Shown: piece by piece, positions 1 through 36,416 of the stretch
Layout of the letters: the number at the start of each line of letters is the position of its first letter
Numbering within the stretch: the stretch's first letter is position 1
DNA from: a virus
Length of the DNA: 36,416 nucleotides
IMG/VR virus record: IMGVR_UViG_3300027754_000233
Span: 1-36,416 of that record
Strand: one strand, 5' to 3'
Notes under the pieces: generated by a model
Seen by the model: the letters and a program-made list of their open reading frames with translations, nothing else
The model's database searches: none
What the model was told of the DNA's origin: nothing
Translations under genes and position numbers: made by a program

Positions 1-1
1 C

Positions 2-73
2 TCTCCGGGTGATAGGTCTGTGGTTTCTGGTGATACGCTTAACGTAACGTATACGTTGAGTCTGGCGGGGTAG
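2..73 (+). CDS. C-terminal end of a truncated upstream gene
   Basis: An open frame enters from the left edge of the window and ends at TAG 71-73, giving about 23 residues that end in YTLSLAG. The next gene starts one base later at a GTG, and the GGCGGGG just before this stop can act as its ribosome binding site. That tight spacing is what supports calling it a real gene end. The residues are Ser/Thr/Val rich, as in tail or fibre proteins. The product cannot be identified from so little sequence. Confidence 0.5.
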   Translation, partial: SPGDRSVVSGDTLNVTYTLSLAG

Positions 74-74
74 T

Positions 75-860
75 GTGTTTGGAATCTCGTCATTTGCGGC
101 TTCGCCGTTTGCTTCTCTTGCTGGGAGTGTATTTAACTCAACAGTAAGTGAGACGGGGACTGCAACTGACGCGGTTGGTTCACTTGCGATTTTTTACAGC
201 GTTCTAAACGAGACATCTACCGCAACAGATACAACAAGCAGCAAGCAGACGTTTATAAGTGCGTTAAGCGAGACGGGTACGGCAACGGATGCGGTTGGTA
301 GTTTGCAGAAGTTTATAAGCGCATTGGCAGAGACGGCAACTGCAACTGACGCATCTGTTGGTTACATTAGTTTTCCTGTAAGCATTACAGAGACAGGTAC
401 GGCAACGGATGCGGTTCTAGTAGCGGCGAGTACTTTTAATGCACCTGTATCTGAGACGGCAACAGCAACAGATGTGATTAGTTCCTTGCAAGGGTTTCTA
501 AGTTTAATCAGCGAAACAGGAACGGCAACAGATGCGATAAGCAGCAAGCAGACTTTCATAAGTGCAGTAACTGAAACGGGTACGGCAACAGACAGCACGG
601 TTGGGTATATAAGATTCCCAGTAAGTATTTCAGAGACAGCTACAGCCTCAGATACGATTTCAAGCAGCCCAATATATTTGTGTCGGGTGGCAGAGACAGC
701 AACAGCGACGGATGTGATTACTGGCGGGTTCCTTTGGAACATTATTGATGATGGGCAGACTCCTAACTGGGTATTGATTACTAGCACTCAGACTCCGGGC
801 TGGGGTGCAATAGATAACACGCAAACCCCGAATTGGACTGTAATAGGAACGGTGAACTAA
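75..860 (+). CDS. Tail/fibre-type protein built of 20-residue tandem repeats
   Basis: 261 residues from a GTG start, preceded by GGCGGGG and one base after the upstream stop. Residues 26-216 are ten copies of a roughly 20-residue unit with the core [STNA]-E-T-[GAS]-T-A-[TS]-D, with the Glu at residues 26, 46, 66, 86, 106, 127, 147, 167, 187 and 207. The last 35 residues hold three shorter units containing QTPNW, QTPGW and QTPNW. Low charge, high Thr/Ser/Ala and regular period suggest an extended beta-rich or solenoid-like shaft; this is inference. It heads a run of tail-appendage genes, and the following ATG touches its stop. I know such repeats from uncharacterised phage tail genes but cannot name a function. 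No signal peptide or membrane segment is evident. Confidence 0.75.
   Translation: MFGISSFAASPFASLAGSVFNSTVSETGTATDAVGSLAIFYSVLNETSTATDTTSSKQTFISALSETGTATDAVGSLQKFISALAETATATDASVGYISFPVSITETGTATDAVLVAASTFNAPVSETATATDVISSLQGFLSLISETGTATDAISSKQTFISAVTETGTATDSTVGYIRFPVSISETATASDTISSSPIYLCRVAETATATDVITGGFLWNIIDDGQTPNWVLITSTQTPGWGAIDNTQTPNWTVIGTVN
150..722 (+). repeat. 60-bp-period tandem coding repeat, ten units
   Basis: DNA underlying residues 26-216 of the preceding gene. The period is 60 bp (one unit 63 bp). The conserved core reads roughly gagacgggtacggcaacgga with synonymous and non-synonymous variation between units. Non-adjacent units can be closer than adjacent ones: the segments following units 2 and 7 both read SSKQTFISA, and those following units 4 and 8 read VGYISFPVSI and VGYIRFPVSI. 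This hints at duplication of a multi-unit block. Confidence 0.8.
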
Positions 861-1328
861 ATGGCCTTAGTTATCGCAGATAGAGTCAAAGACTCAACCA
901 CCACCACCGGCACAGGCACCGTCACTCTTAGTGGAACTGCACCTACGGGGTTCCAGAACTTTTCAGTCATTGGTAACGGGAACACGACTTACTACACCAT
1001 TGCTGGGCAAGGAACTTCTGAGTGGGAAGTAGGGATTGGCACATACGCCTCCTCGGGTACTACGCTTGCGCGTACTACGGTTATTTCCTCGTCCAACTCA
1101 GGTGCGGCTGTCAACTTTAGTGCTGGGACAAAGGATGTATTTGTCACCTACCCATCCGAGTACGCAACCTTTACTTTGGGTGGGCAAGCTCTTGTTACAA
1201 ACAACCAGACGGTATCTGTAAGTTGTACGGTTCCAACGGGATATTCAGCGTCGAGTGTGGGGCCATCAACCATCAGTGGCGGGGTTACGGTCACCTTGAA
1301 TGGAACCGCTCGCTGGGTAGTTTCTTAG
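861..1328 (+). CDS. Short tail fibre-like structural protein
   Basis: 155 residues, ATG immediately after the preceding TAA. The N-terminus [20 protein letters not shown] followed by a Thr/Ser/Gly-rich beta-type sequence ([38 protein letters not shown]) matches a small protein often seen among phage tail-fibre genes. The N-terminal half reads like the conserved part. The C-terminal half (after [10 protein letters not shown]) is a Val/Thr/Ser tail of low complexity. It probably forms part of the fibre or its adaptor. Family recognition is from memory of the N-terminal pattern, and the exact role is unknown. Confidence 0.65.
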
Positions 1329-1337
1329 GAGATTGAA

Positions 1338-2045
1338 ATGGGATCAGTAGTTTTAGCAGGAGCAACAAGCGGATCGACCACGCTCACGCCAGTGGATGCG
1401 GTCACGGCGACCATTACGCTGCCGAGTGCTACGGGGACGCTGGCAACACTTGGGGCTAATACGTTTGTTGGAACTCAGGTGGTTACTGGTGCTGCCACAA
1501 TCAGCAGTACTTTAGCAGTAGCCGGTGCAACTCTTGGGGCATACGGCGGCGCAGTGACGAGCTGGAATGTGACAACCGGACCGCTGGATTCTAACTACGG
1601 AACATCGAACGCAACGGCCTCACATTGGGTAAGCGCGGATAACACTGGGAACGCGCTCAACTGTTTCATTTTCCTCAGAAACACCTCTACGGTTGTTGGC
1701 GCAATCGCCACCACCAATTCCGCTACGTCCTACGGCACATCGTCAGACTACCGACTTAAAAATGTCACCGGACCTGTAACCGGAGCAGAGGCCAAAACAT
1801 TCATCAACGCCCTGCAACCAAAACAAGGTTCGTGGAAGTCTAGTGGTTCACGCTTTGTCGGGTTTTTGGCGCATGAGTTTCAAGAGGTATCGCCGTCCTC
1901 TGTGAGCGGTGAAAAAGATGCTGTAGATGAGAACGGGGAACCTGTTTATCAGTCTATGCAAGCATCTACTTCCGAAGTGATGGCAAACCTTGTTGCCTAC
2001 GCGCAGTTGCTTGAATCCCGTATCGCAGCACTGGAGGCCAAATAA
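1338..2045 (+). CDS. Tail fibre/spike with C-terminal peptidase S74 chaperone domain (copy 1)
   Basis: 235 residues; GGAG lies 6 bases before the ATG. Residues 1-130 are Thr/Ala/Gly-rich shaft, including ATISSTLAVAGATL. From about residue 135 the sequence is a peptidase S74 intramolecular chaperone domain: S136-D-Y-R-L-K141 carries the Ser and Lys of the known Ser-Lys dyad, followed by GFLAHEFQEVSP and a C-terminal helical stretch (VAYAQLLESRIAALEAK) that would trimerise. In this family the domain folds the upstream trimeric beta-fibre and cuts itself off before the catalytic Ser, so the mature product here would be about 135 residues. It pairs with a second S74 gene two positions downstream. 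Confidence 0.88.
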   Translation: MGSVVLAGATSGSTTLTPVDAVTATITLPSATGTLATLGANTFVGTQVVTGAATISSTLAVAGATLGAYGGAVTSWNVTTGPLDSNYGTSNATASHWVSADNTGNALNCFIFLRNTSTVVGAIATTNSATSYGTSSDYRLKNVTGPVTGAEAKTFINALQPKQGSWKSSGSRFVGFLAHEFQEVSPSSVSGEKDAVDENGEPVYQSMQASTSEVMANLVAYAQLLESRIAALEAK

Positions 2046-2744
2046 ATGTCACTCATCCTTGATGGTACGGCTGGGGTAACTGGGCCAGCAGGTAATACGA
2101 CAACGCTTGCTGTGCATACACGGCAGGTATTCCTCACGGGTACTGCTGCTACCTATACAACTCCTGCTAATTGCAAACAGATTTTGGTGCGGATGAAGGG
2201 CGGCGGTTCCGGCGGTTCCGGCGCGGGAACTTCCGCGATCGGAGATGGCGCTGCTGGCGGCACGACAAGCTTCAACTCGATCAACGCAAATGGCGGTACG
2301 GCGACGAGTGCCGGTGGTGGCGTTGCTGGTGGAGGTGGCACCGGGGGCACTGGGACCGCATCGGTTCGCATATCCGGGCAAAGCGGCACCGTCGGTGGCA
2401 TATCAGATTACAACGGCACCAATAAGACATACGCAGGCGGCCTTGGGGGTGGTCAGGGTGGCCGAGGGGGTGGTCTTTCCGGGAGCGCTTCTGCTAACGC
2501 CCCGGCAAATTCGGGCGGCGGTGGTGCTGGCGGGAACCCCACCGCTGCAGTCGCAGCAGCAACAAGCTACACCAACGGCTACGGCGGCGGCGAAGGCGAG
2601 TATGTCGAGCTGCTCATCAACGCCCCCGCAGGGTCTTATACCTACACCGTAGGCGCTGGTGGGACGGGTGGCACTGCTGGAACAACCGGAACTGCTGGAA
2701 GCAATGGCGGCTCGGGCTACATCATCGTTGATGAATATTACTAA
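2046..2744 (+). CDS. Glycine-rich tail tip / adhesin-like protein
   Basis: 232 residues; the ATG directly abuts the preceding stop, so translation is probably coupled. Residues 1-50 are ordinary fibre-like sequence. Residues about 50-225 contain many short Gly runs (GGGSGGSG, GGGVAGGGGTGGTG, GGLGGGQGGRGGGLSG, SGGGGAGG) separated by short variable pieces. The C-terminus is GSGYIIVDEYY. Gly-run arrays of this sort occur in phage receptor-binding tips, where they can form polyglycine-II helical bundles (gp38-like adhesins are the best-known case). Its place between two S74 fibre genes supports a receptor-binding role. The function is inferred from composition and context rather than from a catalytic motif. 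Confidence 0.7.
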   Translation: MSLILDGTAGVTGPAGNTTTLAVHTRQVFLTGTAATYTTPANCKQILVRMKGGGSGGSGAGTSAIGDGAAGGTTSFNSINANGGTATSAGGGVAGGGGTGGTGTASVRISGQSGTVGGISDYNGTNKTYAGGLGGGQGGRGGGLSGSASANAPANSGGGGAGGNPTAAVAAATSYTNGYGGGEGEYVELLINAPAGSYTYTVGAGGTGGTAGTTGTAGSNGGSGYIIVDEYY

Positions 2745-2754
2745 AGGATAAATC

Positions 2755-3543
2755 ATGGCCGCATCGATCAACGCATCGACCTCTGCTGGGGTCGTAACAA
2801 CTGCCGACACAACGGGCAACCTTAACCTTCAGAGTAACGGTGCAACGGTGCTGGCGATGACCAGCGCGGGGGTTGCTGTTACTGGGACGCAGAGTGTTAG
2901 TGGTGCCGCAACGCTTAGTTCGACTCTTGGGGTGACAGGAGCAACAACGCTTAGTTCAACTCTTTCCGCTGGTAACACTACGGTTACTGGGACGCTTGGG
3001 GTGACGGGTACGATTACGGCCTCAGACGCTTTTATAAATGCTGTTAACACAACAGCATTATTTGGCGTACTGACAAGTGCCAACGGCTCGAGATTTGTTA
3101 TTCAATCAAATATGTCCGGGGCTAACGCACCTGAGATTATCAACACACACTCCCAATCAAGCGGTGACTACGCATTAAAGTTCTATCGCGATACGTCAAG
3201 TTTAGTGGGATCAATACAGACAACCAACGTAGCTACTAGCTACGTTACATCATCTGACTACCGGCTAAAAGAAAACGTCCAACCAATGACGGAGGCTTTG
3301 GCTATTGTTGCCGCGCTAAAACCTGTGTCGTTCAACTGGAAAGTAGACGGTTCTGACGGTCAAGGATTCATCGCTCACGAACTTGCTGAAGTTGTGCCAG
3401 ATTGTGTAACGGGTGAAAAAGATGCTGTAAATGAAAATGGCTCAATCAAGCCACAAGGCATAGACACCTCATTCCTTGTTGCTACGTTGACCGCAGCCAT
3501 ACAAGAACTCGCCGCTAAAGTAGCTGCATTGGAAGCCAAATGA
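2755..3543 (+). CDS. Tail fibre/spike with C-terminal peptidase S74 chaperone domain (copy 2)
   Basis: 262 residues, start preceded by AAAGGATAAATC. Residues about 45-90 contain Thr/Ser/Gly shaft repeats (TLSSTLGVTG, TLSSTLSAGN, TGTLGVTGTI). The S74 domain begins near residue 166: S167-D-Y-R-L-K172 supplies the catalytic Ser and Lys, followed by ENVQPM, FNWK and GFIAHELAEVVPD, and ends in a helix (LAAKVAALEAK) for trimer formation. The chaperone end is clearly paralogous to copy 1 (SSDYRLK, HE[FL].EV.P, GEKDAV.ENG, AALEAK), while the shaft differs. Autocleavage before S167 is expected from the family. The stop overlaps the next start as ATGA. Confidence 0.88.
   Translation: MAASINASTSAGVVTTADTTGNLNLQSNGATVLAMTSAGVAVTGTQSVSGAATLSSTLGVTGATTLSSTLSAGNTTVTGTLGVTGTITASDAFINAVNTTALFGVLTSANGSRFVIQSNMSGANAPEIINTHSQSSGDYALKFYRDTSSLVGSIQTTNVATSYVTSSDYRLKENVQPMTEALAIVAALKPVSFNWKVDGSDGQGFIAHELAEVVPDCVTGEKDAVNENGSIKPQGIDTSFLVATLTAAIQELAAKVAALEAK
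3226..3246. repeat. Perfect 21-bp palindrome in the fibre gene
   Basis: AACGTAGCTA, one central C, then TAGCTACGTT: two exact 10-bp inverted arms. It lies in the coding sequence for NVATSYV, just upstream of the S74 catalytic Ser-Asp codons of copy 2. The equivalent stretch in copy 1 is not palindromic. It could be chance, a recombination joint or a protein-binding site. Confidence 0.6.
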
Positions 3544-3683
3544 TCTGGCTCATTGCATTCCTGACTAAAAACGCAGCGGCTATTGCCATCATCGGTGCTA
3601 CTGCTGGGGCTATACAAGCTACCGAAGGTGCCATCATCAACGCTATCGTACTGGAAAAAGAAATTAAAAACGGGAGTAAATAA
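3540..3683 (+). CDS. Small hydrophobic membrane protein (47 aa)
   Basis: Short gene filling the gap between copy 2 of the S74 fibre and the collar fibre. The ATG overlaps the upstream stop as ATGA, and its TAA overlaps the downstream start as TAATG; this double coupling is the main reason to call it. The product starts MIWLIAFLTKN and continues AAAIAIIGATAGAIQ, giving one or two short hydrophobic segments, then a charged C-terminus (EKEIKNGSK). It could be a holin-class or accessory membrane peptide at the edge of the lysis region. No family can be assigned. Confidence 0.6.
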   Translation: MIWLIAFLTKNAAAIAIIGATAGAIQATEGAIINAIVLEKEIKNGSK

Positions 3684-4861
3684 TGGCATCAACGTACAGC
3701 ACGAATCTGGCTCTTGAGCTTATCGGTACTGGAGAACAGTCCGGTACTTGGGGTACGACTACCAACAACAATCTTGGAACCCTGCTTGAACAGGCTATTT
3801 CAGGGTATGTAACGCAAGTCTGTACGGGTGGCACTGACACCATCACGATCCCAAACGGGTCAACAGGCGTTGCGAGGAATATGTATCTTGAACTGACCAC
3901 AACGGGTGGCGGTACGCTGGTGGTGCCAGCCAACAAGAAGCTCTACTTCATCTTTAACAACACTGCTTCTGCCATCACGGTAAAAGTCTCAGGCCAAACT
4001 GGGGTTTCAGTACCTGCTGCTGCAAAAATGGCGTTGGTCTGTAACGGCACAGACATTGTGAGCGCGGTAAGTTACTTTGCTGCATTAACCGCAGCCTCTT
4101 TAACCCTGACTACGCCATTGGCTGTTACCTCTGGAGGTACGGGTTCTGCAACGGTAACCGCTAACAACGTCATTATAGGCAACTCAGGTGGCACAGGGTT
4201 TTCTTCTGTTGCTCCTAGCACTTCTGGTAACGTACTTACTTCTAACGGCACTGCTTGGACATCAGCGCAAGGTTTTGTTTCTGGCATGATTATGATGTGG
4301 TCAGGAAGCATAGCTTCTATACCTAGTGGTTGGTACTTGTGTAACGGGTCAAATAGCACTCCTGATCTGCGTGATCGAATGGTTATTGGTGCAGGTAGCA
4401 CCTACGCTGTGAACGCAACTGGGGGTTCTGCAACAACTACTCTTATCACTGCAAACCTAGCAAGCCATACCCACACGTATAGCTCAACTTCGGGGAGTAT
4501 GAGTGCAGATCACTCGCATACTTATTCGGGTACTTCGTCTGGACAGAGCGTAACCCACAACCACGTTGATTCTGGTCACTCCCATACTATTGACTCACCA
4601 ATTAATTTGATTGGGGGCACAAGTTCATTTGCGCTTGCTGGGGGTACGTATCCATACGCTGTTGTAGCAAGTACGGATACGGGAGTTGCAAGTATTGGCA
4701 ACGCCAGTGTAGATCACAGCCACACCTACAGTGGCACATCTTCTGGCGTAAGCGCAAACCATACCCACTCTGTATCAGGAACTTCTGATGCAACAGGTTC
4801 AGGTACAGCAGCAACTACCATCTCGCCGTACTACGCCCTAGCTTATATAATGAAGTCGTAA
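3683..4861 (+). CDS. Tail collar-domain fibre with HxH-rich tip
   Basis: 392 residues. Residues 1-190 are a fibre-type region with a conserved-looking N-terminus (STNLALELIGTGEQSGTWGTTTNNN). Residues 200-240 are a phage tail collar domain: GMIMMWSGS, IPSGWYLCNG, TPDLRDRMVIGAG. Residues 260-365 contain six His-x-His pairs (262/264, 277/279, 292/294, 299/301, 345/347, 360/362). In the T4 gp37 tip, HxH motifs coordinate iron along the trimer axis, so a metal-stabilised needle is a fair inference here. The C-terminus PYYALAYIMKS is the usual end of collar-domain fibres. Most likely a receptor-contacting fibre. Confidence 0.85.
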   Translation: MASTYSTNLALELIGTGEQSGTWGTTTNNNLGTLLEQAISGYVTQVCTGGTDTITIPNGSTGVARNMYLELTTTGGGTLVVPANKKLYFIFNNTASAITVKVSGQTGVSVPAAAKMALVCNGTDIVSAVSYFAALTAASLTLTTPLAVTSGGTGSATVTANNVIIGNSGGTGFSSVAPSTSGNVLTSNGTAWTSAQGFVSGMIMMWSGSIASIPSGWYLCNGSNSTPDLRDRMVIGAGSTYAVNATGGSATTTLITANLASHTHTYSSTSGSMSADHSHTYSGTSSGQSVTHNHVDSGHSHTIDSPINLIGGTSSFALAGGTYPYAVVASTDTGVASIGNASVDHSHTYSGTSSGVSANHTHSVSGTSDATGSGTAATTISPYYALAYIMKS

Positions 4862-4863
4862 TT

Positions 4864-5049
4864 ATGACAACAGTAAATGAAGTTGACCTGAAGATTGAAA
4901 GCCACATCGACAAGTGCGAGTTGCGGTATCAAGCCATTCAAGTAGAGATGAGGGCTTGCAATGCCAGATTGAAGCGCATTGAGGAGATTGGTATTGCGTC
5001 TGCTGGGGCGATTATTCTTTTGCTTATTCACTTGGTCACAAAGGTATAA
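4864..5049 (+). CDS. Small C-terminally anchored membrane protein, XhlA/holin-like
   Basis: 61 residues. Residues 1-40 are a charged helix (EVDLKIESHIDKCELRYQ... ARLKRIEEI) and residues 44-58 a single hydrophobic segment (ASAGAIILLLIHLV) with a Lys-Val end. An amphipathic or coiled N-terminal half with one C-terminal membrane span is the layout of XhlA-type lysis accessory proteins and some holins. It begins two bases after the collar fibre and is followed within a few bases by a secreted protein and then the endolysin, which supports a lysis role. The assignment rests on architecture only. Confidence 0.6.
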   Translation: MTTVNEVDLKIESHIDKCELRYQAIQVEMRACNARLKRIEEIGIASAGAIILLLIHLVTKV

Positions 5050-5051
5050 AA

Positions 5052-5573
5052 ATGAAACTTCTTTGGCTTCTGCTTCTTTCTTTCAATGCCTCCGCTGCTG
5101 ATCTGATCTTCTGTGAAGGGGCTTATGCCCTTTGTGCTGCGTCTGGTGCTGTTCCAACTGGTAATGCCATGAGCATTGGCGGCAGGAAGTTTCTGGAGGG
5201 AATGGCAGTCTGCCCCGTGATCGTAGGGGTATCTGTTGGCAACGGTGCGTTGATGAAAGGCGGTTGCAAGGCTCCTGAAGGCAAGGTCTGGTCATTGTTT
5301 GGCGCAGTCACAAGCCTTCCGCAAGCACCGTCATGGGCGGTAGCACCACTGGTTTCAAGGACTTTTATTTTGAACAAAGATGACCAGATGAGCAACATGT
5401 GGTCAATGCCCTGCACGTTGCAACTAAAACCTGTAAACGGCGTGACTTTGGCTAACTGCTACGGGCCTTTGAACGAGAGTCCTTTTGACAACGGTCACAT
5501 TAAGCCGGGGTCTAAAATCGTAACGGATGCTCCTGTTGGAGTGCAGTACCCCGTAGGTGGAAATATCAAATAA
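5052..5573 (+). CDS. Secreted six-cysteine protein of the lysis cassette, function unknown
   Basis: 173 residues with a clear Sec signal peptide: MKLLWLLLLSFNASA, probable cleavage after A15 (ASA|ADL), no lipobox. The mature part has six Cys (21, 28, 54, 72, 121, 136), an even number consistent with disulfides in the periplasm. Segments FCEGAYALCAASG, VWSLFG, PQAPSWAVAP, MWSMPC and NCYGPLNESP look conserved and resemble a family of uncharacterised phage and bacterial proteins. No catalytic motif is recognised. It sits between a putative holin-like gene and the next membrane gene, so roles in lysis or in blocking superinfection are possible; neither is shown by the sequence. Confidence 0.7.
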   Translation: MKLLWLLLLSFNASAADLIFCEGAYALCAASGAVPTGNAMSIGGRKFLEGMAVCPVIVGVSVGNGALMKGGCKAPEGKVWSLFGAVTSLPQAPSWAVAPLVSRTFILNKDDQMSNMWSMPCTLQLKPVNGVTLANCYGPLNESPFDNGHIKPGSKIVTDAPVGVQYPVGGNIK

Positions 5574-5583
5574 GGAGATTGCT

Positions 5584-5754
5584 ATGGGCTGGCTTAGAAA
5601 ACGTTTTGGTGAACCTTCTACGATGGCAGGATTAGGTGTAATTTTTATGGTTGCTGCGCCTTTGATCCCTCCACAGTACCAACTGTTGGCTCAAGGTGTA
5701 GCAGCGGCGTTGGGTCTGGGTGGAGTTGTTAAGGCTGATCCGGGTAATAAATGA
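5584..5754 (+). CDS. Small membrane protein, putative holin
   Basis: 56 residues from the ATG at 5584, chosen because AAGGAG lies 6-11 bases upstream; an in-frame upstream ATG at 5557 lies inside the previous gene and has no such site. The protein has a basic N-terminus (MGWLRKRFGEPS), then AGLGVIFMVAAPLIPPQYQLLAQGVAAALGLGGVV, which can form one long or two short membrane helices around a PP turn, and a short polar end. Its stop overlaps the start of the M15 endolysin as ATGA. Holin or pinholin is the most likely role by position and shape; no family signature is decisive. Confidence 0.65.
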   Translation: MGWLRKRFGEPSTMAGLGVIFMVAAPLIPPQYQLLAQGVAAALGLGGVVKADPGNK

Positions 5755-6179
5755 ACTTAAGCCCACACTTCACTCTTGCTGAATTAACTATTACTGACCA
5801 CAGGACATTGGATAACACACCAGATGAAAAGTCTCTTGAGAACCTTAAGCGGCTTGCAGCGTTTCTTGAAGAAGTTAAAGCAATCTTCGGCTTCCAGCCA
5901 ATACTGGTGAGTTCTGGATATCGGTCAGCAGCAGTTAATGCAGCAGTTGGTAGCAAGGAAATAAGCCAACATAGGGTGGGGTGTGCGGCTGACTTTCGTA
6001 TTCCGAGCCTGACTCCAGATCATATAGTGCGTAGGATTGTTGCTTCTGACTTGAAATACGATCAGGTAATACGGGAGTTTGATACGTGGACACACATCTC
6101 GGTGCCTACACTTGACTACACAGCGCCAAGAAAACAGGCTCTTATTATCGACAAGACAGGATCGCGTTTTTTCGCGTAA
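5751..6179 (+). CDS. Endolysin, zinc D-Ala-D-Ala peptidase (M15 family)
   Basis: 142 residues. It shows the M15A/M15_3 pattern: FTLAELT near the N-terminus, SSGYRS at 54-59, S-Q-H74-R-V-G-C-A-A-D81-F and W-T-H115-I-S. His74, Asp81 and His115 are the expected zinc ligands. Enzymes of this family cut peptide bonds in peptidoglycan stems or crosslinks. There is no signal peptide, so release would depend on a holin, and two candidate membrane proteins precede it. The length is normal for a single-domain globular Gram-negative phage endolysin. The start overlaps the upstream stop by ATGA. Confidence 0.88.
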   Translation: MNLSPHFTLAELTITDHRTLDNTPDEKSLENLKRLAAFLEEVKAIFGFQPILVSSGYRSAAVNAAVGSKEISQHRVGCAADFRIPSLTPDHIVRRIVASDLKYDQVIREFDTWTHISVPTLDYTAPRKQALIIDKTGSRFFA

Positions 6180-6185
6180 CCCAAT

Positions 6186-8525
6186 ATGCCACTTCAAAAA
6201 CTCCAATACCGCCCCGGTGTAAACAGGGAAGGAACCAACTACTCAAACGAGGGTGGGTTCTACGCTTGCGATAAGGTTCGCTTTCGTTCCGGTTACCCGG
6301 AGAAGATTGGTGGCTGGCAGAGCGTCTCTAACCCTACGCTGTACACCTATAGCGGTGTATGCAGGTCAATGTGGAACTGGATTGCGCTGGATGGCAGCAA
6401 CCTAAACGGTATTGGCACCAATCAAAAAGTCTACGTAGAAAACGGTGGGGTCTATAACGACATAACCCCGTGGGCTGGTGTGGCTACATCCATCAACAAC
6501 AATCCGTTTTCAATGACTTCTGGCAGCAAGCTTATAACGGTAACTGACACATCTCACGGGGCTAATTCCGGTACATGGGTTACCTTTGCTGGAGCTACGG
6601 CTGCTGGTGGGCTAACCATTGTTGGTGCCTACGAAATCATCACAGTAACAGATGGTAATACCTACACCATCATCAACCCTACAGCGGCTTCAAGCACAAC
6701 AACGGGTGGTGGGGCTGGGGTTACAGCGCGGTATCAAGTCAACGCCGGTAACTCTGTTTACACAACAGCTAACGGCTGGGGTGCTGATGTTTGGAGTCGT
6801 GGAACTTGGGGTTCTGCCGCTACAGTTGGTATAGGCCAGCAGCTTCGCCTTTGGACACTGGATAACTACGGTCAGGATTTGGTGTTTGCTGCCCGTGGTG
6901 GTGCTATCTACTACTGGCCTAAAGACACAAGCACTTACGCCCCTGCTGTAACCCTCGCAAGTATTGCCAACACAACCACCGCAGTAACTTCGACCTCAAC
7001 GGCTGGTGTTTCATTTGTCAACACCAACGTCAATATAACTGTGCCTTACAGCATCATCCCCTATCTGTCTCCGGGTTCTGTTATATCGGGTACTGGGATT
7101 ACTGCTGAGACTTACATCACCACATCTTGGGACTTCTCAACGACAGTACCTATCTCCAGCGCAGCTACTGCAACAGCTTCTGGCTCGTACACCTTTAGTT
7201 ATTCCGGGCAAGCGGTGCCGACCTCAACGTATGAGATATTTACTTCTGACGCGCAGCGATTTGCTATTGCCTTTGGCGCGAACTCATATGACCCAACCAA
7301 CTTGTCCACCACCTTTGACCCGATGCTTGTGCGTTGGTCAGATCAGGAAAATGTGTACGATTGGGTGCCTAGTGCCGCTAACCAAGCTGGCGAACTACGC
7401 CTGTCTAATGGGTCAAATATCGTTACAGCGTTCCATGCAAGGCAGGAGAATCTTGTTTTTACGGACAGTTCGCTGTTTGTTATGCAGTATCTGGGGCCAC
7501 CCTATGTGTGGAAGTTCAACCTGATCGCAGACAACATCACGCTAAACGGCCCCAACGCTGTGGCTAGTGCTAACAACGTGACGTACTGGATGGGTATGGA
7601 CAAGTTCTACACCTACACGGGCCGTGTGGATACGCTTCCCTGCACTTTAAAGCAGTATGTATTTGGGAATTTAAACAAGGATCAGGTGTACCAGATTACT
7701 GCTGGAACAAACGAGGGTTTCAATGAGGTCTGGTGGCACTACCCTTCTGCTGGGTCAACGGTAAACGACAGCTACGTCATCTATAACTACGTGGAGCAGC
7801 TTTGGTACTACGGCAGTATTCACCGTACCGCGTGGCAGGATAGTGCGCTTCGTCAGTACCCGATGGCAGCGTTTAGCGTCGAGGTTTCTTACTTGAGTGT
7901 CGCCGTAACCACAACTACCCAAACCAGCATCTCAATTGTTGACGCGACAGCTTACCCAGTTTCTGGGACTATCCAAATAGACTCTGAGGTCATTACCTAC
8001 ACAGGTAACTCAGGCAACACGCTGACCGGATGCACTAGAGGAGTTCTTGGGACAACTGCGGCTACCCATACTCAATACACGGCGGCACCGTACTACGTGC
8101 CAAATCAGGTTATGTTCCATGAGCTAGGGACTGATGATGCTTCTCGTCCTGTTTCTATTCCGATTGAAGCTTACGTGCAGTCCTCGGACTTTGATATCGG
8201 GGATGGGCATAACTTTGGGTTTGTATGGAGAATGCTGCCGGATGTGACTTTTAACGGGTCTACGGTCAACGCGCCCGTCATATATATGACCTTGAAGCCC
8301 CGCCAGAACTCAGGTGCAACCTACGGGGAACCATCCCCCAGCGTTGTTTCAAGCTCGGATAACTTTGTGGGTGGGCGTGTCTACAACATTGAGGCTTACA
8401 CAGGACAGGTCTACACAAGGCTCAGAGGGCGGCAGATGTCGTTCAAAATCTCCTCTACAGCTCTTGGGGTGAACTGGCAGTTGGGTGTTCCAAGAATTGA
8501 TATCAGACCTGATGGACGTAGATGA
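6186..8525 (+). CDS. Large structural protein, P22 gp10-like DNA-stabilisation/tail hub type
   Basis: 779 residues, almost all beta-type sequence. The N-terminus (YRPGVNREGTNYSNEGGFYACDKVRFRSGYPEKIGGW) is the strongest recognisable stretch and is typical of a phage family often annotated as packaged-DNA stabilisation or head-tail hub protein. Other conserved-looking pieces are VLVRWSDQENVYDW-like (LVRWSDQENVYDWVPS), YWMGMDKFYTYTGR and VVWWHY-like (EVWWHYPSAGS). Residues about 578-620 hold a common phage insert, DATAYPVSGTIQIDSEVITY then LTGCTRGVLGTTAATH. It likely sits at the portal-tail junction or forms the tail nozzle. Identification is by pattern memory, not by a catalytic site. Confidence 0.6.
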   Translation: MPLQKLQYRPGVNREGTNYSNEGGFYACDKVRFRSGYPEKIGGWQSVSNPTLYTYSGVCRSMWNWIALDGSNLNGIGTNQKVYVENGGVYNDITPWAGVATSINNNPFSMTSGSKLITVTDTSHGANSGTWVTFAGATAAGGLTIVGAYEIITVTDGNTYTIINPTAASSTTTGGGAGVTARYQVNAGNSVYTTANGWGADVWSRGTWGSAATVGIGQQLRLWTLDNYGQDLVFAARGGAIYYWPKDTSTYAPAVTLASIANTTTAVTSTSTAGVSFVNTNVNITVPYSIIPYLSPGSVISGTGITAETYITTSWDFSTTVPISSAATATASGSYTFSYSGQAVPTSTYEIFTSDAQRFAIAFGANSYDPTNLSTTFDPMLVRWSDQENVYDWVPSAANQAGELRLSNGSNIVTAFHARQENLVFTDSSLFVMQYLGPPYVWKFNLIADNITLNGPNAVASANNVTYWMGMDKFYTYTGRVDTLPCTLKQYVFGNLNKDQVYQITAGTNEGFNEVWWHYPSAGSTVNDSYVIYNYVEQLWYYGSIHRTAWQDSALRQYPMAAFSVEVSYLSVAVTTTTQTSISIVDATAYPVSGTIQIDSEVITYTGNSGNTLTGCTRGVLGTTAATHTQYTAAPYYVPNQVMFHELGTDDASRPVSIPIEAYVQSSDFDIGDGHNFGFVWRMLPDVTFNGSTVNAPVIYMTLKPRQNSGATYGEPSPSVVSSSDNFVGGRVYNIEAYTGQVYTRLRGRQMSFKISSTALGVNWQLGVPRIDIRPDGRR

Positions 8526-8528
8526 CCT

Positions 8529-9191
8529 ATGGCTATTAGAAATATCCCTGTCAATACACTGCTTGCGCCAAAGGCTCCGAACCTTTTACTGGCACCGTCA
8601 ACCTACGCCTCCTCTTATCAGGAACAGTTAAACAACGCTCTACGGGTATATTTCAATGAGTTGGATAACGTCTTTAGCACCCTCCTGAACAACACTACTG
8701 GTGGGGCATTTATTCGGCTTCCTTATGGGGCTTTCCAAGACAACACGAGCCAGACAGCAACTGCCAATACTGCGACTGTAGTTAAGTTAGGAACCACTGA
8801 CGTTTCAAACGGGGTCAGCATAGTTGGGGGTTCAAAAATTACTGTTGCCACCCCCGGATTGTATAACCTTCAGTTTTCTGGGCAGTTTGAAAACACCGAC
8901 AATGCTTCCCATGATGCCAGCATTTGGATACGGATAAACGGTATTGATGTGGTGGGGTCAAACAGTATTGTGGGCATGAGTCCTCGGTACAGTGCTGGTA
9001 ACTACTTTCACACCATAGCCGCGTGGAACTACTTTATTTCAGTACAAGCCACTGATTACATTGAACTTTGGTGGTCTACAGATAATACGGGGGTATCTCT
9101 TCAAGCCTACGCCGCCGGAACAAGCCCCACCCGCCCGACAACTGCGTCTGTGATAGCCACATTGAGCTTTGTTTCCGCTCTAACAGCGTGA
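8529..9191 (+). CDS. Tail protein with jelly-roll (C1q/TNF-like) C-terminal half
   Basis: 220 residues. Residues 1-60 are a helical attachment region (YQEQLNNALRVYFNELDNVFSTLLNN). Residues 65-220 are a beta sandwich-like sequence (GAFQDNTSQTA, GGSKITVATPGLYNLQFSGQFEN, SIWIRINGIDVVGSNS, YIELWWSTDN) with the alternation seen in C1q/TNF-like or carbohydrate-binding domains at phage appendage tips. It starts four bases after the gp10-like gene and probably attaches to it or to the tail. The fold is inferred from pattern. Confidence 0.65.
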   Translation: MAIRNIPVNTLLAPKAPNLLLAPSTYASSYQEQLNNALRVYFNELDNVFSTLLNNTTGGAFIRLPYGAFQDNTSQTATANTATVVKLGTTDVSNGVSIVGGSKITVATPGLYNLQFSGQFENTDNASHDASIWIRINGIDVVGSNSIVGMSPRYSAGNYFHTIAAWNYFISVQATDYIELWWSTDNTGVSLQAYAAGTSPTRPTTASVIATLSFVSALTA

Positions 9192-9216
9192 TAAGATTGA
9201 GAAAAGCGAGGTAACT

Positions 9217-10623
9217 ATGCAACAAGTAGCGCAGGGTTTAGCTTCTCTAGGGCGTGGAGATGACTCCATGCTTGTCCATATGACCCCCGGCGAAGTCGAT
9301 GGGTTGCAGCGGCTTGCCATGAAACACGGTGGCTCCCTCACTATTAACCCGCACACGGGCCTGCCTGAAGCTGGGATTTTAAGCGCGTTGTTGCCTATGG
9401 CGGCTGGGTTTGCTTTGGGGCCAGCAGGATTCGAACTGATGAGTTCCTTGGGTGCTGCGGCTACTGTTGGTGGGTTGGGAGCACTTGCTACCGGAAGTCT
9501 AGGCAAAGGTCTTAAGTATGGACTTGGTGCTTATGGCGGTTCTGAGTTGGGCGGTGGCTTGAAGGCTATGGGGGTTGAACAAGCGCAAGGACTTGTTGGC
9601 GCTGAAACAAATGCAGCAGCAGAATTAGCTGGAAGTCAAGCGCAGAAAACGGCGTTTGATGCTGAAGCAGCTAGACAAGCCACCGCAACCGCCGAGGCTG
9701 CTGGCAATTCTACCCAAACATTTTATCCACCTAAAGTAACGTCTTCTGCATTTGATGAATATGGTGGCACTTGGGGCGATAGAACCCCAACAACATATAT
9801 GGAGCCGGGATATGCTGGGCAGATGACGTCAACGCCACCTCCAACATTTTCACAGACACCAACACAGTTTGCAGCGGATGCACAACGCAGAGCTATAGAT
9901 GAGGTTGGTTTAAGCTTTAGGCCTCCAGCGGAAAGTGCCGCTGGTCAAGCCTTAGCCAACCCCATGCGTACAGGGCTTGGGCAGCTTACTGAAAAAGGTG
10001 GAATGTCTGCGTTAGGAAGTAAGCTTGGTTACGGGGGCGCTGCCGCTATTGCTGCGCCTCTTTTGTACGGCATGACACAGCAAAAACAAAATACCCTTGC
10101 TCCCTTGCCGGGGCAGAACGTCCCCTATCAGTCCTATGCTTACAACCCCGGAACTAAAAGTTATACATGGGATGCGCCAAATCAAAACCCCTATAGCGCC
10201 CCTAATAACACACGCCCTTATTTTGAAGGTCAAGGGTACACCCGTACCGCCGCACAAGGTGGGTTGTTGGACAGCATGGAGCAGAACTCCTATCCACAGG
10301 CACGGTTGCCACTACAGCATATGAGTCGTGGCGGTTTGGATTCCCTTCAAGAGTACGCAGCCGGTGGGAAGTTGCTTCGTGGTGATGGCGATGGGATGTC
10401 AGACTCAATCCCTGCTGTTATTAAAGGGGCAAAGCCACAACGTGCAGCACTTGCAGACGGGGAGTTTGTGATACCCGCCGATGTCGTCTCGCATCTTGGT
10501 AATGGGTCTACGGAGGCTGGGGCAAAAAGGCTGTATTCAATGATGGATAAGGTGCGCCATGCACGTACCGGCAACGCAAAGCAGGGAAAGCAGATTAACC
10601 CAGAGAGATTTATGCCAGCATGA
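9217..10623 (+). CDS. Virion-associated protein, putative ejection protein
   Basis: 468 residues. The N-terminus has GRGDDSMLVHMTPGEVDGLQRLAMKHGGSL; residues about 50-130 are Gly/Ala/Leu-rich and could insert in a membrane; the middle is Ala/Gln/Pro rich. The C-terminus has a signature I have seen in many phage structural genes: GDGDGMSDSIPAV, LADGEFVIPADVVSHLGNGS, GAKRLYSMMDKVR, ending INPERFMPA. Together with the next large genes it probably makes up the set of proteins carried in the head and ejected with DNA; this is context-based inference. The stop overlaps the GNAT gene start as ATGA. Confidence 0.6.
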   Translation: MQQVAQGLASLGRGDDSMLVHMTPGEVDGLQRLAMKHGGSLTINPHTGLPEAGILSALLPMAAGFALGPAGFELMSSLGAAATVGGLGALATGSLGKGLKYGLGAYGGSELGGGLKAMGVEQAQGLVGAETNAAAELAGSQAQKTAFDAEAARQATATAEAAGNSTQTFYPPKVTSSAFDEYGGTWGDRTPTTYMEPGYAGQMTSTPPPTFSQTPTQFAADAQRRAIDEVGLSFRPPAESAAGQALANPMRTGLGQLTEKGGMSALGSKLGYGGAAAIAAPLLYGMTQQKQNTLAPLPGQNVPYQSYAYNPGTKSYTWDAPNQNPYSAPNNTRPYFEGQGYTRTAAQGGLLDSMEQNSYPQARLPLQHMSRGGLDSLQEYAAGGKLLRGDGDGMSDSIPAVIKGAKPQRAALADGEFVIPADVVSHLGNGSTEAGAKRLYSMMDKVRHARTGNAKQGKQINPERFMPA

Positions 10624-11081
10624 GTTACACAATGGCGGTAGAGAAGTTCACTGAGACGTACAGAGAACTTGAAACCCTGTACCGCTTGCATTACGCAGAG
10701 ATGGTTGCACGACTAGGAGAAGCTGGGATTCATTACCCAGAGTACAGACCTCGGTTAGATGAGTATGGCAAGGCTAGTGATGGTGGGTGGTTGTTGAACT
10801 TTGTGCTGCGGATTGATGGGAAGGCTTGTGGCTATGCCAACGTGTACGTAACGAACGATATGCATAACCATGACCTGATTGCTCAAGAGGATACGTTGTT
10901 TGTTATTAAAGAGCATCGTAATGGGATTGGTAAGAAGCTGGTCAAGTTTGTTTTGGAAGAACTAAAAGCCCGTGGCGTTAAGCGTTTGAATGTGTCGGCC
11001 AAGACTGATTTACGTGTGGCTAAGTTGTGGGGGCGTATGGGCTTTAAAGAAGCCGCTACCCAAATGACATACGAATTCTAA
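10620..11081 (+). CDS. GNAT-family N-acetyltransferase
   Basis: 153 residues. Motif A of the GNAT fold is clear: E98-H-R-N-G-I-G-K-K with the acetyl-CoA pyrophosphate loop at about 100-105, preceded by the strand DTLFVI. Motif B-like KRLNVSAK and LWGRMGFKE follow; the last of these is the typical GNAT C-terminal half. The substrate is unknown. The start is the ATG overlapping the upstream stop; a second ATG at codon 5 is an alternative. Such an enzyme embedded among virion genes recurs in short-tailed phages; whether it modifies a virion protein or a host target is not known. Confidence 0.82.
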   Translation: MSYTMAVEKFTETYRELETLYRLHYAEMVARLGEAGIHYPEYRPRLDEYGKASDGGWLLNFVLRIDGKACGYANVYVTNDMHNHDLIAQEDTLFVIKEHRNGIGKKLVKFVLEELKARGVKRLNVSAKTDLRVAKLWGRMGFKEAATQMTYEF

Positions 11082-11090
11082 GGAAATAAT

Positions 11091-12365
11091 ATGTGTGAAT
11101 CCGCCGCTCCCGCCCCTGCTGCGCCTACTTCGCAACAGGTTACCCAAAGTAACATACCTGATTGGGCTATCCCCTACGCTACGCAGAACCTTGGCAAAGC
11201 ACAGGCACTTACTGACACCGCTCAAAACCCCTACCAGCAGTATCAGGGGCAGCGGATTGCTGACTTCAACCCTTTGCAGCAGCAAGCCTTTAGTAATGTT
11301 GCCAGCATGCAGACCAACGCCGGAACCGGCGCGGCTATGGGGTATTCGCAAGACGTAGCGCAACGTGCGGCAGCACAAGGCCCGTATAACGCGCAGAACT
11401 TTGGCAACCAATATGGGCAAGGCCCACAGTTTCAAAACATGGGGTTGGGTTACCTAAGTACCAACACGCAAAATGCCAACGACCCAAATGTACAAAAGTC
11501 GTATATGTCGCCTTACCAACAAAATGTAACTGACTTCCAAAAGCAACAAGCTATCCAAGACTATGGCCGTCAGCTTCCGGGTATGGGGGCAGCTACAGCT
11601 AATGCGGGTGCTTTTGGTGGTTCGCGTCAGGCAATTGCGGGGTCTGAAAATCAACGCAACCTTACCAACCAGCTTGCCGGTATCCAAGCCACAGGTACGC
11701 AAAACGCATTTACGGCAGGGCAACAGGCATTTCAATCCGATCAAGCTAGGCAGCTTCAATCACAACTTGCCAACCAAGGCGCGTATGGTCAGATGCAGGG
11801 TCTTGGAATGCAGCAGAACCTTGCTGGTAATCAACAAGCGATGCAGAACGCGGCGCAAGGGGCGCAATATGGGTTGGCGGGTCAACAAGCTGGTGAACAG
11901 TCACGGCAGTTTGGGGCCAACTACGGGCTTCAGGGGTTGCAACAACAATTGGCTGCGGCTGGTCAGTTGGGTTCACTTGGGCAACAACAGTACGCCCAGA
12001 ACATGGGTATAAACGCAGCCCAACAACAAGCCGGTGCCCAGCTACAAGCACAAACCCAACAAGGGTTGTCACAGAACTACCAAGACTTCCTGAATCAGCA
12101 GAACTACCCGTACAAGCAGCTTGGGTTCATGTCAGATATTATTCGGGGGACCCCATCGACTGCTGGTGCTTCTACCATGTACCAAGCTCCCCCATCAACG
12201 GCTAATCAGATTATGGGGTACGGACTTGGCGCTGCCGGTATTGCCAGCTTAGCTAAAGGGGTTAAAAAGGGTGGGCGCATAAAGGCGTATAAGAAGGGTG
12301 GATTGGTGATGGGGGAGGGGCTGTATAAACTGGCGCTCCACGTTGCCTTGGGAGAACACGCATGA
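11091..12365 (+). CDS. Gln/Ala-rich putative internal virion (ejection) protein
   Basis: 424 residues with an unusually high Gln and Ala content. The N-terminus MCESAAPAPAAP is low complexity. Recognisable phage-type blocks are YQGQRIADFNPLQQQAF, SPYQQNVTDFQ, NAGAFGGSRQAIAGSENQRN and PYKQLGFMSDIIRGTPS. Residues about 190-330 form a long helical Gln-rich stretch (GMQQNLAGNQQAMQNAAQGA). The basic end KKGGRIKAYKKGG resembles other ejection-type proteins. The stop overlaps the next start by ATGA. Helical, Gln/Ala-rich and placed directly before the giant gene, it is most simply an ejected core protein. No enzyme domain is seen. Confidence 0.6.
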   Translation: MCESAAPAPAAPTSQQVTQSNIPDWAIPYATQNLGKAQALTDTAQNPYQQYQGQRIADFNPLQQQAFSNVASMQTNAGTGAAMGYSQDVAQRAAAQGPYNAQNFGNQYGQGPQFQNMGLGYLSTNTQNANDPNVQKSYMSPYQQNVTDFQKQQAIQDYGRQLPGMGAATANAGAFGGSRQAIAGSENQRNLTNQLAGIQATGTQNAFTAGQQAFQSDQARQLQSQLANQGAYGQMQGLGMQQNLAGNQQAMQNAAQGAQYGLAGQQAGEQSRQFGANYGLQGLQQQLAAAGQLGSLGQQQYAQNMGINAAQQQAGAQLQAQTQQGLSQNYQDFLNQQNYPYKQLGFMSDIIRGTPSTAGASTMYQAPPSTANQIMGYGLGAAGIASLAKGVKKGGRIKAYKKGGLVMGEGLYKLALHVALGEHA

Positions 12366-14035
12366 ACATGCCACAAGTACCGATGTCTCCACAAGCGCAG
12401 TGGACCCTTGCCATGCAGATGCCTCTGGACAGGCTGACGGCTATTCTTAAAGGACAGCCAAGCGAGATTGATGCAGCTACTGCTATGTCTGCGGTTATCG
12501 CAAAGAAGAAACAAAAAACTGCAGCCCAAGGTATGCAAGCACAGCAGCAGTTGCAGCAGCCCAACGTAAAAGACCAACTGCTTGCAGAAGACCAAGGCAT
12601 CGCCGCGTACCCTGCTCCCAATATGAATGCCGTTGTTAATGCTGCGCACGGTGGGGTAGTTGGCTACGCGGGTGGTGGGGATGTGCAGCACTTTTTTGGT
12701 GCGGGGCAGGTACGGGGTAGTCCTATGGACGCTCCGACTTCAAGGTTTGAGGATATTGCAGATTACTTTAGGGTGTTAAACCAAGAAGGGACCGATAGAA
12801 ATGCTAGAAGAAGCGCTCTCCAAGAGGCCCAAAGGGTAGTTCAACCTAAATTTAGAGAAGCCGTTACGCCGGAACAAAGACGGATAAGAGAAGACGCAGC
12901 TTCTTACTACCGAAATCTTATTGATAACCCAAACGCTCCTTACCCCGGACAAGCTGCTCCCAGCCCTGAAACTCCCGCAGCCTCGGGGTACGCTGGCTAC
13001 GCCCCTGCCCCCGGTTCTCAAGCTGCTTCTCAACCTGCCACCGGCCCAAAAGTTAAACCGGCTACTAACCCACGGGTTCAAGGTGCGCCTGTTCCAGACC
13101 CAAATTTCATTACCCAACAAGACCCCGAACAACGAGTAGACACAAACAAAATGGGAATAGAAGCTGCCCTGCCGCCAGCGCAACAAGCGCAGTACGAACG
13201 CCCTGACTGGCTAAATACCATGAACAGGTTCTCCGGTACAGATAAGATTTCTAATGAAATGACGGAAACTCTTAAGCAACTTACAGATACCGCAGAAGAA
13301 AAAAGCAGTAAAAAAAATATTGCGTCGGGTACTACGTTCCTTAAGGCTGCTCGTGCTGCTTTGCAACCGGGAAAAACTGGTTCTGGTGCGCTGGGGGATA
13401 TATTTGGTGAGCTTGCCAGCGGCGCTGAGCAGTACAAAAAAGAAGAGTCCGCAGATAAACGGGCAATGCTTGGCGCTAAAATGAGCATGCTGGGTGCGCA
13501 AGCGCAGATTATGCAGGGTAAAGAAAAGTCTGCTGCTGATATGTTTAGCCACGGAGAAACTCTGGCATTGCAAGCAAGCCAGTACACATACGACAGGGCG
13601 TTTAAACAAGAAGAGCTTAGAATAAGGGATCGTCAGATTAGTGACGAAGATAAATACCGTATGGCGCAGGTAGCTGGAGAAGCAGCTAAAAACAAGACAC
13701 TTTCGGAATGGTACGAGATGCACAGGCCGTTGATTAATGCCGAAGCTACGTACTACGGTAATAAAGGTACGGGGGGTGTTACCGAAGCACAATACGCTTC
13801 TACAAGCGCAAGACTTAGTGCGGATATTACTAAACAGCTTGATTCGCCATCAGGCGTTAGAATCAGAAACAGTCCTGAGTATAAAGGTAAGACTGACGAG
13901 TTCATACGAAAAGACCTACTCAAAAAAGGGTTGCAGACTGCTTTTCCAAATGCAGGTGGTGCGCAAGAAGAACGATCTTCTTTTCAGCGAGATGATCGCC
14001 GACCCGGAACTCCCCTAGCACCGGAACTCCCATAG
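12362..14035 (+). CDS. Putative internal virion protein with Gly-rich signature motif
   Basis: 557 residues. Residues 1-110 are conserved-looking: LAMQMPLDRLTAILKGQPSE, AAQGMQAQQQLQQPNVKDQL, GIAAYPAPNM and AAHGGVVGYAGGGDVQHFFG. The last two are a pattern shared by many uncharacterised phage structural proteins. Residues about 190-260 are a Pro/Ala/Gln linker. The rest is helical and charged (KAARAALQPGKTGSGALGDIFGELASGAEQY, RIRDRQISDEDKYRMAQVAGEAAKNK). The start overlaps the previous gene by ATGA, with GGGAG upstream. Probably ejected or core protein; function not demonstrable from sequence. Confidence 0.6.
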   Translation: MNMPQVPMSPQAQWTLAMQMPLDRLTAILKGQPSEIDAATAMSAVIAKKKQKTAAQGMQAQQQLQQPNVKDQLLAEDQGIAAYPAPNMNAVVNAAHGGVVGYAGGGDVQHFFGAGQVRGSPMDAPTSRFEDIADYFRVLNQEGTDRNARRSALQEAQRVVQPKFREAVTPEQRRIREDAASYYRNLIDNPNAPYPGQAAPSPETPAASGYAGYAPAPGSQAASQPATGPKVKPATNPRVQGAPVPDPNFITQQDPEQRVDTNKMGIEAALPPAQQAQYERPDWLNTMNRFSGTDKISNEMTETLKQLTDTAEEKSSKKNIASGTTFLKAARAALQPGKTGSGALGDIFGELASGAEQYKKEESADKRAMLGAKMSMLGAQAQIMQGKEKSAADMFSHGETLALQASQYTYDRAFKQEELRIRDRQISDEDKYRMAQVAGEAAKNKTLSEWYEMHRPLINAEATYYGNKGTGGVTEAQYASTSARLSADITKQLDSPSGVRIRNSPEYKGKTDEFIRKDLLKKGLQTAFPNAGGAQEERSSFQRDDRRPGTPLAPELP

Positions 14036-14056
14036 CAGAATAACGGAGCTGTACAC

Positions 14057-17000
14057 ATGCCATACATATCGCTTCCAGACGGTAGAGATTTTAAAGTTCC
14101 TAGTGGGTTGACGGACCAAGAAGCTTTAGGTTTAGCCCAGAAACGCTTTCCCAAACTCTACGCAGATACAAGTAAGGCAGAGGAAGGGTTTATCCCCAGC
14201 GTTATGTCTGGGATAGAAGGGCTTAAATCCAGCCTAAGTACCGCTACCGCTCCGTTGTTTGGCACAAGTGAAGACGCTACACGGCAGCAGTACGCACGTT
14301 CGCAAGCCCGTCAATCCGAGATTGCTAAAACGCCGTCATGGGAAGATGTAAAAAAAGCTCAAGATGAGTACGGCGTTTTTGGTGGGGCCAAGCCTGAAGA
14401 GCGTGGTAGTTTAAGTTCGCTATTGGGTATGTGGCGTGGGCAGTTTGGTGAGTCACTTCCTCAAATGGGTGCCACTGCGGGGGGCGCTAGGCTTGGTGCT
14501 ATGGCCGGTAGTATGGTTGCTCCGGGGATTGGAACTGTTATTGGCGGCGGGTTGGGTGCGCTGGCAGCTTCTATCCCTGCTTTTACTGGCTCAAACGTCG
14601 AACGGCAGATTGAAGAGCAAGAACAAACCGGCAAAAAGCAACCACTTGAATACGGTAAAGCTGCAGCCGCCGCAGTTCCGCAAGCTGGTCTTGATGTAGC
14701 GTCCCAGTTTTTTATACTGGGTAAGCTTGGTGTTGGTAAGCCCATTGTTGATTCTCTTACAAATATTGCAGAGAAGTTTGGCTTTAAAGCTGCGGAAGAC
14801 CAACTTGTAAAGGTAGCTAACCGTAAAGTTGCAACGGCTATTGCTGGAGGGGCGGCTAAAGGCGTTGCTCTTGAGATGCCTACTGAAATTGCCCAGCAGG
14901 TTCTGGAAAGAGCGCAGGCTGGGTTACCTCTTCTTGATAAGTCGGCTATGGATGAGTACGTAGCTACAGGTGTTGGCGTTGCTGGTCCCGGCGGTGCCTT
15001 TGGTGCGTATGGTGGGTACAGTGCGCGGAGCGCTGCCAGAACCCAAGTAGCTGAACAAGAAGAAGCTAAACAAGCTGCTGAAAGGGTTAAGCGAAAAGCG
15101 CTGGCTGCTGCGGCTGAAGAAAAGGTTGGGCAATCACAGGCGTTTACGGATATACCTACGCAGTTTGGCGGGGCACCTGTACAGACACAGACAGATTTGT
15201 TCCAAGATGTGGCGGCTCCTTATTCCCCGCTTCCAAGCATTGACGAGAAAGCAAACGAAGAACAAATTGCGGCTAAAGAAAAAGAAAACGCCCGTAGAAG
15301 CATTTTTGAAGAACACCAGAAAGTAAGTGCTGGGGTTGCCGACCTTACTAAAACCGCTGCCGAAGCAAGAAACAGACAAGATTGGGAAGCCTACGAAGCG
15401 GCGCATAAGCAGCTACTTGTTTTTGAAAACGCACAAGAAGAACTGGAAAAGAAAGCAAAACAAGAAGGCGTTGCCTTGCCTACATCTTCGGCAAGCATAG
15501 ACGCCAAGATACAGAAACTGGAAGAAAAGATTAGAAAAGCGGCTACTGAAGGAAAGAGCGTAGCTAGTTTTCTTCCTGAACTGAATGCTTTGAAGCAGCA
15601 AAAGCAGCAGGCGTCGTACCAAGGCTCGTTGTTTGAGAAGACTCCTGAATGGGAGAAGGCTGACGCGGCGCAAGAAGCTGCGTTTACGCAAAAAGAAACA
15701 GACCAGCAAGCAGCAGAAAAAGCCCGTGCAGCGGGTACTTCCATGTTTGAACAGGCGTATGGGGAAGAAGAAAACAGGCGCGAGGATCAGAATAGGATAG
15801 TCACGCAACGCGCCTTTCAGCAAGAGCGCAAGCAGAAGCAAGAAGAATACAATCTGGGCAAGACTGAAAAAGACGTACAGAAGTTTACGGAAAATGCTCC
15901 GATTGAAGCAATCCTTGTTGGGCAAGGGCGGGAACTAAACGACACAACTGTTCGCCACAACTCTATAAATGCAATCAACAGCAACCTTGAACAAGGGCTG
16001 GTAACTAAAGACGCCCAAAAGCTTCTTGGCCTTAATATCTCAAAAAATGCTTTTTCTTTGCAAACAGCAGAAGAAGCGCAGGATCAGACCAAACGCAGGC
16101 TTGAACAAAGTAAAGAACTGGCCGCGCAAAAAGCAGAGCTTGAAAAGAAACTTAGTGCGTCAGGTGAAAGCGCGTTGCAAAACGAAGAGATGCGTGCTCT
16201 GGCGGCTGTTACTGAAAAGAAATCATCTACGCCAGAAGAGCTTATGCATGCCTATCGCTACGGGCTTGCTACTAAAAATGAAGCGCTGACCAACGAAGCG
16301 GCAGCGCAGCTTTCTGAACAAGAAGGCGCTGTAGAGGCAGCGCGTAAAGGCGAAGTTGATCGGGCTACTGCTAATGCAGAATCAAGGGTAAAAGAAGCAA
16401 AAGACAAAGCCCAAAAAAACCAGATAAAAAATGATCTGCAAGAAGAAGTTGACAGTATAAATGCCCAGTACACCAAGGACGATGCGGCCTTTTCTGTTCT
16501 TACACATGGAGCTTTTCAACCCCACAGCAACGTACTGAATCTTAAAAATAAGAGGCAGGCCGATGCCGCCATTACCGCTATACAAGCGCGTATAGAAGAA
16601 CTTGAACAGGAACGTAAGACCAAGTTTCCAAGTAAAGAACTTGTTGATGGGGAAGGCAACCTTACAAAAGCTGGTAAGGAATACGTAGGTGTAGATGCTT
16701 CTTTGGCGGTTCTTAAGCGTTTGCTGGCCCAAGCACAAAAAGCCAAACCTGAGCCAATGCAGCCGCAGCTTGCGGCGTCCCGTGCTGTAGAGCAGGAAAA
16801 AGCTCGTGAAAACGCAGTATTTGAATTTGGCAACATTGTTGACTCCCTTAGGAAAGGGGAAGATACCGATAGGGGGCCGCTGCTTAAACAAGCTGACGAA
16901 CAAATAAAGCTGGCACAGGACGCGGCTATTGCAGAAATTAACTATCGGCGTGTAGAGCGCGATCAACGTGCCTTGACCGCCGCAGAAGAAAAAGAAGTAC

Positions 17001-20000
17001 GTGACAGCATTGCTGCGCGGCTTGCGCCCTTGCCTAAACGTGCTCGTGCCCCCGCGTTAAGCCCGATGAGAGAAAAGCTTAGGGAGGCGCTTAATAAAGA
17101 AATAACAAAACAAGAAAAAATACTTGCGGGGCTACGAGAGAAAAAGGCGTATCTACCCGCCATATCTGCTGTTGAGAAACGTATTGAAGCGCTGAAAGAT
17201 CAACTTCGCCGTCTTAGTGGTGCTATCTCTCGCGGTATGACTATATCTAATGAGCGCACTGGTGAACTTGCCAAGATACGCAACGACATACAGAGCATTG
17301 TTAGCAGCAAGAATAAAGAGCCTTCGAAGTACGGGGCTGATTTTGGAAGCGTTGCCGAGATAGAAGAACAGAAGCGCGTACAGAAGGAAAGACAAGAGTC
17401 TGCCGGTGTGGGGTTTGGCAGCGTGTCGGAGCTGGAGGCGCAGAAGAAAGTTCGTGACGAGCGCAGGGCTGCTGCCGAAGAATATTACAAAAAAGAAAAA
17501 GAAAAGAAAGAACTAGAAGAAAAGAACAAGAAGCAAACGCATGCAGTTGATTTGGAAAAGTCAAGACAACAGCTTCTTGACGCGCAAAAACAAGAAGTGC
17601 AAGACGCTATTGATGAAATAAAAAAAGAATTTGACCACCAAATAGCTTTAGCGAGTACTGCAATACACAACTTGAGACGCAGGACGCCAGCAATAAAAAA
17701 CACTCTTGAGTACGCTGCGAGCATGGTAGAGCGCGGGGAAAAAGATTTATATAACGCCGAAGACCGTAAAAGATTTGAGCAAGAACTTAAAGACATTGAA
17801 AAAGAAAAAGACTTTCAAGAACGTCTTATAGCTGAACTTGGAAGTTCAGAACACCTTGCTTTTCTTGTTGCCAATGACAAGAAAGTGCAGGCACTTCTTA
17901 AAGAATTGAAGAGACTGGAAAAATGGGCGGCAAAAGCAAAGACAGAAAAAGAACTTGCCAACGCTAAAAAGCGCGCTCGTGAAGCACTTGCTGCAACCAG
18001 AAAACTTGCCAAAGAACGGGCCGATAAGACACGCGATATTGTAGACGGTGTTCATGGGATGCTTGGGAAATGGAAAGCTGCTGGCATAGCGCGTACAAGT
18101 ACTGTTGAGTTCCTTACATATAAAGAAGCTGTTGCCACAATAAGGAACCTTAAAAAGCAGGTAGAAGTAACCGCTAAAAAACTTGGCCTGTCCAAAGCCA
18201 AAGCTTTTGATATGTCTGCCGTTGTGCAGAAAACAGACGAATCTGCGGAACTCAATAAACAAAGAAAAGAAACGATTGCTCTTTTCAGGTTTTACGAAAA
18301 GCAAGCTAGTGATCTTGCGCCTTTAGTGCAGCAGATGGAATCTATAGCCAACGACATAAAAGAGCTTTCTGATCGTTTGGGCATTGCTGTCATCAATGCG
18401 TATAAACCTTTGTCTTACCCAACTAAGCCAGACCGTAAGCTTAACGATAAGCGCCTTGAACTTATTGAAAGATATGATTCTGTACTGCAGCAGTTACGCA
18501 TAAAAGAACGACCAAAGACTACGTTTGCTCCGGCGGCGATTGATTTGGAAGAAAAAGCGCCTAAAAAAGAAAATGAATATTCCCAACAAACATTAGAAAC
18601 TGCCGCAAGAAATCTACCTCACGCACATGCGCGGGTCACGGCGCAGCTTGAAGTCGTTCGGGGGCAACTCAAAAAACCCAAAGCGGAACGTAAAAGCGCG
18701 GCTGCAGCAGCTAGAGCCGCAATTGCCAAAATAGACGCGGCTATAAATAAAGAAAAAGCTTCTCTGGAAGAAACAAAGCTGACGGTACAAGAAAAGTCTT
18801 CCATAGATCAGGAAATAAAAGCTCTTAGAGAAATTAAAAACGCTGAAGAAGTAAAGTTAAGTAGTAACAGCAATGTCCTTCTTGAAAAAAGGCGTGCGGA
18901 GTTAAACACGGTACTTTTAAATATTGAAGCGCAAGCTGAAAAATACGGGCTTGACCTTGCCAATTACGCATTTAAAGAACAAACAGTAGCGGCGCAAGCC
19001 AAAGCAGTTGCTGAAGGTTTGGCGGCTGAAAGGCGCGGAGAAAAAAGAAAGCCTCCGCAGAAGCTTCGTACTGGCTCGCCGGAAGCTAAACGGCAAAAAG
19101 AAATTGACGACCTTGTTAGGGAAGAACTTCGTAACCAGCGCAGGGCTGAAAGAGCTGGAGAAGAACGCTACGATACGGACGAAGCAGCCGCAACCGCGTA
19201 CGCTTTTAGGGAAGACAATAAATTTAAAGAATCCCGTGGCGAAGAGCCGGTTGGTGAAGTATCAACCAAGAAAAGTGTTTATGCTGATCTTAAAAAAGCT
19301 TTTAAGACTGACGTAGAAAATCGCGTTACTGTGTACCAGACGGTGGCTGAAGCTCGCAAGGCTAATCCGCAGCTTAAAAAAGATATCAACGACGACACTC
19401 GTGGGTTTGTGTTTTTGGGTGACGCTTTTCTTATTGCTGAAAACATTGAAAAAGGCAAAGCGTTATCTGTCTTGATGCACGAACTTGGCGTTCACATTGG
19501 CTTTAAGAACCTGTTTAATGCTAAAGAGTTTGCCGCACTTGTTAATGTAGTCAAGCAGTGGGCTGCGCGGAAAGATAATTCAGTAGAAGCTCGTGTTGGT
19601 CGTGCAGCTATGGACCGCGTTAAAGAAGCAAAAGTACCTGCCTATCAAATGGACGAAGAACTTCTTGCCTACGCGGTAGAAGAAGCTGTGAGCGCTGGAG
19701 TGAATCCATCGGGTGTGGGGCCGAGTGGGGCTGTACGTTCTTGGTTTAGCCGGATTGTAAAAGGCATAAAAGCCGCCTTGACCGCTTTCAAGCTTGCACC
19801 TGACACGTTGACTGCACAGAATATAGTTGACATTGCTTATGGCGCAGCAAATATTGAGTTGGAAACAGAAATAGGTATAGAAATTGAGCAAATAGCTAGA
19901 GAAGTTTTTAACGAACCCTTAACAGGAGTAAGCACGAAGCCTAGTTGGAACGCAGAATTATCTCGTGTAGCAGAACGAGTTATTTCTATTGGTGAATTTG

Positions 20001-23000
20001 GCCCTGTAAAAAATGCGTACATAACTGTGGATAAAGACTTTAATTTAAATGGTGTTGACGGTATAAACTATCCCCTTTTTATGGCAATTTATGTTTTTGA
20101 CGGGGATGCTCCAAGCCAAGGCCGAAACCAGAATAGCGTTGTAGATAAGTTTACAGCACAACTATATGACCCACGAAAAAGAAATAATACATTGGTTTTA
20201 GCTACAACGGGCGTTCCTGAAAAGTCAACTTACATTCGTGACAAGTACAAAGATTACATAACAGAAACTTATAACGATGACTCTGAGGCTGGCTATTTAA
20301 AGTTTACTCGCGGTATTGTCGGGAATGCAACTGTTGCTAAAATATGGCGTACTTTGCGAAATGAATTTATTGCTTCTGGGTTTGTAGATACAGGAACGAC
20401 ACTTAGTTTTTTTAGAGCTACAGGCGCTAAAGAGGGTACGGGAAAGGAAAATAGAACCTACGACTCTAAATACATAGCCAATTTTAGTCGCGGAAAACCA
20501 CAGCTACAAGATGTAAAGACAGACGAGATATTTTTCTCCAGAGGCAAAGCCAAGATGCCAGCAGGGTTTGAAGCTGTGCAGGAGTTTGCCGATGCTGCTA
20601 TATCTGCTGATAAAACTTGGTTGGAAAAAGTAAAAAGCCAGCCGTGGGCGCAGACGGCGCTGGGTATAAAGATCGCCAAGTTTGACCGCATCGCTGCCTT
20701 TGAAGAACTAGCCGACAAGATGATTAAGGCTGGCGACGGCAACCAAGCCATGCAGATGATGTACGACCTGCAAGGGCTTTCTGATGTTATGTCGATGGCT
20801 TCGGCTAGTGCTTATGACGGTGCGCTTGTCCGTGTAAAAGACCCCAACCGTCCCGGCGAGTACCGGTATCAGGCATCTGGTGGTGCCAGCTTGCGTTCAA
20901 CAGACAAGCTGCTCAAGCCGCTTACCAAGCACGGCTTTACACCAGAGGCTGCGAGCAACCTTTTCACAGCGTACATGGTTACCCTTCGCGGCAAGAGTGT
21001 TGGGTATGAGAAGCTGAACTTCAGCGACGACGTACAGAAGATGATTAAAGATGTCATCCCCAACATCCAAGCCAATAAGGAAGTGCTAGCCATACTGAAC
21101 AAGGCTCGTGAGGAATACAACGAGTACAACAAGGGGCAGATTGAATTTCTTGAAAGCTCAGGTCAGATAAGCAGCAAGATTGCCCAAGAAATGCGCTCAA
21201 AGAAAGACTACATCCCGTACTACAGGGATGTTCAGGGTTCCCTAAAGCTGTTTATCGGTGATATGAACCCTGTCACTTTGGGTGACTTGAAGCACCAGAA
21301 GCATTTGCAGAAGCTGGTTGGCGGTGAGCAGAAGATACTTAACTACTTCGATAGCTCCATGCAGAACACCATGATTCTCACAGACTTGGCGTTGACTAAC
21401 TTTGCAAAGAGAAACACCATAACGGCGCTGAACACGCTGGGGTTGCTGCAGCCTATCGGCGGTACAAAGGGGCCAACTATCCGTGGTGGTAATGGCCCAG
21501 AGAATGCCAACGTCATTCGCTTCAAGGATAACGGCGATGACAAGCACGTTGTTGTAAATACCGAAGACACCCCGTACGAATACATTCCCACAGAGCTTCT
21601 GATTAAAGGGCTTGAGGGTGTGCCTTTTGTACTTCCCGGCATGGTGAAAATGCTTGGCGCTCCTGCTCAATGGTTGCGTAAGGGTATAACTCTTAACCCG
21701 CTGTACCCGTACTACCAGCTTGTAAAAGACTCTAACGCTATGGGTGTTACACGGGGCGTTAGCTACAGCAACATAATTAGCGTGCTGAAAGGCATCAAGA
21801 GCTACCTAAGCAATGAGAAGCTCATAAAAGAACTCCAGAGTCGAGGCGTTATTCAACAACGCGAAATGTTCTCTGGTAGTACAGAGGACTCTACAATTAA
21901 CCGTAGGCGCATCGTTGGTGGAGAAAGCGGCTTCCAGCAGTTCCTTGCTGGGCAAGAAGGCCGCGCTATAAAGGCAGACGGCGCTGTCCGTGCGATGATC
22001 TACGATGCTTATATAAAGCAGGGTCTTAGCGAACGCGATGCGGAGTACATGATTCGGAAAGCTATGCCGTATTCACGGCGCGGCTTAGACCCAAGCCTGC
22101 GGTATCTGTCGCATATGATCCCGTTCTTTAACGCACAGATCGTAGGTTTGTATTCCCTGTATCAGTCTTTCCTTGGACAGGGGCCGATGAGCGAGAAGCT
22201 GCAGATCAAGAAGAAGCTGTTTGCCGCAGGCATGAACATGGCGCTGGGCACTTTAATATACTCAGCTCTTGTGTCTGGCGAAGATTGGTACGAGAACATG
22301 CCGATGGAAACAAGGCTTCGTAACTGGCTGATTAAGGTTCCCGGCGTTAAGGAACCTGTAGCCGTGCCGATACCGTTTGAATTCGGGATTATCTTCAAGA
22401 GCTTCTTTGAAGCTACTTACATGGGTATGTTCAAGGACACACCGGAAGGAAAGCAAGTACTCAAAGCTTTCAGAAAACAGCTTCTCGGCGCGGTGCCGGG
22501 GGGTACGGTGGATGTGGATGCGATACCGATTATTGGTGCTGTTCCTATGCCACTGCCTACGGCTGCGATGCCGTTGCTGGAGGTTGCGTTTAACAAGTCT
22601 TCATACACTGGCGCTCCCATTGAGACGCGGCAAGACCTTGAGAAGATTCCAGAGGAGCGGTTCCACGACACGACGTCTGAGCTTGCCAAGACACTTGGTA
22701 AGGCGGCTGGTATATCGCCGCTTCAGATTGATAGCCTTATCCGTGGGTACACTGGCACTACCGGCCCAGCCGTAATAGCGCTGATAGATGCATTCACTGC
22801 CCCAGCCAGCACAACCGGTGCTAAGCCTGAAGCCATGCCAAGCAAAATGCCGCTTCTTGGTCAGATATTTAAGCCTGTAGACGGCGGGGCCATAATTAAT
22901 ATGGCAATTGAAACCCTGCAAGAAGCTGCACAGATAGAGAACACCTACAAGAGCATGCTCAACGAAGGCCGCGAAGCAGAGGCAGAGAAGTTTCTTACGA

Positions 23001-23206
23001 AGAACGCCGCAGTCATAGAGCGTGGGCCTGCTGGCTTGGCGGGTAAATTCAGGCAGCAGCTAGGGGAATACAAGAAGGCAGAGACGGCCATAAAGACTGA
23101 CACGGGCCTGAACGCTAAACAGAAACGGGATCAACTGGACGAACTGCGCTCTGAGAAGATACAGCTTGGCAAGGACTACATGCAGGCGTTCAGGAGCGGC
23201 GCGTAA
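14057..23206 (+). CDS. Giant (3049 aa) polyvalent-type virion protein with zincin-like and LPD38-like domains
   Basis: One uninterrupted frame. GGAG lies about 9 bases before the ATG. Residues 1-35 (MPYISLPDGRDFKVPSGLTD..EAL) match a common N-terminus of phage ejection proteins. Residues 136-175 are Gly/Ala-rich and possibly membrane-active. Residues about 330-1760 are Lys/Glu/Ala/Gln coiled coil. Residues 1800-1935 are a zincin-like module (LMHELGVHIGF, H1808-E1809-x3-H1813; DEELLAYAVEEAV near 1867; then WFSRIVKGIKAAL and a TAQNIVDIAYGAA tail) known from large polyvalent proteins. Residues about 1935-2155 are a compositionally distinct insert. Residues about 2160-2750 resemble the large-polyvalent-protein associated region (LPD38-like), including YSRRGLDPSLRYLSHMIPFFNAQ near 2675. 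The C-terminus is helical. In DarB-like relatives such proteins enter with the DNA and counter host defence. The role here is inferred. Confidence 0.8.
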   Translation: MPYISLPDGRDFKVPSGLTDQEALGLAQKRFPKLYADTSKAEEGFIPSVMSGIEGLKSSLSTATAPLFGTSEDATRQQYARSQARQSEIAKTPSWEDVKKAQDEYGVFGGAKPEERGSLSSLLGMWRGQFGESLPQMGATAGGARLGAMAGSMVAPGIGTVIGGGLGALAASIPAFTGSNVERQIEEQEQTGKKQPLEYGKAAAAAVPQAGLDVASQFFILGKLGVGKPIVDSLTNIAEKFGFKAAEDQLVKVANRKVATAIAGGAAKGVALEMPTEIAQQVLERAQAGLPLLDKSAMDEYVATGVGVAGPGGAFGAYGGYSARSAARTQVAEQEEAKQAAERVKRKALAAAAEEKVGQSQAFTDIPTQFGGAPVQTQTDLFQDVAAPYSPLPSIDEKANEEQIAAKEKENARRSIFEEHQKVSAGVADLTKTAAEARNRQDWEAYEAAHKQLLVFENAQEELEKKAKQEGVALPTSSASIDAKIQKLEEKIRKAATEGKSVASFLPELNALKQQKQQASYQGSLFEKTPEWEKADAAQEAAFTQKETDQQAAEKARAAGTSMFEQAYGEEENRREDQNRIVTQRAFQQERKQKQEEYNLGKTEKDVQKFTENAPIEAILVGQGRELNDTTVRHNSINAINSNLEQGLVTKDAQKLLGLNISKNAFSLQTAEEAQDQTKRRLEQSKELAAQKAELEKKLSASGESALQNEEMRALAAVTEKKSSTPEELMHAYRYGLATKNEALTNEAAAQLSEQEGAVEAARKGEVDRATANAESRVKEAKDKAQKNQIKNDLQEEVDSINAQYTKDDAAFSVLTHGAFQPHSNVLNLKNKRQADAAITAIQARIEELEQERKTKFPSKELVDGEGNLTKAGKEYVGVDASLAVLKRLLAQAQKAKPEPMQPQLAASRAVEQEKARENAVFEFGNIVDSLRKGEDTDRGPLLKQADEQIKLAQDAAIAEINYRRVERDQRALTAAEEKEVRDSIAARLAPLPKRARAPALSPMREKLREALNKEITKQEKILAGLREKKAYLPAISAVEKRIEALKDQLRRLSGAISRGMTISNERTGELAKIRNDIQSIVSSKNKEPSKYGADFGSVAEIEEQKRVQKERQESAGVGFGSVSELEAQKKVRDERRAAAEEYYKKEKEKKELEEKNKKQTHAVDLEKSRQQLLDAQKQEVQDAIDEIKKEFDHQIALASTAIHNLRRRTPAIKNTLEYAASMVERGEKDLYNAEDRKRFEQELKDIEKEKDFQERLIAELGSSEHLAFLVANDKKVQALLKELKRLEKWAAKAKTEKELANAKKRAREALAATRKLAKERADKTRDIVDGVHGMLGKWKAAGIARTSTVEFLTYKEAVATIRNLKKQVEVTAKKLGLSKAKAFDMSAVVQKTDESAELNKQRKETIALFRFYEKQASDLAPLVQQMESIANDIKELSDRLGIAVINAYKPLSYPTKPDRKLNDKRLELIERYDSVLQQLRIKERPKTTFAPAAIDLEEKAPKKENEYSQQTLETAARNLPHAHARVTAQLEVVRGQLKKPKAERKSAAAAARAAIAKIDAAINKEKASLEETKLTVQEKSSIDQEIKALREIKNAEEVKLSSNSNVLLEKRRAELNTVLLNIEAQAEKYGLDLANYAFKEQTVAAQAKAVAEGLAAERRGEKRKPPQKLRTGSPEAKRQKEIDDLVREELRNQRRAERAGEERYDTDEAAATAYAFREDNKFKESRGEEPVGEVSTKKSVYADLKKAFKTDVENRVTVYQTVAEARKANPQLKKDINDDTRGFVFLGDAFLIAENIEKGKALSVLMHELGVHIGFKNLFNAKEFAALVNVVKQWAARKDNSVEARVGRAAMDRVKEAKVPAYQMDEELLAYAVEEAVSAGVNPSGVGPSGAVRSWFSRIVKGIKAALTAFKLAPDTLTAQNIVDIAYGAANIELETEIGIEIEQIAREVFNEPLTGVSTKPSWNAELSRVAERVISIGEFGPVKNAYITVDKDFNLNGVDGINYPLFMAIYVFDGDAPSQGRNQNSVVDKFTAQLYDPRKRNNTLVLATTGVPEKSTYIRDKYKDYITETYNDDSEAGYLKFTRGIVGNATVAKIWRTLRNEFIASGFVDTGTTLSFFRATGAKEGTGKENRTYDSKYIANFSRGKPQLQDVKTDEIFFSRGKAKMPAGFEAVQEFADAAISADKTWLEKVKSQPWAQTALGIKIAKFDRIAAFEELADKMIKAGDGNQAMQMMYDLQGLSDVMSMASASAYDGALVRVKDPNRPGEYRYQASGGASLRSTDKLLKPLTKHGFTPEAASNLFTAYMVTLRGKSVGYEKLNFSDDVQKMIKDVIPNIQANKEVLAILNKAREEYNEYNKGQIEFLESSGQISSKIAQEMRSKKDYIPYYRDVQGSLKLFIGDMNPVTLGDLKHQKHLQKLVGGEQKILNYFDSSMQNTMILTDLALTNFAKRNTITALNTLGLLQPIGGTKGPTIRGGNGPENANVIRFKDNGDDKHVVVNTEDTPYEYIPTELLIKGLEGVPFVLPGMVKMLGAPAQWLRKGITLNPLYPYYQLVKDSNAMGVTRGVSYSNIISVLKGIKSYLSNEKLIKELQSRGVIQQREMFSGSTEDSTINRRRIVGGESGFQQFLAGQEGRAIKADGAVRAMIYDAYIKQGLSERDAEYMIRKAMPYSRRGLDPSLRYLSHMIPFFNAQIVGLYSLYQSFLGQGPMSEKLQIKKKLFAAGMNMALGTLIYSALVSGEDWYENMPMETRLRNWLIKVPGVKEPVAVPIPFEFGIIFKSFFEATYMGMFKDTPEGKQVLKAFRKQLLGAVPGGTVDVDAIPIIGAVPMPLPTAAMPLLEVAFNKSSYTGAPIETRQDLEKIPEERFHDTTSELAKTLGKAAGISPLQIDSLIRGYTGTTGPAVIALIDAFTAPASTTGAKPEAMPSKMPLLGQIFKPVDGGAIINMAIETLQEAAQIENTYKSMLNEGREAEAEKFLTKNAAVIERGPAGLAGKFRQQLGEYKKAETAIKTDTGLNAKQKRDQLDELRSEKIQLGKDYMQAFRSGA
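17342..17467 (+). repeat. Short internal duplication in the coiled-coil region
   Basis: Two copies spaced 72 bp (24 residues): FGSVAEIEEQKRVQKERQ at about residues 1096-1113 and FGSVSELEAQKKVRDERR at about 1120-1137. The copies have diverged at the codon level, so this is an old duplication. Confidence 0.6.
19860..20520 (+). other. AT-richer inserted module inside the giant gene
   Basis: Residues about 1935-2155 are encoded by visibly more A/T-rich DNA than the flanks (for example 20020-20110 and 20200-20300 against 20640-20720). The protein here changes from helical Lys/Glu/Ala to an alpha/beta-type globular sequence (AYITVDKDFNLNGVDGINYPLFMAIYVFDGD, NTLVLATTGVP, FTRGIVGNATVAKIWRTLRNEF). 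I do not recognise the fold. A separate origin of this module is inferred. Confidence 0.45.
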
Positions 23207-23396
23207 ATAGAACACCGTGTTTACCTCCAAGAAGACCGAATTCAGCGCTGGCTCTTATTCTCAGGTGGAGGGCTGCAGTTAGCCCTTCCTGTTTTATCTT
23301 GTTGGTAGACACGGCGGGTACGAAGAAGCACTCGTCCTTCTTTATGTCAGCCCACGGATAGTATATCCGTAGCTTCTTTTTCATCTTCTTTGTCAA
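23190..23396 (-). CDS. Small basic protein at the operon end, function unknown
   Basis: 68 residues. The start lies inside the end of the primase-helicase gene (50-base overlap) and the stop TGA lies 17 bases inside the end of the giant + strand gene. It begins MTKKMKKKLRIYYPWADIKKDECFFVP, continues with a basic region (AALHLRIRASAEFGLL) and ends GVLFTRRS. The block YPW.DIKKDE.FFVP followed by a helix and a short GKHGVLFTRR strand resembles small uncharacterised proteins found at ends of phage replication operons. That resemblance and an upstream gene in the same direction are why I accept it despite overlaps at both ends. No function is known to me. Confidence 0.55.
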   Translation of the reverse strand: MTKKMKKKLRIYYPWADIKKDECFFVPAVSTNKIKQEGLTAALHLRIRASAEFGLLGGKHGVLFTRRS

Positions 23397-26265
23397 GTAA
23401 TGTCGATTCAGGGCGGCTTATCTTGATGGTGTTGACCCGCATCTGTGGGCCTTTTGTCTTTGACAGCATATCCTTCTTTACGTAGTTCACCCTGTACAGC
23501 TTCTCAAGCTGCTTGCGAAAGTCCGAGTACCCGAAGCTCATGCCAGAGCAGTACGCCTTGAGAAGCTGCTCTTCTATGAAGAAGTCTATGTAGCCGGGAG
23601 TAACCCCCCGCTCAACCCTACCGGCAATCTGCGTTCTGGTAATTGACTCGTCCACAACTCCTTGCTCACCGAAGGTAGCTTCCATAGCGCCGTCGATAAC
23701 CCTGACGTTGATAAACTTGCCGTAGAACTCCCTGATGTAAGCGTTCAGCACATCGTCTGCGGTTCGCACGTTGCTCTTGACGATGAGTCGTGCGTCTTCA
23801 ACAATGCCCTTGTAGAAATTAATGATCTGGCGTATGGGCAGGTCTATTATGTTTGCGTACTGGGAACCGGCTGCGATACATCCTGATACGTTGGAAGTAA
23901 CCCCTGCGGTCCAGTAGCGCTCATCATCTGTTAGCTTGAACTCATCCCTCACCTGTATCTCCACCTGATCGTACAAGTCCATAGCAAAAGTGCGGTTCTG
24001 CACTACCCACTTGGCAAACAGATCGCCAGCATGGGAGTAGTTGTCACGCAGCGATTTTATGACAGACACTTCTTGTGAACTCCATTTAAGAACCTTGGTA
24101 GCTACCCACTCAAGCATCCGTCGCATCTCACCTTCTGAGGAGTGCTTCCTAGCGCCAGACAGGTAGTCAAAGGCGTGTGTGTTGGAGGATAGCAAAGCCT
24201 GAAGCGCCCATATGGAGGTGTTTATCCGTTCCTTGTTTGCCCCATTCTCCATACGCTCCTTGCCACGCCCCTCACTTATATCAAACACAAATCCCGGAAA
24301 CCATTCAAAATCCTTGCGGTTCTTGGCGGTTATCTCGTCGCTGATGAGGGGCAAGCTTCGAAGCAGTCCAGCCCTTTGCTGCATGGCAACGTCTGATGTG
24401 CTTTTACCTACGCGATAGTCTCTTGGATGCCCCCATATAGAAGCCGCCAGTTCAAGTGCCAGACTCTTGCCAGTACCTGATTCAGTAGACCCTGCATGAA
24501 AGGTCATGCCGCCAAGCTTGGAGAACTGCATAAACGGGGAACCAAACCCTACGCCGCACCCCAGCGCCAAGATGTCATACATCCCACGGGAAATAAGCAT
24601 CTGTGGGAACTTGCGCCAGTTATCAATGGAGCCTTTTGGTTTTGTAGCGAAGGACACGTTCTCAAGTCCCGGCATGGGTATCTGCTGCACATCCCCGTTT
24701 TGCAGGAATATCTTACCGCCAGCAACGAAGTTATTGTTCTCCTGCCAGCCGTACCCATCCGGTATCGGGATCGCTGCCTTATTAGTTGACGCTGCTTCTA
24801 CACATCCACGCACATAGTCAAACAGGTTCTTGTCATTACCCGCGCCGAATGCGGCGATTATGTTCTGCGAAGCAAGGGCTTTTACAGTCTCATCTTTGCT
24901 GACCACGGCTTTCTGCGGCAACATCAACTGTACAGAACCTTCAGGCCGCATCGCCAGCATGTACACGAAATGCTCTTTCTGGACGTTGAGTATGTCCACG
25001 ACAAACAACTCATACGCAAGCACCATAACCTGCTTCACCACGGTGTTCTTGTTCTCGTCCTGCGTCTCAACGTCTCTTAGGATAGCGCCGTTACTGCCGT
25101 AAGAAAACCCTCTTGGTGGTTTGGGGCGTTTTATCTTTATTACTTCTGACCCGCTATCGGGGCTTAGTGACCTGTCCTTCTCCTCGTTGTCAGTCTGTAG
25201 CACGTTGCCAAGCACCAGCGGGTTTGTGATCTTCCCCCAGTGCGAGCATTTCGTACACACCCCCGGATTCTCACTGTCCATCTTTGTACAAGGATACGGG
25301 CCTCCCTTCTTGGCAATGTCCTTCAGTTTCTGGCGCATCCTATCTTCTGTGTAGGGGTGCATTTCTGTAAGTAGCTTAGCCGCTCCTTCGCCATCCTCGC
25401 ATTTCAAAGTCCAAGACAGCAGTCCCCGCCAGATGGGTTCCATGCCTTCTTTAGTGGCGTTCTCTAGGTAGTACTTAAGCTGGTCGCAGCCTGTACCTTG
25501 CGACGTTCGTACCACTATACCTTTGAAAAACGTGCGGCTTATCTCTACTATCTTTACTTCCGTGGAGCTTGGTGTTCTCTTAGGGCGTGTGCCGGGGATG
25601 TCAGCCAAGGTTGTTTTTGTTGCTGCTTGCGCAACAGCGTTGCCCTTTAGCTGTTCTTTTACTGCGATGGCGAAGTTGGCAAAGTCAAACGTACCTCCGG
25701 TAACAAGAATCTTTACCTTGCGGGGGGATTCCTTCTTCTTCCAGTTTGACGTTTCAGGTACGCGAAGAACCCTTGCAGCATCGGCTGTGACCGAGTAGTC
25801 GATATTCAGGCTGCGCTCTTTACACAGTCTCTTCAGGTTCTCTGAAGCTTCTTTCCACTCCGGTACTGGGATGTTGTCCGTAAAGGGCCAGTACACATGC
25901 AGCCCACCGCCAGATGAAACAACCCACGGGTTACCAAGCAGCCCCACTTTGGTTTCTTGCAGGAACTTGTCCAGCGCTGTAGCAGCTTCTTGTTTTGTCG
26001 CGTAGTCTTTCCCCGTCCCACAGTCTATGTCCATAAATGCAGACTTTAGAAACTGAGCGTTTGCTGCCGTGCGGCTACCAGCCTCTTTAAAACTGGCTAA
26101 CGCAAAGTACGTGTCGTATTCAGCGGCGTTAAACGCTTTGATAGTAGGTTCAAGGTCAGAAACCTTGTCTACGAATACGTGTTGTTTTCTTCCTGAGCTG
26201 AATTCCGCCAAGCACAAAACACCCGCCGACGGCACTACAGCCGCGATAAACTCTAGCGGTTTCAT
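23347..26265 (-). CDS. Bifunctional primase-helicase (AEP primase + DUF927-like ATPase)
   Basis: 972 residues; AGGA lies 8 bases before the ATG. The N-terminal 180 residues show archaeo-eukaryotic primase motifs: FMD79-I-D81-C, SSGGGLH123VYW, and a third acidic site at D156/D162 before AARVLRVPETSNWK. A Cys cluster (C326, C337, C340, PYPC..GVCTKCSHW) suggests metal binding between domains. From about residue 385 a DUF927-type region starts (RGFSYGSNGAIL), leading to Walker A GSTESGTGKS at 592-601 and Walker B LISDE at 640-644. It would unwind and prime DNA at the phage fork, working with the family A polymerase and SNF2-type helicase of the same operon. Length and domain order fit phage primase-helicases. 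Confidence 0.85.
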   Translation of the reverse strand: MKPLEFIAAVVPSAGVLCLAEFSSGRKQHVFVDKVSDLEPTIKAFNAAEYDTYFALASFKEAGSRTAANAQFLKSAFMDIDCGTGKDYATKQEAATALDKFLQETKVGLLGNPWVVSSGGGLHVYWPFTDNIPVPEWKEASENLKRLCKERSLNIDYSVTADAARVLRVPETSNWKKKESPRKVKILVTGGTFDFANFAIAVKEQLKGNAVAQAATKTTLADIPGTRPKRTPSSTEVKIVEISRTFFKGIVVRTSQGTGCDQLKYYLENATKEGMEPIWRGLLSWTLKCEDGEGAAKLLTEMHPYTEDRMRQKLKDIAKKGGPYPCTKMDSENPGVCTKCSHWGKITNPLVLGNVLQTDNEEKDRSLSPDSGSEVIKIKRPKPPRGFSYGSNGAILRDVETQDENKNTVVKQVMVLAYELFVVDILNVQKEHFVYMLAMRPEGSVQLMLPQKAVVSKDETVKALASQNIIAAFGAGNDKNLFDYVRGCVEAASTNKAAIPIPDGYGWQENNNFVAGGKIFLQNGDVQQIPMPGLENVSFATKPKGSIDNWRKFPQMLISRGMYDILALGCGVGFGSPFMQFSKLGGMTFHAGSTESGTGKSLALELAASIWGHPRDYRVGKSTSDVAMQQRAGLLRSLPLISDEITAKNRKDFEWFPGFVFDISEGRGKERMENGANKERINTSIWALQALLSSNTHAFDYLSGARKHSSEGEMRRMLEWVATKVLKWSSQEVSVIKSLRDNYSHAGDLFAKWVVQNRTFAMDLYDQVEIQVRDEFKLTDDERYWTAGVTSNVSGCIAAGSQYANIIDLPIRQIINFYKGIVEDARLIVKSNVRTADDVLNAYIREFYGKFINVRVIDGAMEATFGEQGVVDESITRTQIAGRVERGVTPGYIDFFIEEQLLKAYCSGMSFGYSDFRKQLEKLYRVNYVKKDMLSKTKGPQMRVNTIKISRPESTLLDKEDEKEATDILSVG

Positions 26266-26286
26266 GGACTTCCTTTGGGTGTTGTA

Positions 26287-26520
26287 CTAGAACTTAAGGC
26301 GTAGTTGTTTTGGTTTTGGTTGTAGCATGCGCATTCGCGCTACGCCTTCAAAGTGCCTACTCTCACCTTCTGCAGATATGTTCCTACAGAGCCTAATCGC
26401 AAGTTCTATCTGCATTGGTATGGGCAGTTTTCCTTTTTCTCCAATAAGGGCTGCTGCCAAGCGCATAACTTCTACGTCTTTCAAGCCTTCAAGTTGAATT
26501 CTTTGCACGTTTCTCTCCAC
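26287..26520 (-). CDS. Small conserved-looking protein, function unknown
   Basis: 77 residues if started at GTG 26520. A better-supported start may be TTG 26484, which overlaps the upstream stop as TTGA and has GAAGG just before it; ATG at codon 19 is another option. The sequence has a helical middle (EVMRLAAALIGEKGKLPIPMQIELAIRLCRNI) and a basic end (RMRMLQPKPKQLRLKF). It lies between an HTH gene and the primase-helicase and is probably co-translated with the HTH gene. I do not recognise a family. Confidence 0.5.
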   Translation of the reverse strand: MERNVQRIQLEGLKDVEVMRLAAALIGEKGKLPIPMQIELAIRLCRNISAEGESRHFEGVARMRMLQPKPKQLRLKF

Positions 26521-26759
26521 GCTTCTTCGGCTGTTTGTGATTTGCTAAGAATGTCTAGCATTATTTGGACTGTGCCTTTGTAGTAAGGGGCTACAGGCTT
26601 GCCGATAAACCAGTTGTATATGGTCTGCCGCGTAGCGCCTGTAGCTTTTGCGATACGCAGAACTGAAAAGTCCAGCTTCACGGCAAAGCGGCCCAGCCTG
26701 TTACCAAGTATTGGCTGGGTTTTATAAACACGTTCTTTGTATTTAGCGGTGTAAGCCAT
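26481..26759 (-). CDS. Small helix-turn-helix DNA-binding protein
   Basis: 92 residues. Residues 31-56 read FSVLRIAKATGATRQTIYNWF, a standard helix-turn-helix of the Xre/Cro type (AKATGATRQTIYNW is the turn and recognition helix), followed by a helix (TVQIMLDILSKSQTAEEAWRETCKEF). It is the only clear sequence-specific regulator candidate in the - block. The ATG has no ribosome binding site at normal distance; AAGGA lies upstream of a stable hairpin described separately. It could control early genes or act as Cro-like switch; this is inference. Confidence 0.7.
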   Translation of the reverse strand: MAYTAKYKERVYKTQPILGNRLGRFAVKLDFSVLRIAKATGATRQTIYNWFIGKPVAPYYKGTVQIMLDILSKSQTAEEAWRETCKEFNLKA

Positions 26760-26798
26760 AGCGTTTAGGGGGCCTAAGCCCCCCTTTCCTTTTTATTA
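26760..26798 (-). promoter_or_regulatory. Hairpin between Shine-Dalgarno and start codon of the HTH gene
   Basis: On the - strand the order is stop codon of the upstream gene, AAAAAGGAAAG, a GC-only 6-bp stem GGGGGC with loop TTAG and GCCCCC, then TAAACGCT and the ATG at 26759. Linear distance from AGGA to ATG is 27 bases, too far to work; with the stem folded it becomes about 11. This arrangement is known from T4 gene 38. On the + strand the same stem is followed by CTTTCCTTTTTATT, so it may also stop antisense transcription. Confidence 0.5.
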
Positions 26799-27767
26799 GT
26801 CGTCGGTATCCCAGTTGGCTGCGATGCTAGCCAGACTCTTACTAGCCGGTATGGTAGGTGCTGCCGCTGCCTTACGGACAACAGGCTCTTCCTCTACTAC
26901 AGGCTCCGCTTTTGCCTTTGCCTTAACCTTCTTGGGGGCGGGTGCTTCTTCCTCTTCTTCCTCCTCGGGTACCGGCTCTTCTACTTTCGGAGCAGGTTTA
27001 GGCAAGGCAGCAGCGCGGGGAGGTGCGGCGAGTGCTGGGACGCCACCACTATCATTCAACAGAACTGCGCGTTTCGCATCAGCAGTCTTGCCTTTAGCAT
27101 CTACCAACGGGAACTCCTCGTCGTTTAACCAGCGCACGGTCTTGAAGAACAGCTTGGGGGCTGACTCCTCGGTATCGAACCTGACGCGGGTAACAACTTC
27201 GTTAGGCTCAATACCCTGACCCTTGAGCCACAGACCGTAGGCTTGCAACGGGAACCAGCCGTTTTCTTCCTTGCCAAACAGGGACTTTGCAGGGCAGGTA
27301 AGCTGCAGCACCATACCGTCGAGGTTGTCTTCTGTAACCGCTGCTATGCGTTGCTGGTAGCGGCAAGCTTTGGTTTCCCCAGTACCGGAACCCTTTATGT
27401 TCTGGGGGCAGTCGGCACAGTTGGAGGACTGCGCTTTTGAGGAGATGGCATCCGGTTTCAGCCCATCGCTAGACTGACACACGGGTGCAGTGGATTCTCC
27501 CTCAACGTACTTGCCTTCGTAGTAAATGCGGGACACCTTGTCGGCGGCATTGACAAACACAATATCAATGTGGCGCTCATCTATAGCGGCGATCTGCTTG
27601 CCGTTCTCCACCAGACGAAACACGCCGCCCTTGATAGACAGGCGATGGGGATACCCGCCGCCCCCAGCACCGCCAGCCAGAGCTTTTGCAAGAGAAGAAG
27701 TACCCGTGCGGTTACGGGCAAACTCGGGTACGCTAGTTGGGTCAAACATAGTCAGGTTATTAGCCAT
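26796..27767 (-). CDS. Putative ssDNA-binding-like replication protein with acidic tail
   Basis: 323 residues. Residues 40-95 contain a conserved-looking beta region (HRLSIKGGVFRLVENGKQ, DIVFVNAADKVSRIYYEGKY). Four Cys (97, 117, 120, 135; PVCQSSDG, NCADCPQN, KACRYQQR) look like a zinc site. Residues 140-215 continue the core (DNLDGMVLQLTCPAKSLFG). From about residue 240 there is a Pro/Ala/Glu/Lys linker with a run of Glu, ending in NWDTDD. An OB-like core plus acidic disordered tail is the layout of phage and bacterial SSBs, where the tail recruits partners. Neighbours (primase-helicase, helicase, polymerase) agree. I know this as a phage family of unproven function, so SSB is inferred. Confidence 0.55.
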   Translation of the reverse strand: MANNLTMFDPTSVPEFARNRTGTSSLAKALAGGAGGGGYPHRLSIKGGVFRLVENGKQIAAIDERHIDIVFVNAADKVSRIYYEGKYVEGESTAPVCQSSDGLKPDAISSKAQSSNCADCPQNIKGSGTGETKACRYQQRIAAVTEDNLDGMVLQLTCPAKSLFGKEENGWFPLQAYGLWLKGQGIEPNEVVTRVRFDTEESAPKLFFKTVRWLNDEEFPLVDAKGKTADAKRAVLLNDSGGVPALAAPPRAAALPKPAPKVEEPVPEEEEEEEAPAPKKVKAKAKAEPVVEEEPVVRKAAAAPTIPASKSLASIAANWDTDD

Positions 27768-27775
27768 TACGATTC

Positions 27776-28183
27776 CTATTTAGAAGGTTTTTTAACAGAT
27801 ATTACATACTCGGACTTGGAGTTGAGGCCGGGAGGTACAAGCCCCGGATTGTCTTCCAAGAACTTTGCCATGTTTAGCTGCGCTATACGCCGCTCAATCA
27901 GGTCTACCGCATCATTGGTAATCACGAACTGCTTGAATGAATCCCAATCATGCGTTTCATATCGCGTCTGCAAGCGCATCATTACTGTTCCATACTCGGT
28001 GTTGATTGACTTGGAGCCGATAGCCTTCATCTGCTCTTTCATGGCACTGGAAATGCTGGCTTGCTGCGCTTTCAAGTCTTCTATTTCTTTATCGTAAACC
28101 TGAGTCAGTTGCTGGATATTCGTGCGTATCTTGATGTATATCTTAGCTAGCCGATCCATAGGTATCAGTTCTTCGGTTGTCAT
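27776..28183 (-). CDS. Coiled-coil replication-operon protein, Gam-like outline
   Basis: 135 residues; CGGAG lies 5-9 bases before the ATG. Residues 10-55 are a charged helix (KIYIKIRTNIQQLTQVYDKEIEDLKAQQ). Residues 64-130 have a conserved phage pattern: EYGTVMMRLQTRYETHDWDSF, DLIERRI, FLEDNPGLVPPGLNSKSEYVISVKK. A coiled N-terminal half with an alpha/beta C-terminal half resembles Mu Gam-type host nuclease inhibitors, but the similarity is in outline only. It sits between the helicase and the ssDNA-binding-like gene. The safest reading is a conserved phage protein of unknown function linked to DNA-end handling. Confidence 0.6.
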   Translation of the reverse strand: MTTEELIPMDRLAKIYIKIRTNIQQLTQVYDKEIEDLKAQQASISSAMKEQMKAIGSKSINTEYGTVMMRLQTRYETHDWDSFKQFVITNDAVDLIERRIAQLNMAKFLEDNPGLVPPGLNSKSEYVISVKKPSK

Positions 28184-28230
28184 ACATTCTCCGTTTGGTT
28201 TTATGTTTTATGTACTGCTAGTCAAAGATT

Positions 28231-29808
28231 TTACACTTCAATTTTTGTGTTTGCAAGCTCCTCTTCATAAAGTTGAATAAGAATATTGTGGTTGTCTACT
28301 TTGCCGCTTAACTGCTTGAACATACGGCGTTCTATATCACTTGCCTGTATATGTACCACCGTCACTTTGTCCCCTACCTGCCCCACCCTATCTGCGCGAG
28401 CAATGCATTGGAGGTAGGTTTCAACGGACATTACCGGCCCCCAAAAGACAACGGTGTCTGCCGCCGTCAGGGTTACCCCATGCGATGCAGCTTGTGGCTG
28501 TATCACCAGAACTCGCGGCTCCTGCTCCGTTTGGAAAGCTTTAAATATCAAAGCCCTCTTCGTAGCTGATACATCGCCGTGTATCTTGTTGTTACTGATG
28601 CCCTGCTTGCTAAGGAATTCGCTTATCGTATCTATGCTGTGGCGGTACGACGCAAACACCAGCACCTTCTTGCTTGTCTCCTCAAGAACTTCAGCCAGTA
28701 CGTTCAAGCGGGGGGTGCAGTTAAACTCTACAACCTCGTGGTTATCTGCGTAAGCAGCACCCGCCGATATCTGCAACAGCTTGTTGAGTACTGTTGCAGC
28801 GTTCACAGCCGTGATTGTCTCCCCCGCCGTATGAACAAGCATCTGTTCCTTGAGTAGCCGGTAGTACTTTACTTGCTGCGCTGTAAGCTCTGGTTCACGA
28901 ACTACGGTAATTACTGGCGGCAAATCAAGGCACTGCGCTTTTGTGAACCGTATGGCAGGCTGCAGCGCCCCGTGAACCAAGTCGTAGGCATCTTCTTTCG
29001 GTGCCCATTTAAACTTTGTGACTTGCCGCATAACCTTGTCGCGCCATGCAGTAGCGAACTTCGGGACACTGCTGGGGTTTATAAGACGCGCCAGCCCGTA
29101 GGCATCTTCCGGCGATTGCGCTGCAGGTGTTCCTGTCATAAGCCACAGGTACGTGTTAGCCCCCACAAGCCTGTTCAGGTATTTCCAACGCTTTGTAGAC
29201 ACGTTCTTCCACGCATTACATTCATCACCTATGATAAGGTCAAAGGTTCCGTCAGCGGTTATCGTGTCAGCCAGTATCGGCAAGCTGTCGTAGTTGGTAA
29301 TAATGAACTCGTATGGATTCTTTGCTATCTCAATCCTTCGGCTTGCTTGCGAGTGGTGTGCTATTGCAGCAGTGCGATGCACGATGCTCTTGTTTATGTC
29401 AGACAACCACGCCGCTTGCATGATAGACAACGGGCACAGAATCAAACAGCGGCGTACTTTGCCAATCTTCATGAGGTAGTCAGCCGCCCACAGCGCAGCC
29501 AACGTTTTACCCGTTCCCGGTTCACTAAACACAAAAGACTTCTTGTTCATAGTAAGAAACGCAGCCGTGTCGCGTTGATGTGCGAACGGCGTGTATTTCC
29601 CCGGCCATTTGTAGTTGCGAAGTATTGGGGATGGTACGTCACGAACACCCAGATTCTTTAGTACCCGCGCCTCATCCAGCCCCCAGTAAACTGCTACCTC
29701 GTACACGCCCTTCTTTACTTCTCCAATGGTTTTGCTGCGCGGTATGACTTCATACTTGGATGGATACCTTGTACGAAACACCAGCGCTTTGTTGTCTACG
29801 ATCTGCAT
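28231..29808 (-). CDS. SNF2-type DEAD-like helicase/translocase
   Basis: 525 residues. Motifs in order: Q78 in PFAHQRD, Walker A SEPGTGKT (95-102), CPLSIMQAAW (motif Ia), ITNYDSL, D195-E-C-N (motif II), TGTP (225-228, motif III), VLVFASYRHSIDTISEFL (start of the second RecA lobe), ASHGVTLTAADTVVFWGP (motif V), and Q467-C-I-A-R-A-D-R (motif VI with both arginines). This is a complete SF2/SNF2 two-lobe ATPase that would move along duplex DNA in replication or recombination. The ATG overlaps the stop of the HNH gene by one base (TAATG). Phage SNF2-type helicases often occur in operons with VRR-NUC nucleases, and one is present here. Confidence 0.9.
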   Translation of the reverse strand: MQIVDNKALVFRTRYPSKYEVIPRSKTIGEVKKGVYEVAVYWGLDEARVLKNLGVRDVPSPILRNYKWPGKYTPFAHQRDTAAFLTMNKKSFVFSEPGTGKTLAALWAADYLMKIGKVRRCLILCPLSIMQAAWLSDINKSIVHRTAAIAHHSQASRRIEIAKNPYEFIITNYDSLPILADTITADGTFDLIIGDECNAWKNVSTKRWKYLNRLVGANTYLWLMTGTPAAQSPEDAYGLARLINPSSVPKFATAWRDKVMRQVTKFKWAPKEDAYDLVHGALQPAIRFTKAQCLDLPPVITVVREPELTAQQVKYYRLLKEQMLVHTAGETITAVNAATVLNKLLQISAGAAYADNHEVVEFNCTPRLNVLAEVLEETSKKVLVFASYRHSIDTISEFLSKQGISNNKIHGDVSATKRALIFKAFQTEQEPRVLVIQPQAASHGVTLTAADTVVFWGPVMSVETYLQCIARADRVGQVGDKVTVVHIQASDIERRMFKQLSGKVDNHNILIQLYEEELANTKIEV

Positions 29809-30074
29809 TATTTTTTACCGTACATTTCCGGTTGCCTGCCCCGCCATCCTTTGTTGAACTTCGCGCTTGTCAGTCGCGTATTGCCTTTACCAGTTGAGCC
29901 TCCTTTATCCAGCGGCTTTATGTGGTCTACGTTTGTTCCGTCTCCCACAGTGGCTTTTCCTTTGGCGATTGCCTCCCGCCGTACTCGGTTGTTTGCTACA
30001 CGCTTGGCTTGCACGGACGGTACCTTGTTGTACGCAGCCTTTGTTTGTAGCTCCTGCTTACTTGACTTTGGCAT
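29808..30074 (-). CDS. Small HNH endonuclease
   Basis: 88 residues, very basic. Residues 1-45 are Lys/Arg-rich (VANNRVRREAIAKG). The beta-beta-alpha metal core is V-D50-H51-I-K-P-L-D-K-G-G, then GNTRLTSAKFN74KGW, fitting HNH with Asn as third residue and Asn65 in the middle. There are no zinc-knuckle cysteines. It is a compact phage HNH enzyme, more likely a replication or packaging-associated nuclease than a homing endonuclease since it is coupled on both sides (17-base overlap upstream, one-base overlap with the helicase gene). Target unknown. Confidence 0.8.
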   Translation of the reverse strand: MPKSSKQELQTKAAYNKVPSVQAKRVANNRVRREAIAKGKATVGDGTNVDHIKPLDKGGSTGKGNTRLTSAKFNKGWRGRQPEMYGKK

Positions 30075-30345
30075 TTAGGTTCTCCTTCGGTATGCTTATG
30101 TTGAAAAAGAAATTGGGGCTGTTATAGTTGCACTTTTTAGCTTCAAAACCAGCTAAACGAAAAGCTTCAATCAAAGAATCGTTACTGACGTACTCGCCAG
30201 CCCATCTTTCCACTACATGCTTTAGTCCATAGCTACTCATTTTCTTGTTGATAGTTTTACGTTTCTTCACTTCTTTTTCCACTAGCCATTTTTTAACAAG
30301 CCTAATTTCCGGTAAATCAACACCCGCTAAATCAGTGGCACTCAT
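30058..30345 (-). CDS. Small protein with a YGLKH motif, function unknown
   Basis: 95 residues; AGGAG lies 7-11 bases before the ATG. A basic N-terminal half (VKKWLVEKEVKKRKTINKK) is followed by SSYGLKHVVERWAGEYVSNDSLIEAFRLAGF and NFFFNIS. The pattern YGLKH..E...G.YVSN...I.A....GF recurs in small uncharacterised phage and bacterial proteins. It overlaps the HNH gene start by 17 bases and follows the Fe-S nuclease gene. The DNA is more AT-rich than neighbouring genes. No function can be assigned. Confidence 0.6.
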   Translation of the reverse strand: MSATDLAGVDLPEIRLVKKWLVEKEVKKRKTINKKMSSYGLKHVVERWAGEYVSNDSLIEAFRLAGFEAKKCNYNSPNFFFNISIPKENLNAKVK

Positions 30346-30354
30346 TTAATTCTC

Positions 30355-31008
30355 CTAATGTTTAGGATGGAACTCGCAGGTAGTAACAGGACACCACGGA
30401 CACAGCCCTGACTGCTTCGGATTCCACACATCGTTTGAATGGGAGGCAACTATCCTGCTAGTGCGCTCCCTGTAGTCCCACCACAACTTCTCTGCTTCAC
30501 TGCGGTCAATCTTGTGCTTGACCATCGTACCTTTAACTACAAACACCAGCGCGGCGTTGACTCTTTCTATCTTCGGGTACAAGGCAAATATCAACAGCGC
30601 CATAAGATCAAGCTGCCCCTTGTCAGGATACTTGTTACTGCCTGTCTTGTAGTCCACAACCCACGCCGTATTGTTCTCCTCGTCCAGTATGAGTAAGTCA
30701 ATGATGCCGCGAACCCATACGTCTTTAGCAAACCAATCGCAAGGTGTCAGGTCAATCTTAAGAGCCAGCTTCAGCTCAACGTACTTCGTTCCCTGCTTGG
30801 TGAGCAACGCATCCAGCACTTCTTTTACAAACTCAAACTGCTGGGGCAGCGGCACACCATTCACATACTCTTCAGCCGCCTTGTGTAGCTGCTCTCCATA
30901 CAGAATTTGCTCTGTTTTATCTAGCGGGTACTGTTTTAGAACTCTTACTGCGTGGTACTTTCTTGGGCAGTTTTCGTAATCTTTTAGTGCGCTGTGTGAC
31001 CAGTTCAT
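30355..31008 (-). CDS. RecB/Cas4-like PD-(D/E)XK nuclease with Fe-S cysteines
   Basis: 217 residues; AAGGAAG upstream of the ATG. It shows the PDDEXK_1 pattern: NWSHSALKDYENCPRKYH at the N-terminus, H42 in GEQLHKAAEEY, D104 in RGIIDLL, D119-Y-K121 as the D-x-K core, and Q132 in the Q-motif (GQLDLMAL). Cys14 with C203, C206 and C211 (GLCPWCPVTTC) matches the [4Fe-4S] clamp of AddB and Cas4 nucleases. It should be a metal-dependent exonuclease acting on DNA ends. Placed between the zincin and replication genes and near a helicase, it likely serves phage recombination or end processing. No Cas genes are near, so a CRISPR role is not suggested. Confidence 0.88.
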   Translation of the reverse strand: MNWSHSALKDYENCPRKYHAVRVLKQYPLDKTEQILYGEQLHKAAEEYVNGVPLPQQFEFVKEVLDALLTKQGTKYVELKLALKIDLTPCDWFAKDVWVRGIIDLLILDEENNTAWVVDYKTGSNKYPDKGQLDLMALLIFALYPKIERVNAALVFVVKGTMVKHKIDRSEAEKLWWDYRERTSRIVASHSNDVWNPKQSGLCPWCPVTTCEFHPKH

Positions 31009-31318
31009 TGTCTGGCTTCCTTTCTTTGTCGTCGTCTATAAAGCGCAATGTTCTAAATCGCTTGGCAAGGCCGTCAACAAACTTCTCGTTTTTATTAAGG
31101 GCATGTTCTTTCATGTCGTACAACATGGCGTGAACAACCTCGTGCCCAAATGTCTGTGATATTTCAGCCGGTGAGTATTTTCTGTTTGTCACCCCCGCTC
31201 TTAGAGCTAGTGCAATAATTTTATGGTTGTAGTAGATACGCCCTTTGCAAGCGGGGCTTCTTGGGAACCTGTCTATCTTAAATACTTCATACGTCGTCTT
31301 GCCTATTTTGATCATCAT
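30917..31318 (-). CDS. Small zincin metallopeptidase (HExxH), SprT/ImmA-like outline
   Basis: About 133 residues from ATG 31318, chosen because GGAG stands 11 bases upstream; the open frame extends to a GTG at 31354 inside the polymerase gene. The active site is G-H59-E60-V-V-H63-A-M-L, with Glu78 in NEKFVDGLAKRF as a possible third ligand. The N-terminal half is a small beta region (IKIGKTTYEVFKID, GRIYYNHKIIALAL). The end is very basic. The size fits a minimal zincin like those of the ImmA/IrrE or SprT-like groups. The last 92 bases overlap the start of the nuclease gene. The substrate is unknown: a repressor, a host factor or DNA-protein crosslinks are all possible. Confidence 0.72.
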   Translation of the reverse strand: MMIKIGKTTYEVFKIDRFPRSPACKGRIYYNHKIIALALRAGVTNRKYSPAEISQTFGHEVVHAMLYDMKEHALNKNEKFVDGLAKRFRTLRFIDDDKERKPDNELVTQRTKRLRKLPKKVPRSKSSKTVPAR

Positions 31319-31340
31319 GTTGCTACGTTCTCCATTAAGT

Positions 31341-33302
31341 TTATTTGGCATCACCGTACCGTTTACCCACGCCTGTCTCTGCAGCTAGTGGTATATCCGG
31401 CATGTACTTTGGTTGCGCGATCATCTGCTTTAACACCCAAGGCTCAGCTTGCTCAACCTCGGCGTCAGGCACAAGAACCACAACCTCATCATGCACGGTA
31501 AGCACACATGGATATCTTGGTTGTATCCTTAGCATGCCGTCCGTCATTACGCAGCGAGCCACGGCTTGAACAACATTCTCCACGACTTTGCCGCCGTAGA
31601 GTTTCTTGTCGTTACCGTATGTCCACTGCACCCGACCTTTTTCGTCAGGATTTCCTTGAAGCCCATTATACTGCAGGCTCATGCCGTTGGGTAACACGAT
31701 CCTGCGCTTCTCAAAAGTCACGCATTTATGTGTGTAGCTCTTACCCCCCGACAATGATCGTTCTATCAAAGCCCCGAAAAGCTCCCATAGAGCCTCCACC
31801 GGTCTTGCTGCACTGCGGTAATTCTCTATGATGAACTTGGCTGCTACGCAGTGGATGATTATCTCTTCATCTGTACAGGTTCTCGGGATTGTAAGCGCCT
31901 TCTCCCTGTTCTTATCCCATGCCAAGAAGTCCAGCACCATCTCTTTTGTAACCCCCAGCCTCTTGGCGAACGCCATGTCGTAGCGTATCGGCGGCGCACC
32001 CAGAAACCCTGTCAGAAGCTGCGCCGCGTAGGATAGCCACCCCATCCCATACCCTGCTCCCAACAACGCACCCTTGGCAGCTTGCCGCAAGTCAGGATGA
32101 CTCTCCTTTGTCATCCCCGGCACCCCGAACATCTGCGCCCCGAACTCTGCGTATGCATCTACGCCGGATGAGAAAATCTGCAGCAAGCTCCTGTACCCTG
32201 CGAACCACGCCAACACCCTTGGTTCTATCTGGGCCAGATCACACACAACCAGCGAGTAGCCTTCAGGTGCAAGGATTGAGCGGCGCAGGAACGACTTGCG
32301 CTTCAGGTTCTGCAGGTTTAGCCCACTTCCCTTACTGGCAGACCACCGCCCTGTATGCGCCCCGTAGTAGTTAAGCGGAACGGGCAGCGTGCCGCGCTGC
32401 GCTATGTCCAGAAACCTCTGCCCTCTGGTTCTCTCCAACGTGCTTTTGACTGCCAGCCTAGCCTCACACAGCAGGGCCACATCCTCGTTGTCGCTGTTCA
32501 CCATAGCCTGAAACATGGCGTCGTTCTTGGCAAAGGCGAACGCTTGCTTACCTGTGACTTTACTTTTCTTCTTGGGTGGCTCTACCCCCATGCGGCGCAG
32601 TATGTTTGCGAACTTGTCGTTGCTAGCCAAGTCTTCTTCTTTAATTGCCAGCCGCTCAAGCAGTCCTTCCCTGCGTATGCGCTCGTCTGTAATAGCTTCC
32701 TTCAACATGTAGGGGTCAAGGACAAGTTTAGGGTCTACAAACATGCGCAACGTCAGGTCAATCAGGCGCAGTTCTTTTATGGGAAACCCATCGACGAGCT
32801 TGTGAAAAACCCCCTCGCATAGCACCACATCGTGCTTGCAGTACTCGCTAAGCTCAGCTTCTACGTGGGCGGGTAGCTCCTCAAGGAAGCCGTTGCTACT
32901 GTTAATGGCGTCCCCCTTTGGCGGTAGCCCAAATTCCGCAGCCAGCTTAGCCAGACTATTACCCGCCTCCACACCGCGTAGCGCCCTTGCTATGCTCAGA
33001 GAATCAAAGATAAAGCACGGCACACAGCCATACCTCCAAGACATAATCGCTACATCGAACTGGGCGTTATGCGCGAGTACTGCAGTCGTAGACCAGTCTA
33101 TGCTGGCAAAGAACTTATCAAGGCCTGCGTGTGGAACCCAGATAGTGTCGTCGTACGCATCAAGGTACTTATATGCAAGCCCCCATGCCTTGAACTTCGG
33201 GCTACGTATATACATCTCGGTTGTCATGCTGGTTAGCGTGTACGTCTTCTTATCCCACGCTGTCTCAAAATCCAGCACCATCACTCTCTTATAGGGGGTC
33301 AT
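31341..33302 (-). CDS. Family A DNA polymerase with 3'-5' exonuclease domain
   Basis: 653 residues from ATG 33302 (an in-frame TTG lies one codon before). Exonuclease motifs: LD11FE13T, HNAQFD83, Y154CKHD158. Polymerase motifs: A, CD355LAQIEPRVLAWF; B, R406QAAK410GALL414GAGY418G; C, VH604D605E606. The 3'-5' proofreading centre and the two metal-binding aspartates are intact. There is no 5'-3' exonuclease domain, as usual in phage. The position equivalent to E. coli Phe762 is Leu414. It would be the phage replicase, working with the primase-helicase downstream. The start touches the upstream stop as TGATG, so translation is probably coupled. Confidence 0.93.
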   Translation of the reverse strand: MTPYKRVMVLDFETAWDKKTYTLTSMTTEMYIRSPKFKAWGLAYKYLDAYDDTIWVPHAGLDKFFASIDWSTTAVLAHNAQFDVAIMSWRYGCVPCFIFDSLSIARALRGVEAGNSLAKLAAEFGLPPKGDAINSSNGFLEELPAHVEAELSEYCKHDVVLCEGVFHKLVDGFPIKELRLIDLTLRMFVDPKLVLDPYMLKEAITDERIRREGLLERLAIKEEDLASNDKFANILRRMGVEPPKKKSKVTGKQAFAFAKNDAMFQAMVNSDNEDVALLCEARLAVKSTLERTRGQRFLDIAQRGTLPVPLNYYGAHTGRWSASKGSGLNLQNLKRKSFLRRSILAPEGYSLVVCDLAQIEPRVLAWFAGYRSLLQIFSSGVDAYAEFGAQMFGVPGMTKESHPDLRQAAKGALLGAGYGMGWLSYAAQLLTGFLGAPPIRYDMAFAKRLGVTKEMVLDFLAWDKNREKALTIPRTCTDEEIIIHCVAAKFIIENYRSAARPVEALWELFGALIERSLSGGKSYTHKCVTFEKRRIVLPNGMSLQYNGLQGNPDEKGRVQWTYGNDKKLYGGKVVENVVQAVARCVMTDGMLRIQPRYPCVLTVHDEVVVLVPDAEVEQAEPWVLKQMIAQPKYMPDIPLAAETGVGKRYGDAK

Positions 33303-33544
33303 CAATGCATCGCCATTTTGTTGATTGGCACATCATCCAGAAGCATCATGTCCAAAGAGCCAACAAGCAGGCCCCTCACTTGTTCCGTTGTGCTGTCTAT
33401 TGAATAGATATTTATAGACTGGGTTTCCGAGTTGCCGATTAAAAGAACACCGCGCTTTGTTCCGTCACCCCAAATGCACTCTCTAACAGCAGCATCTATC
33501 GTGGCGTAGTACGCGTCCTTGAAAGACTTTTCTTCTTCATCCAT
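33302..33544 (-). CDS. Small acidic protein upstream of the polymerase, function unknown
   Basis: 80 residues beginning MDEEEKSFKDAYYATIDAAVRECIWGD; the rest is alpha/beta in character (GVLLIGNSETQSINIYSID, VRGLLVGSLDMMLLDDVPI). It starts one base after the VRR-NUC stop, and its TGA shares a base with the polymerase ATG. The tight fit between two confident genes supports it as real. I do not recognise a family; a role tied to the polymerase is only suggested by position. Confidence 0.6.
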   Translation of the reverse strand: MDEEEKSFKDAYYATIDAAVRECIWGDGTKRGVLLIGNSETQSINIYSIDSTTEQVRGLLVGSLDMMLLDDVPINKMAMH

Positions 33545-33545
33545 T

Positions 33546-33833
33546 TTAGTAAGCCCTTATCCATGATCCAAGTTGGTCTACGTTATCTTCGTTTATTACT
33601 ATGGCCTTGCCACCGGCTTGGCGTATATCAGTCAGGTTCTTTTCTTGCAGCGCGGTAGCTGTATTCTTACCAGCCTTGCACTCAATACCAAAGAACAAAC
33701 CCTTCCAGCATGCGAGGAAGTCAGGCGCACCGGATGACCCATACCCGCCTGTTACCGGCATCACATAGTACGCCCCCAAAGCCTTGAGGGTTTCGCGTAC
33801 CTTCTTCTTTACCTTAGCTTCGGGGGTTGCCAT
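33546..33833 (-). CDS. VRR-NUC domain nuclease
   Basis: 95 residues, the size of stand-alone phage VRR-NUC enzymes. Core: GSSGAPD38FLACWKGLFFGIE51CK53AGKNTATALQ63EKNLTDIRQAGGKAIVI, giving the Asp, E-x-K and Gln of the PD-(D/E)XK fold. The N-terminal helix carries EAKVKKKVRETLKALGAYY as in the family. Such nucleases act on branched or junction DNA and in phages commonly accompany an SNF2-type helicase, which lies a few genes downstream. The ATG overlaps the upstream TAA (TAATG). Confidence 0.9.
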   Translation of the reverse strand: MATPEAKVKKKVRETLKALGAYYVMPVTGGYGSSGAPDFLACWKGLFFGIECKAGKNTATALQEKNLTDIRQAGGKAIVINEDNVDQLGSWIRAY

Positions 33834-33997
33834 TAGCCTTTTATCTCCCCAAGACAGAACATCTTTGCTGCACGGGCAGCTATTACGATGTCATCCAGAT
33901 AATCACATGCCTCTGCCCACTTCTTATCAAGGATGGCATCGTGCGCTTTCTTACGTAGCAGTCGTATCTTTATCAGGCTTTCGCTGTAGTCAATCAT
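33833..33997 (-). CDS. Small helical protein (54 aa), function unknown
   Basis: Short gene in the gap before VRR-NUC. It starts MIDYSESLIKIRLLRKKAHDA and ends AARAAKMFCLGEIKG. The ATG overlaps the upstream stop as ATGA and its TAA overlaps the VRR-NUC ATG as TAATG, so it is coupled on both sides. The sequence predicts two amphipathic helices. The family is not recognised; coupling and codon-like composition are the evidence. Confidence 0.65.
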   Translation of the reverse strand: MIDYSESLIKIRLLRKKAHDAILDKKWAEACDYLDDIVIAARAAKMFCLGEIKG

Positions 33998-34398
33998 TTG
34001 TTATCTCCGGGGAGTTGGTTTTCTAAGTGCTTTACTTTTGCGTTAAAGATTATGAGTTTTCTTTTTATACAGAGGAGAGCCGTAAAAAAATCCTCCCGGC
34101 ACTGCGGGTCATCGCAGTACAAGTTGTGTACGTCTATACAATTCACGAACGCATGTTCACTAACTCGGCGCTCTAGGGTGTATTTTTCTATGTGCTTGTT
34201 TGCCTCTGACCTTTCGTGGCTGACCATACCCTGATATTTGTTAGCCCTAATCTTTTGTGTTTCTACTCTTCTTGCGAGTGCTTTAATCTCACTGTCTCTA
34301 CGGCGGATGTCCTTGTTTACCCTTGTATCTACTTCTACTGTAATAAGGGTGCGGATGCTATCAACTACGCTTTTGGGTACTCTTATGTCACTTGGCAT
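33994..34398 (-). CDS. Coiled-coil protein, function unknown
   Basis: 134 residues; AGGTGAG lies directly before the ATG. Residues 15-80 are charged and helical (VEVDTRVNKDIRRRDSEIKALARRVETQKIRANKYQ), a likely coiled coil. The C-terminal half has a His/Cys-containing stretch (NCIDVHNLYCDDPQCREDFFTALLCIKRKL). It lies directly downstream of the zinc-ribbon/alpha-CTD gene with five bases between. No family is recognised. Confidence 0.55.
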   Translation of the reverse strand: MPSDIRVPKSVVDSIRTLITVEVDTRVNKDIRRRDSEIKALARRVETQKIRANKYQGMVSHERSEANKHIEKYTLERRVSEHAFVNCIDVHNLYCDDPQCREDFFTALLCIKRKLIIFNAKVKHLENQLPGDNK

Positions 34399-34403
34399 CT
34401 CAC

Positions 34404-34925
34404 CTATCCTTCATCCACTGCCAGTGATAGCCCATGCACCGCCAGTGCAGCTTCTATTTCTGTTAAGGTGCCACGACCAAGGTTGTGTATCTCAAAGAGG
34501 GAGCTAGGAGTGCGCTGTAGCAGATCACCGATAGTCAGTACCCCCTCTGCTAACAGACAATTTGTCGCCCTCATGCTTAGGGAGAGGTACATTAGGCTCT
34601 CCTCTAAAAACTCACTCTGGCCCCCCGTAGCCACCCATCCAGCTCGGAAAGTGTCAAATTCCATAAGCCGCCGATCTGGGTAATATGTATGTCGGTGTGC
34701 TGAGTTTATATGCTGCTTCCACGCCGCTGATAGGTTCATACATACATGCCACTCTGTTTTCGGGTAGATAACATCTGTCTCTTCCAGTGCGTTGCACTTA
34801 TTGCAAACGTGTGTATACGGTTTGTCCTTGTACTTGACGCTGAACCTGTGTTCAAACTCACCACCGCACTCACACAGCATTCTTGTTACCGACCACTTGA
34901 TCGGTTCTGATTTAAACGTACTCAT
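34404..34925 (-). CDS. Zinc ribbon fused to RNA polymerase alpha C-terminal-like domain
   Basis: 173 residues; GGAGGAG upstream, ATG overlapping the preceding stop by ATGA. Residues 18-44 form a probable zinc ribbon (C18-x-C20 and C41-x2-C44). Residues 110-168 align without gaps to the E. coli RpoA C-terminal domain: LSMR119ATN122C123L, IGDLLQRT, HNLG150RGTLTE156IEAALAVHGLSL. Equivalents of Arg265, Asn268, Cys269, Gly296 and Glu302, which contact UP-element DNA, are kept; Lys298 is Gly and Ser299 is Thr. The acidic 261 patch that meets sigma70 is absent (MYLS where E. coli has DDLE). There is no assembly domain. It may bind promoter DNA or regulators and redirect or block host transcription; this is inference. 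Confidence 0.8.
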   Translation of the reverse strand: MSTFKSEPIKWSVTRMLCECGGEFEHRFSVKYKDKPYTHVCNKCNALEETDVIYPKTEWHVCMNLSAAWKQHINSAHRHTYYPDRRLMEFDTFRAGWVATGGQSEFLEESLMYLSLSMRATNCLLAEGVLTIGDLLQRTPSSLFEIHNLGRGTLTEIEAALAVHGLSLAVDEG

Positions 34926-35266
34926 ACAATCTCCTCCGGGTTTCTAAAGTACAGCCACTTTTTGGATACCTTTGTCCTACTCACAAGACCTTCTCTTGCC
35001 ATCTTGGACAGTGCGTTTAAAGCTTGCTCCAACGTAACCACCGCTTCCTTAGATACCACTATCGCCGGTTGTGGCTTGTCGGTTAGTGCTGCTGCCAGCC
35101 TCGTGCAGATGTCAACAAGGTTCCCGATTGCTGCGTTTGGTCTGGGCTTTGCCTTGATAAATCTAATATGAATCCACGGCTCATTAAGGGTTGGCACATA
35201 GACCGGATACTGCTTCTGCGGTTGCTTGAGTGTCCGGTCTGGGTTGATGGCTTGCGCTAGGTTCAC
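34922..35266 (-). CDS. Putative winged-helix-type small protein
   Basis: 114 residues from GTG 35266, which overlaps the upstream stop (GTGA) and is preceded by AAGG. Residues 1-45 are Pro-rich (PQKQYPVYVPTLNEPWIHIRFI). Residues 47-110 are helical then strand-like: IGNLVDICTRLAAAL, VVTLEQALNALSKMAREGLVSRTKVSKKWLYFR. The last part, helix-helix-REGLV-wing, resembles a winged-helix DNA-binding domain. It immediately precedes the zinc-ribbon/alpha-CTD gene, so a joint regulatory role is conceivable. The fold call is tentative. Confidence 0.5.
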   Translation of the reverse strand: MNLAQAINPDRTLKQPQKQYPVYVPTLNEPWIHIRFIKAKPRPNAAIGNLVDICTRLAAALTDKPQPAIVVSKEAVVTLEQALNALSKMAREGLVSRTKVSKKWLYFRNPEEIV

Positions 35267-35544
35267 AATGACCTTCTGGGCTGAATGAACGGGCGTGTAA
35301 CGTAGACTCCGAACATCTCGCGCATCTTTTTCTCAAGGGTGTACAGGCCCACGATATCACCTGCCGGTGCTTCACCGTTCCACCGACCACACGCCTTTAG
35401 TTGTTTCTGGAACTTCTCCGGCAGGGGGTATGGCAAGGCTTTGTAGGTAATCATTTGTGCATAGACTGGGCCACTGACAGTTTCATACTTTGAAACGTTA
35501 CCAAGATCGCGCATTTCTTCGGGGGTGAGTTTAATCTTGTCCAT
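35263..35544 (-). CDS. Small early protein, function unknown
   Basis: 93 residues from ATG 35544, chosen because GGAG lies 6 bases upstream; an in-frame TTG four codons earlier overlaps that site and is less likely. Sequence: MDKIKLTPEEMRDLGNVSKYETVSGPVYAQM, then PYPLPEKFQKQLKACGRWNGEAPAGDIVGLYTLEKKMREMFGVYVTRP. It looks like a small mixed alpha/beta protein with a trailing Arg-rich end. No family is recognised. It is coupled to the next gene by a GTGA overlap. Confidence 0.55.
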   Translation of the reverse strand: MDKIKLTPEEMRDLGNVSKYETVSGPVYAQMITYKALPYPLPEKFQKQLKACGRWNGEAPAGDIVGLYTLEKKMREMFGVYVTRPFIQPRRSL

Positions 35545-35692
35545 TTGTATCTCCAATTGGTTTACGTGAGTTTGCTTTGAATCGTTCGATTGCTTTGCTT
35601 ACCTTCTCAATCACGGCCCCGTCCTCAGTGTCAGCAGGAACGTGCCGCTCCAGTACGTCTAGTGCTTCTTGCAGAACTTCAGTTGCTGTCAT
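35531..35692 (-). CDS. Small early protein (53 aa), function unknown
   Basis: Short gene between two others. It starts MTATEVLQEALDVLERHVPADTEDGAVIEK and ends SRKPIGDTNGQD. The ATG overlaps the upstream stop by ATGA, and the end overlaps the following start by 14 bases. It is acidic and mainly helical. The downstream gene's ribosome binding site lies inside its last codons, a typical coupling arrangement. No family is recognised. Confidence 0.6.
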   Translation of the reverse strand: MTATEVLQEALDVLERHVPADTEDGAVIEKVSKAIERFKANSRKPIGDTNGQD

Positions 35693-35955
35693 TTTGATTC
35701 CATATACAAAGGCCAGACCTGACCAAGAGGTGTAAACAACGGATCATCTTTATTGATGCTGACATGCTGATTGGTGGGGTCATACCACGCCACAACCTTT
35801 CTTTCCTCCTTGACCTTAAAACTGTGGGCATCAATGACCGCCGCCGCTATCAGCTCCCACTCACGCCTCTGCATTTCGCTCATTGTTGCCCAACGCCTTG
35901 CCCAGCCTCCTACCTCTATGCCCTTGTCGTGCGCGATTTGTCCGAATGATTTCAT
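35689..35955 (-). CDS. Small early protein, function unknown
   Basis: 88 residues. Residues 1-45 are helical (FGQIAHDKGIEVGGWARRWATMSEMQRREWELIAAAVI); the C-terminal half ends KVVAWYDPTNQHVSINKDDPLFTPLGQVWPLY. The AWYDPTN...W.LY end resembles small phage proteins of unknown function seen in early regions. ATGA overlaps occur at both ends. No catalytic motif. Confidence 0.6.
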   Translation of the reverse strand: MKSFGQIAHDKGIEVGGWARRWATMSEMQRREWELIAAAVIDAHSFKVKEERKVVAWYDPTNQHVSINKDDPLFTPLGQVWPLYMESK

Positions 35956-36098
35956 TTCACTTTCCTTTTCGGTTTACTTGCGTCAATACAATGCTGGCAT
36001 TTCCAGCGTCGTGTTCCTGATGGGACTGTGACTAGCTTAACTGCTGGTGAGTTCCAACATGTGTTGCACATCGGTTGCTTTGGTATTGGCCTACCCAT
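35952..36098 (-). CDS. Mini zinc-ribbon protein (48 aa)
   Basis: Short gene read from the gap. MGRPIPKQPM is followed by C11-N-T-C14 and, after a basic stretch (SGTRRW), K-C34-Q-H-C37, then a Lys/Arg end. Two CxxC pairs spaced 20 residues apart form a zinc ribbon fold in many small phage and bacterial proteins. The stop overlaps the next start by ATGA, and the start overlaps the upstream gene end by 8 bases. It could bind nucleic acid or a host protein. It is the second zinc-ribbon candidate in 1.7 kb. Confidence 0.65.
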   Translation of the reverse strand: MGRPIPKQPMCNTCWNSPAVKLVTVPSGTRRWKCQHCIDASKPKRKVK

Positions 36099-36318
36099 TT
36101 TTTACATCCTCTATTAGTCCTTCTGGTGCGTTTAGCAAGAGCCAGTAGTTATCCCACTCATCTTTTCGTATTTGGTTCTTGGGCGTTCCATCCTTCCTCG
36201 CAAGTTCTATCAACGGATTAGTTTCCTTGCACACCCTCTTCCAGCTACCCACGTAAAAAGGAAACTCAGCCACTGTGTAAACGCCATCTTGCACACCAAC
36301 CCAAATGTGGTTAGGCAC
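36091..36318 (-). CDS. Small early protein, function unknown
   Basis: 75 residues from GTG 36318, with AAGGGGAAG just upstream. It begins MPNHIWVGVQDGVYTVAEFPFYVGSWKRV and ends WDNYWLLLNAPEGLIEDVKNG. It is aromatic-rich and probably a small beta-type domain. It overlaps its downstream neighbour by 8 bases and the upstream open frame by 8 bases. No family is recognised. Confidence 0.55.
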   Translation of the reverse strand: MPNHIWVGVQDGVYTVAEFPFYVGSWKRVCKETNPLIELARKDGTPKNQIRKDEWDNYWLLLNAPEGLIEDVKNG

Positions 36319-36415
36319 AGTTCTTCCCCTTGAGTTTGATCGCAGAAATGTTAAGTAGCAAAAAAAAGCACCAAGAACTTATAAAGTATGCAGACAGACA
36401 AGCACAAATAATTGT
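36311..36415 (-). CDS. C-terminal part of a gene running off the right edge, hydrophobic
   Basis: An open frame enters from the right edge and ends at TAA 36313-36311, giving 34 residues. They are hydrophobic in the middle (ACLSAYFISSWCFFLLLNI) with a basic tail (KLKGKNCA), as for a membrane protein with a cytoplasmic end. The following GTG start lies within its last codons, the same arrangement as elsewhere in the operon. A second frame is open to about 36350 as well, so the call is tentative. Confidence 0.35.
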   Translation of the reverse strand, partial: TIICACLSAYFISSWCFFLLLNISAIKLKGKNCA

Positions 36416-36416
36416 C

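Follow-up and report, generated by a model that had tools for sequence, protein, structure and literature searches.

The C-terminal domain of the RNA polymerase α subunit (α-CTD) is where the enzyme recognizes UP elements and is contacted by activators. Phages are known to engage it in several ways. The zinc-finger activators of the Ogr/Delta type, which occur in P2-like phages, contact the α-CTD of the host polymerase. Phage T4 attacks the same domain with Alt and ModA, two enzymes that disable the contact between α-CTD and UP element by ADP-ribosylating Arg265 (PMC2988021). Phage proteins with a free α-CTD of their own are already known by database name: gp005 of the isolated Bacillus phage vB_BmeM-Goe8 is annotated as "RNA polymerase subunit alpha", UniProt lists an "RNA polymerase alpha subunit C-terminal domain-containing protein" for Rhodococcus phage Finch and Mycobacterium phage Mithril as well as for uncultured Caudovirales, and BFVD holds more phage proteins named after the domain. 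Several unrelated phage α-CTD proteins are thus labelled in databases, apparently without having been studied, as no work on phage proteins with a fused α-CTD turned up in the open-licence literature searched. The statement in the first-pass annotation that no named phage system has the form described below holds for this literature, but UniProt and RefSeq do name phage α-CTD proteins, with many other partners; what we found nowhere else is the combination with a Cys4 domain.

We analyzed a stretch of 36,416 nucleotides, the viral record IMGVR_UViG_3300027754_000233 of IMG/VR, referred to here as the window. One of its open reading frames (ORFs) encodes 173 residues that join a Cys4 domain to an α-CTD (Table 1); it starts with an ATG at 34925, preceded by AGGAG 5 nt 5' of the start, and its stop codon ends at 34404. 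The protein has the fold and the DNA-contact residues of RpoA, but it lacks the N-terminal assembly domain, has lost protein-contact determinants and carries the fused Cys4 part. Like Goe8 gp005 and the proteins of Finch, Mithril and the uncultured Caudovirales, it is short and ends in, or is built around, a free α-CTD, yet the N-terminal parts of those proteins differ from it wherever their sequence was readable, and a Cys4 domain joined to the α-CTD was not found among them. Ogr/Delta proteins are likewise small phage Cys4 proteins with a functional link to the α-CTD; however, they have no profile match to the Cys4 family of the window, and only in the window is the α-CTD covalently attached. 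Alt and ModA also act on the α-CTD/UP-element contact but, unlike the window protein, are not α-CTD homologues.

Table 1. Features at the α-CTD locus of the window
Feature	Position	Strand	Basis and remarks
ORF joining a Cys4 zinc-ribbon-like domain, a linker and an RNA polymerase α-CTD	34404..34925	-	173 aa
Cys4 zinc-ribbon-like domain, residues 1-60 (C18, C20, C41, C44)	34746..34925	-	orthologous to stand-alone phage proteins
Linker, residues 61-103	34617..34745	-	contains helices and the motif F-x-x-G-W; phrog_22947 matches weakly (E 0.013)
RNA polymerase α-CTD, residues 104-169	34419..34616	-	PF03118, PDB matches, AlphaFold, Foldseek; R119 = E. coli Arg265
Internal ATG (M112, at 34592) with AGGAG 6 nt upstream	34590..34603	-	ribosome-binding match
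4-bp tandem TATGTATG at the fusion junction, sets the in-frame reading	34737..34744	-	sequence
Linker + α-CTD segment, 324 bp	34421..34744	-	87 unrelated bp at the same place in L002 (blastn)
22-bp block common to window and L002, right edge of exchanged segment	34399..34420	-	blastn
114-aa gene upstream of the α-CTD gene, possible winged-helix regulator	34922..35266	-	DUF7342, E 4.8e-4 (below cut-off)

The Pfam family RNA_pol_A_CTD (PF03118) matches residues 104-162 of the protein with 54.8 bits (E 7.6e-15), above its curated cut-off of 23.8 bits. A sequence search of the PDB with the α-CTD region returned RpoA only (best E 1.4e-10), the strong NCBIfam matches are RpoA models, and the gapless alignment to E. 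coli RpoA that had been claimed is confirmed over residues 114-169. AlphaFold, run on an alignment of 26 rows, predicted residues 111-170 with pLDDT values of 96-98, and the mostly low-confidence part of its model is the linker (residues 61-103). In Foldseek, the predicted α-CTD matched that of E. coli (3n4m_C, E 3.7e-6, 0.7 Å over 64 columns); the best 50 PDB matches listed were RNA polymerase α subunits or their complexes, with the DNA-bound α-CTDs 3n4m, 1lb2 and 9zum among the top matches. By sequence and predicted fold, the C-terminal third of the protein is securely a genuine, RpoA-derived α-CTD, with a similarity far beyond chance. The first-pass annotation had named a generic helix-hairpin-helix family as the outcome that would speak against its assignment; this identity is rejected, as all strong profile, sequence and fold matches are to RpoA.

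Contamination with a host rpoA gene is also rejected, since the record lacks the α N-terminal domain (PF01000 has no match anywhere in it), phage genes lie on both flanks of the ORF and the region is collinear with that of a related viral contig, L002. The best 80 cellular matches of the domain are all RpoA, and its identity to β/γ-proteobacterial RpoA is 51-55%, a leaning that may be biased because the E. coli sequence was among the search patterns. Second α-CTDs above cut-off were few and mostly weak in 114 gammaproteobacterial genomes; the window type is therefore not a common cellular paralogue.

The DNA-contact residues of the α-CTD are largely kept in the window, which in E. coli numbering retains R265, N268, C269, E273, N294, G296 and E302. 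The 265 determinant (R265, N268, C269, G296, K298, S299, E302) is identical at five of its seven positions, with a conservative S299T and a K298G through which the lysine is lost, just as the first-pass annotation had read these positions. It had also read the acidic 261 determinant for σ70 as lost, which the alignment bears out (D259Y, E261S). Beyond what was noted there, the changes extend to activator-facing residues, where K271 is replaced by Leu and E286/V287/E288 by Pro/Ser/Ser, residues 286-288 being the site contacted by CRP. R265 and N268 are critical residues for DNA binding by the α-CTD, and K271 is required at PBAD (PMC11434276).

When we compared 18 viral α-CTDs from proteins other than RpoA with 82 RpoA sequences, R265 and G296 were present in all 18 viral domains, N294 in 17, and N268 and E302 in 16 each, with these five residues invariant in the RpoA set (82/82). 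At position 261, in contrast, an acidic residue is found in 11 of the 18 viral domains versus 80 of the 82 RpoA sequences. By these residue counts, the DNA face of viral α-CTDs is conserved and their protein-contact faces are drifting.

Six distinct viral contigs (L002, L003, L004, L005, L149 and the near-identical pair L150/L152) carry orthologues of the N-terminal part of the window protein. In all six the orthologue stands alone, as a protein of 61-66 residues, with 92% identity to residues 1-60 of the window protein in L002 and 56-66% in the others. The four cysteines are invariant across the five members that were aligned first and retained in the remaining relatives, so the Cys4 motif of the first-pass annotation stands; its "zinc ribbon" stands less firmly. 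Because no zinc-ribbon Pfam model passes its own cut-off on residues 1-60 and the AlphaFold confidence over the domain is moderate, we use this label as a motif-level assignment for a putative zinc site; the family has weak sub-threshold matches to zinc-ribbon models and to L31. Membership in the Ogr/Delta family is rejected, as the Ogr_Delta profile was absent from the Pfam matches of five family members at E-values up to 5. The search for homologues that combine the conserved cysteines with an α-CTD, which had been proposed as a check, found none: the combination occurs in no other protein we retrieved, and one phage only carries it.

It had been suggested that the zinc ribbon replaced the N-terminal assembly domain of an α subunit, and here the relatives point the other way. 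The DNA of L002 is 95% identical to the window up to CAGAGTGGCATG (window position 34745) and matches again in the 22-bp block, which covers the last bases of the α-CTD gene together with the following gene's ribosome-binding region; the 87 bp between these points in L002 hold an ORF of 36 residues. In L004 and L005 the zinc-ribbon gene directly adjoins the next conserved ORF. Since the relatives stand alone and L002 swaps the 324 bp for 87 bp, the α-CTD was joined to a zinc-ribbon gene already in place, apparently as an accessory cassette that entered behind it. An RpoA with a replaced or lost N-terminus is rejected on the same comparisons. No viral contigs matching residues 63-173 were found. 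Immediately after the α-CTD gene, the window carries a 134-aa ORF (33994-34398) that is also missing in L002 (about 400 bp versus 66 bp); two accessory pieces were therefore exchanged side by side around the shared 22-bp block.

The α-CTD gene is located in the replication-gene cluster of the phage, upstream of genes for a VRR-NUC nuclease, a family A DNA polymerase and an SNF2 helicase, and its start is overlapped through an ATGA by the 114-aa gene, which also has an excisionase PHROG match (E 0.095). A σ region 4 (PF04545) was found neither in the 173-aa protein nor in any other protein of the window, and a promoter scan near the α-CTD gene gave fewer sites than shuffled sequences. The nearest named phage by its helicase is Pseudomonas phage Rollin (36%). 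Elsewhere in the window, positions 23347-26265 encode a protein of 972 residues that contains DUF927 and weakly matches the LigD primase-polymerase, likely a phage primase-helicase. In L005, a carrier of the stand-alone zinc-ribbon gene, a 228-aa σ70 region 4 protein (61.7 bits; L005:281-967) is encoded not far upstream of that gene.

Among relatives of the window by polA and SNF2 helicase, PF03118 scored above cut-off in one of 50 records (L014) and in none of 41. The protein of L014, a related phage, is a different one of 156 residues, encoded close to polA as in the window and without a zinc ribbon. In other viral proteins the Pfam-confirmed partners of the α-CTD are a coiled coil (L126), σ region 4 (L128) and HTH_17 with σ region 4 (L141/L142, L145); L137 has HTH_17 and a weaker σ4-like helix-turn-helix, and further proteins have short N-termini without an assigned domain. 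As in the window, the α-CTD of the HTH_17/σ region 4 proteins is a captured module at or near the C-terminus, whereas the modules it is joined to are σ4 or HTH DNA binders rather than a Cys4 domain. An unexpected pairing occurs in gp23 of the isolated Ruegeria phage vB_RpoS-V16 (L144:2929-3795), in which an N-terminal α-CTD precedes a part that is annotated as a pyrophosphatase and possibly MazG-like.

None of 14 other viral α-CTD records contains the α N-terminal domain, and five of 15 tested have a match to the large terminase, many of the records being fragments. A single clade of all viral α-CTDs was rejected (AU p 0.0006) in a tree that has 60 columns only, long branches and many weak forks. 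Some α-CTDs of the HTH_17 and σ region 4 proteins resemble RpoA of other bacterial groups (L141, 76% to L125). These observations suggest that several unrelated phages made similar captures, as a recurring means of contacting promoter DNA. With ten α-CTDs as queries, a wider viral scan yielded no further loci. The INPHARED entries MT839913, MT836419, MT835508 and MT839982, filed as phages, encode bacterial RpoA, whole or in part, including the N-terminal domain, and appear to be contaminating host DNA.

For the window protein we favor, with a probability of roughly 0.4, a role as a small DNA-binding regulator that would occupy A/T-rich, UP-like DNA without recruiting polymerase. Arg119, the equivalent of Arg265, would enter the minor groove of such DNA, and the Cys4 part would give a second contact, to DNA, to polymerase or to another phage protein. 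Held at UP-like sites, the protein would compete with host α-CTDs at UP-dependent promoters, and host or early-phage transcription would be damped. Occupancy appears likelier than recruitment because the protein lacks a domain for assembling into polymerase and no longer has the faces normally used for protein contacts. The modification of Arg265 by T4 makes the α-CTD/UP contact a known phage target and thus the strategy plausible, and the σ region 4 and HTH partners seen in other phages are those expected beside a promoter-DNA module. Two points count against occupancy: the glycine in place of Lys298, a DNA-contact residue, and the pyrophosphatase annotation in V16, which fits poorly with a purely transcriptional role. 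An isolated α-CTD is probably a weak DNA binder, so a monomer might compete poorly without a second module.

The same evidence can be read in other ways. The α-CTD could grip UP-like DNA at phage promoters with the zinc ribbon contacting host polymerase or the winged-helix-like neighbor, so that polymerase would be recruited to early or middle genes. Translational coupling to this neighbor, the σ region 4-α-CTD and HTH-σ4-α-CTD proteins of other phages and the σ region 4 protein near the zinc-ribbon gene of L005 would suit such an adaptor; we nevertheless judge it unlikely, as the residues that contact σ region 4 (D259, E261) are lost, a σ region 4 protein is missing from the window and the zinc ribbon occurs without α-CTD in all relatives. 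Quite unlikely, in our view, is a generic helix-hairpin-helix tether that would localize the zinc-ribbon protein at the minor groove for replication or recombination instead of transcription: the nuclease, polymerase and helicase genes downstream and the V16 fusion point to it, but viral α-CTDs conserve the RpoA-specific DNA determinant, beyond the fold alone, and several of their partners are transcription-type domains. A decoy for the host activators that normally bind the α-CTD, raised as activator trapping in the first-pass annotation, is very improbable; such a free domain might in principle hold activators, but the loss of K271 and the Pro-Ser-Ser at 286-288 weaken the idea.

Compatible with any of these functions is a reading in which the fusion is not the natural product. 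As it hangs on four bases of a single assembled record and no relative has it, the in-frame join at TATGTATG may stem from recent slippage or from an indel in the assembly; the real products would then be a zinc ribbon of 61 residues and an α-CTD protein of its own. With TATGTATG cut to one unit, the zinc-ribbon gene would end at 61 residues, exactly as in L002, and overlap a 111-aa α-CTD gene by an ATGA, the style of this operon. The solitary orthologues and the α-CTD near polA without zinc ribbon in L014 agree with this, as does the internal ATG at M112, whose own AGGAG is a Shine-Dalgarno (SD) signal equal to that of the gene's start and could yield a free α-CTD of 62 residues; this internal start is suggestive only, because, of 160 internal in-frame ATG/GTG codons examined, 17 show an SD match of at least 5 at 3-12 nt. 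On the other side, the recorded frame stays open for all 173 codons and its start has a good ribosome-binding site; since both flanks run collinear with L002, this is no gross chimera. We regard separate products as a real possibility, though less likely than not.

Whichever product is made, the polymerase-free occupancy of UP-like DNA that we favor for the window would be one case of a broader process, which we propose tentatively: phages may repeatedly capture the α-CTD of RpoA, let its σ and activator faces drift and attach this UP reader to diverse modules (zinc ribbon, σ region 4, HTH), obtaining general promoter-DNA binders that reprogram or block host transcription, with the window showing one such addition at base-pair resolution. 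The interest lies in this wider pattern of repeated capture rather than in the single fusion. The window and L002 form a with/without pair for how an α-CTD module is added, and a phage α-CTD with its DNA face kept and its protein faces altered offers a ready test of whether UP occupancy alone can take over transcription.

The loci L128:1386-2237, L137:1692-2612, L141:3290-4252 and L145 (near 3001-3798) encode σ70 region 4 and/or HTH_17 together with an α-CTD. Judged by their domains, these proteins would unite a reader of -35-type DNA with one of UP-type DNA in a single chain, free of polymerase, and they are possibly more interesting than the window protein itself.
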